This document shows positions 1 through 64,000 of a stretch of DNA of 64,000 nt, in pieces. The stretch is taken from NCBI RefSeq assembly GCF_030814655.1, contig NZ_JAUSVK010000001.1, positions 1,817,501 to 1,881,500 of the forward strand, in the 5' to 3' direction. The DNA is from Labrys monachus. Lineage in GTDB: Bacteria; Pseudomonadota; Alphaproteobacteria; Rhizobiales; Labraceae. Every line of letters starts with the position of its first letter. The stretch's first letter is position 1. The position numbers were made by a program, and so were the translations under genes. Under the pieces are notes generated by a model. That model was not told where the DNA came from. It saw nothing but the letters and a program-made list of their open reading frames with translations, and ran no database searches.

Positions 1-1
1 G

Positions 2-517
2 GCCGACATCGCCCAGCTCGGCATCGGACGGAAGTTCCAGAAGCCGACGGTGTTCGAGAACCAGACCGTCGAGGAGAACATCCTGCTGGCGCTCAAGGGC
101 GGCCGCGGCGTGATGGCCAACCTGTTCTGGCGCGTGACCCCGGCGATCGCCGCCAAGGTCGACCAGGTGCTTGAGAAGATCCGCCTTTCCTCCCTGCGCT
201 ACCGGCTGGCCGGCTCTCTGTCGCACGGCCAGAAGCAATGGCTCGAAATCGGCATGCTGCTGGCGCAGGATCCCAAGCTCCTGCTGGTCGACGAGCCGGC
301 GGCGGGCATGACTGATGCCGAGACGGCGCAGACCGCCATCCTCCTCAGGGAGATCGCCAAGGACCATTCGGTCGTCGTCGTCGAGCACGACATGGGGTTC
401 GTGCGCGATCTCGACGTGCGCGTCACCTGCCTGCACGAGGGCGCGGTGCTCGCCGAGGGCACGCTCGACCAGGTCAGCGCCAATGAGCGCGTCATCGAAG
501 TCTATCTGGGGCGCTGA
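2..517 (+). CDS. urtD: Urea ABC transporter ATP-binding protein UrtD (5' end outside window)
   Basis: Cytoplasmic ATPase of a urea importer of the branched-chain amino-acid transporter class. The frame is open from the window edge, so the Walker A region is missing. The visible part begins with a stretch typical of UrtD (GIGRKFQKPTVFENQTVEEN), then has the ABC signature LSHGQKQWLE, Walker B LLLVDEPAAGM and the H-loop VVVVEHDMGFV. UrtD works as a heterodimer with UrtE, whose gene follows after 1 nt, so the two are probably translationally coupled. urtA-C are expected just upstream of the window. UrtD is preferred to LivG because of the GRKFQKPTVFE segment and the pairing. Confidence 0.93.
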   Translation, partial: ADIAQLGIGRKFQKPTVFENQTVEENILLALKGGRGVMANLFWRVTPAIAAKVDQVLEKIRLSSLRYRLAGSLSHGQKQWLEIGMLLAQDPKLLLVDEPAAGMTDAETAQTAILLREIAKDHSVVVVEHDMGFVRDLDVRVTCLHEGAVLAEGTLDQVSANERVIEVYLGR

Positions 518-518
518 C

Positions 519-1214
519 ATGCTGGAAGTAAGCGATCTCGACCTCCATTACGGCGCCGCGCAGGCGCTGCGCTCCGTCTCCGTCAAGGCGGTGCCGGGCC
601 GCGTCACCTGCATCCTCGGCCGCAACGGCGTCGGCAAGTCCTCGCTGCTGCGGGCGCTCGTCGGCCACCAGCCGATCACCCGCGGGCGCATCGCCTGGCA
701 GGGCGCCGACCTCACCGGGCTGACGGCGCATGACCGCGCCCGGCGCGGCGTCGCCTATGTGCCGCAGGGGCGGGAGATCTTCTCGCTGCTCTCGGTGAAG
801 GAAAATCTGGAAACCGGCTTCGCTCCGCTCAAGCGGGCCGACTGCTTCATTCCCGAGGACGTCTTCTCCCTGTTCCCCGTGCTGAAGGACATGCTGAGGC
901 GCCGCGGCGGCGACCTTTCCGGCGGACAGCAGCAGCAGCTCGCCATCGGCCGGGCGCTCGTCACCCGGCCCACCCTCCTGGTCCTCGACGAGCCGACCGA
1001 AGGCATCCAGCCCTCGATCATCAAGGATATCGGCCGGGCGATCCAATATCTGCGCCAGAAGGGCAATATCGCCATCGTGCTGGTCGAGCAATATTTCGAT
1101 TTCGCCCGCGAACTCGCCGATGATTTCTACGTGATGGACCGCGGCGAGATCGTGATGTCCGGCACGCGCGAGAGCATGGTGGAGGATGAGGTCCGCAAGC
1201 GCATGTCGGTGTGA
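519..1214 (+). CDS. urtE: Urea ABC transporter ATP-binding protein UrtE
   Basis: Second ATPase of the urea importer, 231 aa, full length for UrtE/LivF. Walker A is GRNGVGKSS, the Q-loop lies in YVPQGREIFS, the signature is LSGGQQQQLAIGRAL and Walker B is LLVLDEPTEGIQPS. The EGIQPSIIKDI stretch is characteristic of UrtE. The ATG at 519 follows the urtD stop by 1 nt. It is the last recognisable gene of the operon; no clear terminator was seen downstream, only noncoding repeat DNA. Confidence 0.94.
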   Translation: MLEVSDLDLHYGAAQALRSVSVKAVPGRVTCILGRNGVGKSSLLRALVGHQPITRGRIAWQGADLTGLTAHDRARRGVAYVPQGREIFSLLSVKENLETGFAPLKRADCFIPEDVFSLFPVLKDMLRRRGGDLSGGQQQQLAIGRALVTRPTLLVLDEPTEGIQPSIIKDIGRAIQYLRQKGNIAIVLVEQYFDFARELADDFYVMDRGEIVMSGTRESMVEDEVRKRMSV

Positions 1215-1932
1215 GGGCAGGCGCGACGCGACGGCGATTCGTGGGACGGACGGGCCCGCTCTGGCCGCGATCGGTTTCCTTGAGACGGGGGTCGGCTGCG
1301 GTGGAGTACGGCGCAAGTCGCTGTACGCCGATCTCGCGAGTCGAATAGCTGGGCGGGGCGGAAGCAGAAAACAGCCTTCTCGCAGATGTTTGGGCGCGTT
1401 CGGTCGTATCCGCTTCCCACGAAAAGCCGTCCTGCCTCCGGCGGCGCTCTTTCTCCACGACGCATTCAACACGCCGTGGCGCAGCTCCTCACCTTTATCC
1501 TCCCCCCGCAGGCGGGGCGAGGAGACCTCGACGTCGCGATAGGCTTGTAAAACGCCCATCTCGCAGCCCCGTTCTATGGCTCGATGCCGGCCATTTCCTT
1601 CGCCCCGCTTGCGGGGAGAAGGGTAGGATGAGGGGCGGCGCAACGATGGGAATGTGCGCACAAGTTTCGGCTGCCGCGCCTTCGTGCAGAAGCCCGATGC
1701 CTCACACGCGACTGGACGATCACCGACAATCGTTTCAGGGCTTCCGGCGTGTGAGGCGTGGCAGCCGGCAGGGGTCTGCTTCCCACGAAAAGCGGAAGCG
1801 CCTCCCACGACATGCCGGCCCAGCCCGGCGCCGCTTCACACGCCAACCCGGTTCGGGCCTGACTTAAACCTCTCGGATCGCTGACGAATTGCCGATGGAC
1901 GATCTGACGGTGCCGGCAGAGCCGCAGAGCGA
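1215..1932. other. Noncoding region between urtE and the MFS gene
   Basis: This 718-bp stretch holds no convincing gene; open frames here lack ribosome sites and family features. It contains a paired hairpin repeat (1485-1640) and two copies of the short word TTCCCACGAAAAGC (near 1416 and 1787) flanking it. Confidence 0.6.
1485..1640. repeat. Paired hairpin repeat, family B copy 1
   Basis: Two inverted modules face each other: one around CCCCCCGCAGGCGGGG on the left and one around CCCCGCTTGCGGGGAGAAGG followed by GGATGAGGGGC on the right. The same arrangement recurs at 26498, 40815 and 61155. It resembles a REP doublet (REPIN-like). Confidence 0.7.
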
Positions 1933-3459
1933 TCATCCCTCCGCCGGCGCTTGCTGTTTCGCCGCGGGATGGCCGCCGAGCGGCAGTTCGGGCATGAAGA
2001 GCAGGGCGACCAGCGCCGCGGCGACGATGGCGACGCCCAGTTCGAAGGTCGTGGCGATGGCGTGGCGATAGAGTTCGATCATCGCCGCCTGTGCCTGGGG
2101 CGACAGGGTGGCGATGCCGCCGGGGCCGGCGTCGGGCGCGGAGGAGAGCGCGCCGCCGCCCGCCTGCAGGGCATGGGCGAGGATGGCCCCCGATCCGGTC
2201 ACGCCCATGAGGCCGCCGAGCGAGCGGAAGAAGACGAGCGTCGCGGTGCCGACGCCGCGATGGGGAACCGGCAGCGCGTTCTGCACCGCGATGGTCATGT
2301 TCGGCATCACCAGGCCGAGCCCGAGGCCGAGCGCGGTGATCGCCGGCTCGATCACCAGGAAGCCCCGGGCGGTCGCCGCGCCCCAGGCGAGGACGGCGAA
2401 AGCCACAACGGCCAGCGACAGGCCGGCGATCTGGGCGGGCTTGTAGCGGCCGGAGCGCAGCAGGAGGCGGCCGTTGACGATCGAGGAAACGACGACGCCG
2501 ACCATCAGCGGGCCGGTGAGGAAGCCGGAATAGGCCGGACTGACCCCCATCACCGCCTGGAAGAACAGGGGAAAGAACACGCTCGACCCGAGCAGGCCCA
2601 TGGAGGCCAGCGCCATGACGGCGGAGGCGACGACGAAGGTCCGGTTGGCGAAGAGGTCGAGCGGCAGGACCGGCTCCGGCACGCGCCTGACATGGACGAC
2701 GAACCAGCATCCGAGCCCGGCCGCGAGGGCGGCGCAGATGCCGATCTCCGGCGAATCCCACGGCCATTCGGTGCCGCCGAGGGCGAGGACGAGGAGGAGG
2801 GCGGTGGTCGCTGCCGTCATCAGCAGGGAACCGAGATAATCGATCCGGCGCGCCTGGATACGGTGCGGCCGGCGCAGGGCCCGGGTGATGACGAACAGGC
2901 CGACGGCGCCGATCGGCAGGTTGACATAGAAGATCCAATGCCAGGAGAGGAGGTCGGTGATCACGCCGCCGATGACGGGACCGACGACGCTGCAGACCGC
3001 GAAGACGGCGACGATCGAGCCCTGCCGCCGGCCGCGCTCGGCCGGCGCGACGAGATCGCCGATGATGATCTGGCTGAGCGGCAGGAGGCCGCCGGCCCCG
3101 AGCCCCTGGATCGCCCGGAAGACGATGAGTTCCGGCAGGTTCCGGGCCATGCCGCACAGCGCCGATCCGGCAAGGAAGACGAGGACGGCTGCAAGGATCA
3201 TCGGCTTGCGGCCATATTGGTCGCTGAGCTTGCCGTAGAGCGGCATGGTGGCGGTGGACGCCAGCACATAGGCGGTCACCACCCACGACAAATGGGCGAT
3301 GCCGCCGAGATCGGCGACGATGCGGGGTAAAGCGGTGGCGACGATGCTCTGGTCGATGGCGCCGAGGCCCATGACGATCATCAGGCCGAGGAAGACGGCC
3401 CGGATCTCGCGCCGGTCCGGCGGGCCGGCAAGCGCCGTTTCGTCGCGTTGCGCCGTCAT
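1933..3459 (-). CDS. DHA2-family (EmrB/QacA-type) drug:proton antiporter
   Basis: Inner-membrane exporter of 508 aa, the usual size for 14-helix DHA2 pumps. Recognisable motifs are DQSIVATALPRI in the first helix, motif A GKLSDQYGRKP (about residue 75), an FRAIQGLGAGGLLPL segment and motif C GPVIGGVITD. It overlaps the upstream MarR gene by 4 nt (ATGA), so both sit in one operon and the regulator probably represses the pump. The substrate cannot be read from sequence. No EmrA-type adaptor gene is adjacent. Confidence 0.92.
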   Translation of the reverse strand: MTAQRDETALAGPPDRREIRAVFLGLMIVMGLGAIDQSIVATALPRIVADLGGIAHLSWVVTAYVLASTATMPLYGKLSDQYGRKPMILAAVLVFLAGSALCGMARNLPELIVFRAIQGLGAGGLLPLSQIIIGDLVAPAERGRRQGSIVAVFAVCSVVGPVIGGVITDLLSWHWIFYVNLPIGAVGLFVITRALRRPHRIQARRIDYLGSLLMTAATTALLLVLALGGTEWPWDSPEIGICAALAAGLGCWFVVHVRRVPEPVLPLDLFANRTFVVASAVMALASMGLLGSSVFFPLFFQAVMGVSPAYSGFLTGPLMVGVVVSSIVNGRLLLRSGRYKPAQIAGLSLAVVAFAVLAWGAATARGFLVIEPAITALGLGLGLVMPNMTIAVQNALPVPHRGVGTATLVFFRSLGGLMGVTGSGAILAHALQAGGGALSSAPDAGPGGIATLSPQAQAAMIELYRHAIATTFELGVAIVAAALVALLFMPELPLGGHPAAKQQAPAEG

Positions 3460-3899
3460 TGTGTGAGCGCCGTGAGCGGGCCGATCGCGCCGCGGATGGC
3501 CTGACGGGCCTCGGGCGGCAGCAGGGCGAGTTGGCCGGCCAGCCAGTCGCGGCGGCGATTGCGCAGGGTTTCGATGAGGTCGCGCCCCTTGTCGGTGAGG
3601 TGGAGGCCTGCGCGCCGCCTGTCGTGCGGATCGGGGACGGCACGGACGAGACCGGCGGTCTCCATGGGGCCGATATGGCCGCTGATCGTCGGCCCGCGCA
3701 GCTTTTCCATGCGCGCGAGTTCGCCGACACCGATGCCGGGATGCTTCAGAATGGCGACGAGCAGCAGGTTCTGGAAGGGCGAAATCCCTTCATGCGTATC
3801 GACGCTCTCCTGGCGCAGGCGCCGGTAGAGCCGATGGAGCGGGACGCAGTTCATCGACGAGGAGCAGCGCGTCGTCGCATGAGAAGGTGAGAAGGGCAT
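3456..3899 (-). CDS. MarR-family transcriptional regulator
   Basis: Winged-helix regulator of 147 aa. The DNA-binding part includes GVGELARMEKLRGPTISGHI and the wing VRAVPDPHDRRRAGLHLTDKG. It probably controls the overlapping exporter gene, which is the usual pairing. The start is uncertain: ATG 3899 gives an unusual Ser/Thr-rich N-terminus, and an internal ATG at 3854 (MNCVPLHRLYRRLRQ) fits the family better, but neither has a clear ribosome site. Confidence 0.87.
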   Translation of the reverse strand: MPFSPSHATTRCSSSMNCVPLHRLYRRLRQESVDTHEGISPFQNLLLVAILKHPGIGVGELARMEKLRGPTISGHIGPMETAGLVRAVPDPHDRRRAGLHLTDKGRDLIETLRNRRRDWLAGQLALLPPEARQAIRGAIGPLTALTQ

Positions 3900-3952
3900 G
3901 GACCCGCATAATATTGGCCGCTTACATAGAAACTACACTTGCGGTGTACCAT

Positions 3953-4669
3953 TCACCCTAGCCGAGGAGCTCCCTCGTATAGTGCTATGGTATATCCTCC
4001 GTGCTCTTCCAATATATATCCCTCTGATCTAAGAAGAAACTGCGCAGATATATAGTTTGATTTCTGTAAATGCTTGTGTTCGTACATTATAATGGTCGGT
4101 CTAAATCGAGAAAAATCCAACTGCCGTAGAATATTATAATCATATCCCTCGGTATCTATATGAAGTAGATCTATTTTTTCTATCATGTTTAATTTTATTG
4201 CTTCGGTTAGTGATACGGCTGGAACGGATATTTGTATTATGTAAGGTTCGATCTTCGACCCCAAATGGCTCGTAATATGATTGCGGTCGAAGCTGGCAAG
4301 CTGATCGAACCAATAGGGAAGATCAAGTGAATTGACAGCTTTGGGATCTACAGACCAGAGCGTTATGTGTTCGCTCTCGTCAGAAATAGCAGCATTAAAG
4401 AATAATAGCCCCTGCTTTTTACGATAGTTTTGCTTCAGTCGATCAAAAAGGTATGGAACGGGTTCTACAAGCAGACCCCGCCAATTTTTCTTCCTTTTAA
4501 TCCATTTATATAAAGGGTCGCCCTGGCGGCCGTCGTTGGATCCGATCTGCACAAGAATACATTGGTCTCCCAAATATTTCCGTATAAATTCATCAATGGC
4601 ATGTGGCGAGTTCCACCTGAGCCAATGCTTGACGCGTAGTGGAATAAAAGACTTAAGATGGTGTAACAT
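3953..4669 (-). CDS. FkbM-family SAM-dependent methyltransferase
   Basis: Predicted O-methyltransferase of 238 aa. SAM-binding features are VQIGSNDGRQGDP (about residue 41), LLVEP (about 73), and the later IDLLHIDTEGYDYNILRQLDF and PTIIMYEH blocks typical of FkbM proteins, which often methylate sugars or glycans. Base composition differs sharply from its surroundings (roughly 35-45% GC by eye against about 65-70%), with AAA, ATA and TTA codons that neighbours avoid. That points to horizontal acquisition as a lone gene. The substrate is unknown and there are no glycosyltransferase neighbours. Confidence 0.85.
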   Translation of the reverse strand: MLHHLKSFIPLRVKHWLRWNSPHAIDEFIRKYLGDQCILVQIGSNDGRQGDPLYKWIKRKKNWRGLLVEPVPYLFDRLKQNYRKKQGLLFFNAAISDESEHITLWSVDPKAVNSLDLPYWFDQLASFDRNHITSHLGSKIEPYIIQISVPAVSLTEAIKLNMIEKIDLLHIDTEGYDYNILRQLDFSRFRPTIIMYEHKHLQKSNYISAQFLLRSEGYILEEHGGYTIALYEGAPRLG

Positions 4670-4766
4670 TTAGAGCTCCGTTGAAGAGACGCAAATGTAG
4701 AGATTGTTGTCTCTGGCAATTAACACTATCAACTTTACCATCGCGGTCTACAATGTCACGGGCGAC

Positions 4767-4799
4767 CCAATTCAATCTGTAGAACCGCAGTTGAATTGG
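4767..4799. repeat. 9-bp inverted repeat downstream of the ABC importer operon
   Basis: Arms CCAATTCAA and TTGAATTGG are perfect and 15 nt apart. The site lies between the end of the importer operon (4925) and the start of the FkbM gene. It could be a transcription end or a regulatory site; there is no T-run on either strand. Confidence 0.4.
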
Positions 4800-4924
4800 C
4801 GCGGCTAGCGACTACGGCTGAGAGCCGGAGCCGCCGTTCAGTCTTGGAATGACAGGTCGAATTTTTAGAGGCAGAACCTAACTCGTCTTGTATTTGCCGG
4901 TTGTCAGCGAAGTTGCACGTCGGC

Positions 4925-5974
4925 CTACGCCAGCCGGTTGCCGTTCCGGCTGTCGAACAGATGCAGCGTCTTCTCGTCGAAGCCGATGCCGATCTTCTCG
5001 CCGATGGGGCGCTGGAAATCCTTGTCCACCTTGACGATGACGTTCGAGCCGCCGGCGCGGCAGGTGACGAGGGCGTGGTCGCCGATCAGTTCGGTGGCGA
5101 AGACTTCGCCGACGAGCTTGCCTTGTCCCGGCGCCGTCACCCGGCCGTCCTCGGGGCGGATACCGGCCACGGCGCGGGGATTGGAGAGCCGGCTGCCGGT
5201 GTCGAAGCTGCCGGCGGAGGCGGTGAAACGGCCGTCCTTCAATTCGCCTTCGAGGAAATTCATCGGCGGCGAGCCGATGAAGCCGGCGACGAAGAGATTC
5301 GCAGGGTGGTTGTAGATGTTGGCGGGCGTGTCGAGTTGCTGCAGCACGCCCTTGTCGAGCAGGGCGACGCGATGGGCGAGCGTCATCGCCTCGACCTGGT
5401 CATGCGTCACATAGATGGTGGTGATGCCGAGCTCGTGCTGCATGTGCTTGAGTTCGGCGCGCATATAGCCGCGCAGCTTGGCGTCGAGATTGGAGAGCGG
5501 TTCGTCCATCAGGAAGGCCGCCGGCCGTCGGATGATGGCGCGGGCGAGGGCGACGCGCTGGCGCTGTCCGCCGGACAGCTGGCGGGGATAGCGGTCGAGC
5601 AGCCCGTCGAGCTGGACCTGGCGCGCCACGTCCCGCACGCTCGCCTCGATCTCGGCCCGGGGCCGCTTGCGGACCGCGAGGGGGTAGGCGATGTTGGCGA
5701 ACACCGTCTTGTGCGGATAGAGCGCATAGGACTGGAACACCATGGCGATGTCGCGATATTTCGGCAGGATGCTGGTGACGTCGCGGTCGCCGATGCGGAT
5801 CGTGCCGGAGGAGACGGTCTCCAGGCCGGCGATCATGCGCAGTGCCGTGGTCTTGCCCGAGCCGGAGGCGCCGAGCAGCACCAGGAACTCGCCGTCCTTC
5901 ACTTCGAGGTCGAGGCCCTTCACCACGTCGACCGCGCCGAAGGACTTGTGGATGTTCGACAACGTAACTTGCAT
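4925..5974 (-). CDS. Sugar/polyol ABC transporter ATP-binding protein (UgpC/MalK type)
   Basis: ATPase of 349 aa for the importer encoded just upstream. Walker A is GASGSGKTT, the signature is LSGGQRQRVALARA, Walker B is AAFLMDEPLSNLDAKLR and the H-loop is YVTHDQVEAMTL. A C-terminal TOBE-type regulatory domain follows (VAGIRPED segment). The ATG at 5974 is chosen because homologues begin MxVxLxNIxKSFG at this position. It is the last gene of a binding protein-permease-permease-ATPase operon. Confidence 0.93.
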   Translation of the reverse strand: MQVTLSNIHKSFGAVDVVKGLDLEVKDGEFLVLLGASGSGKTTALRMIAGLETVSSGTIRIGDRDVTSILPKYRDIAMVFQSYALYPHKTVFANIAYPLAVRKRPRAEIEASVRDVARQVQLDGLLDRYPRQLSGGQRQRVALARAIIRRPAAFLMDEPLSNLDAKLRGYMRAELKHMQHELGITTIYVTHDQVEAMTLAHRVALLDKGVLQQLDTPANIYNHPANLFVAGFIGSPPMNFLEGELKDGRFTASAGSFDTGSRLSNPRAVAGIRPEDGRVTAPGQGKLVGEVFATELIGDHALVTCRAGGSNVIVKVDKDFQRPIGEKIGIGFDEKTLHLFDSRNGNRLA

Positions 5975-5982
5975 CGTCCGAT

Positions 5983-7035
5983 CTAACCCTTGACCGCGCC
6001 GACGAGGAGGCCCCGCGCGATATGCTTCTGCAGGAAGCCGGCGATGACGATCACCGGAACGATCATGATCACGATCAGCACCGACATGTACCACCATTGC
6101 GGACCGCGGGTCGTGTTCTGGGCCGACACCAGCACCGGCATGGTCTGGGCGTTGGCGTTGGAGAGGAAGAGGGCGAGCAGATATTCGTTCCAGGCCAGGA
6201 TCAGCACCAGCATGAAGGTGGCCGCCAGCCCGGAGCGCACCAGCGGCAGGGCGATGGTGAAGAACACGCGGAACTTGGACGCGCCGTCGATCTCCGCGCT
6301 CTCCTCGAGGTCGAGCGGGATGCCGGCGAAGAAGTCGCGCGTCAGCCACACCACGATCGGCAGGTTCACGGCGGTGTAGGTGGAGATCAAAGCGATCTGC
6401 GTGTCCAGCAGCTTGAGGTGCTGGAACATGACGTAGATCGGCAGCACCGCCACGATCGGCGGCATGATCCGGTTCGAGATCATCCAGAATTCGATGTCGT
6501 TGTTGCCGAGCGCCGCCTTGAAGCGGCGCCCGATCGTCGACAGCGTCAGCAGGAAGAGGGCGATCGCCACCGCCACCGCCGCCTGCCAGGGCACGGCGAA
6601 GGCCGCCACCGCGACGATCACCGCCGCCAGCAGCACGATGAAGGAGAGGATGGCGGCGAGCTTCACCTGGAAGCGGATGCGCACCAGGGCGTAGGCCGCC
6701 AGCGCGCCGATCAGCAGGGCGAGGAGCGTGCTGGTGAGGGCGACGATGACCGAATTCACATAGGGCCACAGCGTGTTGTTCTGGAACAGCATGAAGTTCC
6801 AGGCGTCGAGCGAGGGCGTGAAGTCGACGAAGGGGATGTAATAGGGGCCGGCATCGACCTCGATCTGGATCTTCAGCGAGGTGACGAGCACCCAATAGAG
6901 CGGGAACAGCACGATCAGGGACCAGGCGAAGAGCAGCCCGTAGGTGGCGATCTTCGGGACCGGCGCGAGCGTGTCGAGGCTGCGCGGCTCGAACAGCCGG
7001 CGCATCAGCGGGCGGTCGTCGGGCATGGCCGTCAT
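5983..7035 (-). CDS. ABC transporter permease, MalG type, with extra membrane segment
   Basis: Inner-membrane permease of 350 aa. The EAA loop is EESAEIDGASKFRVFFTIAL, followed by ARGLLVGAVKG at the C-terminus, as in carbohydrate uptake CUT1 permeases. It is about 70 residues longer than usual because of an extra hydrophobic block (KLAAILSFIVLLAAVIVAVA and PWQAAVAVAIALFLLTLSTI) between the usual second and third helices. It overlaps the preceding permease gene by 4 nt. Confidence 0.9.
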   Translation of the reverse strand: MTAMPDDRPLMRRLFEPRSLDTLAPVPKIATYGLLFAWSLIVLFPLYWVLVTSLKIQIEVDAGPYYIPFVDFTPSLDAWNFMLFQNNTLWPYVNSVIVALTSTLLALLIGALAAYALVRIRFQVKLAAILSFIVLLAAVIVAVAAFAVPWQAAVAVAIALFLLTLSTIGRRFKAALGNNDIEFWMISNRIMPPIVAVLPIYVMFQHLKLLDTQIALISTYTAVNLPIVVWLTRDFFAGIPLDLEESAEIDGASKFRVFFTIALPLVRSGLAATFMLVLILAWNEYLLALFLSNANAQTMPVLVSAQNTTRGPQWWYMSVLIVIMIVPVIVIAGFLQKHIARGLLVGAVKG

Positions 7036-8165
7036 TGGTACCTCCGGGTGGCCCGGACCACGAAGTTGAAGAACGACACGCAGGTGATCGTCGAGACGAA
7101 CAGAAGGAGGTAGCCGATCGCCGCCGAGCCGCCGAGATCCTGGGTGCGCCAGGCGATGAAGGAGTGCAGCGTCAGCGATTCCGTGGCGAGGCCGGGGCCG
7201 CCGGCCGTGAGCACATTGGGCATGTCGATGATCTTGAACGCCTCGATCAGCCGGATGAGCACCACCGTCGCGGCGACCGGGGCGATCGCCGGCCAGGTGA
7301 TGTCGCGCAGGATCTGGAAGCGGTTGGCCCCGTCGAGATGGGCGGCTTCGAGCTGGTCGCGCGGCTGGTTCTCGATGGCGGCGAGCAGCACGATGAACAT
7401 GAAGGGCGTCCATTGCCAGGTGTCGCCGACCAGCACCATCAGGCGGGCCGACCACGCCTCCGTGGCCCAGGACCACTGGCTGACGCCGAAGATGTGGCTC
7501 AGCGGCGCGAAGGGCCCCTTCTGCATGTCCGCGAGCATGCGGAAGATGTAGGCCACGCCCACCGGCGTCACCATCATCGGGATGAAGAAGATGACGCGGA
7601 ACCAGCTGCGGGCACGGATCGGCTGCGCGCAGAGCAGCGCCAGCCCGAGCCCGAGCAGGAATTGTACGAAGACACCGACGAACACGTAGAGCAGCGTGTT
7701 GAGCAGCGTGCCCTGGAAGCCGCCGGCGACGACGGTGCCGAGCACGACATACCACAGCCCGGCGGCGAGGCCGGCCGCGATCAGGCGGCCGATGAAGCCG
7801 AACAGCGCGAAGCCCCTCATGGCATAGCGGGCGAGCCAGGCCAGAAGGACCACGATCCCGACGGCGAACAGCGTCAGTTCGAGCGGCCCGAACGGCTTGA
7901 ACGTGCCGAGGAAGTGATATTGCTGCGCGCCGACGAACAGGCGCGAATAATTATACAGGCCGATGAAGGTGAGCTTGAAGCTGCCGGCGAAGAGCGCGAA
8001 GCGCGACAGCGACAGATAGGCCGAGACGATCAGCGGGAAGATGGCGAAGGCGAGCAGGATCAGCACGGCGGGCAGCACCATGATGCTGCCCGAGTGACGA
8101 TCGACCCATTGCGCCACCCTTTCCTGCCGATCGGTTTCGTTGGGAACGGTAACGTTTGCGACCAT
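7032..8165 (-). CDS. ABC transporter permease, MalF type
   Basis: Permease of 377 aa. The EAA loop is EAAHLDGANRFQILRDITWP. It carries an additional hydrophobic region near residues 90-145 (LELTLFAVGIVVLLAWLARY and IGRLIAAGLAAGLWYVVLG), so it too is longer than ordinary CUT1 permeases of about 300 aa. It partners the MalG-type subunit and the 4925-5974 ATPase. A strong stem-loop separates it from the binding-protein gene upstream. Confidence 0.9.
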   Translation of the reverse strand: MVANVTVPNETDRQERVAQWVDRHSGSIMVLPAVLILLAFAIFPLIVSAYLSLSRFALFAGSFKLTFIGLYNYSRLFVGAQQYHFLGTFKPFGPLELTLFAVGIVVLLAWLARYAMRGFALFGFIGRLIAAGLAAGLWYVVLGTVVAGGFQGTLLNTLLYVFVGVFVQFLLGLGLALLCAQPIRARSWFRVIFFIPMMVTPVGVAYIFRMLADMQKGPFAPLSHIFGVSQWSWATEAWSARLMVLVGDTWQWTPFMFIVLLAAIENQPRDQLEAAHLDGANRFQILRDITWPAIAPVAATVVLIRLIEAFKIIDMPNVLTAGGPGLATESLTLHSFIAWRTQDLGGSAAIGYLLLFVSTITCVSFFNFVVRATRRYQ

Positions 8166-8231
8166 AATCGTCCGGGATGCGTTGAAGCGGGCTGTTGCCC
8201 AAGCGCGGGGAGGGGCGTTGCCGCCACCGCT

Positions 8232-8262
8232 GCGGCACCGGCGGGGACGCCGCCGGTGCCGC
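8232..8262 (-). promoter_or_regulatory. Stem-loop between binding-protein and permease genes
   Basis: Perfect 13-bp arms GCGGCACCGGCGG and CCGCCGGTGCCGC enclose a 5-nt loop. No T-run follows in the direction of transcription, so it is better read as an mRNA-stabilising or attenuating stem-loop. Such structures commonly keep binding-protein levels above permease levels, as in malE-malF. Confidence 0.7.
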
Positions 8263-8284
8263 TGTCGGCGGCGTCAGTCGAACG

Positions 8285-9754
8285 TCACTTGGCCCCGAGG
8301 GTGCTCTTGTAGAATTTGAGCTGGTCTTCGGTGCCGATCTGGTCGTTGAGGTCCTTCCAGCCGTCCGAGATCGTCTTGATCGCGGTTTCCTTGTCGATCT
8401 CGCCAGCGAGGAAGCGGGAGATCGCCTCGTCGAGGACGACCTGCTGGTATTTCTGGTTCTGCGGGATGCGCAGGTCGAGGATCATGTTCGGGCTGTTGAG
8501 GCTGTCATGGATGGCGCCGAGATAGCTCGCCGCCGCCTTCTCGCTCATGCCGCCCTTCTTCCAGGAGTCGTTATAGGTCAGCTGCGAGATCCGGTAGGGA
8601 TTGAAGCCGGTCTTGCCGATGGTGACGTCGACATTGGATTGGGCCGGCTGGCTGAGATAGGAGAAGAAGGCGTAGGCCGCATCCTTGACCTTGTCGCTGG
8701 CCTTGGCGTTGATGCCGCCGCTCCAGCCGCCGAAGGCGGCGAAGGGCGCATGGTTCACGCCGTCGATCGCATAGGGGCAATTATCCTTGGTGCAGGCTTC
8801 GAGCTTGCCGGTGTCCTGGTTCAGCACTTCCTTCGAACCGGGCATGATGGTCGCGCCGGTCTTGTCGATGACCTTGGAGGTCGCGGGATCGATGGCGAGG
8901 ACGCCGACGTCGCCCCAGTCGAGGTTGAGGGCGCATTTGCCCGAGGTGAACAGCGGGCGCGTGTCGCTCACATCCATGTTGAGCTCGTCCGGCGGGCCGT
9001 ATTTGCCGGATTCCTTCAGGAAGTCGAGGCTCTTGCGGAAGGCCTCGTTGTCGACCAGGGGCGACATGTCCTTGGTGTTGAAGAAGGTGCCCTGCGCCGT
9101 GCCCTTCGACTGCGTCATCGAGCCGACGACGTCGGTGACGAACCAGTAGCTCTGGGCGTTGCGCTTCTTGGCGATGCAGGAGCCGTAGATCTTCTGCCCG
9201 TCGACTTCCATGCCGTTCAGCTTCTTGGCGTCCTCGAGATATTCATCCCAGGTCGTCGGCGGCTTCAGGCCGGCCTTGTCGAAGATGTCGGTCCGGTAAT
9301 AGAGCATGTGGAAATCGCCATCGAGCGGCACGAGATAGGTCTTGCCGCCATAGCTGGACGAGAAGTCGCGGAAGAACGGCGCGATGTCGTTCCACTCGAT
9401 CGCCTTGTCCTTGGCGATGCGCGCCCCGACATCCTCCAGATAGCCGCCGGCGACGTAGTCGACCATCCATTGCGGCGCGAAGACCGCGGCGTCGACGGAA
9501 TTGGTGCCGCTGGCCCAGTCGGTCAGCACCTTCTGGTAGAGATCGGAGAACGGCACGGCGATGACGTTGATCTTGGCGCCCGTGAGCTTCTCGAATTCCG
9601 GCGCACGCCTCTGCAGCGGTTCCTGAATCGCGCCCGTCTGGGTCATGACGTTGACCGTCACGCCGTCGAATTCGCCGGCGAACGCGGGTATTGCGACACA
9701 AGAAAGCAGGGCAGCCGCCGCGAGGCCACCGATAGCGCGACTTCTCGAAGTCAT
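8285..9754 (-). CDS. ABC transporter extracellular solute-binding protein
   Basis: Periplasmic receptor of 489 aa for the importer. The N-terminus from ATG 9754 is a Sec signal peptide (MTSRSRAIGGLAAAALLSC, cleavage near AFA-GEF) and is preceded by GGAGG 6-7 nt upstream, which fixes the start. The mature protein has family-1 features (TWDEYLEDAKKL, APFAAFGGWSGGINAKASDK). The ligand is likely a sugar or polyol given the mannitol-dehydrogenase-type gene opposite. It is first in its operon. Confidence 0.88.
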   Translation of the reverse strand: MTSRSRAIGGLAAAALLSCVAIPAFAGEFDGVTVNVMTQTGAIQEPLQRRAPEFEKLTGAKINVIAVPFSDLYQKVLTDWASGTNSVDAAVFAPQWMVDYVAGGYLEDVGARIAKDKAIEWNDIAPFFRDFSSSYGGKTYLVPLDGDFHMLYYRTDIFDKAGLKPPTTWDEYLEDAKKLNGMEVDGQKIYGSCIAKKRNAQSYWFVTDVVGSMTQSKGTAQGTFFNTKDMSPLVDNEAFRKSLDFLKESGKYGPPDELNMDVSDTRPLFTSGKCALNLDWGDVGVLAIDPATSKVIDKTGATIMPGSKEVLNQDTGKLEACTKDNCPYAIDGVNHAPFAAFGGWSGGINAKASDKVKDAAYAFFSYLSQPAQSNVDVTIGKTGFNPYRISQLTYNDSWKKGGMSEKAAASYLGAIHDSLNSPNMILDLRIPQNQKYQQVVLDEAISRFLAGEIDKETAIKTISDGWKDLNDQIGTEDQLKFYKSTLGAK

Positions 9755-10197
9755 TCCAATCCTCCAGAATTTCAATTTTGTTGTTCTTATACAGGTCGTT
9801 GACTGCATCGCTCCGGATGGCGGGCGCCGCCGGACGAACGCTGCTGCGAGTATGGCACCAGCGATTGCGAAACGTCAAATGTCCGATCATTGTCCGCAGG
9901 GGTCCGAAGCCGGGCCGATGCCGGCTCCGCCTGCCTTCCCGCGGGTGCTCGGACGCCCGGTCCGCTCTCTCCGTCCGCAGACGAGGCGTTTTCCGGAGCG
10001 GAGGGAGGTTCGGGGCCCCGGGAACCCGATCGGAACATCCGTGAGCGTCCGCCGGGCTTTTTCCGGGGGCGGCCCGTTTTGCCGGTTGCAGCGGCGCCGA
10101 TTCGGGGCAGTATTGCAGCCGCAAGACGCTCAAGAGACGGATTCCGCCGCTTCGCTGCGGACATGCACCGCCCGTCGTCGCGTAAGGATGCGTAGAA
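9755..10197. other. Divergent control region of importer and polyol dehydrogenase
   Basis: This 443-bp gap separates two divergent transcripts. It contains two close copies of TGTCCG (about 9879 and 9891), but no confident promoter or operator could be assigned. No small gene is evident. Confidence 0.4.
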
Positions 10198-11643
10198 ATG
10201 ATCGAACTGTCCGAGAGAGCCCTCGATTCGCTGCCGCCGCATGTGCGGGTTCCCCGGTTCGATCGCCGATCCCTGCGGGCGGGCATCGTGCATATCGGCG
10301 TCGGCAATTTCCATCGGGTGCACCAGGCCCTCGTCATCGACGACTGCCTTGAGGAGCGGGGCAATGAGGGCTGGGCGATCTGCGGCGTCGGCATCGTTCC
10401 CGGCGAGGCGGGGCGCGCCAAGGCGGCGACCTACCGCAAGCAGGACTATCTCTACACCGTGACGGAGTTCGCCGCCGACGGCTCGGCCAGGGTGCGCGTC
10501 GTCGGCGCGATGATCAACTATCTGCATGCCCCCGGCGATCCCGAGGCGGTGCTGCTGCGCATGAGCTCGCCGGATACACGCATCGTGTCGCTCACCATCA
10601 CCGAAGGCGGCTACGACCGCGACAAGGTGCTGGCCGAGCACGATCCGAACGGCGTGCCGCGCACCGCCTTCGATTTCATCGTCGAGGCGCTGGAGCGCCG
10701 CCGCAATGCCGGTTTTCCGCCCTTCACCGTGATGTCCTGCGACAATCTGCGCAGCAATGGCGACACCACCCGCGCCATCGTGCTCGCCTTGGCGCGGGCG
10801 ACCAATCCGGGCCTGGCCGACTGGATCGAGCGGGAAGGCGCCTTTCCCAACTCCATGGTCGACCGCATCGCCCCGCGCGTCAGCGCCGACGACCGGCGCA
10901 TGGTCAACGGGTTCAGCGGCATCGAGGATGCGGTACCGGCGATCTGCGAGGTCTACACCAATTGGGTGATGGAGGACCGTTTCTGCAACGGCCGGCCGCC
11001 GTTCAAGCGGTTCGGCGTCACCATGCGCGACGATGTCGCCTTGTTCGAATCCATCAAGGGGCGGCTCTCCAACGCCGCCCATATGATGCTGTGCTATCCG
11101 GCGGTGCTGCTCGGTTACCGCCTGATCAACGAGGCGATGGGCGACCACCGGCTGGTGAAGCTGTTGCGGGACTTCTGGCGCATCGATGCCATCCCGCTGG
11201 TGACGCCGCCGGCCGGGGTGTCGCCCCACGACTTCACCGAGCAGGTGATCGAGCGCTTCGCCAACAAGGGCATCAACGACCAGGTGCTGCGCGTCGCCCA
11301 TGACGGCGCCTCGAAGATCATGGTCTTCCATTCGAAGACGATCAGCCAATTGATCGCCGGGGGAGGGGCGCTCGACCGCGAGGCCTTCATGCTCGCCTGC
11401 TTCGCCCGCTATCTCTTCGGCCGGGACGGTCGCGGCCAGTCCTTCCCGGTGGACGAGCCGCAGCTGAGCGAGGAGGACTGGACGCTGGCGAGAAGCCGCG
11501 ACCCGCTCGCCGTGCTGCGCCTGCACCCGTTCCGGGACCTGCATCTGGCCGAGAGCGGCGCCTTCCGGCAAGCCTTCGCCCGCTTCTCCCAGGCCATCGC
11601 GGAGAAGGGCGTCTCGCGCGTGCTCGACGAGCTCGTCGCCTGA
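10198..11643 (+). CDS. Mannitol dehydrogenase-family polyol/uronate NAD-dependent oxidoreductase
   Basis: Cytoplasmic polyol-specific long-chain dehydrogenase of 481 aa, normal for mannitol 2-dehydrogenase or fructuronate reductase. The Rossmann start is IVHIGVGNFHRVHQALVIDD. The catalytic pattern K-x4-N-x2-H appears in ESIKGRLSNAAHMML. It probably oxidises a polyol delivered by the divergent importer to a ketose. Family membership is firm, but the substrate (mannitol, arabinitol, a tetritol or a hexuronate) is not decided by sequence. Confidence 0.9.
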   Translation: MIELSERALDSLPPHVRVPRFDRRSLRAGIVHIGVGNFHRVHQALVIDDCLEERGNEGWAICGVGIVPGEAGRAKAATYRKQDYLYTVTEFAADGSARVRVVGAMINYLHAPGDPEAVLLRMSSPDTRIVSLTITEGGYDRDKVLAEHDPNGVPRTAFDFIVEALERRRNAGFPPFTVMSCDNLRSNGDTTRAIVLALARATNPGLADWIEREGAFPNSMVDRIAPRVSADDRRMVNGFSGIEDAVPAICEVYTNWVMEDRFCNGRPPFKRFGVTMRDDVALFESIKGRLSNAAHMMLCYPAVLLGYRLINEAMGDHRLVKLLRDFWRIDAIPLVTPPAGVSPHDFTEQVIERFANKGINDQVLRVAHDGASKIMVFHSKTISQLIAGGGALDREAFMLACFARYLFGRDGRGQSFPVDEPQLSEEDWTLARSRDPLAVLRLHPFRDLHLAESGAFRQAFARFSQAIAEKGVSRVLDELVA

Positions 11644-11658
11644 GGTCGCTCGCCGGCG

Positions 11659-11682
11659 GCGACGGGCGGATCCGCCCGTCGC
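11659..11682. terminator. Perfect 24-bp palindrome after the polyol dehydrogenase
   Basis: GCGACGGGCGGA followed directly by its reverse complement TCCGCCCGTCGC, 15 nt after the stop codon. It could form a very stable hairpin ending the transcript. There is no T-run, so it may act as a 3' stabiliser instead of an intrinsic terminator. Confidence 0.5.
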
Positions 11683-11757
11683 GGGAGGCGGGTCGTCGCG
11701 CCTCCCACGAAAGACGGGCGCTTGATTTTGGACGTGACAGCCGGGACTAAATGTTTT

Positions 11758-11782
11758 AACTGGACTGCTTAACAGTCCAGTT
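11758..11782. promoter_or_regulatory. Probable FadR/GntR-type operator
   Basis: Perfect 10-bp arms AACTGGACTG and CAGTCCAGTT flank CTTAA, 18 nt before the regulator start codon, as expected for autoregulation. The outer form CTGG-N13-CCAG recurs at 19477-19497. Confidence 0.65.
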
Positions 11783-11800
11783 GTCGGCGAGGCCGGATAG

Positions 11801-12586
11801 ATGGCGGTTCCTCTTTCTCCCCTCCACGAAGTCATCCACAAGCAGACGGCCAAGGAGATGATCCGCGACAAGATCGTCTCCCTGATCGCGTCCGGCATCC
11901 TGCAGGTGGGGGACGAGCTTCCGAGCGAGCGGGAACTGGCGACGATGCTGATGGTGAGCCGGGAAACCGTGCGGGGCGCCGTGCAGCGCCTGGCGGGCGA
12001 GGGCATCGTGCAGGTCTCCCAGGGCGCGCGGACCCGGATCGCCAACGTCAATGTCGATGTCGGCACGCAGCGCATCGGCGTCACCAGCCCGACCTCGATC
12101 AACGGCTACAGCCTGGATGCCGTGCATGCGGCGCGCCTGCTGGTCGAGACCGCCGTCGTCGCGGACGCCGCCCTCTATCTCAGCGCCGACGACATCCGGC
12201 GCCTGGAGGATTCGCTCAAGGCGCAGGAGCTGGCCTTCGCCGATCCCGTCCGCTTCCTGATCTGCGACCGCGAATTCCACCTCACCATCTACTACGCATC
12301 GCGCAACCGCCTGCTCGCCGACTTCGTGGTCGACCTCTACACCTATATGCTCGACCATCGCCGCATCGCGATGGGCAAGCCGGGGGCGATCGGCAAGAGC
12401 CTGGAAGACCACCGCTTCATCGTCAACGCCCTGAAGATGCGCAATCCGCAGGCGGTGTCGGCGGCCTTCGCCAACCATATCCTTCGCATCCACGACACCA
12501 GCCGGGCGGTGGATGCCACGGCCGGGACCAAGACGCCCCGTCCGGCCGGGGTGCCGCCGCAGGGCGACGAGAAGGAGGCGGTGTGA
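11801..12586 (+). CDS. FadR-subfamily GntR transcriptional regulator (FCD domain)
   Basis: Regulator of 261 aa. The winged helix includes ELPSERELATMLMVSRETVR (about residues 45-64). The C-terminal FCD effector domain contains acidic and histidine residues (DREFHLTIYY, DHRFIVNALK, FANHILRIHD) that bind a metal-linked carboxylate in this family. It precedes otnK-otnC-otnI and follows the polyol dehydrogenase, so it probably responds to a sugar acid and controls this locus. A palindrome in its own leader supports autoregulation. Confidence 0.9.
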   Translation: MAVPLSPLHEVIHKQTAKEMIRDKIVSLIASGILQVGDELPSERELATMLMVSRETVRGAVQRLAGEGIVQVSQGARTRIANVNVDVGTQRIGVTSPTSINGYSLDAVHAARLLVETAVVADAALYLSADDIRRLEDSLKAQELAFADPVRFLICDREFHLTIYYASRNRLLADFVVDLYTYMLDHRRIAMGKPGAIGKSLEDHRFIVNALKMRNPQAVSAAFANHILRIHDTSRAVDATAGTKTPRPAGVPPQGDEKEAV

Positions 12587-12674
12587 TGTCCGTGCGCGCC
12601 GCGTTCCATCGGGGCCGGGCGGCCGGCCGCCCCGCTTCTCGGCAAGAATTCCCTTTGTTTCCTTAGGATTGCAC

Positions 12675-13931
12675 ATGCTTCTTGGAGCGGTTGCTGACGA
12701 TTTCACCGGCGCGAGCGATCTCGCCAACACGCTGGCCCGAGGCGGCATGGCGACGATGCAGTTCGTCGGAGCGGGCACGGGCGCGGCGCCGGCCGGCTGC
12801 GAGGCCGGCGTCGTCGCCCTGAAGACGCGCTCGATCGCGCCGGCCGAGGCCGTCCGCCAGTCGCTCGATGCGGCCCGCTGGCTCCTCGCCCAGGGCTGCG
12901 AGCAGATCATCTTCAAATATTGCTCGACCTTCGATTCCACCCCCGAAGGCAATATCGGCCCGGTCGCCGAGGCGCTGCTGGACCTGCTGGGCACCGGCGT
13001 CGCCGTCGTCTGCCCGGTCTTTCCGGCGGCGGGACGGCGGCTCTTCATGGGCCATCTGTTCGTCGGCGACCGGCTGCTCAGCGAATCCGGCATGGAGAAG
13101 CATCCGCTCACCCCGATGACCGACCCCGATATCCGGCGCTGGCTGCGCCGGCAGACCCGCGGCGAGGTCGGCCACGTGCCCCTCGACACGGTGCGGGCCG
13201 GCGGCGCGGCGCTGGCGGCGGCGATCGATGCCGAGGCGGCGGCGGCGCGGCGCCTGGTGGTGACGGACGCCGTGGCCGATCAGGACCTGCTCGCCATCGG
13301 CGCGGCGGTCGCCGGGCACAGGCTGGTGACGGGCGGCTCGGGCATCGCGCTCGGCCTGCCGCAGAATTTCCGGGCGAAGGGGCGCCTGTCGGGCGAGCCG
13401 ATGACGCTTCCCGCGGTGCACGGACCCGCCATCGTCCTGTGCGGCTCGTGTTCGTCGGCCTCGCAGGCCCAGGTGGCGGCCTATCGCGCCGACAGGCCGG
13501 GGCTGGCCGTCGATCCTGCCGAGCTGATGGACGGACGCATGACGCTCGGCCGGGCCGTCGAGTGGGTGCGCAGCCATGCGGGCGAGGCGCCCATCGTCTA
13601 TTCGACGGCGGCGCCGGACGCGGTGCGGGAGGCCCAGAAGCAATTCGGCAGGGAGGCGGTCGCCGCCGCCATCGAGACCTTCTTCGGCGACCTGGCGCGG
13701 ACGGTCGCGGAGGACGGCATGAAGCGCATCGTGGTCGGCGGCGGCGAGACGTCCGGCGCCGTCGTCGAGGCGCTGGGGCTCCGCAGCCTGCAGATCGGTA
13801 GCGAGATCGCCCCGGGCGTGCCCGCGCTGGTCACCGAACGCGGCGGCCCGCTCGGGCTGGCGCTGAAGAGCGGCAATTTCGGCGGAGCGGACTTCTTCGC
13901 CAAGGCAGTCGGACAGGTGGGAACGGCATGA
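12675..13931 (+). CDS. otnK: 3-oxo-tetronate kinase OtnK (DUF1537 family)
   Basis: Four-carbon acid-sugar kinase of 418 aa that phosphorylates 3-oxo-tetronate at O4 with ATP. The N-terminal half starts MLLGAVADDFTGASDLANTL, the family hallmark. The C-terminal nucleotide-binding half contains VVGGGETSGAVVEAL. The start at 12675 is set by that hallmark. It overlaps otnC by 4 nt (ATGA), so the two steps are coupled. Confidence 0.93.
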   Translation: MLLGAVADDFTGASDLANTLARGGMATMQFVGAGTGAAPAGCEAGVVALKTRSIAPAEAVRQSLDAARWLLAQGCEQIIFKYCSTFDSTPEGNIGPVAEALLDLLGTGVAVVCPVFPAAGRRLFMGHLFVGDRLLSESGMEKHPLTPMTDPDIRRWLRRQTRGEVGHVPLDTVRAGGAALAAAIDAEAAAARRLVVTDAVADQDLLAIGAAVAGHRLVTGGSGIALGLPQNFRAKGRLSGEPMTLPAVHGPAIVLCGSCSSASQAQVAAYRADRPGLAVDPAELMDGRMTLGRAVEWVRSHAGEAPIVYSTAAPDAVREAQKQFGREAVAAAIETFFGDLARTVAEDGMKRIVVGGGETSGAVVEALGLRSLQIGSEIAPGVPALVTERGGPLGLALKSGNFGGADFFAKAVGQVGTA

Positions 13932-14563
13932 GCGAGCAGGCGATCCGCGAAAACATGGTGAAATGGGGCCGGTCCCTGTTCGAGCGCGGGCTGACGGCCG
14001 GCTCCTCGGGCAACATCTCCGTGCGCCTCGACGACGGCTACCTGATGACGCCGACGAATTCCTGCCTGGGCTTTCTGGACCCGGCGACGCTGTCGAAGCT
14101 CGACCCGCAGGGCCGGCATGTCTCGGGCGACGCGCCGACCAAGGAATTGCCGCTGCATTTCGCCTTCTACGAGCAGCGCCCGGCCTCCAAAGCGGTGGTG
14201 CACCTGCATTCGACCTATGCCACGGCGCTGTCCTGCCTGTCCGATGTCGATCCGGCCGACGCCATTCCGCCGATCACGCCCTATGTGGTGATGCGGGCGG
14301 GCCGGGTGCCCGTGGTGCCCTATACGCGGCCGGGCGCCGCCGAGGTCAAGCCGCTGATCGCGGCGCTCGCCGCCGAGCACGCCGCCGTGCTGCTGCAGAA
14401 CCACGGACCGGTGGTGGCCGGAGCGACGCTGGATGCGGCCGTCTTCGCCATCGAGGAGGTCGAGGAGGCGGCGAAACTGGCGATCATCACGCGCGGCATG
14501 CCGGTACGCCTGCTCGACGAGGCGGCGATCGCCGATCTCGACCGCCATTTCAAGCTCAGATGA
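13928..14563 (+). CDS. otnC: 3-oxo-tetronate 4-phosphate decarboxylase OtnC
   Basis: Class II aldolase/adducin-fold enzyme of 211 aa. It is expected to convert 3-oxo-tetronate 4-phosphate to dihydroxyacetone phosphate and CO2. Metal ligands are visible in VVHLHSTYATAL and NHGPVV, and the acidic catalytic region in PTKELPLHFAFYE. The gene overlaps otnK and is followed by otnI after 24 nt. A generic fuculose-phosphate aldolase is the alternative, but the otnK-otnC-otnI set makes OtnC much more likely. Confidence 0.92.
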   Translation: MSEQAIRENMVKWGRSLFERGLTAGSSGNISVRLDDGYLMTPTNSCLGFLDPATLSKLDPQGRHVSGDAPTKELPLHFAFYEQRPASKAVVHLHSTYATALSCLSDVDPADAIPPITPYVVMRAGRVPVVPYTRPGAAEVKPLIAALAAEHAAVLLQNHGPVVAGATLDAAVFAIEEVEEAAKLAIITRGMPVRLLDEAAIADLDRHFKLR

Positions 14564-14587
14564 TGCCTTTCGAAACCAGGTGATTCC

Positions 14588-15361
14588 ATGCCGAAATTCT
14601 CCGCCAATCTCGGGTTCCTCTGGCCCGACCGGCCCGTGCTCGACCGTATCGCGGCCGCGGCCGACGCCGGGTTCAAGGCCGTCGAATTCCACTGGCCCTT
14701 CGATGTGCCGGCCGAAGCGCTGGGGGACGCCTGCCGCCGCCGCGGCCTGGTGCTGCTCGGCCTCAACACCTCGCCCGGCGACCTCTCCAAGGGGGATTTC
14801 GGGCTCGGTGCGGTGGAAGGACGCGAGGCGGATTTCGAGAAGGCGCTCGACCAGGCCGTCGGCTACGCCCGGGTGGCCGGCTTGTCCTCCCTGCATGTCA
14901 TGGCGGGGGTGCCGGCCGGGCCGCGCGAGCGGGCGAGGGCCGTGTTCGTCGACAATCTCCGCAAGGCCGTGCGCAAGGCGCCGGACCTGACACTGCTGCT
15001 CGAGCCGATCAACCAGCGCGACAAGCCCGGCTATTTCTATTCGACCATCGAGGAGGCCGCCTCGCTGATCGAGGAGATCGGCGCGCCGAACCTCAGGATC
15101 ATGTTCGACGTCTACCATGTCGGCGTCAGCCAGGGCGATGTCCTCAAGCGGCTGGAGCGCTTCCTGCCGATGATCGGGCACATCCAGATCGCAGCGGTGC
15201 CGAGCCGGGCCGAGCCCGACGAGGGGGAGATCGCCTATGGCGCCGTGCTCGCCGAGATCGACCGGCTCGGCTATGCCGGCTGGGTCGGCTGCGAATACAA
15301 GCCGCGGGCCGGTACGGACGAGGGGCTGGCCTGGGTGAAAACGCTCAATGTATCGCTTTAG
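14588..15361 (+). CDS. otnI: 2-oxo-tetronate isomerase OtnI / hydroxypyruvate isomerase family
   Basis: Xylose-isomerase-like TIM barrel of 257 aa. It should convert 2-oxo-tetronate to 3-oxo-tetronate, feeding OtnK. Typical Hyi/OtnI blocks are MPKFSANLGFLW, LLLEPINQRDKPGYF with the catalytic Glu, IMFDVYHVGVSQGD, GHIQIAAVPSRAEPDEGE and a final Glu in GWVGCEYKP. It is the third gene of the tetronate operon. The 2-oxo-tetronate-forming dehydrogenase (DenD or LtnD) is not in the operon. Confidence 0.9.
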   Translation: MPKFSANLGFLWPDRPVLDRIAAAADAGFKAVEFHWPFDVPAEALGDACRRRGLVLLGLNTSPGDLSKGDFGLGAVEGREADFEKALDQAVGYARVAGLSSLHVMAGVPAGPRERARAVFVDNLRKAVRKAPDLTLLLEPINQRDKPGYFYSTIEEAASLIEEIGAPNLRIMFDVYHVGVSQGDVLKRLERFLPMIGHIQIAAVPSRAEPDEGEIAYGAVLAEIDRLGYAGWVGCEYKPRAGTDEGLAWVKTLNVSL

Positions 15362-15716
15362 GATAGCGGTATAACGAATTGAAAATACGAAAATACATAG
15401 CCTGGATTTGCAGAGAAGGGCGCGATTTTCCTTCTCCCATTCGGGCCCATTCGGGAGAAGGTGGCGCGCAGCGCCGGATGAGGGCCTGGACTTCTCCAAG
15501 TCGGGCGCGGCCATCGAGCGATCTGCGGCGACGTTGAAACCCTCAACCCCCTGCCGGTACCGCAGGCATTTCCGAAGGAAATGCGGAGTCCCGGCCCGGG
15601 AGAAGGCGGCGCCTATGGGCGGTCCCAGGCAAGGGCTCGGGTGGCTCACGGGCAGCCCGTCCCGGAAAAATTCTTATAGAACAGAACGATAAGACGATAT
15701 TCTCAGGGAGGGAACG
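15362..15716. other. Noncoding region between otnI and the GlcG-like gene
   Basis: The left part is an AT-rich stretch. The middle is a paired hairpin repeat (15430-15606). The last 45 nt contain the small palindrome TTCTTATAGAA (about 15671-15681) and a GGGAGG ribosome site for the next gene. Confidence 0.5.
15430..15606. repeat. Paired hairpin repeat, family A copy 1
   Basis: The left module runs CCTTCTCCC...GGGAGAAGG then GGCGCGCAGCGCC and GGATGAGGG. The right module, in the opposite sense, has CCCCCTGCCGGTACC, GCATTTCC/GGAAATGC and CCCGGGAGAAGG. Near-identical pairs occur at 42982 and 52706. Confidence 0.75.
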
Positions 15717-16127
15717 ATGCTTGCGACCAAGACGGCTCTGACCATCGAGGCGGCCAAGGCGGTTGCCGCCGCCTGCGAGGCGGCGGCCAGGAAGGGCGGG
15801 CTCAAGCTGGTCATCGCCATCGTCGACGATGGCGGCCATCTCGTCCTGCTGCACCGGGACGACGGCGCCCAGATCGGCAGCGTCGAGATCGCCACGCTGA
15901 AGGCGCGCACGGCGGTGCTGTTCAAGCGCCCGACCAAGGCGTTCCAGGACGTCGTCGAGGGACAGGGCCGCTACGCGCTGCTCTGCATCCCCAACGGCAT
16001 TCCGCTGGACGGCGGCGTGCTCCTCAAGGCCGGCGAGGAGATCATAGGCGCGGTCGGCGTGAGCGGCGAAAGCGACGAGGAGGACGGCGACATCGGCCGC
16101 ATCGGGGCGGCGGTGCTGACCCGCTGA
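15717..16127 (+). CDS. GlcG/HbpS-family (DUF336) protein
   Basis: Small protein of 136 aa with the DUF336 fold: LVIAIVDDGGHLVLLHRDDGA, ATLKARTAVLFKRPT and AVGVSGESDEEDGDIGRIG. Family members bind haem or small organic acids and often lie in glycolate or sugar-acid operons. A direct catalytic role is unproven. It has a good ribosome site (GGGAGGGAACG). It probably belongs to the same island as the convergent isomerase and the downstream flavin reductase. Confidence 0.88.
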   Translation: MLATKTALTIEAAKAVAAACEAAARKGGLKLVIAIVDDGGHLVLLHRDDGAQIGSVEIATLKARTAVLFKRPTKAFQDVVEGQGRYALLCIPNGIPLDGGVLLKAGEEIIGAVGVSGESDEEDGDIGRIGAAVLTR

Positions 16128-16153
16128 TCCTCCCGCCGCTTTCGCGCAGGCCG

Positions 16154-16990
16154 TCAGGTCAGCCGCGCCTCGAGGCCCTTGAGGTAGGCGAGCGATTGCC
16201 GCGCCATCATATCCGGGTCGGCCTTGCGGGTGTTGAAGCCGATTTCCATCGTGATATGACCGGGATAGGAGGAATCCTTCAACGCCTGCATGATGCCCAG
16301 CCAATCGACCGGCCCGTCGCCCGGCGCTGCGCGGTCGGGCCCGGCGAAATGGACATGAACGAGATCCTTGCCGAGGATGCGGACATGATCGGCGCCGACA
16401 TCGTCCCGGTAGAGCGCATGATAGGTGTCGAACATCACGCGGACATTGGCCTCGCCGCAATCCCTCATCAGTTCGAGCGCCTGGTGCGGCGTGTCGATGA
16501 GGTTGCTGTCCGCCGCCGTCGGCTCGATCGCGATGGCGATGCCCTTGCCGGCAGCATGGCGGGCGATGCGCGTCACGCAGTCGAGGCTGTGGGCGCGCGC
16601 CTCCTCGCGGGTCGTGCCGAACACCTGCCATCCGGCAATATAGAGCACGAGGGGGGCGCCGAGATCGGCGGCGAGGTCGACCACCTCGCCATAATGGGCG
16701 ACCGTCGCCTCGCGTTCCTCGCGGAGCGGCGAGGCGGGGTTGTGGCCCGGGCCACCGCCGGGGGCGGGCAGCAAACTCACCGCCGGCAGGCCTTCGCCCG
16801 CCATCACCCGACGCAGTTCGCGCCGTCGCTCGGGGCCGAGATAGGCCGGCCATGCATGCGGCGCGGCGCAGCCGATCTCGATGCCGTCATAGCCGATCCC
16901 TGCGAGACGGCGGATCGTCTCGTCCAGCGTGTATGATGGCAGCCACGTTGGAAAGCTTCCATAAGCCCATGTATTGAAAGCATATTTCAT
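16154..16990 (-). CDS. Sugar phosphate isomerase/epimerase-family TIM-barrel protein
   Basis: AP-endonuclease-2/xylose-isomerase-like barrel of 278 aa. It carries the metal Glu in GIAIAIEPTAADSN, then VMFDTYHALY, LVHVHFAGPDRAAPGDG and ITMEIGFNT. ATG 16990 is selected over upstream starts because GGGAGG lies 8-9 nt before it and the family begins MKYAFNTWAYG. It lies divergent from the Fe-S flavin reductase, with LacI-like sites between them, so both probably share one regulator. Substrate unknown. Confidence 0.85.
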   Translation of the reverse strand: MKYAFNTWAYGSFPTWLPSYTLDETIRRLAGIGYDGIEIGCAAPHAWPAYLGPERRRELRRVMAGEGLPAVSLLPAPGGGPGHNPASPLREEREATVAHYGEVVDLAADLGAPLVLYIAGWQVFGTTREEARAHSLDCVTRIARHAAGKGIAIAIEPTAADSNLIDTPHQALELMRDCGEANVRVMFDTYHALYRDDVGADHVRILGKDLVHVHFAGPDRAAPGDGPVDWLGIMQALKDSSYPGHITMEIGFNTRKADPDMMARQSLAYLKGLEARLT

Positions 16991-17018
16991 TCGTTTATCC
17001 TCCCGTTTCATCGTTGCG

Positions 17019-17028
17019 TAAACGATTG
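17019..17028. promoter_or_regulatory. LacI-type operator half-palindrome, site 1
   Basis: TAAACGATTG lies 29 nt upstream of the isomerase start (16990). The AAACGATT core recurs at 17220 and 27833, and a related palindrome is at 17111. Confidence 0.55.
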
Positions 17029-17110
17029 TCGAATTGTGCCGCTCTGTCAATCGCCGCTCCGATGATCGTGACGCCCGGAGCGTTCGCATGCGTGTCGGCG
17101 AAGCGGCGAA

Positions 17111-17122
17111 GCAAACGTTTAA
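17111..17122. promoter_or_regulatory. LacI-type operator, site 2
   Basis: GCAAACGTTTAA contains the perfect palindrome AAACGTTT with the central CG typical of LacI-family operators. It lies mid-way in the divergent isomerase/flavin-reductase control region. Confidence 0.5.
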
Positions 17123-17182
17123 AAATTTCGTTTTCGAGCAATTCAACGTAAAATCTATGGATTTCTCCGGCGGCGATTGTGC

Positions 17183-17229
17183 TTGACATCACCGGAGGAC
17201 TGGCGACATTTTTGCTACGTAAACGATTA
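17183..17229 (+). promoter_or_regulatory. Probable sigma70 promoter with LacI-type operator for the flavin reductase
   Basis: A perfect -35 TTGACA lies at 17183-17188, with a weak -10 (ACATTT) 17 nt later at 17206. The TAAACGATTA site at 17220-17229 would cover the transcription start, the usual position for a repressor. The transcript would have a leader of about 150 nt before GTG 17365. Confidence 0.5.
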
Positions 17230-17364
17230 ATAAAATGCCGAAGGGCGTGTGGAGTCGGGAGGGGCATTCTTGGTTGCGCAGTTTCCAGTGACGAGGCTCG
17301 GGGCCCCCGGTGGGGTCCTCCCTGCGGGGATGGCGGCTCTGCTGCCGGCAGGGAGGCTTTTGCC

Positions 17365-19461
17365 GTGAGCATCGCCGCCGCCCAGCCGCTGGAGGCCGTG
17401 TCCTTCCCCCGCCTGTTCTCGCCGTTCCGGATCCGCGGCGTGGCCTTGAGGAACCGTGTGGTGTTCCAGCCGCATTTCACGGCGCTGGGCGGCCTCGACG
17501 GCATGCCGTCGGAGGATCATGTCGCCTATCACGAGGCGCGGGCGCGCGGCGGCGCCGGGCTGACCGTCTTCGAGAGCCAGGCCGTGCATCCCGCCGGCAA
17601 GATGTCCCGCCGCTTCGTCAGCGCCTGGGATCCGGCGGTCATTCCCTTCTACCGCCGTCTCACCGGCCGCGTTCAGGCGCATGGAACGAAGATCTTCGGC
17701 CAGCTCACCCATGGCGGCCATACCTCGCTGGAGCGTCCGCCGCATCTGCTGTGGGCCCCGTCGCAGATGCCGGAGCCGTCGAGCCATTTCTCGACCAAGG
17801 CGATGGATCCGGAGGATATCGAGGCGACCATCCGCGGTTTTGCCGCCAGCGCCCGCAACGCCATGGAAGGCGGTTTCGACGGCGTCGAGATCAAGGTCGC
17901 CCATGACGGGCTGCTGCGTTCGTTCGCCTCGCCGTTCTTCAACAGGAGAACAGATGGTTACGGGGGATCGTTCGAGAACCGGATGAGGCTTTCGGTCGAG
18001 GTGCTCGACGCGGTCAAGCGGGCCACGGCCAGGGATTTCCCGGTCGGCGTGCGGATCTGCCTCGATGAGTTCACCACCTTCGGCTACGATCTCGCCTATG
18101 GGCTGCGCATGGCGGCGCATCTGGAGAGCACCGGCGGCGTCGACTATCTGAATTCGGACGCCGGCTCGTTCTCCAGCTATTGGATGGAGATCCCGCCGGC
18201 GGCGGTGGCGGCCGGCAGCTTCCGCGGCCTGAACGCGGCGCTGAAGAAGCAGAGCCACCTGCCGGTGGTCGCCTTCGGCCGCATCGCGCCGCCCGGGCTC
18301 GCCGAGGCCATGCTGGCGGACGGCGAGGCCGACCTCATCGGTTTCGCCCGCCAGCTCGTTGCCGATCCCGACACGCCCGACAAGCTGCGGCGCGGCGAGG
18401 CCCATCTCGTGCGGCCCTGCATCGCCTGCAACGACGCCTGCATCTACCAGGTCGGCCAGGAAAAGGGCATACGCTGCGTGCACAACCCGGCCGCCGGCCG
18501 CGAGCGCGACATCGACGAGCCCCTCGCCGTCGAGGCGGGCCGGCGCCGGAAGATCGTCGTCGTCGGCGGCGGCCCGGCCGGCCTCAAGACGGCGGAGATC
18601 GCCGCGCGGCGGGGCCACGACGTCGTCGTGCTGGAACGCGCCGCGCGCCTCGGCGGGCAGGTCGCCCTCGCCGCCCGGCAACCCGAGCACCAGGCGATCG
18701 CCGGCGTCACCGACCATCTCGAAGCCATGCTGCGCCATCTCGGCGTCGCCATCCGGCTCGGGGTCGCGGCGACGCCCGAGATCCTGGCACGGGAACGGGC
18801 CGACCGCATCGTCATCGCCACGGGTTCCGAACCGAACCTGCCGGCCGCACCGGAGGAAGGCGCCGGCCGCTCGCCGGCGCTCGAGCTCGGGCGACAGGTC
18901 GAGCCGGACATTCCCGGCCTCGCTTTGCCTTTCGTCCATTCCGGCGACGACGTGATGTCCGGTGCGGTGCGGCTCGCCGGCCGGGTGCTGGTGATCGACA
19001 ACAACGGACACTGGGAAGGCGCGGGGACGGCCGAATTCCTTGCCGACAATGGCTGCAGCGTCGAGGTCGCCACGCCGGACTTCATGGTGGGCGGCGACAT
19101 CGAGAGCGGCGCCCGCACGCTGTTCTACCGGCGCGCCGCGATCAAGAACATCGCCATCCGCGGCGGGCTGGCGCTCAAATCCATCGCGCCGGGGCGAGCG
19201 ACCTTTTCGCCGGTGTTCAGCGCGGCGGGCACGCGGGGCTTCGGGCGCTATCTGCTCGTGCCCGGCGGCGATGTCGTCATCGAGGATTTCGATGCCGTGG
19301 TGGCCGTCATCGGACGCCGCTCGCGGGAGGACCTCTATCATCGCTGCCGGTCCTCGGCCCTGCTGGCCGGGATCCCGATCGAGCGTGTCGGCGACTGCGT
19401 CGCCCCGCGGCTGATCGAGAGCAACATCCTGGAGGCCCATCGGCTGGGGGCGCGACTCTAG
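17365..19461 (+). CDS. Fe-S flavin NADH:flavin oxidoreductase (FadH/trimethylamine dehydrogenase family)
   Basis: Two-part flavoenzyme of 698 aa. An OYE-type FMN barrel fills residues 1-340 (LFSPFRIRGVALRNRVVFQP, GQLTHGG, FFNRRTDGYGGSFENR). A 4Fe-4S motif CIACNDACIYQ...RC follows (C-x2-C-x3-C-x11-C, near residue 352). A Rossmann FAD/NAD domain completes it (IVVVGGGPAGLKTAEIA, near 395). Family members reduce dienoyl-CoA or oxidise methylamines; the substrate is unknown here. GTG 17365 has GGGAGG 8 nt upstream and removes a low-complexity leader. A different regulator may act at its 3' side, where an importer begins. Confidence 0.9.
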   Translation: MSIAAAQPLEAVSFPRLFSPFRIRGVALRNRVVFQPHFTALGGLDGMPSEDHVAYHEARARGGAGLTVFESQAVHPAGKMSRRFVSAWDPAVIPFYRRLTGRVQAHGTKIFGQLTHGGHTSLERPPHLLWAPSQMPEPSSHFSTKAMDPEDIEATIRGFAASARNAMEGGFDGVEIKVAHDGLLRSFASPFFNRRTDGYGGSFENRMRLSVEVLDAVKRATARDFPVGVRICLDEFTTFGYDLAYGLRMAAHLESTGGVDYLNSDAGSFSSYWMEIPPAAVAAGSFRGLNAALKKQSHLPVVAFGRIAPPGLAEAMLADGEADLIGFARQLVADPDTPDKLRRGEAHLVRPCIACNDACIYQVGQEKGIRCVHNPAAGRERDIDEPLAVEAGRRRKIVVVGGGPAGLKTAEIAARRGHDVVVLERAARLGGQVALAARQPEHQAIAGVTDHLEAMLRHLGVAIRLGVAATPEILARERADRIVIATGSEPNLPAAPEEGAGRSPALELGRQVEPDIPGLALPFVHSGDDVMSGAVRLAGRVLVIDNNGHWEGAGTAEFLADNGCSVEVATPDFMVGGDIESGARTLFYRRAAIKNIAIRGGLALKSIAPGRATFSPVFSAAGTRGFGRYLLVPGGDVVIEDFDAVVAVIGRRSREDLYHRCRSSALLAGIPIERVGDCVAPRLIESNILEAHRLGARL

Positions 19462-19475
19462 GTCGAGAGAAATTT

Positions 19476-19498
19476 ACTGGTCCACTGTCTTGACCAGT
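19476..19498. promoter_or_regulatory. CTGG-N13-CCAG inverted repeat before the ribose-type importer
   Basis: Perfect 7-bp arms ACTGGTC and GACCAGT, 9 nt apart, lie 15 nt after the flavin reductase stop and 195 nt before the importer ATPase gene. The outer pattern equals that of 11758-11782 in front of the FadR-type gene. Confidence 0.5.
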
Positions 19499-19692
19499 TG
19501 ACAGATGGCGGCATGGCTAATAGCGTGGCTGCGGATCGATGAAGAGGGGTACGACGCCCCCGTTTCGAGCCGCTCCGAACCGCCTGACGATCAATGGCGG
19601 AGGGGTTTTGGGAGGAGAATAACGATGCGCGCTTGCCATGCGCCTTTGTCGCCTCCAGGGGCGGTCCGTCCGTTGCCGGGGGAGGGCGAGCG

Positions 19693-21210
19693 ATGATCGC
19701 CGCCGAAAACCTCGCTCTCGCGCAGCCGGCCGAGCCCCGGCCGATCCTCGTCGCGAGGGGCGTGACGAAATCCTTCCCCGGGGTGCTGGCCCTCGACAAT
19801 GTCGACTTCGACGTGCGTGCCGGCGAGGTCACCGCCTTGCTCGGGGAGAACGGTGCCGGCAAGTCGACGCTGATCAAGCTGATGGCCGGCTTCTATGCGC
19901 CCGACCGCGGCGACATCACCGTCGACGGCGTGCCTCTTCATGCCGATCCCGCCGCCGCCCATCGCATCGGCATCGCCACCATCCACCAGGACGCGCATCT
20001 GGTGCCGGCCATGACGGTGGCCGAGAACATCATGCTGGGGCGCTGGCCCACGCGCTGCGGCCTCGTATCGGTGAACCGGCAGCGCCAGCGGGCGCTCGAT
20101 GCCCTGGCGCGGGTGGCGCCGCATCTCGCCCCCTCGACGCTGGCCGGCCGTCTGTCTCCCGCCGACCAGCAACTGATCGAGATCGCGCGGGCGATCTCCG
20201 AGGATTCCAAGGTTCTGGTGATGGACGAGCCGACGACCTCGCTGTCGCCGCCGGAGATCGACCGCCTGTTCGCTGTCGTCAACGACCTCAAGGCCAAGGG
20301 CCTCGGCATCGTCTTCGTGTCGCACTGGCTGGAGGAGGTCTTCCGCATCGCCGACCGCGTCACCGTGCTGCGCGACGGACGGCTGGTCGGCTCGCGGCCG
20401 ATCGCCGAGCTCGACCACGACAAGGTCATCCGCATGATGGTCGGGCGCGAGGTGCGCGAGACCGTCGCCGACGCCAGGCCGATCGGCGACGTCGTGCTCT
20501 CCGTGCGCCATCTCGAGCGCGAGAACGTGCTCAGCGATATATCCTTCGAGGTCAGGGCCGGGGAGATCGTCGGCATGTCCGGGCTGGTCGGCGCCGGGCG
20601 CAGCGAGCTCGCGGCCTGCATCTTCGGCATCGATCGCTATGACAGCGGCGCGGTCGAGATCGCCGGCACGCAGATCCCGCCCAACGACCCGAAGGCGGCG
20701 ATCGAGGCGGGCGTCGGGCTCGTGCCGGAGGATCGCCGCCGCCAGGCGCTCGTCAGCCTCCTGAGCGTGCGCACCAACGTCACGCTCAGCCTGCTCGAAC
20801 GCCTGACCCATTGGGGCTTCCTGTCGATCTCGCGCGAGGAGCGCATCGCCGATCGCGAGATCAAGGCGCTGGCGGTGAAGACGCCGTCTTCCTCGACGCG
20901 GGTTTCCGCCCTTTCCGGCGGCAATCAGCAGAAGGTGGTGCTCGCCCGCTGGCTGGCCCGCAACCCGAAGGTGCTGATCCTCGACGAGCCCACCAAGGGC
21001 ATCGACGTCGGCGCCAAGTCTGAGATCAGCGAATTGGTGCTGCGCCTCGCCCGCGGCGGCATGGGCATCCTGCTGATCAGCTCCGAGCTGCCGGAGATCC
21101 TGTCGCTCAGCGACCGGGTGCTGGTGATGCGCTCGGGGCGCATCACGGCGTCGCTGCCGCGGGCGGAGGCGACCGGCGAGACCATCATGAGTTTTGCGAC
21201 GATGGGCTAG
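19693..21210 (+). CDS. Ribose-type sugar ABC transporter ATPase (two ABC domains)
   Basis: RbsA/MglA-type ATPase of 505 aa with two nucleotide-binding halves. The first has Walker A GENGAGKSTLIKLM, a degenerate signature LSPADQQLIEIARA and Walker B VLVMDEPTTSL. The second has GLVGAGRSELAACIFG, LSGGNQQKVVLARWLARNP and LILDEPTKGIDVG, as usual for CUT2 importers. ATG 19693 has GGAGGGCGAGCG just upstream. It forms an operon with the permease and binding protein that follow. The signal is likely a sugar, polyol or sugar acid. Confidence 0.93.
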   Translation: MIAAENLALAQPAEPRPILVARGVTKSFPGVLALDNVDFDVRAGEVTALLGENGAGKSTLIKLMAGFYAPDRGDITVDGVPLHADPAAAHRIGIATIHQDAHLVPAMTVAENIMLGRWPTRCGLVSVNRQRQRALDALARVAPHLAPSTLAGRLSPADQQLIEIARAISEDSKVLVMDEPTTSLSPPEIDRLFAVVNDLKAKGLGIVFVSHWLEEVFRIADRVTVLRDGRLVGSRPIAELDHDKVIRMMVGREVRETVADARPIGDVVLSVRHLERENVLSDISFEVRAGEIVGMSGLVGAGRSELAACIFGIDRYDSGAVEIAGTQIPPNDPKAAIEAGVGLVPEDRRRQALVSLLSVRTNVTLSLLERLTHWGFLSISREERIADREIKALAVKTPSSSTRVSALSGGNQQKVVLARWLARNPKVLILDEPTKGIDVGAKSEISELVLRLARGGMGILLISSELPEILSLSDRVLVMRSGRITASLPRAEATGETIMSFATMG

Positions 21211-21323
21211 GGCGTTCCGTCTTCGGAGCGCATCGCCCGGAATCGCAAAATGCTTTCGATATCAATGTGTTGATCTGGCGAACCGCTTCGGCTTGAACGC
21301 ATTTTGCTCTAGGGGAGACAATC

Positions 21324-22394
21324 ATGGCACTGGAGAACCCATCGATGAGCGAAAATGTGCAAGGCCGGTTCAAGGGGCTGCCGGCGCTGCGCGGCAAGAT
21401 CTCGTTCATCGACCTGATGCAGAGCATCGGGCTGGCGGCCGTCATCCTGTTCGGCTGCGCGATCATGACCTTCATGAGCCCGGTGTTCGCCACCGTCCGC
21501 AATATCGAGAACGTGCTGCAGACCGCGACGATCATCGCGGTGGTGGCGATCGGCCAGACCTTCGTCATCCTGGTCGCGGGCATCGATCTTTCGGTGGCTT
21601 CCGTCCTGGTGCTTTCCTCGGTGCTGTCCGTCGGCCTCGTCGACTTCTACGGCTGGACGCCGGGCCTGGCGATCGTCGCGGCGCTCGCGGCCGGCATGGG
21701 CATCGGGCTGATCAACGGCCTCGCCGTGACCAAGCTGAAGATCCCGGCGCTGATCGCCACCCTCGCGACCATGACGATCGGGCGCGGCCTCGCCTATATC
21801 TTCTCGGGCGGCACCAATATCGCCCCGGTCCCCCATCTGTTCGTCGCGCTGCAGGCCGGACGCATCTTCGGCATACCCGCCGTCATCGTCCTCACCATCG
21901 TCCTCGCCGTCATCGCCCAGATCATCCTGTCGCGCACCCGGTTCGGGCGCTCGGTCTATGCCACCGGCGGCAATCCGCTCGCGGCCCGGCTCGCCGGCAT
22001 CAACACCGAGCGGGTGATCATCGCGACCTTCGTCATCTCCGGCCTGATGTCGGCAGTGGCCGGCCTGCTGATCACCGCGCGCTTCGAGGCCGGCGCGGCG
22101 ACGGCCGCCCAGGGCATGGAACTCGCCGTCATCGCGGCGGTGGTGATCGGCGGCGTCAGCCTGTTCGGCGGGGAGGGCAATATCGGCGGCATGCTGCTCG
22201 GCGTCATTCTGCTCGGCCTCGTGCAGAACACGGTCAACCTGCTCAACGTGCCGCCGAACTGGGACTCCGTGGTCAGCGGCCTGGTGATCGCCGCCGCCGC
22301 CGCGCTCGACGTCTACCGGCGTAACTATCTGGAGGCCGGCATGCGCAAGAGGATCATCGCCACCAAGGCGGGCAAGCCGGCGAAGCCGTCCTGA
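21324..22394 (+). CDS. Ribose-type ABC transporter permease
   Basis: RbsC-family permease of 356 aa with about ten hydrophobic segments. Motifs are IAVVAIGQTFVILVAGIDLS near residue 75, GLINGLAVTKLKIPALIATL, and a C-terminal AVVIGGVSLFGGEGNIGGML. GGGGAGA lies 6-7 nt upstream of the start. It works with the double ATPase and the Tat-exported binding protein on either side. Confidence 0.93.
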   Translation: MALENPSMSENVQGRFKGLPALRGKISFIDLMQSIGLAAVILFGCAIMTFMSPVFATVRNIENVLQTATIIAVVAIGQTFVILVAGIDLSVASVLVLSSVLSVGLVDFYGWTPGLAIVAALAAGMGIGLINGLAVTKLKIPALIATLATMTIGRGLAYIFSGGTNIAPVPHLFVALQAGRIFGIPAVIVLTIVLAVIAQIILSRTRFGRSVYATGGNPLAARLAGINTERVIIATFVISGLMSAVAGLLITARFEAGAATAAQGMELAVIAAVVIGGVSLFGGEGNIGGMLLGVILLGLVQNTVNLLNVPPNWDSVVSGLVIAAAAALDVYRRNYLEAGMRKRIIATKAGKPAKPS

Positions 22395-22569
22395 CGGGAA
22401 AGGGCCGCCCCGGCGACGGGACGATCGGGAAGGCGCCCATCGAAGACGCAGCATCCGCGGCGAACGGCGAAGCTTCGCCTTCCTGCCGGCGGAGCGGGCG
22501 GGCCGGCGACCGGCATGCCGGCACCGGATGGAAATCCAACAAGAAACGTCCACTGGAGGAAACAAGGTC

Positions 22570-23592
22570 ATGGATGGAAAACACAGAACGGGTACGACGC
22601 GCCGAGACTTCCTGGTCCGGGCTTCGGCATTGGCGACCGGTGCGGCGGCCCTGGCTTCCGGGCTGCCCTTCACCTCTCCCGCCTTTGCGGAAGACAGCCC
22701 GATCAAGGGCAAGAACCTCTCCTATATCGCCTTCGGCCTGCAATATGAGTATCAGGTCACGCTCGTCGCCCGGGTGAAGGAACTCGCGGCGCAGAAGGGC
22801 GTCAACATCTCCGTCTATGACGGCAAGGGCGACCCGAGCACCCAGACCACCCAGCTTCTCGACGTCGTCAGCAAGCAGCCGGACATCATCCTGCTCAACG
22901 CCGTCGACGCCAAGCTGCTGCAGGGCGGCGTGCGCCAGGCCAACGAGGCCAATATTCCGCTGTTCATGCTGGAAAACCTGCCGCCGGAGGGCGAGTGGGT
23001 CGCCTACAACACCTTCGACGACGTGGCCGGCGGTGCGGCGGGCGCCGATGCCATCGCCAAGCTCACCGGCGGCAAGGGACGTGTGCTGGAAGTGCGCGGC
23101 GCCATCGGTTCGGGCCAGTCCGAGAAGCGCTACAAGGGCTTCCACGACCGCGCGGCCGAGAAATATCCGGACCTCAAGATCGACGTGCTCAAGGCGGAAT
23201 GGACGGCCGACAACGCCAATTCGCTGACGCTCGACGCCCTGACGCGCGACCCCAACGTCGCCGGCATCTGGGCGCACAATGACGAGATGATCCGCGGCGT
23301 CGTCGCCGCTCTGCGCCAGATCGACCGGCTGAAGCTCGCCGGCGAGGCCGGGCATATCCCGATCGTGGGCTTCGACGGCACGCCGCTCGGCCTGCAGCGC
23401 ATCCGCGACGGCCTCCAGGACGCGGATGTCGGCCAGAATCCGTTCTCGATGGGCGAGTCGATCATCAAGGAAATGGAGAACCATTTCTCGGGCAAGCCGG
23501 TGAACAAGGAGACGCTGATCCAGCCGGTGATGATCTACAAGGAAAACGTCGACAGCCCGGACAATTGGGGCAACCGCGTCAAGAAGACGTAG
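22570..23592 (+). CDS. Ribose-type ABC transporter periplasmic binding protein
   Basis: Type I periplasmic binding protein (RbsB-like) of 340 aa. The N-terminus has a twin-arginine signal (TTRRDFLVRASALATGAAAL), cleavage near AFA-EDS. ATG 22570 is preferred to one 42 nt upstream because it follows GGAGG and opens the Tat signal. The motif DIILLNAVDAKLLQGGVRQA matches ligand-binding folds of sugar receptors. It is the third gene of the importer operon, followed by a strong hairpin. Confidence 0.92.
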   Translation: MDGKHRTGTTRRDFLVRASALATGAAALASGLPFTSPAFAEDSPIKGKNLSYIAFGLQYEYQVTLVARVKELAAQKGVNISVYDGKGDPSTQTTQLLDVVSKQPDIILLNAVDAKLLQGGVRQANEANIPLFMLENLPPEGEWVAYNTFDDVAGGAAGADAIAKLTGGKGRVLEVRGAIGSGQSEKRYKGFHDRAAEKYPDLKIDVLKAEWTADNANSLTLDALTRDPNVAGIWAHNDEMIRGVVAALRQIDRLKLAGEAGHIPIVGFDGTPLGLQRIRDGLQDADVGQNPFSMGESIIKEMENHFSGKPVNKETLIQPVMIYKENVDSPDNWGNRVKKT

Positions 23593-23656
23593 ACGCCCGA
23601 GGCGGCCTCCCGGGACGAGGAGGCAAAGGAGGCGGGTCGGCAGGCCCGCCCCCGCT

Positions 23657-23677
23657 GTGCCGGTCCCCGACCGGCAC
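23657..23677 (+). terminator. Hairpin after the ribose-type importer operon
   Basis: GTGCCGGTC and GACCGGCAC form a 9-bp stem with a CCC loop, 65 nt after the binding-protein stop, followed by CTTTCCGCTTTCC. It is a plausible but T-poor terminator. Confidence 0.5.
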
Positions 23678-23728
23678 CTTTCCGCTTTCCCCGCCGGCCC
23701 CCCCCTTCAACAGACCGGAAGACATGCC

Positions 23729-24985
23729 GTGACCGCCACCGCCGACATCATGACGCCCGACCTTGCCCGCAACATGCGGCTGATCGGCCATTGCGACCAG
23801 GGCGGCCGCGGGGACGGCGTCCAGATCATGGTCGAGAACGGCTTTGCCTATATCGGGCATCTCTTCAGCCAGGGCTTCTCGATCGTCGACGTGCGCGATG
23901 CCGCCAACCCGAAGGCCGCGGGCTACGTCGCGGCGCCCGCGAATACCTGGAACGTGCATCTGCAGGTCGCCGACAATCTGCTGCTCGTCATCCACGGCAA
24001 GGACGTCTTCGCCGATTCCGCCTTCTCCGACGAGGCGAGCTATTACAAGGCCGCGGCCGGCACGGCGCTCGGCACCGCCGCGCCGAAGCAGGCGCGCGAC
24101 TGGGATGCCGGCCTCGCCGTCTATGATATTTCCGTGCCGGGGCAGCCGCGCCGCATCGGCTTCATGCCGGTGTCCGGCGGCATCCACCGCATCTGGTATA
24201 CGGGCGGGCGCTGGGCCTATGTCTCCGCGCTGCTCGACGGGTTCTCCGACTTCATCTTCATGACCGTCGACATGTCCGACCCCGCCCGGCCGCGCGAGGC
24301 CGGACGCTATTGGCTGCCCGGCATGAATCTCGCCGCCGGCGAGAAGCCGGGCTGGGAGCCCAACCGCAAATTCGGCCTCCACCATGCCATCGTCGACGGC
24401 GACACGGCCTGGGGCGCCTGGCGCGATGCCGGCCTGGTGGTGATGAATGTCGCCGACCGGGCCAAACCCGAACTGGTCGTCCATCGCAACTGGTCGCCGC
24501 CGTTCCAGGGCGGCACCCATAACTGCCTGCCGCTGGCCGACCGCGACCTGCTCGTCGTCGTCGACGAGGCGGTGCTCGACGATTTCGGGGACGGGCTGAA
24601 GAACATCTGGATCTTCGACATCAAGGACAAGGCCAATCCCGTGCCCGTCGCCTCGATGCCGGTGCCCATCGACGAGGACTATCCCCGCAAGGGCGCCCAT
24701 TATGGGCCCCACAACATCCACGAGAACCGGCCGGGCACCTTCCAGAGCTCGTCGATCATCTTCTCGACCTGGCAGAATGCCGGCGTCAGGGTGTACGACA
24801 TCGCCAATCCGCGCCAGCCCAAGGAAGTCGGCGCGCTGGTGCCGCCGGCGCCGCGGTCGATGGCCGACAGGCGGCCGGGCAAGAAGGCGATCATCCAGTC
24901 CTGCGACATCTTCGTCGACAGAGCCGGCCTGGCCTATGTCACCGACTACAATGCCGGTTTGTACATCATGGAATTCAACGGCTGA
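23729..24985 (+). CDS. LVIVD-repeat beta-propeller protein
   Basis: Protein of 418 aa made of repeated blades such as GFSIVDVRDAANPKAAG, GLAVYDISVPGQPRRIG, GLVVMNVADRAKPELVV, IWIFDIKDKANPVPVA and GVRVYDIANPRQPKEVG. No signal peptide is evident, so it is probably cytoplasmic. Homologues occur beside sugar-catabolic oxidoreductases, but no reaction is established. The GTG start at 23729 is chosen because the family begins shortly after it; in-frame alternatives exist (23657, 23747). The adjacent FAD enzyme suggests that both act on the imported substrate. Confidence 0.75.
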   Translation: MTATADIMTPDLARNMRLIGHCDQGGRGDGVQIMVENGFAYIGHLFSQGFSIVDVRDAANPKAAGYVAAPANTWNVHLQVADNLLLVIHGKDVFADSAFSDEASYYKAAAGTALGTAAPKQARDWDAGLAVYDISVPGQPRRIGFMPVSGGIHRIWYTGGRWAYVSALLDGFSDFIFMTVDMSDPARPREAGRYWLPGMNLAAGEKPGWEPNRKFGLHHAIVDGDTAWGAWRDAGLVVMNVADRAKPELVVHRNWSPPFQGGTHNCLPLADRDLLVVVDEAVLDDFGDGLKNIWIFDIKDKANPVPVASMPVPIDEDYPRKGAHYGPHNIHENRPGTFQSSSIIFSTWQNAGVRVYDIANPRQPKEVGALVPPAPRSMADRRPGKKAIIQSCDIFVDRAGLAYVTDYNAGLYIMEFNG

Positions 24986-25033
24986 GCGGCCGGCCTCCCT
25001 CATGCCGAAATCATTGTCTCAAAGGATATTCCC

Positions 25034-26416
25034 GTGAATCTCTTCGGTTCATACGACGTCGTGGTCACCGGGGCCGGCTCGGCCGGAATCGTCGCCGCCA
25101 TCCGGGCCGCCCGCGAAGGCGCCAGGACGCTGCTGCTCGAGGGGACCGGCTTCCTCGGCGGCCTGATCACCGGCGGCCGGCTGACCAAGCCGACCGGCCT
25201 GATCAATTCGGCGATCTTCCACGAGATGCTCGACCGCTGCGTCGGGTACAAGGGCGCCGACGGCCGGGTGCGGGAATCCTATTGGGGCCGCTATACCGGC
25301 ACGTTCGACGCCGAGGTGATGCAGCGCGTCATCATCGAGATGGTCGAGGAGGCCGGCATCGAGGTGCTGCTGCGGGCGACCGTGGTGGATACGGTGATGA
25401 AGGACAAGGCCATGGCCGGCCTCGTCATCCGCACCAAATCGGGCGAGAGCCTCGTGCTCGGCAAGGCCTTCATCGATGCCTCCGGCGATGGCGACGTCGC
25501 GGCCTTGGCGGGCGCGAACTTCATGCTGGGGCGGGACGGCGACGGGCTGACCCAGCCGATCACCTCCTATTTCCGCGTGCTCGGCGTCAATGTTCCCGCG
25601 CTGATCGCCGACTGCAACGCCAACCGGGCCGACATGTGGGAGGTCGTCTATCCCAAGGAGGCGGGCGACCGCAACGAGGACTATATCATGGCGGTGCTGC
25701 TGACCGGCTTCCAGCAGCGCATCAAGGACAAGGTCGCCGAGGGTTTCGACTGGATCATCCCCAAGGACCACATCACCATGAAGACCGGGCTGATCCCCGG
25801 CGAGATCTCGGTGAACGTCACGCGGTTCCAGGGCAACGGCCTCGACGACCGCGACCTCAGCCGCGCCGAGATCGAAATCCGCAAGCAGGCCTATTGCGCC
25901 TTCGACTTCCTGCAGCGCTATGTCAAGGGCTTCGAGAACGCCATCTTCCTCGAGGTCGCGCCGAAGCTCGGCATCCGCGAGACGCGCCGCATCACCGGCC
26001 GCTACGTGCTGACCGAGGCCGATGTCCGCGGCAATGGCCGCTTCGAAGACGCCATCGGCCTGTGCAATTCCCCCGTCGACGTGCACGAGCCCGGCGGCAG
26101 CCGCGCCATCATGGACCATGTCGGCATCGGCTACGGCATTCCCTATCGCTGCCTGCTGCCGGCGACGATCGACAATCTGATCATGGCCGGGCGGTGCATC
26201 TCGGTGGACGAGATCGCCTTCGGCTCGACCCGCAACGTGCCGGCCTGCACCATGACGGGGGAGGCGGCCGCGATCGCCGCAGCGACGGCCGCCGCCCGCG
26301 GCTTATCGGTCTCGGCGATACCCGTCGGCGAGATCCAGGCCCGCCTGCGCGAACACGGCGCCTGGCTCGGCACGCCGGGCGAGGCGGTGCCGGACGTGCT
26401 GAAGAAGGCGGGGTAG
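25034..26416 (+). CDS. FAD-dependent oxidoreductase (FAD_oxidored family)
   Basis: Flavoprotein of 460 aa. The N-terminal dinucleotide motif is VVVTGAGSAGIVAAIRAARE, then LLLEGTGFLGGLITGG, a DASGDGDVAALAG block, RETRRITGRYVLTEADV and a closing NLIMAGRCISVDEIAFGSTR typical of PF12831 proteins. It starts at GTG 25034 with AAGGA 9 nt upstream. It lies 48 nt after the LVIVD gene, so the two are probably co-transcribed. Substrate unknown; likely an alcohol or amine group on the imported compound. Confidence 0.87.
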   Translation: MNLFGSYDVVVTGAGSAGIVAAIRAAREGARTLLLEGTGFLGGLITGGRLTKPTGLINSAIFHEMLDRCVGYKGADGRVRESYWGRYTGTFDAEVMQRVIIEMVEEAGIEVLLRATVVDTVMKDKAMAGLVIRTKSGESLVLGKAFIDASGDGDVAALAGANFMLGRDGDGLTQPITSYFRVLGVNVPALIADCNANRADMWEVVYPKEAGDRNEDYIMAVLLTGFQQRIKDKVAEGFDWIIPKDHITMKTGLIPGEISVNVTRFQGNGLDDRDLSRAEIEIRKQAYCAFDFLQRYVKGFENAIFLEVAPKLGIRETRRITGRYVLTEADVRGNGRFEDAIGLCNSPVDVHEPGGSRAIMDHVGIGYGIPYRCLLPATIDNLIMAGRCISVDEIAFGSTRNVPACTMTGEAAAIAAATAAARGLSVSAIPVGEIQARLREHGAWLGTPGEAVPDVLKKAG

Positions 26417-26434
26417 GGCCGGGGCGCCGGTCGG

Positions 26435-26687
26435 GCGCCGCGTTTCCTTCTGCTGGATGCGAGACACGGAGCTTCCGAGGCCCGCCGCGACGCCGATGCC
26501 CCCTCGCCCCGCTTGCGGGGAGAGGATAGAGGAGAGGGGCGGCGCCGCGGTGGCTGTCGTATCGTCCACGTCTTTTCCGGAGAGAGCCGCAGCCCCTCAT
26601 CCTTACCTTCTCCCCGTGAGAACGGGGAGAAGGGCCGGCAGCGCCGCGTTTCCTTCTGCCAGATGTGAGACACGGAGCTTCCCAGGC
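26435..26687. repeat. 47-bp imperfect direct repeats flanking a family B element
   Basis: Copies at 26435-26481 and 26641-26687 begin GCGCCGCGTTTCCTTCTG and share GAGACACGGAGCTTCC; 43 of 47 positions match by eye. They start 63 nt before and end 51 nt after the hairpin pair. Confidence 0.75.
26498..26636. repeat. Paired hairpin repeat, family B copy 2
   Basis: The left module is CCCCGCTTGCGGGGAGAGG and the right, inverted, is CCTTCTCCCCGTG...CGGGGAGAAGG next to CCCCTCATCC. It matches the copies at 1485, 40815 and 61155. Confidence 0.75.
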
Positions 26688-26761
26688 GCCTCTTCATCTT
26701 TCACGGCGCCGGCACATGAAACGCGCCAATCCGCGTCTCTCTCACCCGCAAGCCCAGTGCT

Positions 26762-27793
26762 TCAAGAGCGAGCCGGACGGCCGCGCGCCCGGGCGCCGCA
26801 GGAATCGCGGATGAGCAGGGTGTCGTTCAGCACCATCTGCACGGCCGGGCCGGTGCGGCGGCCGCAGATGCGGTCGAAGAGCAAGGTGGCGGCTTCCCGG
26901 CCGATCTCGTAGGCGGGCTGGGCGACCACGGTCAGGCGGGGATGGAAGGCCGTGGCCCAGGGGAAATCGTCGAAGCCGACGACGGCGATGTCGTCGGGGC
27001 AGCGCAGGCCCCGTTCCATCAGCGCCTGCATCATGCCGAGCGTCATGAAGTTGTTGGTGCAGAACACGGCGTCGAGGCGCGGCTCGATCTGCAGCAGAGC
27101 GAGGCCGCCCTGCATCGCCGCGGGGATGTTCGAGGCGCTGGTGACGATATGGGCGGGATCGACGGGAGCGCCGGCCGCCGCCACGGCGCCGAGGAAGCCC
27201 TCGATGCGCTCATGGATGGCCGAGGCCGAAAGATCGGCCTTGAGCAGGCCGATGCGGCGGTGGCCGAGGGAGAGAAGATGGCGGGCGAGTTCGCCGGCCG
27301 CCTCGACATTGTTGGTCAGCACGGCGTCCGCCGCGACGCCCCTGAGGCGACGGTCGCCGAAGACGAGGGGAAGGCCGCTTTCGACGAGGTCGGCGAGCAT
27401 CTCCTCATTGCCGCCGGTCGGCGCCATGACGATGCCGTCGATACGGCGCTCGAGCACGAGGTCGAGCGCCCGCCTTTCGCGCTCCGGATTCTCCTCGGTG
27501 TTGCAGAGCAGGAGATTGTAGCGCTCGCCGCGCTGGTGGGCGGTGTCCTCGACGCCGCGGACGAAATCGGCGAAGAAGGGGTTGGCGACATCGGCGATCA
27601 GCACGGCGATGGTTCCCGTCTGGCTGACGCGCAGGCTGCGGGCGATGCCGTCCGGCCGGTATTTCAGGAGCTTGATCGCCTGCTTGACCTTCTTCTTGGT
27701 CTCGGGGCTGACGGTGCGGGATTCGTTGATGACATGGGAAACGGTCGCGGTGGAAACCCCGGCCTTCAACGCCACGTCCTTGATCGTCGCCAT
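26762..27793 (-). CDS. LacI-family transcriptional regulator
   Basis: Repressor of 343 aa. The helix-turn-helix and hinge are IKDVALKAGVSTATVSHVIN and RPDGIARSLR. The effector domain is a periplasmic-binding-protein fold (TGTIAVLIADVANPFFADFV; DDIAVVGFDDFPWA). LacI-like sites of the form TAAACGATT lie in its own leader and in the isomerase/flavin-reductase control region, so it probably governs the 15717-26416 island and itself. The inducer is likely the imported carbohydrate or a product of it. Confidence 0.93.
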   Translation of the reverse strand: MATIKDVALKAGVSTATVSHVINESRTVSPETKKKVKQAIKLLKYRPDGIARSLRVSQTGTIAVLIADVANPFFADFVRGVEDTAHQRGERYNLLLCNTEENPERERRALDLVLERRIDGIVMAPTGGNEEMLADLVESGLPLVFGDRRLRGVAADAVLTNNVEAAGELARHLLSLGHRRIGLLKADLSASAIHERIEGFLGAVAAAGAPVDPAHIVTSASNIPAAMQGGLALLQIEPRLDAVFCTNNFMTLGMMQALMERGLRCPDDIAVVGFDDFPWATAFHPRLTVVAQPAYEIGREAATLLFDRICGRRTGPAVQMVLNDTLLIRDSCGARARGRPARS

Positions 27794-27832
27794 GCGGTGT
27801 TTCGACCTCTCTCACGCCGGGAATATCAGCGT

Positions 27833-27842
27833 TAAACGATTT
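27833..27842. promoter_or_regulatory. LacI-type operator in front of the lacI-type gene
   Basis: TAAACGATTT, 40 nt upstream of the start at 27793. It matches the sites at 17019 and 17220, consistent with autoregulation. Confidence 0.5.
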
Positions 27843-27864
27843 TATTGCCGGAGTCAGGGCGCAT

Positions 27865-28347
27865 TCACGCCTTTTCCTCCTGCAGGAGATCAAGCGGGAA
27901 GCCCGACGCCTTGATCGTCTTGGTGACGATGTAGGTGAAGTAGCGGTCGATGCCGACATCCTCGGCCAGAAGCCGGTCGACCAGCCGCTGATAGGCGTCG
28001 ATATCCGCCGCGACGACGCGCAGCACATAGTCGACGCCGCCGCCCACCGCGTCGCAGCCGACGATGGCGCTCTCGCGCATCACCATCGCCTCGAAGCGCT
28101 GGAAATCGGCCTGGCGATGGCTCTTCAGCATGATCTCGACCAGCACGGTGGCGAAACGGCCGAGCCTGCCGGCATCGATGCAGGCGCTGTAGCCGGCGAT
28201 GACGCCGGCCTTCTCCAGGCGCCGCAGCCGCTCCCAGCAGGCGGCGGCGGACAGATGGACCTCCACCGCCAGGCCGAGCTTGGTGATGCGGCCGTCACGC
28301 TGCAGCGCCGCCAGGATTTTCAGGTCGATCTTGTCGAGTTTCAGCAT
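27865..28347 (-). CDS. AsnC/Lrp-family regulator of ectoine catabolism
   Basis: Feast/famine regulator of 160 aa: an N-terminal HTH (KIDLKILAALQRDGRITKLG with HLSAAACWERLRRLEKAG) and a C-terminal RAM domain (GCDAVGGGVDYVLRVVAADI). Ectoine catabolic loci commonly carry such a gene (asnC or doeX) next to enuR, and here it is divergent from the EnuR-like gene. DoeX-like function is inferred from that context. It probably senses a pathway intermediate such as diaminobutyrate or its acetyl form. Confidence 0.87.
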   Translation of the reverse strand: MLKLDKIDLKILAALQRDGRITKLGLAVEVHLSAAACWERLRRLEKAGVIAGYSACIDAGRLGRFATVLVEIMLKSHRQADFQRFEAMVMRESAIVGCDAVGGGVDYVLRVVAADIDAYQRLVDRLLAEDVGIDRYFTYIVTKTIKASGFPLDLLQEEKA

Positions 28348-28387
28348 GGCGCGGGCGGGTTGAATGATATAATCAGATCAGCGCCGG

Positions 28388-28400
28388 ATATTGTATCAGG
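28388..28400. promoter_or_regulatory. Candidate EnuR site in the asnC/enuR gap
   Basis: ATATTGTATCAGG lies just before the enuR start. ATTGTAT-type words recur in the eutB leader: ACAATAT at 29914-29920 and TTTGTATCG at 29938-29946. The shared motif is a weak but consistent candidate for a MocR-type operator. Confidence 0.3.
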
Positions 28401-28408
28401 ACAATTTC

Positions 28409-29899
28409 ATGACGCCCTTTGATTCTGACCAGTTTCGCAGCCGAGTCCAGTCCCGCGAGGGATACCCCGCCCAAGGGGCTTCGCGCGAGCCGCTGGCCGA
28501 GGCCGCGTCGTGGCGGCCCGTCCTGCCCCGGCGCAAGGGCGCCACCAAGCACAGGCTCCTCACCGACCGCATCATCGCCGATATCGATGCCGGGGTGCTG
28601 CGCCCGGGTGTCCGCATGCCGACGCATCGCGACCTCGCCCACGATCTCGGCGTGTCCGTGCAGACGGTGAGCCTCAGCTACAAGGAGGCGGAGCGGCGCG
28701 GCTATCTGCGCGGCGAGGTCGGCCGCGGCACCTTCGTGCGCGAGCGCGTCACCGAGCGGGCGGACCGTTTCATGCTGGACCGCGAGGCCGGCCAGGCCGC
28801 CGACCTCTCCATCGTCCGCGCCGTCTATACCGAGGCGCATGAACGGGCCTCCCGCCACGCCATGGCGCGGCTCGGCGAGGCCGACAACAGCGTCTTCATG
28901 CGGCCCTGCCGCCCGATCGCCGGGCTCGACCGCCATCGCGCGGCCGGTCAGGCCTGGCTGCGCCGGCTCGGCGTCGACGCCGAAATGGACCGCATCCTGA
29001 TCACCAACGGGGCGGCGCACGGGCTGTTCCTCGCGGTGGCGGCGGTGGTCCATCCAGGCGAGGTGGTGCTCACCGAGAGCCTGACCGACCATGGCATCAT
29101 CGGCCTCGCCACCGTGCTCGGCTTCACCCTGCGCAGCCTGCCGACCGACGCCGAAGGCATCCTGCCACCGGCCTTCGAGGCGGCCTGCGCCGCCGGCGAC
29201 GTCAAGGCGCTGGTGCTGATCCCCTCCTTCGGCAACCCGACCAGCCATGTCGCCGGGACGCAGCGGCGCCGGGCCATCGCCGACATCGCCGCGCGCCACG
29301 GCGTCTTCGTCATCGAGGACGAGGTCTACAAGCCGCTGCTGGAGGAGGACCTGCCGTCGATCACGCAGATGCTGCCCGATCTCGGCTTCTTCGTCACCAG
29401 CATGACCAAGACGGTGATGACGGGCCTGCGCGTCGGCTATCTCGTGGTGCCGCCGACCTACAGCATCCGCGTCGCCAGCATCATGCGGGTGACGAGCTGG
29501 AGCGCCACCAACCTGCCGGCGGAGATCGCCTCGCTGTGGATCGAGGACGGCACGGCCGACGCCCTGGTGCGGGTGCAGCGGCAGGAGGCCCGCGCCCGGC
29601 AGGCGATCGTGGCCCAGAAGCTCGGCGATCTCGTCGCCGCCACCCATCCGCTGTCGCTCTGCGCGTGGCTCGCCGTGCCGCGGCGCTGGACCGAGGAGGG
29701 CTTGGTGCGGGCGCTGGCGCAGCGCGGCATCGCCGTCACCCCGTCGGACCCGTTCATCGCCGGCGAGACCGTCGCCAGCGGCATCCGCATCTGCCTGGGC
29801 GGGCAGCTGTCGCATGCCGCGCTCGCCGAAGCGCTGGGCGCGGTCCGGGCGACGTTCGAGCAGCTGCCGCCGGTGTTCGACGTGCGCTCGATCGCCTAG
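28409..29899 (+). CDS. enuR: MocR/PdxR-type regulator EnuR of ectoine utilisation
   Basis: Fusion regulator of 496 aa. The N-terminal GntR winged helix includes VRMPTHRDLAHDLGVSVQTV, and the C-terminal fold-type I aminotransferase domain binds PLP (Lys in TSMTKTVMTGLRVGYL; ITNGAAHGLFLAVAAV). In known systems EnuR represses uptake and degradation genes and is released when its PLP aldimine meets N-alpha-acetyl-diaminobutyrate or DABA. ATG 28409 follows AGGA by 7-8 nt. The downstream eut/doe/ehu genes strongly support this assignment. Confidence 0.9.
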   Translation: MTPFDSDQFRSRVQSREGYPAQGASREPLAEAASWRPVLPRRKGATKHRLLTDRIIADIDAGVLRPGVRMPTHRDLAHDLGVSVQTVSLSYKEAERRGYLRGEVGRGTFVRERVTERADRFMLDREAGQAADLSIVRAVYTEAHERASRHAMARLGEADNSVFMRPCRPIAGLDRHRAAGQAWLRRLGVDAEMDRILITNGAAHGLFLAVAAVVHPGEVVLTESLTDHGIIGLATVLGFTLRSLPTDAEGILPPAFEAACAAGDVKALVLIPSFGNPTSHVAGTQRRRAIADIAARHGVFVIEDEVYKPLLEEDLPSITQMLPDLGFFVTSMTKTVMTGLRVGYLVVPPTYSIRVASIMRVTSWSATNLPAEIASLWIEDGTADALVRVQRQEARARQAIVAQKLGDLVAATHPLSLCAWLAVPRRWTEEGLVRALAQRGIAVTPSDPFIAGETVASGIRICLGGQLSHAALAEALGAVRATFEQLPPVFDVRSIA

Positions 29900-30060
29900 G
29901 GAGCTTGTGTCATTACAATATAATAATTGACATGAAATTTGTATCGCTACACCATCCCCGGGCTTTCACGAGGGGAATGATGGATGGTGGTTGTGGTCGC
30001 CCCGACAGGCGCGTGCTCCGGCGGCGTTGCGCGCGCTAGCGCCTGCTGCGGAGCGCGGCC
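29900..30060 (+). promoter_or_regulatory. Probable control region of the ectoine catabolic operon
   Basis: An AT-rich stretch (29908-29946) in otherwise GC-rich DNA contains TTGACA at 29927-29932, ACAATAT and TTTGTATCG. The -10 hexamer is not clear. It is the expected place for EnuR-controlled transcription of eutB onwards. Confidence 0.45.
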
Positions 30061-31035
30061 TTGAACGCGCCGCTTCCGCCGATGGTCGGCCTCGACGCCA
30101 TCCGCGCCGCCGAGGCGCGCATCGTGGGCAGGGTCGCTCGCACGCCGATGGCGCGCTCGCCCGCCCTGTCCGGCGCCTTCCCCGTCTTCCTCAAGCTCGA
30201 GACCCGCCAGCCGACCGGCAGCTTCAAGCTGCGCGGCGCCACCAACGCCGTGCTGGCGCTGGGCGGGCAGGGCCCGGGCTTCGTCACCGCCTCCACCGGC
30301 AATCACGGCCGCGCGCTCGCCCATGCCGCCCGCGCCGAGGGCGGCCGGGCGGTGATCTGCATGTCGAGCCTCGTGCCTTCGAACAAGGTGGAGGCCGTGC
30401 GTGCGCTCGGCGCGGAGATCCATATCGTCGGCCGCTCCCAGGACGAGGCCCAGATCGAGGTCGACCGCCTCGTGCGCGAAGAGGGGCTGGTCGAAGTGCC
30501 GCCCTTCGACCATGCGGCGGTGATCGCCGGGCAGGGGACGCTGGGGCTGGAGATCCTCGCCGACCTGCCCGAGGTGGCGCAGGTGCTGGTGCCGCTGTCG
30601 GGCGGCGGGCTCGCCGCGGGGGTCGCCGCCGCGGTCAAGGCCATGCGCCCGCGGGCCCGCCTCGTCGGCGTGTCGATGGCGAGGGGCGCGGCGATGCAGG
30701 CGAGCCTCGCCGCCGGCCGGCCGGTGCCGGTCGAGGAGGTGGCGACGCTCGCCGATTCGCTCGGCGGCGGCATCGGCCTCGCCAATCGCCACACCTTCGC
30801 GATGTGCCGCGCGCTTCTCGACGACGTCCTCCTCCTGACCGAGGAGGAGATCGCGGCGGGCATCCGCCATGCCTTCACCGCCGAGAACGAGGTGGTGGAG
30901 GGCGCCGGCGCCGTCGGCATCGCCGCCCTGCTGTCCGGCAAGGCGAAAGCCGAGGGGCCGACCGTGCTGGTGGTCTCCGGCCGAAACATCGACGAGGGCC
31001 TGCATCGGCGCATCCTGCGGGGGGACATGGCGTGA
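30061..31035 (+). CDS. eutB: Hydroxyectoine-utilisation dehydratase EutB
   Basis: Fold-type II PLP enzyme of 324 aa related to threonine dehydratase. PLP-binding Lys is in TGSFKLRGATNAV, the phosphate-binding loops are STGNHGRALAHAA and PLSGGGLAAGV. In ectoine loci EutB is proposed to act with EutA and EutC in converting hydroxyectoine towards ectoine. The assumed start is TTG 30061 with GGAG 7 nt upstream; a later ATG at 30082 is possible. It overlaps eutC by 4 nt. Confidence 0.9.
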   Translation: MNAPLPPMVGLDAIRAAEARIVGRVARTPMARSPALSGAFPVFLKLETRQPTGSFKLRGATNAVLALGGQGPGFVTASTGNHGRALAHAARAEGGRAVICMSSLVPSNKVEAVRALGAEIHIVGRSQDEAQIEVDRLVREEGLVEVPPFDHAAVIAGQGTLGLEILADLPEVAQVLVPLSGGGLAAGVAAAVKAMRPRARLVGVSMARGAAMQASLAAGRPVPVEEVATLADSLGGGIGLANRHTFAMCRALLDDVLLLTEEEIAAGIRHAFTAENEVVEGAGAVGIAALLSGKAKAEGPTVLVVSGRNIDEGLHRRILRGDMA

Positions 31036-32036
31036 TCATCCTGACCGAGAGCGATCTGCGCCGCATCGTGCCGCTCGACGCCGATGCCGTCGCCTGCGTC
31101 GAGGAGGCTTTCCTGGCGCTGGCCACCAAGGCGGTGGCGATGCCGCCGATCCTGCGCCTCGACATCCCCGAGCATCGCGGCGAGGTCGACGTCAAGACGG
31201 CCTATGTCCCCGGCCTCGACGGTTTCGCCATCAAGGTCAGCCCGGGCTTCTTCGACAATCCGAAGCTGGGCCTGCCCAGCCTCAACGGCCTGATGATCCT
31301 GTTCAGCGCCCGCACCGGCCTCGTCGAGGCGCTGCTGCTCGACAATGGCTATCTGACGCAGATGCGCACCGCCGCGGCCGGCGCGGTGGCCGCCCGCCAT
31401 CTGGCGCGCACCGATGCACGCCGCGCCGCCATCCTCGGCGCCGGCGAACAGGCCCGCCTGCAGCTCGAAGCGCTGACGCTGGTACGGCCGATCGAGCGGG
31501 CCGCCATCTGGGCGCGCGATCCGGAGCGGGCGAGGGCGGCGGCCGCCGAACTGACGCAAAGGCTGGGTATCGTCGTCGAAGCCGTGGCGACGGCCGAGAC
31601 GGCCTGCGCCGGCGCGGACATCATCGTTACCGCGACGCCGGCCGAACGGCCGATCCTGGAGGCGGACTGGCTGGTGCCGGGCCAACATGTCACCGCCATG
31701 GGCTCGGATGCCGAGCACAAGAACGAGATCGATCCCGCCGTCTTCCTCAAGGCCGTCTATGTCGCCGACAGCCTGTCGCAGACCCGCCGCCTCGGCGAGC
31801 TCGCTTATGCCATCCGCGCCGGCATGGCCGGGCCGGACGAGGTCTTCGCCGAGATCGGACAGGTGATCGCCGGACAGGCGCCGGGGCGACGCAGCGATGC
31901 CGACATCACGCTGTGCGACCTCACCGGCACCGGCGTGCAGGACACCGCCATCGCCACGCTGGCCCATCGCCGCGCGCTCGCCGCCGGGGCCGGCCGCATT
32001 TTCGAGACCACAGATCCGATCGGAGGAACCGCGTGA
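31032..32036 (+). CDS. eutC: Ectoine utilisation protein EutC (ornithine cyclodeaminase family)
   Basis: Ornithine cyclodeaminase/mu-crystallin-type NAD(P)-binding protein of 334 aa. Features are GFAIKVSPGFFDNP, the Rossmann motif AAILGAGEQARLQLEAL, ADIIVTATPAERPIL and VTAMGSDAEHKNEID. It starts at GTG 31032 within the eutB stop (GTGA) and ends overlapping doeA in the same way. Proposed to act with EutB on hydroxyectoine; its precise reaction is still inferred in the literature. Confidence 0.9.
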   Translation: MIILTESDLRRIVPLDADAVACVEEAFLALATKAVAMPPILRLDIPEHRGEVDVKTAYVPGLDGFAIKVSPGFFDNPKLGLPSLNGLMILFSARTGLVEALLLDNGYLTQMRTAAAGAVAARHLARTDARRAAILGAGEQARLQLEALTLVRPIERAAIWARDPERARAAAAELTQRLGIVVEAVATAETACAGADIIVTATPAERPILEADWLVPGQHVTAMGSDAEHKNEIDPAVFLKAVYVADSLSQTRRLGELAYAIRAGMAGPDEVFAEIGQVIAGQAPGRRSDADITLCDLTGTGVQDTAIATLAHRRALAAGAGRIFETTDPIGGTA

Positions 32037-33214
32037 CGGGACCCACTCTCCCTTTCAGCCGCGACGAATATGCCAGCCGCCTCGCCGCCACCCGCGCCGC
32101 CATGGCGCGGGCCGGCCTCGACGTGCTCATCGTCACCGACCCCTCCAACATGCATTGGCTGACCGGCTATGACGGCTGGTCCTTCTACGTGCATCAATGC
32201 GTCGTCGTCGGCGGCGAGGGCGAGCCGGTCTGGTATGGCCGCGGCCAGGACGCCAACGGCGCCAGGCGCACGGCCTGGCTCGGCCACGACAACATCGTCG
32301 GCTATCCCGATCATTATGTGCAGTCGACCGAGCGCCACCCGATGGACCTGCTCGCGCAGGTGATGGAGGAGCGCGGCTGGTCGCGCGGCGTCATCGGCGT
32401 CGAGATGGACAATTACTGGTTCACCGCCGCCGCCTATGCCTCGCTGACGCAGCATCTTCCCCATGCCCGCTTCAAGGATTCGCAGTCGCTGGTGAACTGG
32501 CAGCGCGCGGTCAAGAGTCCCGCCGAGATCGACTATATGCGCAAGGCCGGGAAGATCGTCGAGGCGATGCACAGGCGTATCGTCGAGACGGTCGAGCCGG
32601 GCATGCGCAAGAACGATCTCGTCGCCGAGATCTTCGATGCCGGCATCCGCGGCGTCGACGGCATCGGCGGCGACTATGCCGCCATCGTGCCGCTGCTGCC
32701 CTCGGGCGAGGAGGCCTCCGCGCCGCATCTCACCTGGAACGACCTGCCGATGAAGTCGGGCGAGGGCACCTTCTTCGAGATCGCCGGCTGCTACAAGCGC
32801 TACCATTGCCCGCTGTCACGCACGGTCTTTCTCGGCAAGCCGACCCAGGCCTTCCTCGATGCCGAGAAGGCGACGCTGGAGGGCATGGAAGCGGGGCTGG
32901 CGGCGGCCAGGCCCGGCAATGCCTGCGAGGACATCGCCAACGCCTTCTTCGCCGTGCTCAGGAAGTACGGCATCGTCAAGGACAACCGCACCGGTTACTC
33001 CATCGGCCTCAGCTATCCGCCCGACTGGGGCGAGCGCACCATGAGCCTGCGTCCGGGCGACCGCACGGAGCTGCGCCCCGGCATGACCTTCCATTTCATG
33101 ACCGGCCTGTGGCTGGAGACGATGGGCCTGGAGATCACCGAGAGCATCCTGATCACCGAGACCGGCGTCGAATGCCTCGCCGACGTGCCGCGCCAGCTCT
33201 TCGTCAAGCCATGA
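32033..33214 (+). CDS. doeA: Ectoine hydrolase DoeA (EutD)
   Basis: M24-fold enzyme of 393 aa (creatinase/prolidase-like) that opens the ectoine ring to N-alpha-acetyl-L-2,4-diaminobutyrate. The N-terminal creatinase domain begins DEYASRLAATRAAMARAGLD. The C-terminal pita-bread domain carries GVDGIGGDYAAIVPLLP, FEIAGCYKRYHCPLSRT and RPGMTFHFMTGLW. It starts at GTG 32033, overlapping eutC by 4 nt, and overlaps doeB likewise. This is the first committed step and the strongest marker of the pathway here. Confidence 0.93.
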   Translation: MTGPTLPFSRDEYASRLAATRAAMARAGLDVLIVTDPSNMHWLTGYDGWSFYVHQCVVVGGEGEPVWYGRGQDANGARRTAWLGHDNIVGYPDHYVQSTERHPMDLLAQVMEERGWSRGVIGVEMDNYWFTAAAYASLTQHLPHARFKDSQSLVNWQRAVKSPAEIDYMRKAGKIVEAMHRRIVETVEPGMRKNDLVAEIFDAGIRGVDGIGGDYAAIVPLLPSGEEASAPHLTWNDLPMKSGEGTFFEIAGCYKRYHCPLSRTVFLGKPTQAFLDAEKATLEGMEAGLAAARPGNACEDIANAFFAVLRKYGIVKDNRTGYSIGLSYPPDWGERTMSLRPGDRTELRPGMTFHFMTGLWLETMGLEITESILITETGVECLADVPRQLFVKP

Positions 33215-34230
33215 ACGCCGTCGCGCCCGCCCTTCGCCCGTCGCCCATCGCCGCCACCGTCGATTTCGAGGCGGACGGCGTGCAGCACGGCCATCTGCGC
33301 CTGCCCTGGAGCCGGGACGATTCGGCCTGGGGCTCGGTGATGATCCCGGTCACGGTCGTCAAGCGCGGGCAGGGGCCGACCGCGCTGTTGACCGGCGCCA
33401 ATCACGGCGACGAATATGAGGGGCCGATCGCGCTGTTCGATCTGGCGCGCACCCTCGACGCCGAGGCGGTGACGGGCCGGGTGATCATCGTGCCGGCCAT
33501 GAACTATCCCGCCTTCCGGGCGGGGACGCGCACCTCGCCGATCGACAGGGGCAATCTCAACCGGATGTTCCCGGGGCGGCCCGACGGCACGGTCACCGAG
33601 AAGATCGCGGATTACTTCGCCCGCACCCTGCTGCCGATGGCTGATATCGTGCTCGACTTCCACTCCGGCGGCCGCACGCTCGACTTCCTGCCCTATGCCG
33701 CGGCGCACGAACTCCCGGACAAGGCGCAGGAAGCGCGCTGCTTCGCCGCGGTCGCCGCCTTCTCGGCGCCGTGGTCGATGCGGATGATCGAGATCGACGC
33801 CGTCGGCATGTACGACACCGCGGCGGAGGCGATGGGCAAGGTCTTCGTCACCACCGAACTCGGCGGCGGCGGCACGGCGACGGCCCGCTCCGCCGGCATC
33901 GCCCGGCGCGGCGCGGCGAACCTGCTCCGCCATGCCGGCATCCTGGCGGGGGCACCGGAGACCGCGCCGACGCGCTGGCTCGACATGCCCTCGTCCGACT
34001 GCTTCGGCTTCAGCGGCGAGGACGGCCTGGTCGAGTTCCTCCGGGATCTCGGCGATCCCGTCGCCAAGGGCGAGGTCATCGCCCGCATCCACCCGATCGG
34101 GCGCACCGGCCAGGCGCCGGCCGAGCATCGCGCCGCGCTGGACGGCCTGCTCGCCGCCCGCCATTTCCCCGGCCTCGTCAAGGCCGGCGACTGCCTCGCC
34201 GTCGTCGCGACCGTGGAGGATCGCGCCTGA
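33211..34230 (+). CDS. doeB: N-alpha-acetyl-L-2,4-diaminobutyrate deacetylase DoeB (EutE)
   Basis: Zinc-dependent deacetylase of the aspartoacylase/succinylglutamate desuccinylase fold, 339 aa. Metal ligands are visible in LLTGANHGDEYEGP (HxxE) and VLDFHSGGRTLDFLP, and the catalytic Glu in FVTTELGGGG. It releases acetate and L-2,4-diaminobutyrate, the substrate of DoeD. It overlaps doeA by 4 nt; ehuB follows after 71 nt. Confidence 0.93.
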   Translation: MNAVAPALRPSPIAATVDFEADGVQHGHLRLPWSRDDSAWGSVMIPVTVVKRGQGPTALLTGANHGDEYEGPIALFDLARTLDAEAVTGRVIIVPAMNYPAFRAGTRTSPIDRGNLNRMFPGRPDGTVTEKIADYFARTLLPMADIVLDFHSGGRTLDFLPYAAAHELPDKAQEARCFAAVAAFSAPWSMRMIEIDAVGMYDTAAEAMGKVFVTTELGGGGTATARSAGIARRGAANLLRHAGILAGAPETAPTRWLDMPSSDCFGFSGEDGLVEFLRDLGDPVAKGEVIARIHPIGRTGQAPAEHRAALDGLLAARHFPGLVKAGDCLAVVATVEDRA

Positions 34231-34301
34231 CGGTCCCGACAACAACCCAGCAGACCGGATCCAACCGGATCGTTCCAACCAGAAGACAGGAGAACCACAC
34301 C

Positions 34302-35168
34302 ATGACATCCATCCGTCTCACCGGCCTCGCGGTCATCGCCTTTGCCGCCGGCCTCGGCGCCGCCGCTCCCGCGCTCGCCACCTCGCTCGAGGAGGTCAAG
34401 AGCAACGGCTATATCCGCGGCGCCAGCGCCAATGAGGTGCCCTACAGCTACATGGACGAGAACGGCGGCGCCAAGGGCATCGGGCCGGACGTCGCCACCG
34501 CCGTACTCAAGTCGCTGGGCGTCAACGAGATCGACTGGTCGGTGACGCCGTTCGGCTCGCTCATCCCCGGCCTCAAGGCCAAGCGCTTCGACTTTGTCGC
34601 CGCCGAGCAGAACATCCTGCCGGACCGCTGCAAGCAGGTGACCTTCACCGTGCCGAATTCGAGCTATGGCGAAGGGCTGCTCGTGCCCACCGGCAATCCG
34701 AAGAAGCTGCATTCCTACGAGGACATCAAGAAGGATCCCTCGATCAAGGTGGCGATCGTCTCGGGCGCCGACCAGCTCGACTTCCTGCACGACCTCGGCG
34801 TGCCCGACAGCCAGATCGTGATGATCCAGGCCAATGCCGACGCGCTCTCGACCATCCAGACCGGCCGTGCCGACGCCTATGCCGCGACCGAATTGACGGT
34901 GGCGCAACTGGTCAAGGCCGGCGGCACCGGCGTGGAACAGGCCGAGCCGTTCAGCGATCCCGTCATCAAGGGCAAGCCGGCCCGCTCCTATGGCGGCTTC
35001 GACTTCCGGCCGGAGGACAAGGACCTCTACGAGGCCTTCAACAACGGGCTGATCGCCTTCAAGAAGACCGACGACTACAAGAAGATCCTGACCTCCTACG
35101 GCCTCAGCCCGGAGAGCGTCGAAGCGGCGCGCAGCAAGAGCGTCGAGGATCTCTGCGCCGGCAAGTGA
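34302..35168 (+). CDS. ehuB: Ectoine/hydroxyectoine-binding protein EhuB
   Basis: Periplasmic receptor of 288 aa of the polar amino-acid class, with Sec signal MTSIRLTGLAVIAFAAGLGA, cleaved near ALA-TSL. The SYMDENGGAKGIGPDVATAV and FDFVAAEQNILPDRCKQVTF blocks match EhuB. It binds ectoines for the EhuCDA importer. AGACAGGAGAACCACACC lies upstream as the ribosome site. A 180-bp inverted-repeat element separates it from ehuC, so binding protein and permease may be expressed at different levels. Confidence 0.92.
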   Translation: MTSIRLTGLAVIAFAAGLGAAAPALATSLEEVKSNGYIRGASANEVPYSYMDENGGAKGIGPDVATAVLKSLGVNEIDWSVTPFGSLIPGLKAKRFDFVAAEQNILPDRCKQVTFTVPNSSYGEGLLVPTGNPKKLHSYEDIKKDPSIKVAIVSGADQLDFLHDLGVPDSQIVMIQANADALSTIQTGRADAYAATELTVAQLVKAGGTGVEQAEPFSDPVIKGKPARSYGGFDFRPEDKDLYEAFNNGLIAFKKTDDYKKILTSYGLSPESVEAARSKSVEDLCAGK

Positions 35169-35500
35169 GGGGGGGCGTTCGGGCCCTACCGTCTGGCTTT
35201 GCGGCTCGACCCAAGGGGACGGGCTGATCGTTATTGCGAGTTGAAATCGGCGCAACGCCCGTCTCGTTGATTGACTAAAGGTGCGCCCCTCACCCTCCCC
35301 TGGAGGGGGAGGGTCGACGCGAAGCGTCGGGGTGGGGTGACTTCTTCGCAAAACTTCATGTCTTTGTTCGCATGATCCCGGGGTCGCGCCATCACCCCAC
35401 CCCGGCCTTGCAGGCCGACCCCTTGGCGATATTCGCAAAGCGAATTTCGCCAGACCTCCAGGGGAGGGTGAAACGGCATCGACCTGGCAGGAGGCTTTTC
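35169..35500. other. Noncoding gap inside the ehu operon
   Basis: This 332-bp interval between ehuB and ehuC holds no gene. Most of it is the inverted-repeat element at 35291-35470. The last 12 nt include the ehuC ribosome site (AGGAGG, 35489-35494). Confidence 0.7.
35291..35470. repeat. 180-bp inverted-repeat element with multiple hairpins
   Basis: Terminal arms CACCCTCCCCTGGAGG (35291-35306) and CCTCCAGGGGAGGGTG (35455-35470) are perfect inverted repeats of 16 bp. A second, inner perfect pair is CGGGGTGGGGTGA (35328-35340) and TCACCCCACCCCG (35392-35404). Inside are hairpins GACGC-GAA-GCGTC, GGCCT-TGC-AGGCC and ATTCGC-AAA-GCGAAT. It resembles a palindromic intergenic repeat inserted between operon genes; it encodes nothing evident. 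Confidence 0.85.
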
Positions 35501-36166
35501 GTGATCTGGCTGCACTATCTGCCCGCCCTGCTGAAGGGAGCCGAGGTCACCGCGATCATCGCGCTGGCCTCGACGGCCCTCGGCGCGCTGCTGGCATTCG
35601 CCGCCGGCATCGCCCGGATCGAGGGCAACCGCATCGTATCGTCGGTCGCGCTCGTCTATATCGAGGTTTTCCGCGGCACCTCGCTGCTGGTGCAGCTGTT
35701 CTGGCTCTATTACGCGCTGCCGCTGATCGGCATTTCCTTCGATCCGATGCTGACCGGCATCGTCGGCCTCGCGCTCAATATCGGGGCCTATGGCGCCGAA
35801 GTGGTGCGCGGCGCGCTGGAGGCGGTGCCGCCGCAGCAGCACGAAGCGGCGCGGGCGCTGAATTTCGGGCGGATGCACACGCTCTTGCGCATCTGCCTGC
35901 CGCAGGCGCTCGTCGAGATGATGCCCTCTTTCGGCAATCTCGCCGTGCAGAACCTGAAGGATACCTCGCTGGTCTCGCTGATCACCATCAGCGACCTCGC
36001 CTTCCGGGCGCAGATGCTGCGCAACATCACGCTCGACAGCGTCAGGATCTACACGCTGACGCTCATCGGCTATTTCATCATGGCGCTGGTGCTCACCGCC
36101 TTCATGCGCCGGCTGGAGACGGCGCTGCGGCGCGGCGCCGCCTTCCCCCGCACCGTGCACGGCTGA
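35501..36166 (+). CDS. ehuC: Ectoine ABC transporter permease EhuC
   Basis: Polar amino-acid type permease of 221 aa with the EAA-like loop QHEAARALNFGRMHTLLRICLPQ. GTG 35501 is chosen because AGGAGG lies 6 nt before it; earlier in-frame starts would run through the repeat element. It pairs with EhuD and the EhuA ATPase. Membrane segments span most of the chain (YLPALLKGAEVTAIIALAST, ALVYIEVFRGTSLLVQLFWL). Confidence 0.9.
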   Translation: MIWLHYLPALLKGAEVTAIIALASTALGALLAFAAGIARIEGNRIVSSVALVYIEVFRGTSLLVQLFWLYYALPLIGISFDPMLTGIVGLALNIGAYGAEVVRGALEAVPPQQHEAARALNFGRMHTLLRICLPQALVEMMPSFGNLAVQNLKDTSLVSLITISDLAFRAQMLRNITLDSVRIYTLTLIGYFIMALVLTAFMRRLETALRRGAAFPRTVHG

Positions 36167-36179
36167 GGAGGATGGCGCC

Positions 36180-36872
36180 ATGATGTACGGCTATGCCTGG
36201 GACACCTCCTCCAGCCTCGCTTTCGCCTGGTCGATCCTGCCGATCCTCGGCATCGGCCTGATCGTCACTCTGGAGGCGGCCGCGGCCGGCTTCGTCATCG
36301 CCATGATCCTCGGCCTCGCCTTCGCGCTGCTGCGCCGCAGCCGCATCCGCGCCGTCGCCTGGACGATGGCGGTGGTGATCGAGTTCATCCGCGACACGCC
36401 GCTGCTGATCCAGCTCTTCTTCCTGTATTACGTGCTGCCGGTCTACGGCATCCAGCTGCCTGCCTTCCTGACCGGGGCCCTCGCCCTCGGCCTGCAATAT
36501 TCGGCCTATACGTCGGAGGTCTATCGCGCCGGCCTCGATGCGGTGCCGAGGGGGCAGTGGGAGGCCGCGGTGGCGCTCAACCTGAGCCGGGCCCGCACCT
36601 ACAGGGACATCATCGTGCCGCAGGCAGTGCCGCGCGTCGTCCCGGCGCTCGGCAATTACCTCGTCTCCATGCTCAAGGAGACGCCGGTGCTCTCCGTCGT
36701 CACCGTGCTGGACATGGTCAACCTCGCCAATCTGATCGGCGACCGCACCTTCGAATATCTGGTGCCGCTGTCGCTGGTCGGCCTCATCTTCCTCATCCTC
36801 ACTTTGCTGTGTTCGGCCGGCATCCATGTGCTGGAGCGGGCATTGCCCAAGAGCGGGATCGCCATGCGATGA
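36180..36872 (+). CDS. ehuD: Ectoine ABC transporter permease EhuD
   Basis: Second polar amino-acid permease, 230 aa, with five or so membrane segments and the coupling loop [20 protein letters not shown]. It begins 13 nt after ehuC (ATG 36180, with a second ATG at 36183 possible) and overlaps ehuA by 4 nt. With EhuC it forms the membrane channel for ectoine uptake. Confidence 0.91.
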
Positions 36873-37651
36873 CGAATATTGCCCCTCCCGCCGAGCCCAT
36901 CATCCGCTTCAGCAACGTCACCAAGCGGTTCGGCACCCTCACCGTGCTCGACGATTTCAACTTCACCGTCGCCCCCGGCGAGAAGGTGACGCTGATCGGC
37001 CCCTCCGGCTCCGGCAAGTCCACCGTGCTGCGTATCCTGATGACGCTGGAGCCGTTCCAGGAGGGCAAGCTCGAGCTCGGCGGCATCTCCTACCATGAGC
37101 CGAACGGGCGTGGCGCCTTCCGCGCCAGCGAACGGCATCTGCGCCAGATCCGCACCCATGTCGGCATGGTGTTCCAGAGCTTCAACCTGTTCCCGCACAT
37201 GACGGTGCTGCGCAATGTGGTGGAGGCGCCCCTTGCGGTGCTCGGCCTCGCCCGCGCCGAGGCGGAATGCCGCGCCGTCGAGCTGCTTCGCCTGGTCGGC
37301 CTCGCCGACAAGAAGGACCATTATCCGAGCCAACTCTCCGGCGGCCAGCAGCAGCGCGTCGCCATCGCCCGCGCCCTCGCCATGCGGCCCCGCGTGCTGC
37401 TGTTCGACGAGCCGACCTCGGCGCTCGACCCGCAGCTCGTCGGCGAGGTGCTCGGCGTCATCCGCTCGCTCGCCCATGAGCACGACCTCACCATGCTGCT
37501 GGTGACGCACGAGATGCGCTTCGCCCGCGAGGTGTCGGACCGGGTCTGCTTCTTCGACAAGGGCCGCATCGCCGAGCAGGGCGACCCGGAGAAGATCTTC
37601 ACCAGCCCGGAACAGGCGAGGACGCGGGAATTCCTGCAATCGGTGCTGTAA
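36869..37651 (+). CDS. ehuA: Ectoine ABC transporter ATP-binding protein EhuA
   Basis: Single-domain ATPase of 260 aa. Walker A is [15 protein letters not shown], the Q-loop is [16 protein letters not shown], the signature is [19 protein letters not shown] and Walker B is [19 protein letters not shown] 36869 overlaps the ehuD stop. It completes the EhuABCD importer; the order here is B-C-D-A instead of the A-B-C-D order known from sinorhizobia. Confidence 0.92.
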
Positions 37652-37862
37652 ATCCCGGGTGCGCGGGGGTCTGTCGGCGGGGCAGCGCCGGATCAGGCAC
37701 CGGCCACGTCTCGCCTGCCTCCTTCTTTTCCTCGATGTGCCGACGATCTATCGGCGTCCGCCCCGCGATCCCGAGACTTCGACGGCGCCGGCCGGCCCGA
37801 ACCGAGACCCTCTCGCGCCGGTCCGGCCTAGACTGCCGGCACAGGTCCCCGGAGATGCTTCG

Positions 37863-39359
37863 ATGACAGCCGCGCTTGCGCTCAAACGCCATGTCCACCC
37901 CGCTCTCGGCCGCCTTGCGGACGGGCGGCTGCTGCGGGAGCTCGCTTATGTCGACGGGCGCTGGACGCAGGCGCCGGATGCGGCGAGCTTCGAGGTCCGC
38001 GATCCCTTCTCGGGCATCGTCATCGCCCATGTCGCCGGCCTCGGCGCCGACGACGCCACGCGCGCCGTCGACGCGGCGGCGCGCGCCTTTCCGGCCTGGA
38101 AGGCGCTGGCGCCGCAGGATCGCGCCGGCCGCCTGCGCGCCTGGTACGACCATGTCCGCGCCGCCCGCGAGGACCTTGCTTTGCTGATGACGCTGGAGCA
38201 GGGCAAGCCGCTGGCCGAGAGCCGCGGCGAGATCGACTATGCCGCCTCCTTCATCGAATGGTATGCGGAAGAGGGCAAGCGGGTGAACGCCGAGAGCGTC
38301 ACCAGCCATCTGCCCGGCGCCCATATGATGGTGTCGCGCGAGCCGCTCGGCGTCGCCGCGCTGCTGACGCCCTGGAACTTTCCCTCCGCCATGCTGACCC
38401 GCAAGGCTGCGGCGGCGCTCGCCGCCGGCTGCACCGTCGTCGCCCATCCCTCGTCCTACACGCCGCTCTCGGCGCTCGCTCTGGCCGAACTGGCCGAGCG
38501 GGCCGACATTCCGGCCGGTGTCTTCAACGTCGTCACCGGCGCGGCGGCGCCGATCGCGGCAAGGCTGTGCGCCGATGCGCGGGTGCGGGCGGTGAGCTTC
38601 ACCGGCTCCACGCAGATCGGCCGCCTCATCGCCGGCCAATGCGCGCCGACGGTCAAGCGGCTGGTGATGGAACTCGGCGGCAATGCGCCGCTGATCGTGT
38701 TCGACGATGCCGAACTCGGCAAGGCGGTCGAGATCGCCCTGAGCGCCAAATTCGCGACCTCCGGCCAGGACTGCCTCGCCGCCAACCGCATCTATGTGCA
38801 GCGCGCGCTCTATCCGGCCTTCTGCGCCGCCTTCGCCGAGCGCATCGCCGCGCTGAAGGTCGGCGGCGGCCTGGAGGAGGGCGTCGAGATCGGCCCGCTG
38901 ATGCATGAGCGCGCTGTGGCGCGTACCCGGGAGCGCATCGAGGACGCCCTCGCGCGCGGCGCGCGGCGTCTGGTCGGCGGCGAAGCCGCGCCCGGCCCGC
39001 TCTTCGTGATGCCGACGCTGCTCGCGGACGTGCCCGACGCTGCCGCGATCATGCAGGAGGAAGCCTTCGCGCCGGTCGCCTGCGTCACGTCCTTCGACAC
39101 CGAAGCCGAGGTGACGGCGCGCGCCAACGCCACCGAATACGGCCTCGTCGCCTATGTCGTCACCTGCGACAACGCCCGGGCGCTCCGCATGAGCCGGGCG
39201 CTCGACTACGGCATGGTGGCGATCAACCGCGTCAAGCTCACGGGCGCGCCGATCCCCTTCGGCGGCGTCAAGCAGTCGGGCCTCGGACGCGAAGGCTCCC
39301 GCCACGGGCTCGAAGCCTTCACCGACCTCAAATACACCTGCCTCGACCTCGCTTCCTGA
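37863..39359 (+). CDS. doeC: Aldehyde dehydrogenase DoeC (aspartate-semialdehyde oxidation)
   Basis: NAD(P)-dependent aldehyde dehydrogenase of 498 aa related to succinate-semialdehyde dehydrogenases. The Rossmann part has TPWNFPSAMLTRKAAAALAA, FTGSTQIGRL, the catalytic Glu in VMELGGNAPLIVFDDA and nucleophilic Cys in TSGQDCLAANR. In ectoine degradation DoeC oxidises L-aspartate beta-semialdehyde to aspartate. A 211-nt gap separates it from ehuA, so it may have its own promoter; doeD follows 11 nt later. Confidence 0.88.
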   Translation: MTAALALKRHVHPALGRLADGRLLRELAYVDGRWTQAPDAASFEVRDPFSGIVIAHVAGLGADDATRAVDAAARAFPAWKALAPQDRAGRLRAWYDHVRAAREDLALLMTLEQGKPLAESRGEIDYAASFIEWYAEEGKRVNAESVTSHLPGAHMMVSREPLGVAALLTPWNFPSAMLTRKAAAALAAGCTVVAHPSSYTPLSALALAELAERADIPAGVFNVVTGAAAPIAARLCADARVRAVSFTGSTQIGRLIAGQCAPTVKRLVMELGGNAPLIVFDDAELGKAVEIALSAKFATSGQDCLAANRIYVQRALYPAFCAAFAERIAALKVGGGLEEGVEIGPLMHERAVARTRERIEDALARGARRLVGGEAAPGPLFVMPTLLADVPDAAAIMQEEAFAPVACVTSFDTEAEVTARANATEYGLVAYVVTCDNARALRMSRALDYGMVAINRVKLTGAPIPFGGVKQSGLGREGSRHGLEAFTDLKYTCLDLAS

Positions 39360-39370
39360 AAGGAGCCGGC

Positions 39371-40753
39371 ATGCTCGACCACACCTTGTCCGACAATGAA
39401 CTGACCGCCTGGGACCGCGATCACTTCTTCCACCCCTCCACCCACATGGCGCAGCATGCGCGCGGCGAGATGCCGAACCGCATCGTCACCGGCGGGGAGG
39501 GCGTCTATATCGTCGACCGCGCCGGCAAGCGCAGCCTCGACGCCTTCGCCGGCCTCTATTGCGTCAATGTCGGCTATGGCCGGAAGAAGATCACAGACGC
39601 CATCGCCGAGCAGGCGGCGGCGCTGCCCTATTACCACGCCTATGTGGGCCATGGCTCCGAGCCCTCGATCCGCCTTGCCAAGATGATCATCGATCGGGCT
39701 CCGGCCGGCATGAGCCGCGTCTTCTTCGGCCTGTCGGGCTCGGACGCCAACGAGACCAACATCAAGCTCGTCTGGTACGTCAACAATGTGCTCGGCCGCC
39801 CAGAAAAGAAGAAGGTCATCTCGCGCTGGCGCGGCTATCACGGCTCCGGCCTGATGTCGGGCAGCCTCACCGGCCTCGCCGCCTTCCACACTCTGTTCGA
39901 CCTGCCCAAGCCGCCGATCCTGCACACGGAAGCGCCCTATTTCTTCCGCCGGCCCGACCGGTCGCAGGACGAGGAGCAGTTCTCGCAATATTGCGCCGAC
40001 AAGCTGGAGGGGATGATCCTGAGCGAGGGGCCGGACACCATCGCCGCCTTCATCGGCGAGCCGGTGCTCGGCACCGGCGGCATCGTGCCGCCGCCCAAGG
40101 GCTATTGGGACAGGATCCAGGCCGTGCTGGCCAAATACGACATCCTCCTGATCGCCGACGAGGTCATCACCGGCTTCGGCCGTCTCGGCTCGATGTTCGG
40201 CTCCGATCATTACGGCATGAAGCCGGACCTGATCACCATCGCCAAGGGGCTGACCTCGGCCTATGCGCCGCTTTCCGGCGTGATCGTGTCGGAGAAGGTC
40301 TGGCGCATCCTGGAGAGGGGCTCGGACGAATTCGGCGCCATCGGCCATGGCTGGACCTATTCCTCCCATCCGCTCTGCGCGGCGGCCGGCGTCGCCAATC
40401 TCGAAGTGGTCGACGAGATGGACCTCGTCGCCAATGCGCGCGATGTCGGCGCCTATTTCAGGAAAGGGCTGGCGGATGCGGTGGGCGGCCACCGCCATGT
40501 CGGCGAGGTGCGCGGCGAGGGGCTGCTGGCGGCGGTCGAGTTCGTCCGGGATCGCGACGACCGCGCCTTCTTCGATGCGTCCGAGAAGGTCGGGCCGCGC
40601 GTCGTCGCCAGGCTGCTGGAGACCGGCGTCATCGGCCGCGCCATGCCGCAGGGCGACATCCTCGGCTTCGCCCCGCCGCTGTGCCTGACGCGCGAGGAGG
40701 CCGACATCGTGGTGGAGGCGACACAGAAGGCGGTGAGGGACGTGCTGGGGTGA
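39371..40753 (+). CDS. doeD: Diaminobutyrate aminotransferase DoeD (class III)
   Basis: PLP-dependent aminotransferase of 460 aa, class III fold. PLP Lys is in LITIAKGLTSAYAPLSG, the preceding Asp in LLIADEVITGFGRLGSMFG, and glycine-rich phosphate contacts in GLSGSDANETNIKLVWY. It transaminates L-2,4-diaminobutyrate to aspartate semialdehyde in ectoine breakdown. It follows doeC in the same operon. A generic omega-aminotransferase is the fallback call. Confidence 0.88.
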   Translation: MLDHTLSDNELTAWDRDHFFHPSTHMAQHARGEMPNRIVTGGEGVYIVDRAGKRSLDAFAGLYCVNVGYGRKKITDAIAEQAAALPYYHAYVGHGSEPSIRLAKMIIDRAPAGMSRVFFGLSGSDANETNIKLVWYVNNVLGRPEKKKVISRWRGYHGSGLMSGSLTGLAAFHTLFDLPKPPILHTEAPYFFRRPDRSQDEEQFSQYCADKLEGMILSEGPDTIAAFIGEPVLGTGGIVPPPKGYWDRIQAVLAKYDILLIADEVITGFGRLGSMFGSDHYGMKPDLITIAKGLTSAYAPLSGVIVSEKVWRILERGSDEFGAIGHGWTYSSHPLCAAAGVANLEVVDEMDLVANARDVGAYFRKGLADAVGGHRHVGEVRGEGLLAAVEFVRDRDDRAFFDASEKVGPRVVARLLETGVIGRAMPQGDILGFAPPLCLTREEADIVVEATQKAVRDVLG

Positions 40754-40814
40754 GTCGGTAACGCCCAGCGGGGACCTTTGTCTCAAGCGGCATTTCGGGC
40801 CGGGCTTGGCGCGG

Positions 40815-40961
40815 CCCCTTACCTCTATCTTCTTCCCGCTTGCGGGGAGAGGGGACTTCCGTGTCGCGACAGGTCGGCGAGGCTCTCGTCTCGCAGAACC
40901 GTCGCGACGCTGCCGTCCCTTCGCCCCGCATTTGCGGGGAGAAGGTGCGGATGAGGGGCTG
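40815..40961. repeat. Paired hairpin repeat, family B copy 3
   Basis: The left module is CCCGCTTGCGGGGAGAGG and the right is CCCCGCATTTGCGGGGAGAAGG followed by GGATGAGGGGC. It occupies most of the gap between the convergent doeD and sugar ATPase genes. Confidence 0.75.
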
Positions 40962-41003
40962 CGCGAGCGAAATCCATGAGGGGGAGATGTCCGATCCAGT
41001 CCT

Positions 41004-42086
<1,083 letters not shown>

Positions 42087-42114
42087 GCTTCGCCTCGCTT
42101 TTTCGGATGAATGC

Positions 42115-42939
42115 TCAAGCCACCAGGGAACGCAGGGTCTCGCGGTTGCGCCGCACGGCGGCTGCCGGATCGGCCGCCGCCACCTCCGATTCCTCCTCCA
42201 GCACCAGCCAGCCGTTGAAATTCGGCGCGGCCGCGACGACATCGACGACGGCGGGCACGTCGCAGACGCCGTCGCCCAGCATCGCCCAGTGGCCGGCCGC
42301 ATCGACATCCTTCAGATGCAGATAGCGGATGCGGTCGCTGTAGGTGCGCAGCGTGTCGAGGATGTCCTGGTGGCCGCGCAGGATATGGCCGGTATCCGGC
42401 ACCCAGCCGACCAGAGCCGGGTCGAGCAGCGCCATCATGGTGTCGTATTCCTCGCGCGTGCCGAGCAGCGTGTTGTGGTGCGAGCTCGGATGGACGGCGA
42501 CGTCGACCCCGGCACGCCGGCCCTTCTCGCCGGCGGCGTTGTAGAGCCGGGCGGCCGCCGCGAACTTGTCCGCCGCCGGGCCGGGCGACATCACCGTGGC
42601 GCTGCCGAGCGAGAGCAGGGCGCCGGGGAAATGCGCGACGAAGCCGAGCGCCCGCTCGATGGCGGCGAGATCGGCGTCGAAGGCGTCGGGCTCGGTGAAG
42701 CCGCTGTCGCTGCCGCAGGCGAAGGCGACCAGCGTCAGCCCGTGCCGGGCGAGCGCATCGGCGAAGGGCCCCGGCCGATCGGCGTAGTGGCCGATCATCG
42801 TGTCGGTGATCTCGATGCCGGCATAGCCGCCCGCTGCGATGGCGCGCAGCAGATCGTCGGCATCGCCGGTCCAGCGGTCGCCGAGCATTTCCCAGGTATA
42901 GGTCTGGCATCCGGCCTTGAGCATGGGGTCTCTCTTCAT
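42115..42939 (-). CDS. Sugar phosphate isomerase/epimerase-family protein (IolE-like)
   Basis: Xylose-isomerase-like TIM barrel of 274 aa. Metal and catalytic positions lie in GVDVAVHPSSHHNTLLG, VGWVPDTGHILRGHQD, IRYLHLKDVDAAGHW and GWLVLEEESE, an arrangement close to inosose dehydratases and 3-keto-sugar isomerases. It is placed inside a sugar importer operon, so it probably acts on the imported sugar, perhaps after oxidation by the Gfo/Idh/MocA enzyme. The first ATG at 42939 is given; ATG 42924 (MLKAGCQTYTWEML) is equally likely. Confidence 0.85.
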   Translation of the reverse strand: MKRDPMLKAGCQTYTWEMLGDRWTGDADDLLRAIAAGGYAGIEITDTMIGHYADRPGPFADALARHGLTLVAFACGSDSGFTEPDAFDADLAAIERALGFVAHFPGALLSLGSATVMSPGPAADKFAAAARLYNAAGEKGRRAGVDVAVHPSSHHNTLLGTREEYDTMMALLDPALVGWVPDTGHILRGHQDILDTLRTYSDRIRYLHLKDVDAAGHWAMLGDGVCDVPAVVDVVAAAPNFNGWLVLEEESEVAAADPAAAVRRNRETLRSLVA

Positions 42940-42981
42940 AAGGTATGGATAGGGGTGGGTAAGCGGACGACGGATGTGTCT

Positions 42982-43121
42982 CCTTCTCCCGGTTGGGAGA
43001 AGGTCCCGGCAGGGGGATGAGGGCTACCGCTAAGGAAATAATCCGAGAAAAATGCGCTTGGTCTTGGATCGTCAGACCCTCATCCGGCGCTACGCGCCAC
43101 CTTCTCCCGTCTGGGAGAAGG
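42982..43121. repeat. Paired hairpin repeat, family A copy 2
   Basis: The left module is CCTTCTCCCGGTTGGGAGAAGG with GGGGGATGAGGG. The right module is CCCTCATCCGGCGCTACGCGCC with CCTTCTCCC...GGGAGAAGG. It separates the isomerase from the permease gene in the same operon and could attenuate transcription. Confidence 0.75.
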
Positions 43122-43149
43122 ACAAGCGCGCTATTGCGGAAGCCGCCCC

Positions 43150-43983
43150 TCATTCCTTCACCGCGCCCTGGGTCAGGCCCTCGATGATGTGGCGCTGGAA
43201 GAACAGCACCAGCAGGATCAGGGGGACCGTCACCACCACCGAAGCCGCCGCGATGTCGCCCCAGGGCACGTAATAGAGATTGGTGAAATTGGCGATGCCG
43301 ACGGGGATGGTCTGGTGCTCGATGGTGGAGGTGAAGGCGAGGGCGAACATGAATTCGTTCCACGCCGCGATGAAGGCGAGGAGCCCGGTCGTCACCAGGC
43401 CCGGCAGCGACATCGGCAGGACGATGCGCAGGAACAGGCCGATGGCGCCGACGCCGTCCATGCGGGCGGCCTCGTCGATCTCGCGCGGCAGCGTCTCGAA
43501 ATAGCCGAACAGCACCCAGGTCACCAGCGGCAGGCCGAGGGCGAGATAGGTGATGACGAGGCCGGCATAGGTATCGAGCAGGCCGAGATCGGAGGCGAGC
43601 AGATAGAGCGGCCCGACGATGGCGATCTGGGGAAACATCGAGACCGACAGCACGACGCCGAGCACGCCGAACCGGCCCTTGATCTCCAGCCGCGACAGCG
43701 AGAAGGCGGCGAGCGCGCCGATGGCCAGACAGAGCAGCGTCGTCAGCCCGGCGACGATGATCGAATTGAGCACATAGAGCTGGAATTGCTTGACGACGAA
43801 GACGTTGGTGTAGTGCTGGATCGTCGCCGGCGACGGCCAGAAGGTGGGAATGGCCTCCGTCAAGGCGCGGTCGAGCTGCAGCGAGGTCGACACCTGCCAG
43901 ATGAACGGCCCGGCCGACCAGATGAAGATCAGGGCGGCCCCGACATAGACGACGGCCAGGCGCAGGGTCTCGCGGATCGTCAT
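43150..43983 (-). CDS. Sugar ABC transporter permease (MalG type)
   Basis: CUT1 permease of 277 aa, six predicted helices. The EAA loop is EIDEAARMDGVGAIGLFLRIVLPM, and the C-terminus FFQRHIIEGLTQGAVKE is typical for MalG. It overlaps the MalF-type gene by 4 nt. It works with the 43980 and 41004 subunits and the Tat-exported receptor. Confidence 0.92.
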   Translation of the reverse strand: MTIRETLRLAVVYVGAALIFIWSAGPFIWQVSTSLQLDRALTEAIPTFWPSPATIQHYTNVFVVKQFQLYVLNSIIVAGLTTLLCLAIGALAAFSLSRLEIKGRFGVLGVVLSVSMFPQIAIVGPLYLLASDLGLLDTYAGLVITYLALGLPLVTWVLFGYFETLPREIDEAARMDGVGAIGLFLRIVLPMSLPGLVTTGLLAFIAAWNEFMFALAFTSTIEHQTIPVGIANFTNLYYVPWGDIAAASVVVTVPLILLVLFFQRHIIEGLTQGAVKE

Positions 43984-44903
43984 CCGTGCCTCCGCAATTG
44001 CCGCACGATGAAGATGCCGAAACCGATGGCGATCACCGTCTCGGTCAGGAACATCGCCGTCGACAGCGCCGAGCCGTAACCGAACTGCAAAGTGGAGAAC
44101 AGCGTCTTGTAACTGAGGGTCGACAGCGTTTCCGTCGAGTCGGCCGGGCCGCCGCCGGTGAGCACATAGACGAGGTCGAAGATGCGGAAGGCGTCGAGCG
44201 CCCGGAACATGCCGGCGATCAGCAGGGTCGGGAACAGCAGCGGCAGCCGGACATGCCAGAAGATGCGCCATGCACCGGCGCCGTCCATGCGGGCCGCCTC
44301 GGTGAGGGAACGGGGGATGGTCTGCAGGCCGGCGAGCAGCAGCAGGGCCATGAAGGGTGCGGTCTTCCAGACGTCGGCGATGATGATGGTGTCGAGCGCG
44401 CGGTCGACCGAGCCGTACCAGTTGACGTTGCCCTGGATCAGCCCGGCCGAATGCAGGAGATAGTTGACGAGCCCGTGCTGCCCGTCGAACAGCCAGCCGA
44501 ACATCTTCGAGGTCACCACCGTCGGCATCGCCCAGGGCACGAGCATCGCCGCGCGCACCAGGGAGCGGCCGGCGAAGGGCTCGAACAGGAGGAGCGCCAT
44601 GCCGAGGCCGAGCACCGTCTCGGCGACCGTCGAGACGCCGGTGAACAGCATGGTGTGCCGCCACGCGTTCCAGAAGGCGTCGTCCGCCCACAGCGTCCGG
44701 TAATTGGCGAGACCGACGAAGGCGTTCTCCTGCGTGACCAGCGAGGTGTTGGTCAGCGACAGCCAGGCGCCGTTGAGGATCGGATACACCGACACGGCCC
44801 CGAGCGAGACGAACAGCGGCAGCAGCAGCAGCCACGGCGTCAGCTCGAGGGACCGGAGGCCGGCGCCGAAGGACGGGCCGGCCTCGGAGGCGGAAGACGG
44901 CAT
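43980..44903 (-). CDS. Sugar ABC transporter permease (MalF type)
   Basis: CUT1 permease of about 307 aa with EAA loop TEAARMDGAGAWRIFWHVRLP and LTPWLLLLPLFVSLGAVSVY as first helix. ATG 44903 is chosen because it lies just beyond the binding-protein stop; an upstream in-frame ATG (44939) would overlap that gene by 32 nt. It pairs with the MalG-type subunit. Confidence 0.9.
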   Translation of the reverse strand: MPSSASEAGPSFGAGLRSLELTPWLLLLPLFVSLGAVSVYPILNGAWLSLTNTSLVTQENAFVGLANYRTLWADDAFWNAWRHTMLFTGVSTVAETVLGLGMALLLFEPFAGRSLVRAAMLVPWAMPTVVTSKMFGWLFDGQHGLVNYLLHSAGLIQGNVNWYGSVDRALDTIIIADVWKTAPFMALLLLAGLQTIPRSLTEAARMDGAGAWRIFWHVRLPLLFPTLLIAGMFRALDAFRIFDLVYVLTGGGPADSTETLSTLSYKTLFSTLQFGYGSALSTAMFLTETVIAIGFGIFIVRQLRRHG

Positions 44904-44907
44904 CACG

Positions 44908-46257
44908 TCATGCCGCGACGATGCTGGTGATCTTTGCATTCGCTGCGTCGAGTTCGGCCTTGATGTTGCCGGTGACCAGTGCCTTGGACACGCCGGACTG
45001 GATGGCGAGGGTGACCTGCGCGTATTTCGGCGTGACCGGGCGGGGCGTCGCCCCGGTGAACACCGATTTGAGCTGCTTCATGAAGGGCTGCTCCTTGCCG
45101 AGCTGGGCATCCTCGAAGACTTCGGGCCGCGTCGGCGCGATGCCGAGCTGCAGGGCGAAATGCAGCTGGGTGGCCGGCGAGGACATCCAGGTGAGGAAGT
45201 CGATCGCCGCCTCGCGGTTCTTGGTGGCGGCGTTGACGCCGTACTGGTAGCCGCCGAGGCAGGCCGCGCTCTTGCCGCCGGCGAAATGGGGCAGGGGCAC
45301 GACGCCGACCTTGCCGGCGACCGAGGAGGCGGAGGGGTCCTGCGCGATGCCGTAGACATAGGACCAGTTGCGCAGGAAGGCGGCGCGGCCGGCGGTGAAG
45401 GGCTGGCGCGAGGGCTCCTCGTCCCAGCTCAGCACGTCGGAGGGGCTGATCTTCGACTTGTTGATGGTGTCGGCCAGGAACTGCACCGCGGCGACGGCCT
45501 TCTCGTCGTTGAGGGTGCCGCTCCTGCCGTCCGCCGAGAGGATCGAGCCGCCATTGGAGGCGATGACCTCGACGAGGTCGCAGACCAGGACTTCGGCCTG
45601 CTTGCCCTGCCACAGATAGCCGAAATCGGCCTTGCCGGACTTCTGGATCGCCTGCGCCGTGGCGACGAGATCGTCCCAGGTCTCGGGCGGCTTGGCGCCG
45701 ATGCCCTCGAGCAGGTCCGTCCGGTAATAGAGCATGCCGGAATCGACATACCAGGGCAGGGCCGTCAGCTTGTCCTTGTAGGTGCAGGCGGCCACCGTGC
45801 CGGGGAAGAACTGGGAGCGGACGGAGGCATCGAAATACTGGTCGAGCGCCAGCGCCCAGCCGGCGCCGGCGAATTCGGCGATCCAGACGACGTCCTGCGT
45901 GAAGACGTCGGGCGTGCCGGTGCGCCGGGCGAGTTGCTGCACCAGCGCCTGGTGCACCTCGGTCGACGAACTCGGCGGCGGCAGCTCGACATAGGTGACG
46001 TGGACCTTGCTCTGCGCCTGGTTGTAGGCGTCGACGACCTGCGCCATCGTCTCCTTGCCGAAGAACTTGGCGCTGGCGAAGGTGATCTCGGTCCGGCCGG
46101 CGGCACGGGCGCGGACCGGCCTGCCAAGCGCGAGGGCGCCGGCGGCGAGGCCCGTGCCGAGCAGGAATTTTCGCCGGTCGGTGAGTATGTCCAGGGACTT
46201 CGCGAGGGGCGCTGTGGCTTCAGCGCCCGGAACCAAACCAGATTGGCCGTCCGACAT
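44908..46257 (-). CDS. Sugar ABC transporter solute-binding protein, Tat exported
   Basis: Extracellular family-1 receptor of 449 aa. The N-terminus has a twin-arginine signal (TDRRKFLLGTGLAAGALALG). ATG 46257 follows GGGAGG at about 7 nt. The mature chain shows GYLWQGKQAEVLVCDLVEVI and LGGYQYGVNAATKNREAAID, common in sugar receptors. It leads the operon, and a palindrome (46277-46292) sits in its promoter region opposite the Gfo/Idh/MocA gene. Confidence 0.9.
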   Translation of the reverse strand: MSDGQSGLVPGAEATAPLAKSLDILTDRRKFLLGTGLAAGALALGRPVRARAAGRTEITFASAKFFGKETMAQVVDAYNQAQSKVHVTYVELPPPSSSTEVHQALVQQLARRTGTPDVFTQDVVWIAEFAGAGWALALDQYFDASVRSQFFPGTVAACTYKDKLTALPWYVDSGMLYYRTDLLEGIGAKPPETWDDLVATAQAIQKSGKADFGYLWQGKQAEVLVCDLVEVIASNGGSILSADGRSGTLNDEKAVAAVQFLADTINKSKISPSDVLSWDEEPSRQPFTAGRAAFLRNWSYVYGIAQDPSASSVAGKVGVVPLPHFAGGKSAACLGGYQYGVNAATKNREAAIDFLTWMSSPATQLHFALQLGIAPTRPEVFEDAQLGKEQPFMKQLKSVFTGATPRPVTPKYAQVTLAIQSGVSKALVTGNIKAELDAANAKITSIVAA

Positions 46258-46276
46258 GTCAAGTCCTCCCTGAGTT

Positions 46277-46292
46277 CGGTGAGATATCACCG
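46277..46292. promoter_or_regulatory. Candidate operator between sugar importer and Gfo/Idh/MocA genes
   Basis: CGGTGA-GATA-TCACCG, a perfect 6-bp inverted repeat, lies 20 nt upstream of the binding-protein start in a 196-nt divergent region. The nearby DeoR-type regulator is a possible ligand; this is inference. Confidence 0.4.
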
Positions 46293-46453
46293 TTTATTTT
46301 GTGACATGTTTTGCCAACCCGCGTGCCGCGTCAAGCGGATAGTTGCATCTTTGTGCGTGATTTTTCGCTTTCTTGCTTGAGGGGTGGAGTTTGCTGGCAT
46401 AAAAGGGCAAAATTGATCAAAAAGTTGCGAAGCAAATTGGGAGGAACTGGGCA

Positions 46454-47587
46454 ATGGGCGGTCTGCGCATCGGAGTGGTCGGCTGCGGCAATATCTCCAT
46501 GACCTATCTGCGCAACGCGTCGCTGTTCCCCGGGCTGGAACTGCGCGCCTGCGCCGATGTCTCGGCGGAAGCGGCCGAGCGCCGCGGCGGCGAATACGGG
46601 ATCCGGGCGTCGGGGGTCGACGAATTGCTGGCGGCGGCCGACATCGATCTTGTCCTCAACCTCACGGTTCCCAACGCGCATTTCGACGTCAGCATGGCCG
46701 CCCTGCGCGCCGGCAAGCATGTCTTCACCGAAAAGCCGCTGGCGGTGACCGCGGCGGAGGGGCGAAAGCTGGTCGAGGAGGCGCGGCGGCGCAATCTCGC
46801 CATCGGCTCGGCGCCCGACACCTTCCTCGGTGCGGCCGGACGGCTCGCCCGCCGCCTGATGGACGAGGGCGCCATCGGCCGCGTCACCGCCGGCACCGCC
46901 TTCATGATGACGCGGGGCATGGAGCACTGGCATCCCAATCCGCAATTCTACTACCAGCCGGGTGGCGGGCCGGTGCTCGACATGGGCCCCTATTACCTCA
47001 CCATGCTCGTCAACCTGCTCGGGCCGGCGCGGCAGGTGATGGCGATGGCCTCGACCGGGGCCGGCGAGCGCCTCATCACGGCGCCCGGCCCGAACCAGGG
47101 AACCTCCTTCGCGGTGGGCACGCCGACGACCATCATGGCGCTGGTCGAGTTCGCCGCCGGCGCGATCGTCACCGTCGGCATGAGCTGGGACGTGTTCCGC
47201 CACAGCAACCAGCCGATCGAGCTGCATGGCGGCGCCGGCTCGCTGCGGCTGCCCGATCCCGACACCTTCGGCGGGGGCATCGCGATCAGCCGGGGCGGGG
47301 AAGCCTGGAAGGAGATCGCGACCGGCGGCATGGCCTATGGCGCGATCAACTGGCCCTATGGCGCGCCCGACCGCGCGAACTACCGCATGCTGGGGGTCGC
47401 AGACCTCGCACGGGGCCTGGCCGCGGGACGCGAGCCGCGCGCATCCGGGGAGCTCGCGCTGCACGTGCTCGAGATCATGGAAGGCATGCTGGAGGCGGGC
47501 CGGACCGGAAGACCGGTCCTCATCGGCGAGGGCAGCCAGCCGCCTGCGCTGTCCGAGGACGATGCGGTGGCCCTGCAGGCGGGGTGA
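46454..47587 (+). CDS. Gfo/Idh/MocA-family oxidoreductase
   Basis: NAD(P)-dependent sugar dehydrogenase of 377 aa. The Rossmann start is LRIGVVGCGNISMTYLRNA, the conserved EKP motif is in HVFTEKPLAVTAAEG, and an active-site stretch includes GGGPVLDMGPYYLTMLVNLL. It is divergent from the importer operon and has a good ribosome site (GGGAGG). Its likely role is oxidation of the imported sugar or inositol-like compound; the exact substrate is unknown. Confidence 0.9.
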   Translation: MGGLRIGVVGCGNISMTYLRNASLFPGLELRACADVSAEAAERRGGEYGIRASGVDELLAAADIDLVLNLTVPNAHFDVSMAALRAGKHVFTEKPLAVTAAEGRKLVEEARRRNLAIGSAPDTFLGAAGRLARRLMDEGAIGRVTAGTAFMMTRGMEHWHPNPQFYYQPGGGPVLDMGPYYLTMLVNLLGPARQVMAMASTGAGERLITAPGPNQGTSFAVGTPTTIMALVEFAAGAIVTVGMSWDVFRHSNQPIELHGGAGSLRLPDPDTFGGGIAISRGGEAWKEIATGGMAYGAINWPYGAPDRANYRMLGVADLARGLAAGREPRASGELALHVLEIMEGMLEAGRTGRPVLIGEGSQPPALSEDDAVALQAG

Positions 47588-47703
47588 GCGCGGGGCCGGG
47601 GAGGACGACGAGGCGGTTGGGAGTGTCGATCACCGATCGACATGGAACCGCGGCGGCGGATGCCGGAGAAGACGAGGCGATCGGTGACCGCCCCGCGCCG
47701 CCG

Positions 47704-48516
47704 TCACGGCGAGGCGGAGACGGGAACGACGGTCAGCTTGACGTTGCTCGCCCGCAGGCCGGAAAGATCGTCGGCACCGATGCCGTCATCGGTGATCACC
47801 TCGTCGATCTCGGAGATCTGGCAGAAGGTGCAGAAGCCCGGCGCCTGGAATTTCGAGCTGTCGACCAAAAGGATGGTGCGGCGGGCCGACTGGATCATGG
47901 CCCGCTTGATGCCGGCGACCTCGAGGGACGCGTCGGTCAGCAGGCTGCCCGTCACCGCGAAGGCGCCGATCAGGCACAGATCCGCATGGATGGTGGTGAG
48001 AAAGCTCTCGCCGGGTTCGCCGACGATCATGCGGGAGCCGGCGCGCAGGCTGCCGCCCGGCAGGATGACGCGCCAGGCCGGGACGCTGGCGCAGAGCCCG
48101 GCGATGTCGAGGCTGTTCGTCACCGCGGTGAGCGACAGATCGCGCGTCGCGGCGGCGCGCACGGCTTCCATCACGGTCGAGCTGCTGTCGAAGATGACGC
48201 TTTCGCGCGTGTTCAGCCGCAGGGCCGCCTCGGCGCCGATGGCGCGCTTCTGGTCGCGGTTGAGATGGGCGTTGAGGATCGGCTCGCGCTCGAATGTCGC
48301 CTGCAGCGGCCGGACGAGCAGCGCGCCGCCATGCGTGCGCTCCAGATAGCCCTCGTCCGTGAGCTTTTCGAGATCGCGCCTGACGGTGGAGGGCGAGACG
48401 TTGATGTCTTCGGCGAGCTCGACGATCGACGCGACGCCGTTCTTCTTGATGCGCTCCAGGATCATGGCGCGGCGCATCGCGGGAATGGGCTCGGCGCGCT
48501 TGGCGGGGCTCTCCAT
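47704..48516 (-). CDS. DeoR-family transcriptional regulator
   Basis: Regulator of 270 aa. The HTH is SIVELAEDINVSPSTVRRDL, followed by TDEGYLERTHGGALL and a DeoR-C sugar-phosphate-sensing domain (VIFDSSSTVMEAVRA, VDSSKFQAPGF). ATG 48516 has GGAGG 8 nt upstream; an upstream in-frame ATG at 48609 has no such site. It is divergent from the aldolase-like gene and next to the Gfo/Idh/MocA gene, so it probably controls this sugar locus. Confidence 0.9.
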   Translation of the reverse strand: MESPAKRAEPIPAMRRAMILERIKKNGVASIVELAEDINVSPSTVRRDLEKLTDEGYLERTHGGALLVRPLQATFEREPILNAHLNRDQKRAIGAEAALRLNTRESVIFDSSSTVMEAVRAAATRDLSLTAVTNSLDIAGLCASVPAWRVILPGGSLRAGSRMIVGEPGESFLTTIHADLCLIGAFAVTGSLLTDASLEVAGIKRAMIQSARRTILLVDSSKFQAPGFCTFCQISEIDEVITDDGIGADDLSGLRASNVKLTVVPVSASP

Positions 48517-48900
48517 CAGCGCCGCCTCCGAGGCTCGCGCCGGCCTCGCCCGGCTCCTGCGCAGGCGCGTCCCGCCTCCCGATCGACTGTCCACCCCTGC
48601 TTCATCCATCCTCGCTTCGGTCGCTCGCCGGCCGGTGTCGATCCGGCTTCGGTTCGAACCTGAAGATAAATGACAATAATTGGTATGTCTTGCAATGAAA
48701 AGGCCACGGCCGCGGCCAGCCCGACGCCCCCGCCGCTCGGAGTGATCAACGCGCGATCCGAATCCCCCCTCTGATTTTTCGCGTCTCTGCGCACATTTGC
48801 GCTGGATTGAAATCTTTTGCGTATGGTATGAAAGGGAAGTGCCTTGCGTCCGCACGGGCCGCAAGCCCCGCAACAATCCTGCTCGAAGAGGAAACGTCTC
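48517..48900. other. Divergent control region of the DeoR-type and aldolase-like genes
   Basis: No gene is supported in these 384 bp. An AT-rich patch at about 48660-48700 contains GACA and TGTC arms 10 nt apart (GACAATAATTGG...TGTC), a weak operator candidate. The aldolase leader ends in a purine-rich stretch. Confidence 0.4.
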
Positions 48901-49944
48901 GTGACCCGCCTGGATACCAAACTCGCCAATATCCGCGCCGGCAAATACCGGAAGTCCGATTTCATCATCGCCGACGCCAAGGACGCCGATATGGGATCGG
49001 GCGTCAACGGTCTCGGGCCGAAGCGCAACAAGGACGGCACCTGGGAGCGCTACCGCACCCGCACCGAATTCCTCGACAACATCCAGGCCGTCGTCGAGCA
49101 GGACATCGTCGACATCATGCTGGTCTCGGCCGCCAATCTGGAAGCCCTGCATGAGCGCGGCGTCTTCCGCGACAGCGTGGTCAAGCCCGCCATCCGCGCC
49201 AACGACGCCACCGACTGCTGGGGCGGCGTGCGCCACCAGGCCTATGTGAAGCATCCCTCCCGCCCGTTCCGCACCGCCAACCTGTCGCGCGTGATGTACG
49301 GCACGGATACGCCGATGGCCGGCGCGCCGGTGACCGGTACCGATCTCGGCCTCTATTCGCTGACCTTCGTCAACGATCTCGACGCCGATATGCGCTCCCT
49401 GGAAGCGTTCTCCCAGTTCCGTGAGGAAGCCGCCAAGGTCGGATTCAAATATTTCTACGAGGTTTTCAATCCGAACGTCGAATCGGGCATCGAGCGGGAC
49501 AAGATCGGCGAGTTCGTCAATGACTGCATCCTGCGTTCGCTCGCCGGCGTGATGAAGGCGGACCGGCCGCAATTCCTCAAGATCCCGTTCAACGGCCCCA
49601 AGGCGCTGGAAGAGCTCGCTGGCTATGATTCCAGCATCATCGTCGGTGTGCTCGGCGGCAGCGCGGGCACGACGCGCGACACGTTCGAACTGGTCCACCA
49701 GTCGGAGAAGCATGGCGCCCGTCTCGCTCTGTTCGGACGCAAGATCAACCTGGCCGAAGATCCGCTCGCCATGGTCTCCCTGATGCGGCAGGTCGCGGAC
49801 GGCACCGTCGGGCCGGAGGAAGCGGTGCGCGCCTATCACGGCGAGCTGCAGAAGCAGTCGATCAAGCCGGCCCGCAGCTTCGAGGACGACAACATCATCA
49901 CCGAAGCGCCCCTCCAGCATGCGACGAAGCTGAAGGCCGCCTGA
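48901..49944 (+). CDS. DeoC/LacD-like class I aldolase-type barrel protein
   Basis: Protein of 347 aa that reads as a beta/alpha barrel. Blocks include FIIADAKDADMGSGVNGLGP, VDIMLVSAANLEALHERGVF, KFYEV-like GFKYFYEVFNPNVESGI, QFLKIPFNGPKALEELAGYD and SSIIVGVLGGSAGTTRDTFE with ARLALFGRKINLAEDP. This resembles class I aldolases of the DeoC/FbaB/LacD group, so the lysine of FLKIPFNGP is a candidate Schiff-base residue. The exact reaction is unknown. GTG 48901 is chosen because an extended N-terminus is low in conservation features. Confidence 0.7.
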   Translation: MTRLDTKLANIRAGKYRKSDFIIADAKDADMGSGVNGLGPKRNKDGTWERYRTRTEFLDNIQAVVEQDIVDIMLVSAANLEALHERGVFRDSVVKPAIRANDATDCWGGVRHQAYVKHPSRPFRTANLSRVMYGTDTPMAGAPVTGTDLGLYSLTFVNDLDADMRSLEAFSQFREEAAKVGFKYFYEVFNPNVESGIERDKIGEFVNDCILRSLAGVMKADRPQFLKIPFNGPKALEELAGYDSSIIVGVLGGSAGTTRDTFELVHQSEKHGARLALFGRKINLAEDPLAMVSLMRQVADGTVGPEEAVRAYHGELQKQSIKPARSFEDDNIITEAPLQHATKLKAA

Positions 49945-49959
49945 GGCCTGTCGGCAGGC

Positions 49960-49982
49960 CCGGGACGTCGCCGACGTCCCGG
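49960..49982 (+). terminator. Hairpin after the aldolase-like gene
   Basis: CCGGGACGTCG and CGACGTCCCGG are perfect 11-bp arms around one central base, 16 nt after the stop. Pairing is strong, but there is no T-run. Confidence 0.5.
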
Positions 49983-50042
49983 AGTTGCGCTTTCGGCTTC
50001 GCGGTCGAACCGATCCGCCATATATATCTCTTGATGGGTGTG

Positions 50043-50053
50043 CGGGATTCCCG
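50043..50053. promoter_or_regulatory. Palindrome before the BrnT-type toxin gene
   Basis: CGGGATTCCCG (5-bp arms around T), 10 nt before the toxin start. ATTCCC...GGGAAT (50694-50710) occurs again just after the antitoxin gene. An autoregulatory site for the HTH antitoxin is plausible. Confidence 0.35.
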
Positions 50054-50062
50054 TATTCATGC

Positions 50063-50350
50063 ATGAACGAACCAGCCGAGTTCGAATGGGATGATGTGAA
50101 GGCGGCGGCAAATAGAGCCAAGCACCACATCTCCTTTGAGTTCGGTGTTCGTATCTTTGAAGACGCGAATCGGATCGAGTTTGACGCATCGCGTCCCGGC
50201 GATGGAGAGATCCGCTTCAAGGCTGTCGGGCTCATCCAGGATCGCCTGTTCACGGTGGTCTTCACGCTCCGTGGCGACGTTTGCCGGATTATCTCGGCAC
50301 GTCGCGCCAACGCCAGGGAAGAACGCAGCTATGGCGATCGTCCGATATAG
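50063..50350 (+). CDS. brnT: BrnT-family ribonuclease toxin
   Basis: Small RelE-fold RNase toxin of 95 aa. The family pattern is clear: FEWDDVKAAANRAKHHISFE, D..RPGDGEIRFKAVGLIQDR, LFTVVFTLRG and RIISARRANAREERSY. In BrnTA modules the toxin cleaves RNA and is neutralised by the partner. ATG 50063 is internal to a longer open frame and starts at the family N-terminus. It overlaps the antitoxin gene by 20 nt. Confidence 0.9.
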   Translation: MNEPAEFEWDDVKAAANRAKHHISFEFGVRIFEDANRIEFDASRPGDGEIRFKAVGLIQDRLFTVVFTLRGDVCRIISARRANAREERSYGDRPI

Positions 50351-50684
50351 GCCCGGCCCGGCCCCGATCATCCTCTCCGGTGAGGACGAGGCGCGTCTCG
50401 ATGCCATGACACCCCGGGAAATCGAGCAAAACACGTTGGGTGATGCCGATAATCCCCCGTTGACTGACGATGAACTCGAACGAGGGCGCCTCGGCCGCTC
50501 GGTACGAAAGATTCGCGAGGCGACCGGGCTGAGCCAGGACAAGTTCGCCAAGCGTTTTCACATCAATCCCTCCCGGCTCAGGGATTGGGAGCAGGGACGG
50601 TTCAAGCCGGATTCGGTCGCTCTCGCTTATCTGAAGGTGATCGAGAAGAATCCGAAGGCCGTCGATGACGCGCTGACGGCCTGA
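50331..50684 (+). CDS. HTH antitoxin partner of the BrnT-type toxin
   Basis: Protein of 117 aa. A C-terminal XRE-type helix-turn-helix (IREATGLSQDKFAKRFHINPSRLRDWEQGR) follows an acidic N-terminal part. It differs from classical BrnA, a ribbon-helix-helix protein, so this is a BrnT toxin combined with a HigA/XRE-like antitoxin. The HTH domain should bind the module promoter, and the N-terminal part probably contacts the toxin. The 20-nt overlap supports coupled synthesis. Confidence 0.85.
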   Translation: MAIVRYRPGPAPIILSGEDEARLDAMTPREIEQNTLGDADNPPLTDDELERGRLGRSVRKIREATGLSQDKFAKRFHINPSRLRDWEQGRFKPDSVALAYLKVIEKNPKAVDDALTA

Positions 50685-50759
50685 TACGGCGGTATTCCCA
50701 CTGAGGGAATCCGTATGCGGGGTCGGCGCCCTACGACATGGAATGGACGGCCGGCTCGC

Positions 50760-52628
50760 CTATCGCACATGCTTGTAGACGGTCGTGCGCGACAATCCGA
50801 GCGTACGCGCGGTGACGGCGATGTTGCTGCCGGCGGTGGTATAGGCGGCGCGGATTTCCCGGCAACGGATCCGGTTGAGCGGGTGGCCGGCGCAGGCGTC
50901 GCAGGCCTCCTGGTCCTCCGCGTCGCCGGGGTCGAGGGCGTCCTCGTCGACGAAGGTCATGCGGCCGCGAAGATAGGCGCGCTGCAGCGTCGCCTGCAAT
51001 TCCCGGATATTGCCCGGCCACGGCCCTCGGCGCAGGCGCTCGATCGCGGCATCGGTGATCGCCGCCTCGGGCGCGATCGCCTGCATCAGGTGCCGGACCA
51101 CGGCGGCGAAATCCTGCCGCTCGCGCAGCGGGGGTAAAGCGAGGGTGAAGGCGTTCAAACGGAACAGCAGGTCGGCCCGGAACCGCCGCTCCCTGACCAG
51201 CGCGGCGAGGTCGGCATTGGTGGCCGATACGATCTGCACGTCGACCTTGCGGGTCTTCTGGCCGCCGACGGCGCGGATCTCCATGCTGTCGAGGAAGCGG
51301 AGCAGGACCGTCTGGGCCGGGGCCGGGATGTCGGCGACCTCGTCGAGGAACAGCGTGCCGCCGTCGGCGAGGCGGGCGAGGCCGGGCGCGCCGTCCTGGC
51401 GGGCATTTGTGAAGGCGCCGCGCTCATGGCCGAAGATCTCCGAGACGAACAGTGTCTCCGGCAGGGCGCCGCAATTGAGCGCGACGAATTCGCCCCGCCG
51501 GCCGCTCACCGCATGGACATGGCGCGCCATCAGCTCCTTGCCGGTGCCGGTCTCGCCGCAGATGTGGACCGGCATCCGCATCCGCGTCGCGTCGGCGAGG
51601 CCCTCCATCGTGCGGCGCAAAGCAGGATCGAGGCAGACGAAGCCGGGCGCGGCCGGCGGGGCGGCCGCCGGCGCCGGCCCGGGCGGGAGGCGCCCGCGCC
51701 CCGGCAGATCCGCCGCCGGGGCGCGGGCGCCGATCTGCCGGCAGACCATGAAGACGGCGCTGCCGGCCCGGTCGCGGATGCGCACCACGCCGCCGTCGAG
51801 CAGCCCGTCCATCGCTGCGCCGAAGCGGCCTTCGAAGAGATCCTCGAAATGGCAGCCGGCGGCGGCGGGAAGCCCGGCCAGCATGGCCTGGCCGGGGCGG
51901 TTGAGCGAGGAGACCGCGCCGTCGCGCGACACCGCGATCAGGCCGGCCGAGAGGGTATCGAGATATTCGGCGCGCGGATGGAAGGCGAAGATGAAGAGAT
52001 TCGACCGTTCTTGATAGATCAGTCCATTTTCGATCTGCGCCGCCGCCATCCGCACGAGGGCGTGGGTATGCTGCTGGCGGGCCTCGTGGGAGCAGGAGGC
52101 GTCGAGCAAGCCCACCAGCTGCCCGCCGGCATCGAGGATCGGCGCGGCCATGCAGCTGAGATGGCCGTGGCTGCGGAAATAATGCTCGCGCCCGTAGATC
52201 GCCACGGGCTCGCGCTGCCGGACGGCGAGCCCGAGGGCGTTGGTGCCCCGTTCTGCCTCGCCCCAGGCGCTGCCCGGAATGATGGAGCGGCCGCTGCGGC
52301 TGTCGGCGAAATGCTGGTCGCTGATGGTGTCCAGCACCACGCCGTCCGGATCGGCGAAGGCGATCAGGAAGTTCGATCCGGCGATCTGGGCATGCAGGAG
52401 CTGCATCTCGGCCAGCGCGAGCCTCCGAAGGCCGCTGTGCTCCTCGCGCAGGCGCTGCACCAGCGGGAAGGGAACGACGACGTCGCGCGGCTCGATGCCC
52501 GGATCGAGGCCGAGATCGCGGCAACGCTCCCAGCTCGAAGCGACGAGCGACGACAGCGCGCCGGACGGGATGCGCCGGCCCTCCTCCAGGGCGGAACGGG
52601 CACGCTCGATGTTCGACAGCGGCTGCAT
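50760..52628 (-). CDS. Sigma54-dependent AcoR-like transcriptional activator
   Basis: Bacterial enhancer-binding protein of 622 aa. The N-terminal part has the SSWERCRDLGLDPGIEPRDV motif and a GAF domain (about 80-205, IAGSNFLIAFADPDGV; GSAWGEAERGTNALGLAV). The AAA+ domain has Walker A GETGTGKE (358-365), Walker B GTLFLDE (424-430) and a Fis-type HTH at the C-terminus (SNIAVTARTLGLSRTTVYKH). The sigma54 contact loop reads GAFTNA (404-409), where GAFTGA is canonical. It faces the alcohol dehydrogenase and probably controls it and/or the monooxygenase operon; the inducer would be an alkane, ketone or alcohol. Confidence 0.93.
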   Translation of the reverse strand: MQPLSNIERARSALEEGRRIPSGALSSLVASSWERCRDLGLDPGIEPRDVVVPFPLVQRLREEHSGLRRLALAEMQLLHAQIAGSNFLIAFADPDGVVLDTISDQHFADSRSGRSIIPGSAWGEAERGTNALGLAVRQREPVAIYGREHYFRSHGHLSCMAAPILDAGGQLVGLLDASCSHEARQQHTHALVRMAAAQIENGLIYQERSNLFIFAFHPRAEYLDTLSAGLIAVSRDGAVSSLNRPGQAMLAGLPAAAGCHFEDLFEGRFGAAMDGLLDGGVVRIRDRAGSAVFMVCRQIGARAPAADLPGRGRLPPGPAPAAAPPAAPGFVCLDPALRRTMEGLADATRMRMPVHICGETGTGKELMARHVHAVSGRRGEFVALNCGALPETLFVSEIFGHERGAFTNARQDGAPGLARLADGGTLFLDEVADIPAPAQTVLLRFLDSMEIRAVGGQKTRKVDVQIVSATNADLAALVRERRFRADLLFRLNAFTLALPPLRERQDFAAVVRHLMQAIAPEAAITDAAIERLRRGPWPGNIRELQATLQRAYLRGRMTFVDEDALDPGDAEDQEACDACAGHPLNRIRCREIRAAYTTAGSNIAVTARTLGLSRTTVYKHVR

Positions 52629-52705
52629 GGATCCTCCTGGGATAGGCTGTTTTTGTTCAGGGAGCGCGGACGCTCCGTCCCTTGCGTCAGGTTTGCAGCA
52701 CCGGC

Positions 52706-52875
52706 TCCCTTCTCCCGGTCGGGACTCCGCATTTCCTTCGGAAATGCATGGGGTACCGGCAGGGGGATGAGGGCCTAAAACGTCGACGCGGATAGCTCGA
52801 TCGTCACGCTCGAACCGTCGAAGTTCAGACCCTCATTCGGCGCTGCGCGCCACCTTCTCCCGCACCGGGAGAAGG
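52706..52875. repeat. Paired hairpin repeat, family A copy 3
   Basis: The left module has CTTCTCCCGGTCGGGAC, GCATTTCCTTCGGAAATGC and GGGGGATGAGGG. The right module, inverted, has CCCTCATTCGGCGCTGCGCGCC and CCTTCTCCCGCACCGGGAGAAGG. It is the mirror orientation of the copy at 15430. Confidence 0.75.
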
Positions 52876-52977
52876 AAATCGCGTCGTTTTCTGCAGATCC
52901 GGCGCCCGGGGGAATTTCGCGCATGATAGCTTTCCCCTCAGTCTCCTCTTCTTCGCCGAAATGGCAATGACCAGAAT

Positions 52978-53007
52978 CTGGACAATGTCGTGAACAGCAT
53001 TGTCCAG
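52978..53007. promoter_or_regulatory. Upstream activator inverted repeat for the alcohol dehydrogenase
   Basis: Perfect 10-bp arms CTGGACAATG and CATTGTCCAG, 10 nt apart, 65 nt upstream of the -24 element. It is placed as an enhancer site for a sigma54 activator, most simply the divergent AcoR-like protein. Confidence 0.7.
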
Positions 53008-53071
53008 CCGCTTTACGCCTTCCCTAGACATCATGTTCCGCAACACATTGAAATGGCGCGATTTTCGCGGA

Positions 53072-53087
53072 TGGCACGCCGCGTGCA
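53072..53087 (+). promoter_or_regulatory. Sigma54 (-24/-12) promoter of the alcohol dehydrogenase gene
   Basis: TGGCACGCCGCGTGCA keeps the -24 TGGCAC, 5-nt spacing and -12 GTGCA (consensus TTGCA). It lies 51 nt upstream of ATG 53139. Confidence 0.75.
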
Positions 53088-53138
53088 GCATCTCCCGAAA
53101 ACAATCCGGGCATTCCGCCCGCTGCGGGAGAGAGCACC

Positions 53139-54191
53139 ATGAAGGCACAGGTCCTGAACCAGTATGACGAGACGCTCGGCGCCGACCGCTGGGTCACGCT
53201 CCAGGACGTTCCCGATCCCAGGATCGCGAAATCGACCGACGTCATCGTCCGCATCGGCGGCGCCGGGGTGTGCCGCACCGACCTCCACATCATCGAGGGC
53301 GTGTGGAAGCCGCATATGGATCCGACCGGCGACAGGCTGCTACCGCTGATCATGGGGCACGAGAATGCGGGCTGGGTCGAGGAGGTCGGCAAGGAGGTCG
53401 AGGGCATCAAGGTGGGCGATCCCGTGATCGTGCACCCGAAGATCTCGGGCGGCACCTGCCTCGCCTGCCGCCGCGGCTTCGACATGCACGGCCCCGGCAC
53501 GTTTCCGGGCCTCGACAGCAATGGCGGCTATTCCCAATATCTGTGCACGTCGGAGCGCAACATCGTCGCGCTGCCGCGCACGCTGGCGCCCAAGGACGTC
53601 GCGCCCTATTCGGATGCCGGCCTCACGGCCTATCGCGCCGTGAAGAAGGCGACGCGCCACCTGCTGCCGGGCGAGCGCTGCGTCGTCATCGGCGCCGGCG
53701 GCCTCGGCCATATCGGCATCCAGTGCCTGAAGGCGATGTGCGCCGCCGACATCATCGTCGTCGACAAGTCGGACGCCTCGCTGGCGCTGGCGGGCAAGGT
53801 CGGTGCCGACGAACTGGTCAAGGCCGATGGCAACGAGGTCGAGGCCGTGCTGGCGCTGACCGACGGGCAGGGCGCCGAGGCGGTGATCGACTTCGTCGGC
53901 GAGAAGGGAACCACGGCCAAGGGCCTCGCCATGACCCGGGCGATGGGCAGCTATTATGTCGTCGGCTATGGCGAGGACATCCGCGTGCCGACCGTCGACA
54001 TGGTCATCACCGAGAAGAACATCATCGGCAACCTCGTCGGCACCTGGGCGGAACTGGTGGAGCTGATGGCGCTGGCGGATCGCGGCCTCGTCAATCTCGC
54101 CACCGTCGAATATTCGCTCGCCGACGCCAACAAGGCGCTGCAGGACCTCAACGCCGGCAAGATCCACGGCCGCGCCGTCCTGATCCCGTGA
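53139..54191 (+). CDS. Zinc-dependent NAD alcohol dehydrogenase of the monooxygenase locus
   Basis: Medium-chain dehydrogenase of 350 aa. Catalytic zinc residues are in GAGVCRTDLHIIEG and IMGHENAGWVEEVG, and the Rossmann part starts VVIGAGGLGHIGIQCLKAM. The structural-zinc loop reads GTCLACRRGFDMHGPG, so only two of its four usual Cys remain. In propane-oxidising loci such enzymes oxidise 2-propanol to acetone, and that is the expected role here. It has its own sigma54 promoter. Confidence 0.9.
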   Translation: MKAQVLNQYDETLGADRWVTLQDVPDPRIAKSTDVIVRIGGAGVCRTDLHIIEGVWKPHMDPTGDRLLPLIMGHENAGWVEEVGKEVEGIKVGDPVIVHPKISGGTCLACRRGFDMHGPGTFPGLDSNGGYSQYLCTSERNIVALPRTLAPKDVAPYSDAGLTAYRAVKKATRHLLPGERCVVIGAGGLGHIGIQCLKAMCAADIIVVDKSDASLALAGKVGADELVKADGNEVEAVLALTDGQGAEAVIDFVGEKGTTAKGLAMTRAMGSYYVVGYGEDIRVPTVDMVITEKNIIGNLVGTWAELVELMALADRGLVNLATVEYSLADANKALQDLNAGKIHGRAVLIP

Positions 54192-54375
54192 GCGGACGAC
54201 GGCTCATCGGCTCGGCCTGCAGTCTTCGTGTCATCCCGGACGCGATGCGGCACTCAGTGACGCTTCGCAGATCCGGGATCGCCGGCCGAAAAGGGCGCTC
54301 TTGTCGTCTTGCGATCCCGTGTCTGCATCGCGCCACTGTGTGGCGCAATGCGCACGGGATGACGCAGTGCCTCTA

Positions 54376-54407
54376 TTGCGAAGCAACATAACAGTATTGC
54401 GCCGCAA
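54376..54407. promoter_or_regulatory. Two tandem TTGC-N3-GCAA activator sites
   Basis: TTGCGAAGCAA (54376-54386) and TTGCGCCGCAA (54397-54407) are 21 bp apart, two helical turns. The second extends to the perfect palindrome TATTGCGCCGCAATA (54395-54409). They lie 130-180 bp before the sigma54 promoter. Confidence 0.7.
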
Positions 54408-54415
54408 TATTTTCT

Positions 54416-54440
54416 CAATTTGCATCACTGTCGCAAATTG
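54416..54440. promoter_or_regulatory. Third inverted repeat upstream of the monooxygenase promoter
   Basis: Perfect 8-bp arms CAATTTGC and GCAAATTG, 9 nt apart. The inner bases TTGC...GCAA match the two preceding sites but with wider spacing. Confidence 0.6.
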
Positions 54441-54539
54441 AAACAGTCCATATCCCGAAAGACTCCGAGGGAGCGGCGATTTTCCGGGATATACGGTAGA
54501 ATAAAGCCTCAAACGTGCCGATACGACTGTTGTTCAAAC

Positions 54540-54555
54540 TGGCACGACGTTTGCA
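54540..54555 (+). promoter_or_regulatory. Consensus sigma54 (-24/-12) promoter of the monooxygenase operon
   Basis: TGGCACGACGTTTGCA matches the sigma54 consensus (TGGCAC-N5-TTGCA) at every defined position. Transcription would start about 12 nt downstream, giving a leader of about 295 nt before the hydroxylase start codon at 54864. Confidence 0.88.
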
Positions 54556-54663
54556 TTGCATATCCCAGAACAATGATGACTGGTCCGTCAGGGCACGCCA
54601 CGACAAGAACGAAGGGGAGGATGACCGGCTCGGGAGCATTGCATTCCATCGGCGCGCGAAGTG

Positions 54664-54700
54664 GTTTCCACCGGGATGTCATCCCGGGTTTTTGGGAAAC
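54664..54700 (+). promoter_or_regulatory. Terminator-like hairpin in the monooxygenase leader
   Basis: The stem CCGGGA-TGTCA-TCCCGG (54671-54687) is followed by GTTTTTG. Outer arms GTTTCC (54664-54669) and GGAAAC (54695-54700) can pair around it. It could attenuate transcription or simply stabilise the leader. Confidence 0.5.
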
Positions 54701-54863
54701 GGACCTTCGCTCTCCGCGAGCTCCCACGGTCGTTTGAAACCTTTGCCGATAGCAAGCGAGAGACCGCACCCCCCGCCGGGGCTGCGGTGCCCCATGCATC
54801 CGCGCCCTTCGGGGTACGGCGGAATATCGATGTGGACTTCGACCCGATGAGGAGATGGATAAG

Positions 54864-56534
54864 ATGTCAGGCACACTGACCCTCAACAAGATCACCGCCC
54901 AGCGCGGCATTTCGGTCGGCGAGGCGGCCAAGAAGATCGCCGATCTCGGCTGGAACCCGTCCTATGTCCAGGAAGCGATGACCTTCCCGACGGACTACAA
55001 GATCACCAAGGCGCCGAAGGACCCGATGAAGCAGGTCCTGCGCTCCTACTTCCCGATGCAGGAGGAAAAGGACAACCGCGTCTATGGCGCGCTCGACGCC
55101 GCCCTGCGCGGCGACATGTTCCGCAATGTGGAACCGCGCTGGGTCGAATGGATGAAGCTCTTCCTGGCGATCATCCCCTTCCCGGAAATCTCGGCCGCGC
55201 GCTCCATGGCGATGGTCGGGCGGCTCGCTCCCGGCGAGGACCTGCGCACCGGCTTCACCATGCAGATGGTCGACGAGTTCCGGCACTCGACGATCCAGAT
55301 GAACCTCAAGAAATGGTACATGGAGAACTATATCGACCCTGCCGGCTTCGACATCACCGAGGAGGCGTTCGGCAAATGCTACGCCACCACCATCGGCCGC
55401 CAGTTCGGTGAGGGCTTCATCACCGGCGATGCAATCACCTCGGCCTGCGTCTACCTGACCGTGGTGGCGGAGACTGCCTTCACCAACACGCTGTTCGTCG
55501 CCATGCCCTCCGAGGCCGCCCGCAACGGCGACTATGCGCTGCCCACCGTGTTCCTGTCGGTGCAGTCGGACGAAAGCCGCCATATCGGCAACGGCCATTC
55601 CATGCTGATGTCGATGCTGAAGGAGCCGGAGAACCACCTCCTGCTCGAGCGCGACATGCGCTACGCCTTCTGGCAGAACCACGCCATCGTCGATGCGGCC
55701 ATCGGCACCTTCATCGAATACGGCACCACCAATCGCGACAAGAACAAGGAATCCTATGCGGAGATGTGGCACCGCTGGATCTTCGAGGACTATTATCGCA
55801 CCTACATGCTGCCGCTGGAAAAATACGGCATCAAGATCCATCACGACGACGTCCAGACCGCCTGGAAGCGCCTGACGGAGAAGCATTACGTCCACAAGGT
55901 CGCGCAGTTCTTCTCGGTGGGCTGGCCGCTCAATTTCTGGCGCATCGAGGCGCAGACCGACAAGGACTTCGAGTGGTTCGAGCATAAGTATCCGGGCTGG
56001 TATGCGGAGTTCGGCGAATATTGGAAGTGGTACGAGAAGCTCTCGCATCGCGGCCAGACGGTGATGACCTTCAACACCGACACCGGCTATGTCTATCCGC
56101 ATCGCTGCTGGTCGAACCTGGTGCCGTGCCTCATCCGCGAGGACATCGTCACCGACGAGATCGACGGCCAGATCTACACCTTCGGGCACGAGATCGACCG
56201 CTGGACCGCGGTCGAGGCTTTCGCCGGCGAATATCAGGGCCGCCCGACCCCGGCGATGGGCCGCTTCAGCGGCCGGCGCGAATGGGAGAGCGTCTACCAC
56301 AATTGGGACCTGGCCGACGCCATCCAGGATCTCGGCTTCGTGCGCACCGACGGCAAGACCCTCATCCCGCAGCCGCATCTGCGCTTCGAGGACAAGGAGA
56401 TGTGGACCCTCGACGACGTGCGCGGCCATGTCCTCAAGAGCCCGCTGCTGACGCTGCGCGAGATGTCGCCCGAGCAGCGCGAGGCGCATCTGGCCGAATA
56501 CCGCAAGGGTTTCACCATCAACCCCTGCCACTGA
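54864..56534 (+). CDS. prmA: Soluble diiron monooxygenase hydroxylase large subunit (Prm/Mim type)
   Basis: Catalytic alpha subunit of 556 aa of a propane/acetone/phenol-type binuclear iron monooxygenase. Expected diiron ligands are all present: E108 (PFPEIS), E138 and H141 (DEFRH), E203 (VAETAF), E237 and H240 (DESRH). The C-terminal half has PLEKYGIKIHHDDVQTAWKR and FYEVGWPLN-like SVGWPLNFWRIE typical of these subunits. ATG 54864 is preferred over 54855 because GGAG sits at the correct distance. The exact substrate cannot be fixed: propane, acetone and phenol groups share this architecture. Confidence 0.94.
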   Translation: MSGTLTLNKITAQRGISVGEAAKKIADLGWNPSYVQEAMTFPTDYKITKAPKDPMKQVLRSYFPMQEEKDNRVYGALDAALRGDMFRNVEPRWVEWMKLFLAIIPFPEISAARSMAMVGRLAPGEDLRTGFTMQMVDEFRHSTIQMNLKKWYMENYIDPAGFDITEEAFGKCYATTIGRQFGEGFITGDAITSACVYLTVVAETAFTNTLFVAMPSEAARNGDYALPTVFLSVQSDESRHIGNGHSMLMSMLKEPENHLLLERDMRYAFWQNHAIVDAAIGTFIEYGTTNRDKNKESYAEMWHRWIFEDYYRTYMLPLEKYGIKIHHDDVQTAWKRLTEKHYVHKVAQFFSVGWPLNFWRIEAQTDKDFEWFEHKYPGWYAEFGEYWKWYEKLSHRGQTVMTFNTDTGYVYPHRCWSNLVPCLIREDIVTDEIDGQIYTFGHEIDRWTAVEAFAGEYQGRPTPAMGRFSGRREWESVYHNWDLADAIQDLGFVRTDGKTLIPQPHLRFEDKEMWTLDDVRGHVLKSPLLTLREMSPEQREAHLAEYRKGFTINPCH

Positions 56535-56640
56535 GCCGATCCCTCGCCGAAAGGCATGCGGGGCCGGTCCGCCGGCTCCGCACCGCCATCCCATCATCGC
56601 CTGTCGTTTCGAAATCCTGAGATTCCGGGGAGGCTCCCGC

Positions 56641-57690
56641 ATGGGCGCGACCAATACCGTTCGGCTGCATCCGGTCGGCGTCGAGTTCGAGGTCGAGGAG
56701 AACGAGACCGTGCTCGAAGCCGCCTTCCGCCAGGGCATCGCCCTGCCGCATGGCTGCAAGGAGGGGCAGTGCTCGGCCTGCAAATGCATTCTCACGGACG
56801 GCGAGATCGAACTGAAGAAATATTCGACCTTCGCCCTCAACGAGATGGAGCGCGGGCAGGACCATATCCTCCTGTGCCGGACGCTGGCCTATTCCGACCT
56901 CGACATCGAGCTCCTCAACTATGACGAGGAGCTCCTCTCGAAATCCATCCCGGTCAAGACCATCGAAGGCACGGTCACGGGCGTCATCGATCTTACCCAC
57001 GATATCCGGCGCCTCGAGATCTCGCTCGACCAACCTCTGAAATTCTGGGCGGGACAATATGTCGACATCACGCTCCCGGGGGCAGAGGCGCTTACGCGTT
57101 CGTTTTCCATGGCAAATACGCCGGGCGAAAGCGAAAGGCTCGCCTTCATCATCAAGAAATACCCGAACGGACGCTTCTCCTCAAAGCTCGACGGGGAACT
57201 CACTCCCGGAACGCGACTCCGCATCAAGGGACCCTACGGAACCTGCTTCCGACGGGAGAACCGAAACGGAGCGGTGATCCTGGTCGGCGGCGGCTCGGGC
57301 ATGTCGCCCCTGTGGTCGATCCTCCACGACCACATCGCTTCAGGCGAGCAGCGGCCGGTCTATTTTTTCTACGGCGCCCGGACCCGCAATGATCTGTTCT
57401 ATCTCGACCGTCTTGCCGAGATCGCGGCGCAGAACCCCGATTTCACCTTCGTGCCCGTTCTCTCCCACGCCGGTGACGACGGCGATTGGCAGGGTGAGAA
57501 GGGTTTCGTCCACGAGGTGGTGGGAGCGCATCTGCGCCGTCTTGGGCTCGGCGAGGACGTCGACGTCTACGCCTGCGGGCCGGCGCCGATGATCGAGGCG
57601 CTGACCCCTGTCCTGAACATGAACGACGTCGAGGCGGAACGAACCTTCTTCGACAAATTCACGCCGGCCCCGGCCGAAGTGCCGGCGTGA
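56641..57690 (+). CDS. prmB: Monooxygenase NADH reductase component
   Basis: Electron-transfer protein of 349 aa. The N-terminal plant-type 2Fe-2S ferredoxin domain has Cys39, 44, 47 and 79 (HGCKEGQCSACKC...LLCRT). The FAD domain carries RSFSMANTPGE and the NAD domain VILVGGGSGMSPLWSIL, ending YACGPAPMIEAL. It passes electrons from NADH to the diiron hydroxylase. It is second in the operon, 106 nt after the large subunit. Confidence 0.94.
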   Translation: MGATNTVRLHPVGVEFEVEENETVLEAAFRQGIALPHGCKEGQCSACKCILTDGEIELKKYSTFALNEMERGQDHILLCRTLAYSDLDIELLNYDEELLSKSIPVKTIEGTVTGVIDLTHDIRRLEISLDQPLKFWAGQYVDITLPGAEALTRSFSMANTPGESERLAFIIKKYPNGRFSSKLDGELTPGTRLRIKGPYGTCFRRENRNGAVILVGGGSGMSPLWSILHDHIASGEQRPVYFFYGARTRNDLFYLDRLAEIAAQNPDFTFVPVLSHAGDDGDWQGEKGFVHEVVGAHLRRLGLGEDVDVYACGPAPMIEALTPVLNMNDVEAERTFFDKFTPAPAEVPA

Positions 57691-57736
57691 GGAACGACAT
57701 CCTCCAGAAGTCCGAAGACCAGCAAGGGAGTTGATC

Positions 57737-58807
57737 ATGAGCACCGTAGAGACCAGCCCGGTGAAATCGGGCGCCGCCGGCTCGGCGATATTCGCCGATT
57801 CAGACAGCCGGAAATACCGCTATTTCGAGCCGCGCAGCAAGAGGGCGACCCATTACGAGGACGTCACCGTCGACGTCCAGCCCGATCCGGAACGCTACCT
57901 CATCCAGAACTGGATCATCTCCTTCTCGAACGGGAAGGGGGCCTACAACAAGGACAACACCCAGGCGCTGAGCTCCAACTGGCACGCCTTCCGGGCGCCG
58001 GACCAGGAGTGGGAGCGCACCCATTACCAGCGCCAGTCGAAGATCGAGGCGATGGTGCAGTCGGTGATCGCCAATGGCCGCAAGGCCGGCGCCCCCAAAT
58101 CCTTCGACAAGGCCTGGGTCAAGGTCCTGCAGAACCATCTGGGAGCCTGGAAGCATGCCGAGTTCGGCCTGGGTACCTCGCTGATGCAGGCCCAGCGCTA
58201 CGGCTACACTCAGATGATCAACAATGCGACGCTGACCAACGCGTCCTACAAGCTGCGCCTCTCCCAGGACATCACCCTGTATCTCGCCGAGATCGGCATG
58301 GACATTCCCGGCTTCGACGACGAGGCGGGCAAGCGGACCTGGCTGGAGGACAAGGGCTGGCAGGGCACGCGGGAAGCGATCGAGACCATCATGGGCTCGA
58401 CCGACTATCTGGAGCAGTATTTCGCGATCAACATCGTGTTCGAGCCGCTGGTCGGCGAGCTGTTCCGGTCCGGCTTCCTGATGCAGGTCGCCTCCTCGAA
58501 CGGCGACTTCATCACGCCGGCCGTCATCTCCGCGGCGGAGGCCGATTACGAGCGCAACCTCGCCAACGCCATCGACCTGTTCCACCTGCTGGTCAACGAC
58601 GCCCAATACAGCGACCACAACCGCAAGCTGTTCCAGGGCTGGGTCGACCGGCATGCGGCCCTCGCCGCGACCGCCGCCGCGGGCCTGCAGCCGATCTGGT
58701 CGCAGCCGCACTCCAAGCCGGTGCAGTTCGTCGATTCCCGGGCGAATGCCGTCGAACGCACCAAGAAGATTCTCGGCGAGCTCGGGCTCGAACTTCCCAA
58801 GGAGTGA
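57737..58807 (+). CDS. prmC: Hydroxylase small subunit of the soluble diiron monooxygenase
   Basis: Beta subunit of 356 aa of the ferritin-like hydroxylase. It lacks the EXXH metal pairs, as expected, and has the scaffold stretches KYRYFEPRSKRATHYEDVTV, SSNWHAFRAPDQEWERTHYQ and AEFGLGTSLMQAQRYGYTQM seen in beta subunits. ATG 57737 follows GGGAG by 6 nt. It pairs with the large subunit to form the active dimeric core. Confidence 0.93.
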   Translation: MSTVETSPVKSGAAGSAIFADSDSRKYRYFEPRSKRATHYEDVTVDVQPDPERYLIQNWIISFSNGKGAYNKDNTQALSSNWHAFRAPDQEWERTHYQRQSKIEAMVQSVIANGRKAGAPKSFDKAWVKVLQNHLGAWKHAEFGLGTSLMQAQRYGYTQMINNATLTNASYKLRLSQDITLYLAEIGMDIPGFDDEAGKRTWLEDKGWQGTREAIETIMGSTDYLEQYFAINIVFEPLVGELFRSGFLMQVASSNGDFITPAVISAAEADYERNLANAIDLFHLLVNDAQYSDHNRKLFQGWVDRHAALAATAAAGLQPIWSQPHSKPVQFVDSRANAVERTKKILGELGLELPKE

Positions 58808-58812
58808 AAATC

Positions 58813-59184
58813 ATGTCCGTTGCTTCCAGGACCTCGTCGAACCAGAACATCTTCCAGAAAATGGGCGATCTCGTCTTCAGCCAGACGATCTCGCACCAGT
58901 GCGGCGTCACCATGAACGACAGCGTCGAGGCGCGCGCCATCGCCGAATTCATGGGCCAGAAGCCCAATGTGACGATCACCTACCAGCCTGCCCTGATCCG
59001 CATCGACGGCGAAGGCAAGCTCGTCTTCAAGATGGACGAGATCAGCGAGATCCTCGGCAAGGAAATGACCGCCGAGATCTTCGAGGTCAACACGTCCACC
59101 CATTACGGCCGCATGGTCCGCGTCGACGACAACACGGTGACGCTGTTCGGCGACATGGACGAGATCCGCGAATACATCGAGTAG
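58813..59184 (+). CDS. prmD: Monooxygenase coupling (effector) protein
   Basis: Small regulatory protein of 123 aa of the MmoB/PrmD family. It binds the hydroxylase and couples NADH oxidation to substrate oxidation without cofactors. Characteristic stretches are VEARAIAEFMGQKPNVTITY, ALIRIDGEGKLVFKMDEISE and a closing MDEIREYIE. It begins 5 nt after the small subunit stop. A strong hairpin follows, separating it from the amidohydrolase. Confidence 0.93.
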   Translation: MSVASRTSSNQNIFQKMGDLVFSQTISHQCGVTMNDSVEARAIAEFMGQKPNVTITYQPALIRIDGEGKLVFKMDEISEILGKEMTAEIFEVNTSTHYGRMVRVDDNTVTLFGDMDEIREYIE

Positions 59185-59208
59185 TCCCGGCCGTCTCTCC
59201 CGGAGCCT

Positions 59209-59249
59209 GGGGCAGGGCCGCGGCAGCGGCCGCCGCTCTGCCCCCTTTT
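59209..59249 (+). terminator. Strong hairpin with T-run between coupling protein and amidohydrolase
   Basis: GGGGCAG (59209-59215) pairs with CTGCCCC (59238-59244), followed by CTTTT. An inner stem GGCCGC/GCGGCC lies between them. This is the most terminator-like structure in the operon and may partly uncouple accessory genes from the four enzyme subunits. Confidence 0.65.
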
Positions 59250-59315
59250 CCCGTCTTCGTGTTTCACGCGCCGCGGCGCCGCCGGACATCCGCCGCCCCC
59301 ATTTCGGAGACCACC

Positions 59316-60338
59316 ATGTTCAAGACCCCCTCTGGCGAAGAGATCTTCGTCGTCGACGGCCACACCCATTTCTGGGATGCGAGCCCGGAGAACCAGCGCA
59401 ACGTCCATGGCAAGCAGTTCATTGAGTGCTTCTACGCCTATCACAAGGCGCTGAGCCCCAAGGAACAGCTCTGGCCGCTGCCCCAGTTCGAGAAATACAG
59501 CGCCGAGCAGATGTATAACGACCTGTTCGTCGACGGTCCCGACGACATGGCGATCGTCCAGTCGACCTATCTGACCGAATTTTACAAGAACGGCTTCAAC
59601 ACGATCGACCGCAACGCCGAGATCGCCCGCAAATACAAGGACCGCTTCATCGTCAACGGTTCGTTCGACCCCCGCGACGGCGAACGTGCGCTCGAATACA
59701 TCCATTACATGAAGGAAACCTTCGGCATCAAGGGCGTGAAGCTCTACACCGCCGAGTGGAAGGGCGATTCCCGCGGCTGGAAGCTGAACGACCCCGGCGC
59801 CTATCGCTGCTTCGAGCTGTGCGAGAAGCTTGGCATCACCAATGTCCACGTCCACAAGGGCCCGACCATCATCCCGCTCGACAAGGACGCCTTCGACGTC
59901 CACGACGTCGACCACGCCGCCACCGATTTCCAGGGCCTCAACTTCATCGTCGAGCATTGCGGCCTGCCGCGCCTCGACGATTTCTGCTGGATCGCAGTGC
60001 AGGAGACCAATGTCTTCGGCGGCCTCGCCGTGGCGTTGCCCTTCATCCACAGCCGCCCGCGCTATTTCGCCGAGGTGATCAGCGAGCTTCTGTTCTGGGT
60101 CGGCGAGGACAAGATCCTGTTCGGCTCGGACTATGCGATCTGGACGCCGCGCTGGCTGGTGGAGAAGTTCTGGGCCTTCGAGATCCCCGAGGACATCAAG
60201 CAGGAGCGCGGCGTCGACCTGACGCCGGAAGCCAAGCGCAAGATCCTCGGCCTCAACGCCGCCCGGCTCTACGGCATCGACATCGAGAGCCAGAAGGCGA
60301 AGCTGTCGGGCGAGCCCGTCGCCGTGGCGGCGGAGTGA
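59316..60338 (+). CDS. Amidohydrolase-family (Amidohydro_2) protein
   Basis: TIM-barrel metal hydrolase of 340 aa. Metal-ligand candidates are HxH in VVDGHTHFWDAS, the histidines of VHVHKGPTIIPLD and FIVEHCGLPRL, and the Asp in ILFGSDYAIWTPRW. Genes of this type follow prmABCD in several propane-oxidising bacteria, but their function is unknown. Hydrolysis or decarboxylation of a product or inhibitor, or a non-enzymatic role in hydroxylase assembly, are both open. It overlaps the next gene (TGATG). Confidence 0.87.
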   Translation: MFKTPSGEEIFVVDGHTHFWDASPENQRNVHGKQFIECFYAYHKALSPKEQLWPLPQFEKYSAEQMYNDLFVDGPDDMAIVQSTYLTEFYKNGFNTIDRNAEIARKYKDRFIVNGSFDPRDGERALEYIHYMKETFGIKGVKLYTAEWKGDSRGWKLNDPGAYRCFELCEKLGITNVHVHKGPTIIPLDKDAFDVHDVDHAATDFQGLNFIVEHCGLPRLDDFCWIAVQETNVFGGLAVALPFIHSRPRYFAEVISELLFWVGEDKILFGSDYAIWTPRWLVEKFWAFEIPEDIKQERGVDLTPEAKRKILGLNAARLYGIDIESQKAKLSGEPVAVAAE

Positions 60339-61129
60339 TGGCGATGGGCGCCTCCGTGCGGACGGACCGCGTGGCCGAGGTCTGGGCGCGGCTCGGCGAG
60401 GTGACGGATCCCGAACTCGACGAGCCCGTCACCGATCTCGGCTTCGTCGAGACGGTGGCGGTCGACGGGGAGGGCGGGGTCGACGTGGTCTTCCGCCTGC
60501 CCACCTATTGGTGTTCGGCGAACTTCGCCTTCCTGATGGCCGACGACATGCGCCTGGCGGTGTCGTCGCTGCCCTGGGTCCGGGCGGTGCGCCCGCAGTT
60601 GCAGGACCACATGGTCGCGGCCGAGATCAACCGGGGGGTGCGGCTCGGCCAGTCCTTTGCGGAGGCGCTCAAGGATTTCGCCGCCGGCGAAACGCTCGAC
60701 GAGGTCCGGGAGAAGTTCCGGCGCAAGGCCTTCGAGCGCCGCCAGGAGGCGGTGATCCTGGCGCTGCGCGCGGCGGGGCATGACGACGCGGCGATCTGCG
60801 GCATGAGCCTCGCCGCCTTCGACCGCGCCGATCTCGGCGAGGCCGAGGGCGGCTACCAGAAGCCGCGCTACCGGGCCCTGCTGGTCGCGCGGGGCCTGGC
60901 GGGCGAGCGTGCCTTCGTCACCTATAACGGCCGCCCGATCGCGCCGCACGAACTCCCGGCCTATCTCCAGCGGCTCAGGGCGGTGCGCATCAACATGGAG
61001 TTCAACAGCGTGCTGTGCCGGGGGCTCCTGGATGCGCGCTACAAGGAGATCGATGCCGATTTCGGCCTTGCGTGCGGCAGCGGCTGCACGCGGCATGCGC
61101 CGGCCGACGCCATTCGTGAAAGCGCGTGA
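60338..61129 (+). CDS. MIP18/DUF59-domain protein (metal-sulfur assembly factor-like)
   Basis: Protein of 263 aa. An N-terminal MIP18/PaaD-like domain has EVTDPELDEPVTDLGFVETV and RLPTYWCSANFAFLMADDMR with a conserved Cys. The C-terminal part is of no recognised family and carries three further Cys (LCRG, FGLACGSGCTRHA). Related proteins help build iron-sulfur or iron sites, so it is a candidate metallation factor for the diiron or 2Fe-2S component; that is inference from family and location. Its start overlaps the amidohydrolase stop. Confidence 0.8.
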   Translation: MAMGASVRTDRVAEVWARLGEVTDPELDEPVTDLGFVETVAVDGEGGVDVVFRLPTYWCSANFAFLMADDMRLAVSSLPWVRAVRPQLQDHMVAAEINRGVRLGQSFAEALKDFAAGETLDEVREKFRRKAFERRQEAVILALRAAGHDDAAICGMSLAAFDRADLGEAEGGYQKPRYRALLVARGLAGERAFVTYNGRPIAPHELPAYLQRLRAVRINMEFNSVLCRGLLDARYKEIDADFGLACGSGCTRHAPADAIRESA

Positions 61130-61154
61130 ACGACTGTGCAGCAACGACCGCGCA

Positions 61155-61303
61155 GCCCCTCATCCTCACCTTCTCCCCGCATGCGGGGAGAAGGAGCGGC
61201 AGGCGTCGTGAATCGATCCGCGAGAAGCGAGGCCGGCCGGCATTTCTCGACGTCGACGTCCCCTCTCCCCGCTTGCGGGGAGAGGATAGAGGTGAGGGGC
61301 AGC
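61155..61303. repeat. Paired hairpin repeat, family B copy 4
   Basis: The left module is CCTTCTCCCCGCATGCGGGG and AGAAGG after CCCCTCATCC. The right, inverted, is CCCCGCTTGCGGGGAGAGG with GGTGAGGGGC. It separates the DUF59 gene from groEL within the likely operon. Confidence 0.75.
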
Positions 61304-61384
61304 GTCACCCAACCGATCTGAACTGAGAATGACGGGACCGGCCCCTGCCGTCCCCAAGACGTGAAATCCAAGGGAGTGAAAGCC

Positions 61385-63016
61385 ATGCCGAAGATCCTGT
61401 TGCACGATGACGAAGCCCGGCGAGCATTGGCGCGGGGCGTGCAGAAGCTGGCCAGGGCGGTCGAGCCCACGCTCGGTCCCAAGGGCATGAACACCATGGT
61501 CGACCGTCCGATCGGCACCCCGATCGTCTCGCGCGACGGCGTCACCATCGCCTCCGAGATCGAACTGCCCGACCGCTTCGAGAATATGGGCGCCCAGGTG
61601 GTGCGTGAGGTCTCCATGCAGACGAACGAGGTCGCCGGCGACGGCACCACCACGGCGATGGTGCTCGCCAATGGCCTGATCCAGGGCGGCGTGGCGGCGC
61701 TCGAGCGCGGCGCCAAGGCGGTGGACCTGTGCAAGGGCATCGACATGGCGGTCGAACTCGTGGTCGAGACCCTGCGCAACTCGGCCATCGCCGCCTCGGA
61801 CCGCAAGACCCTGCAGGCGGTGGCGACCATCGCCGCCACGGATGCCCATCTCGGCGGCCTCGTCGCCGAGGCGGTCGAGCGCGTCGGCCGCAACGGCATC
61901 ATCAGCTCGGATTACGGACTGACGACCAATACCACGCTGGAGGTCGTCGAGGGCATGTCGTTCGACCGCGGCTATCTCTCCCACCATATGGTGACGGATG
62001 TCGAGAAGATGGAGGTCGTCCTCGACGAGCCCTTCATCCTGCTCACCGACCTCAAGATCATGGCGCCCGCCGAGCTCGCGGGCATCCGCAAGGCGGTTGC
62101 CGAGACGGGCCGGCCGCTCGTCATCGTCGCCGAGGAGATCGCCCCCGACGTGGTGATCACCCTGCTCGGCAACGGCAATCGCGGCAAGGTGCTGGTCGTC
62201 CACCCGCCGGAATACGGCCATTGGCGCAAGGCAATGATGGACGACCTCGCCATCATCACCGGCGGGCGCGTCATCGCCCGCGATCTCGGCGGCCGGCTCG
62301 ACCAGGCCGGCCTCGCCGATCTCGGCACCGCCCGGCAGGTTCGCTCCAGCGCCCGCGAGACGGTGATCATCCGCGGCGGCGGCGACGAGGCGGCCATCGC
62401 CGCCCGCCGCCAGCAGGTCGCCAGGCAATATGACCTCGCGCCCCCGAACATCGAGCAGGACAAGCTGAAGGAGCGCCTCGCCAAGCTCTCCGGCGGCTCG
62501 GCGGTGATTCTGGCGGGCGGCGTGACGCCGGTCGCCCAGAAGCGGACGATCCAGCTGATCGACGATGCGCTCAGCGCCACGCGCGCCGCGGCGGAAGAGG
62601 GCATCGTACCCGGCGGCGGCACGGCGCTCGCCCAATGCGCGGCGATGGTGACGAAGACGCTCGGCAACATCAACGGCGATTTCGGCGTGGGCATCCGCCT
62701 CGTGCGCGAGACGCTGTCGCGGCCGGCGGCCTTCATCGCCCGCAATGCCGGCCATGACGCGGACGCCGTGGTAGCCGACCTCCTGAAGGCGCCGCCCGGC
62801 ACCGGCTTCGACGCCGCCAAGGGAGCCTTCACCGACATGGTCGCCGCCGGCATCGTCGACCCCGTCCGCGTCACCACGGCGGCCCTGCGCAACGCCGCCT
62901 CGGTCGCCACGCTGGTGCTGACCACCAGCACGCTCGTCGTCGACATACCCGAATTCTCCGATCCGACCGCCGGCCCGGCGCTGGGCGGCGGCGCCGAAAA
63001 GCTCGGCAGAGCGTGA
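61385..63016 (+). CDS. groEL: GroEL paralogue dedicated to the monooxygenase
   Basis: Type I chaperonin of 543 aa. ATP-site residues are kept: TLGPKGMNTMVD, SRDGVTIASEIE, the GDGTTTAMVLA loop and DDALSATRAAAEEGIVPGGG. The C-terminus ends ALGGGAEKLGRA and lacks the GGM repeat. Propane, acetone and phenol monooxygenase loci of mycobacteria and proteobacteria carry such paralogues (MimG/PrmG), which are needed to fold the large subunit. ATG 61385 follows GGGAG; no groES gene is adjacent, so it must use the housekeeping GroES or none. Confidence 0.92.
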   Translation: MPKILLHDDEARRALARGVQKLARAVEPTLGPKGMNTMVDRPIGTPIVSRDGVTIASEIELPDRFENMGAQVVREVSMQTNEVAGDGTTTAMVLANGLIQGGVAALERGAKAVDLCKGIDMAVELVVETLRNSAIAASDRKTLQAVATIAATDAHLGGLVAEAVERVGRNGIISSDYGLTTNTTLEVVEGMSFDRGYLSHHMVTDVEKMEVVLDEPFILLTDLKIMAPAELAGIRKAVAETGRPLVIVAEEIAPDVVITLLGNGNRGKVLVVHPPEYGHWRKAMMDDLAIITGGRVIARDLGGRLDQAGLADLGTARQVRSSARETVIIRGGGDEAAIAARRQQVARQYDLAPPNIEQDKLKERLAKLSGGSAVILAGGVTPVAQKRTIQLIDDALSATRAAAEEGIVPGGGTALAQCAAMVTKTLGNINGDFGVGIRLVRETLSRPAAFIARNAGHDADAVVADLLKAPPGTGFDAAKGAFTDMVAAGIVDPVRVTTAALRNAASVATLVLTTSTLVVDIPEFSDPTAGPALGGGAEKLGRA

Positions 63017-63164
63017 TCGACGGCGGCGATGTCGCAACGGGATACTGCCCCGGGGTCGCCGGATGAGGTAGAATGGCTGGATGCGGAGCTCCGGGTCCGG
63101 CGGAAAAGAGGCGGCTGACAAGCCTCGGGATCGGCAACCGGCCGCAGAATGGGAGGAGGACGAC

Positions 63165-63659
63165 ATGGTCCACATCATCTCCAAGCGCGATGGACCGCGA
63201 AAGGAAGACGTCGAGATCAGGAGTTTTCTCGACCGCAACCGCGCCACGATCGACGGCCTCGCCGATCGGCTCACCGGCGGGGCCTGGCGCGAGATGCGCA
63301 ATCCCAAGCCGCCGCAGCAGCCCGATCCTTCGGGAACCCTGTGGTTCACGCCGCCGAGCCGCCCGCAGGAGGCCGAGCCCTATGTGCGCATCAGCCTGAA
63401 CGGCCGGGTGGTCGTCGCCGATCTCGCCACCGGCCGCCAGCTCCAGTTCCTCGGTGCCGTCGCCGGCAGGGGGGAGGGGCGGCATTTCGCCCTCGCGACG
63501 CGAGAGAACGGCTTCTTCGAGCCGATCGAGGCGGAGGCGGGCTGCGCGCTCGCCGATCTCGACGGTGTCCTCCTGCCGGACGGCGAGGCGGAGGACATGC
63601 TGAAGCAGGAGATCGCGGTCCGGCTCGGCCTGGCGCCGGCGCGGGAGGGCGCCGGGTGA
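63165..63659 (+). CDS. Uncharacterised protein of the monooxygenase locus
   Basis: Protein of 164 aa with no recognised family, start fixed by GGGAGGAGGACGAC before ATG 63165. It is soluble, with charged N-terminal MVHIISKRDGPRKEDVEI, a proline-rich section (NPKPPQQPDPSGTLWFTPPS) and a beta-rich middle (RISLNGRVVVADLATGRQLQ). No signal peptide. It lies between the GroEL paralogue and the second activator gene, so a regulatory or assembly role in the same system is possible. Confidence 0.7.
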   Translation: MVHIISKRDGPRKEDVEIRSFLDRNRATIDGLADRLTGGAWREMRNPKPPQQPDPSGTLWFTPPSRPQEAEPYVRISLNGRVVVADLATGRQLQFLGAVAGRGEGRHFALATRENGFFEPIEAEAGCALADLDGVLLPDGEAEDMLKQEIAVRLGLAPAREGAG

Positions 63660-63729
63660 GGCCGTCATGGCCCGAGACGACAGCTACCCGGCGCCGCCGG
63701 CCGGTGATCCCGCAAATTCGAGGTGTCCG

Positions 63730-64000
63730 ATGATGAAGCAGGGGTTCGCGCCGAGCTCGCCTTTTCAGGGCGGATGTGTTCCCGACGGCCTCGGCGATGC
63801 GGAAGCGGATCAGGGACCTCTCTATGACGAGCGGGAGACCATCAGGGCCTGGGAGACCTTCCTGACGCGCGGCGACGAGGCGGGAAGCGTGGCGGTGCGC
63901 AGCGTGATCGAGCGCTCCTGGGAGCGCAGCGCCCGGCTCGGCGTGGACGCGCGGGGGCGCGGCTCCAATGTGCTGGCTGATCCGGACCGCCTCTACGAAT
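63730..64000 (+). CDS. Probable second sigma54-type activator, N-terminal part (cut by window edge)
   Basis: The first 90 codons of a larger protein are visible. The stretch ETIRAWETFLTRGDEAGSVA, then VIERSWERSARLGVDARGR, matches the SSWERCRDLGLDPG segment of AcoR-like activators such as the one at 50760. Only the N-terminal portion is in the window, so the AAA+ domain is not confirmed. ATG 63730 is used; ATG 63733 is an alternative. Confidence 0.7.
   Translation, partial: MMKQGFAPSSPFQGGCVPDGLGDAEADQGPLYDERETIRAWETFLTRGDEAGSVAVRSVIERSWERSARLGVDARGRGSNVLADPDRLYE

Follow-up and report, generated by a model that had tools for sequence, protein, structure and literature searches.

A conserved sigma-54 promoter and a probable multi-input control region upstream of a prm-type monooxygenase operon in Labrys monachus

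The sequence at 54540-54555 is strongly supported as the conserved sigma-54 promoter of an operon for a propane/acetone-type monooxygenase. It probably forms part of a multi-input control region, in which the sigma-54 promoter would be combined with a UAS activator site, PhaR boxes and a folded leader. The region would have three layers of control. Comparison of sequences shows the promoter, a UAS block around 54415-54445, TGC-RNY-GCA boxes upstream of it, and a covarying hairpin in a conserved leader; the regulators that would act on the DNA (the MimR-type activator encoded at 63667, and PhaR) we infer. An earlier note on this DNA had described the promoter together with three phased upstream sites, as expected for an activator array on one DNA face. 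It is partly confirmed. The observation was sound and the promoter is real and conserved, but the repeats appear to be of mixed purpose, the array of three sites is not supported, and the stretch also contains a leader RNA that the note did not mention.

The window, meaning the whole 64-kb stretch of DNA that was analysed, comes from a genome of 6.92 Mb in a single contig. Two of the 397 genomes used for comparison (G121 and G175) belong to the same genus. The genes at the locus, with domains assigned by Pfam except for the MimR-type activator, are as follows.

50760 to 52628, minus strand: AcoR-type sigma-54 activator (GAF and AAA+ domains)
54855 to 56534, plus strand: prmA/mimA-type monooxygenase large subunit (PF02332)
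56641 to 57690, plus strand: reductase subunit (Fer2, FAD and NAD domains)
57731 to 58807, plus strand: small hydroxylase subunit (PF02332)
58813 to 59184, plus strand: MmoB/DmpM coupling protein (PF02406)
61361 to 63016, plus strand: GroEL-like chaperonin (PF00118)
63667 to 64000, plus strand: MimR-type sigma-54 activator of 707 aa, continuing past the window to 65790 as seen in L003

The gene order 3′ of the control region is therefore large hydroxylase, reductase, small hydroxylase, MmoB-type protein, amidohydrolase, GroEL-like protein and activator. All components of a mim/prm operon are present (both hydroxylases, reductase, coupling protein and GroEL-like gene), and by its domain content the operon is of the mim/prm type. 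An annotated plasmid of Caballeronia zhejiangensis has the identical order of subunits, amidohydrolase, GroEL and a sigma-54-dependent Fis family regulator. Actinobacterial clusters are reported to combine mimABCD, groEL and mimR (PMC8394569), and the present locus resembles these mimABCD/prmABCD clusters in grouping four monooxygenase subunits with a GroEL-like gene and a regulator gene. It differs from them in being alphaproteobacterial and in having a long leader, whose 5′ domain (model R1, below) was not found in the two Rhodococcus plasmid loci searched.

The elements of the control region referred to below are these.

54376 to 54386, plus strand: copy 1, TTGCGAAGCAA, PhaR-box-like, with a central GAA that breaks the RNY pattern
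54397 to 54407, plus strand: copy 2, TTGCGCCGCAA, which includes the PhaR core TGC-RNY-GCA at 54398-54406
54415 to 54441, plus strand: third inverted repeat, perfect, TCAATTTGC-N9-GCAAATTGA, with 9-bp arms
54429 to 54445, plus strand: predicted MimR-type 17-bp site TGTCGCAAATTGAAACA (TGT-N11-ACA), 111 bp before the TGG, placed by the geometry in relatives
54540 to 54555, plus strand: sigma-54 -24/-12 promoter TGGCACGACGTTTGCA, from consensus match and position kept in relatives
54552 to 54560, plus strand: TGCATTGCA, which fits TGC-RNY-GCA and overlaps the -12 element

The claim that the promoter fits the -24/-12 consensus fully is borne out. TGGCACGACGTTTGCA has no mismatch to TGGCACGNNNNTTGCW, its GG and GC lie 12 bp apart within TGGCACG-N4-TTGCW, and the window has no second exact match. 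The whole genome contains nine exact matches, against none for the backwards control pattern, and carries one rpoN gene. The position of the element is kept in relatives: it lies 301-395 nt 5′ of the prmA match in 18 of the 21 prmA-bearing genomes found among the 397 (own genome included), scored at 10 or more over 12 fixed positions, GG and GC being mandatory, and 254-395 nt 5′ of prmA in 71 of 80 named loci, a set that partly overlaps the first. Twelve loci have no promoter call (L009, L022 and L023 in the first set, and nine in the second). A looser search gives near-matches in six of these, and the sole hit in L023 is at -777. Transcription is predicted to start at about 54566. The box TGCATTGCA over the -12 element may be a chance match; by eye it is absent from L005 and L053. 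A ATATCCCGAAA/TTCCGGGATAT repeat is also present at 54450-54492 and 54560-54570, with its third arm just 3′ of the promoter, and by eye it is absent from L005.

The upstream repeats are where they were described to be. TTGC-N3-GCAA occurs twice exactly 21 bp apart (copies 1 and 2), and the third, related inverted repeat is present with perfect arms. In the local first-order Markov model, two or more copies of TTGC-N3-GCAA in a 175-mer have P of about 1.5e-5, and the window has three copies against 0.68 expected, a number reached by 2 of 100 shuffles. Another TTGCGAAGCAA, identical to copy 1, is found at 46425-46435. The third repeat alone is weak evidence, since any perfect repeat with 8-bp arms and a spacer of 3-20 bp has P of about 0.04 in 175 bp. 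Further upstream, between adh and the boxes, 54230-54363 is a 134-bp imperfect palindrome of two 67-nt arms, 75% complementary without gaps, which is REP/MITE-like.

It is quite improbable that a single sigma-54 activator occupies all three repeats on one face of the DNA. In favour of it are the 21-bp distance between the two exact copies, the third TTGC/GCAA repeat, the distance upstream, which is normal for sigma-54 activators, and the recurrence of the 21-bp spacing in L059. The phasing is nevertheless good for copies 1 and 2 only. The repeat centres are at 54381, 54402 and 54428, and the second interval, at 26 bp, is about 2.5 turns, which puts the third repeat half a turn off. Across the group of 12 promoters to which the window belongs, the distance from one TGC-N3-GCA box to the next is 21 (window), 40, 14, 14 and 21 (both L059), 14, 50 and 50 bp, so that the 21-bp spacing recurs once and is no general rule. 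A one-face array of three like sites was rejected on the 21/26 spacing and the variable spacing in relatives. In addition, the dyads of relatives are 17 bp long against 11 bp for the palindrome of copies 1 and 2, phasin promoters have boxes of the same type as these two copies, and the UAS block overlaps the third repeat.

This block, of the type TTTTGC...TGTCGCAA, is conserved in the Labrys/Bradyrhizobium group, being found in Bradyrhizobium, the window and Labrys G050. Many other loci have TTACA/TGTAA repeats, with a 17-bp dyad TGTAA-N7-TTACA near 91 bp before the TGG. Ranking 17-bp dyads succeeds in the TGTAA-type loci but gives no clean result in the window's group, and the predicted site at 54429-54445 is an imperfect dyad with four of six outer pairs. 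The relatives' 17-bp paired half-sites, some 90-110 bp 5′ of the -24 element, are like the UAS of NtrC/AcoR-type activators. They are unlike the general picture of such UAS in that the prm half-sites differ between groups together with the activator helix.

The UAS type appears to go with the DNA-reading helix of the MimR-type activator. For MimR-type activators adjoining prm, 45 loci could be typed on both sides by pattern: the helix SRPTLYR occurs with TGTAA-N7-TTACA in 36, SR(A/S)TLYRK occurs with the TGTCGCA block in nine (one of them Caballeronia), and crossed combinations do not occur. Some genomes count twice among the 45, under two locus names (for example L004/L058 and L013/L084), and few independent changes underlie the agreement. 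At 26 more loci the helix could be typed and the UAS was classed as 'other' (17 with SRP, and also L055, L057 and L061 of the window's group). Eight named Bradyrhizobium loci carry the UAS block (L061 in a variant form), and no activator other than the MimR-type was found in the DNA fetched for them. Of the two activators named in the earlier note, the one at 63667 (given there as 63730) thus fits better than the AcoR-type activator at 50760, both because the UAS type goes with the 63667-type helix and because these eight loci have the block without another sigma-54 activator in the DNA fetched. It is likely, from these comparisons, that the 63667 protein is the activator of the prm promoter.

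The 50760 activator was considered as the prm regulator and found less likely. Its helix, SRTT[VIL]YKH, is nearly constant in loci of both UAS types (exceptions are VHKH in L069 and SRNTVY in L042 and L110), and the alcohol dehydrogenase gene adh at 53139, from which the activator gene points away, has a sigma-54-like element and a repeat of its own. The 50760 protein likely controls adh rather than prm. The element before adh is:

53072 to 53087, plus strand: second sigma-54-like element TGGCACGCCGCGTGCA, with one mismatch

Beside it, within 52978-53087, is a CTGGACAATG-N10-CATTGTCCAG repeat. Inspection by eye of the regions 5′ of adh in 14 AcoR-type loci gave CTG[AG]ACAG in 10, the window having CTGGACAATG.

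The boxes 5′ of the UAS block recur in relatives. Counting TGC-N3-GCA in the UAS regions of the window's group gives 19 boxes, compared to 2.2 expected, spread over 11 of the 12 promoters. This and the other chance expectations for boxes and repeats were obtained with first-order Markov sequences, the genomes are related and not independent of one another, and the 12 promoters, like the set of 35 below, were chosen from 101 loci after the boxes had been noticed by eye. The group includes the window and the Ancylobacter loci L055 and L057, which were placed in it by activator helix. The middle of the box is RNY in 18 of the 19 (binomial 2e-10, assuming an independence that the boxes do not have), and the sole exception is copy 1 of the window. 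An early view that copy 1 is unconserved was dropped; unaligned counting gave the box type in 11 of the 12 promoters. Other arrangements are also in excess in this group, namely TGC-N6-GCA (7 vs 2.1), TGC-N10-GCA (10 vs 2.2), TGC-N12-GCA (5 vs 2.2), TGC-N11-TGC (10 vs 2.7) and GCA-N3-TGC (12 vs 2.2), an excess for which the tandem boxes and the third repeat are in part responsible.

For PhaR of B. diazoefficiens the consensus TGCRNYGCASMA is reported, deduced by combining DNase I footprints of the phaP1 and phaP4 promoters with the sequences of six further promoters (PMC6201568). Two PhaR boxes are described in the phaP1 promoter of this species (PMC6201568, PMC10888616), and a looser box NGCN(3)GC[GA]N(3) has been given, tandem boxes being bound with higher affinity (PMC10888616). 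PHB nearly eliminates PhaR binding in vitro in a gel shift (PMC6201568). Because of this published consensus, phasin genes were examined. The count covered 32 of 46 phasin places in 13 genomes (14 were left out, 13 without a locus plus L167), and their upstream regions contain 41 boxes against 7.35 expected, in 22 of the 32 regions, with 39 of the boxes RNY. Box spacings in phasin promoters are 18-22 bp in 11 of 19 cases and 29-32 bp in four. The window's own genome has a phaR gene and three phasin genes, one with two boxes 19 bp apart and one with none (the third is outside the count).

Copies 1 and 2 thus look like candidate PhaR docking sites, being of the box type of the PhaR consensus core and of phasin promoters. 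Copy 2 satisfies the core TGC-RNY-GCA. Copy 1 fails at RNY, and would be a weak or degenerate box. They share the core with the PhaR boxes reported for phaP1 and phaP4 of B. diazoefficiens (PMC6201568, PMC10888616), but differ in lying 5′ of a sigma-54 enhancer region, in the tail and in the imperfection of copy 1. The SMA tail of TGCRNYGCASMA is not matched, copy 2 having ATA and copy 1 ACA by eye; the published list of PhaR targets includes some ACA tails (PMC6201568).

Another TGC-type regulator may bind the boxes in place of PhaR, without relation to PHB. We consider this unlikely. It would account for the tails that depart from the PhaR consensus, and it is favoured by the set of 35 prm promoters with TGTAA sites, which has no clear excess of TGC-N3-GCA (4 vs 2.1) and has instead TGC-N3-TGC (31 vs 2.8 expected), a different element. 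The boxes of the window's group nonetheless share with phasin promoters both the core and the RNY bias, and occur in tandem as they do there. With PhaR as the preferred regulator, the lack of a clear excess in the 35 promoters means that PhaR input would be limited to the window's group. The boxes are not generally frequent: the window has seven TGCRNYGCA matches vs 8.4 expected, TTGCRNYGCAA stands at 14 places across the genome vs 18 for the control, and there is no such box in the 3.2-kb phaR locus. A strict genome search for tandem TGC-RNY-GCA gives five places (control 2), including a phasin promoter. It misses the prm locus because it demands RNY in both boxes and copy 1 is not RNY. Mesorhizobium and related loci (such as L093 and L124) have TGC-N3-TGC(G/T)AA pairs about 22 bp apart, 5′ of the UAS.

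Between the promoter and prmA is a conserved leader with the following parts.

54567 to 54854, plus strand: conserved leader, about 290 nt
54573 to 54628, plus strand: 5′ domain with hairpin and CAAGAACGAAGG block, used for model R1
54610 to 54615, plus strand: CGAAGG, 5′ strand of a conserved long-range helix
54740 to 54745, plus strand: CCTTTG, 3′ strand of this helix, inside the ACCTTTGCC block

The near-invariant AAGAACGA[AG]GG is found in 68 of the 73 leaders compared, and 71 have ACCTTTGCC intact or with a single change. Such constancy, together with an ordinary folding energy for the whole leader (z -0.28), is what would be expected if the leader were conserved as DNA, with sites for a downstream regulator, or as a small open reading frame. 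There is little likelihood of this, given how the paired positions vary. In the alignment of 29 leaders there is a six-pair hairpin just 5′ of the block, and for every one of its pairs some rows have both bases changed. Double changes number 39 cells compared to 13.9 in shuffled alignments (reached by none of 500), and covariation is 0.613 against 0.256 shuffled, slid versions giving 0.202 or less. These 29 come from 39 thinned leaders; seven of the other ten were left out for long or odd loops (L006, L007, L010, L014, L015, L066, L077), and L058, L061 and L090 were also left out. Realignment to 34 rows restores L058, L061, L090, L014 and L089 (the same record as L015), while the other five stay out, and gives 30 double changes vs 11.3 (none of 500 shuffles), 75% paired, with covariation of 0.326 vs 0.170 shuffled and at most 0.149 when slid. 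Restoring the five leaders weakens the signal but keeps it.

The strands of the long-range helix, which appears in the window's own predicted fold, also vary together: the 73 leaders have CGAAGG:CCTTTG in 56, CGAGGG:CCCTTG in eight and CGAAGA:TCTTTG in two. Of the remainder, two lack the first strand, and in five the pattern picked up a variant or an earlier, different sequence. CCTTCG at 54704 is an alternative partner for the helix. A small open reading frame was dropped on inspection by eye, in which no start codon or frame common to the leaders was seen.

Model R1 is single-copy in the genome (7.3e-9, the next match being at 0.1). At E 0.001 with strict filters it has matches in 13 prmA genomes out of 21, the 376 remaining genomes give no match, and every match is 5′ of prmA; the remaining eight prmA genomes have no match at this threshold. 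Against 36 sources, 22 match at E below 0.01, all before prmA. Nothing better than E 1.6 was obtained in eight plasmid loci of more distant taxa, no match is listed for L040-L043, and L026 and L073 give E 0.16 and 0.89. A search of 50000-64000 with Rfam 15 (E up to 5) gave four matches, none overlapping 54566-54854.

Taken together, these results suggest the following model. The 63667 MimR-type activator would bind the UAS block, at the predicted site 54429-54445, and by looping would drive RpoN polymerase at 54540-54555. The PHB sensor PhaR would bind copy 2, and perhaps copy 1, and would make prm expression responsive to carbon storage; it would most likely act as a repressor or anti-activator, although the sign is uncertain. 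The leader RNA would start near 54566, fold, and adjust translation or stability of the mRNA. Among the best matches listed in literature searches, in a collection with few subscription papers, none connects prm/mim operons with PhaR, sigma-54 or a leader RNA. We propose tentatively, and as rather less than probable, that the leader is an undescribed family of structured cis-regulatory RNA specific to alphaproteobacterial prm operons and that the Labrys/Bradyrhizobium promoter is in addition wired to PhaR.

If true, the oxidation of short-chain alkanes or acetone in soil alphaproteobacteria would be tied to carbon storage, and gas-hydrocarbon oxidation would be set jointly by an activator, the carbon store and an RNA leader. 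The prm loci would also offer a natural set of sigma-54 activators in which the DNA-reading helix varies together with the enhancer sites, and would add a candidate RNA family, with covariation and an exclusive gene association, that is directly testable.
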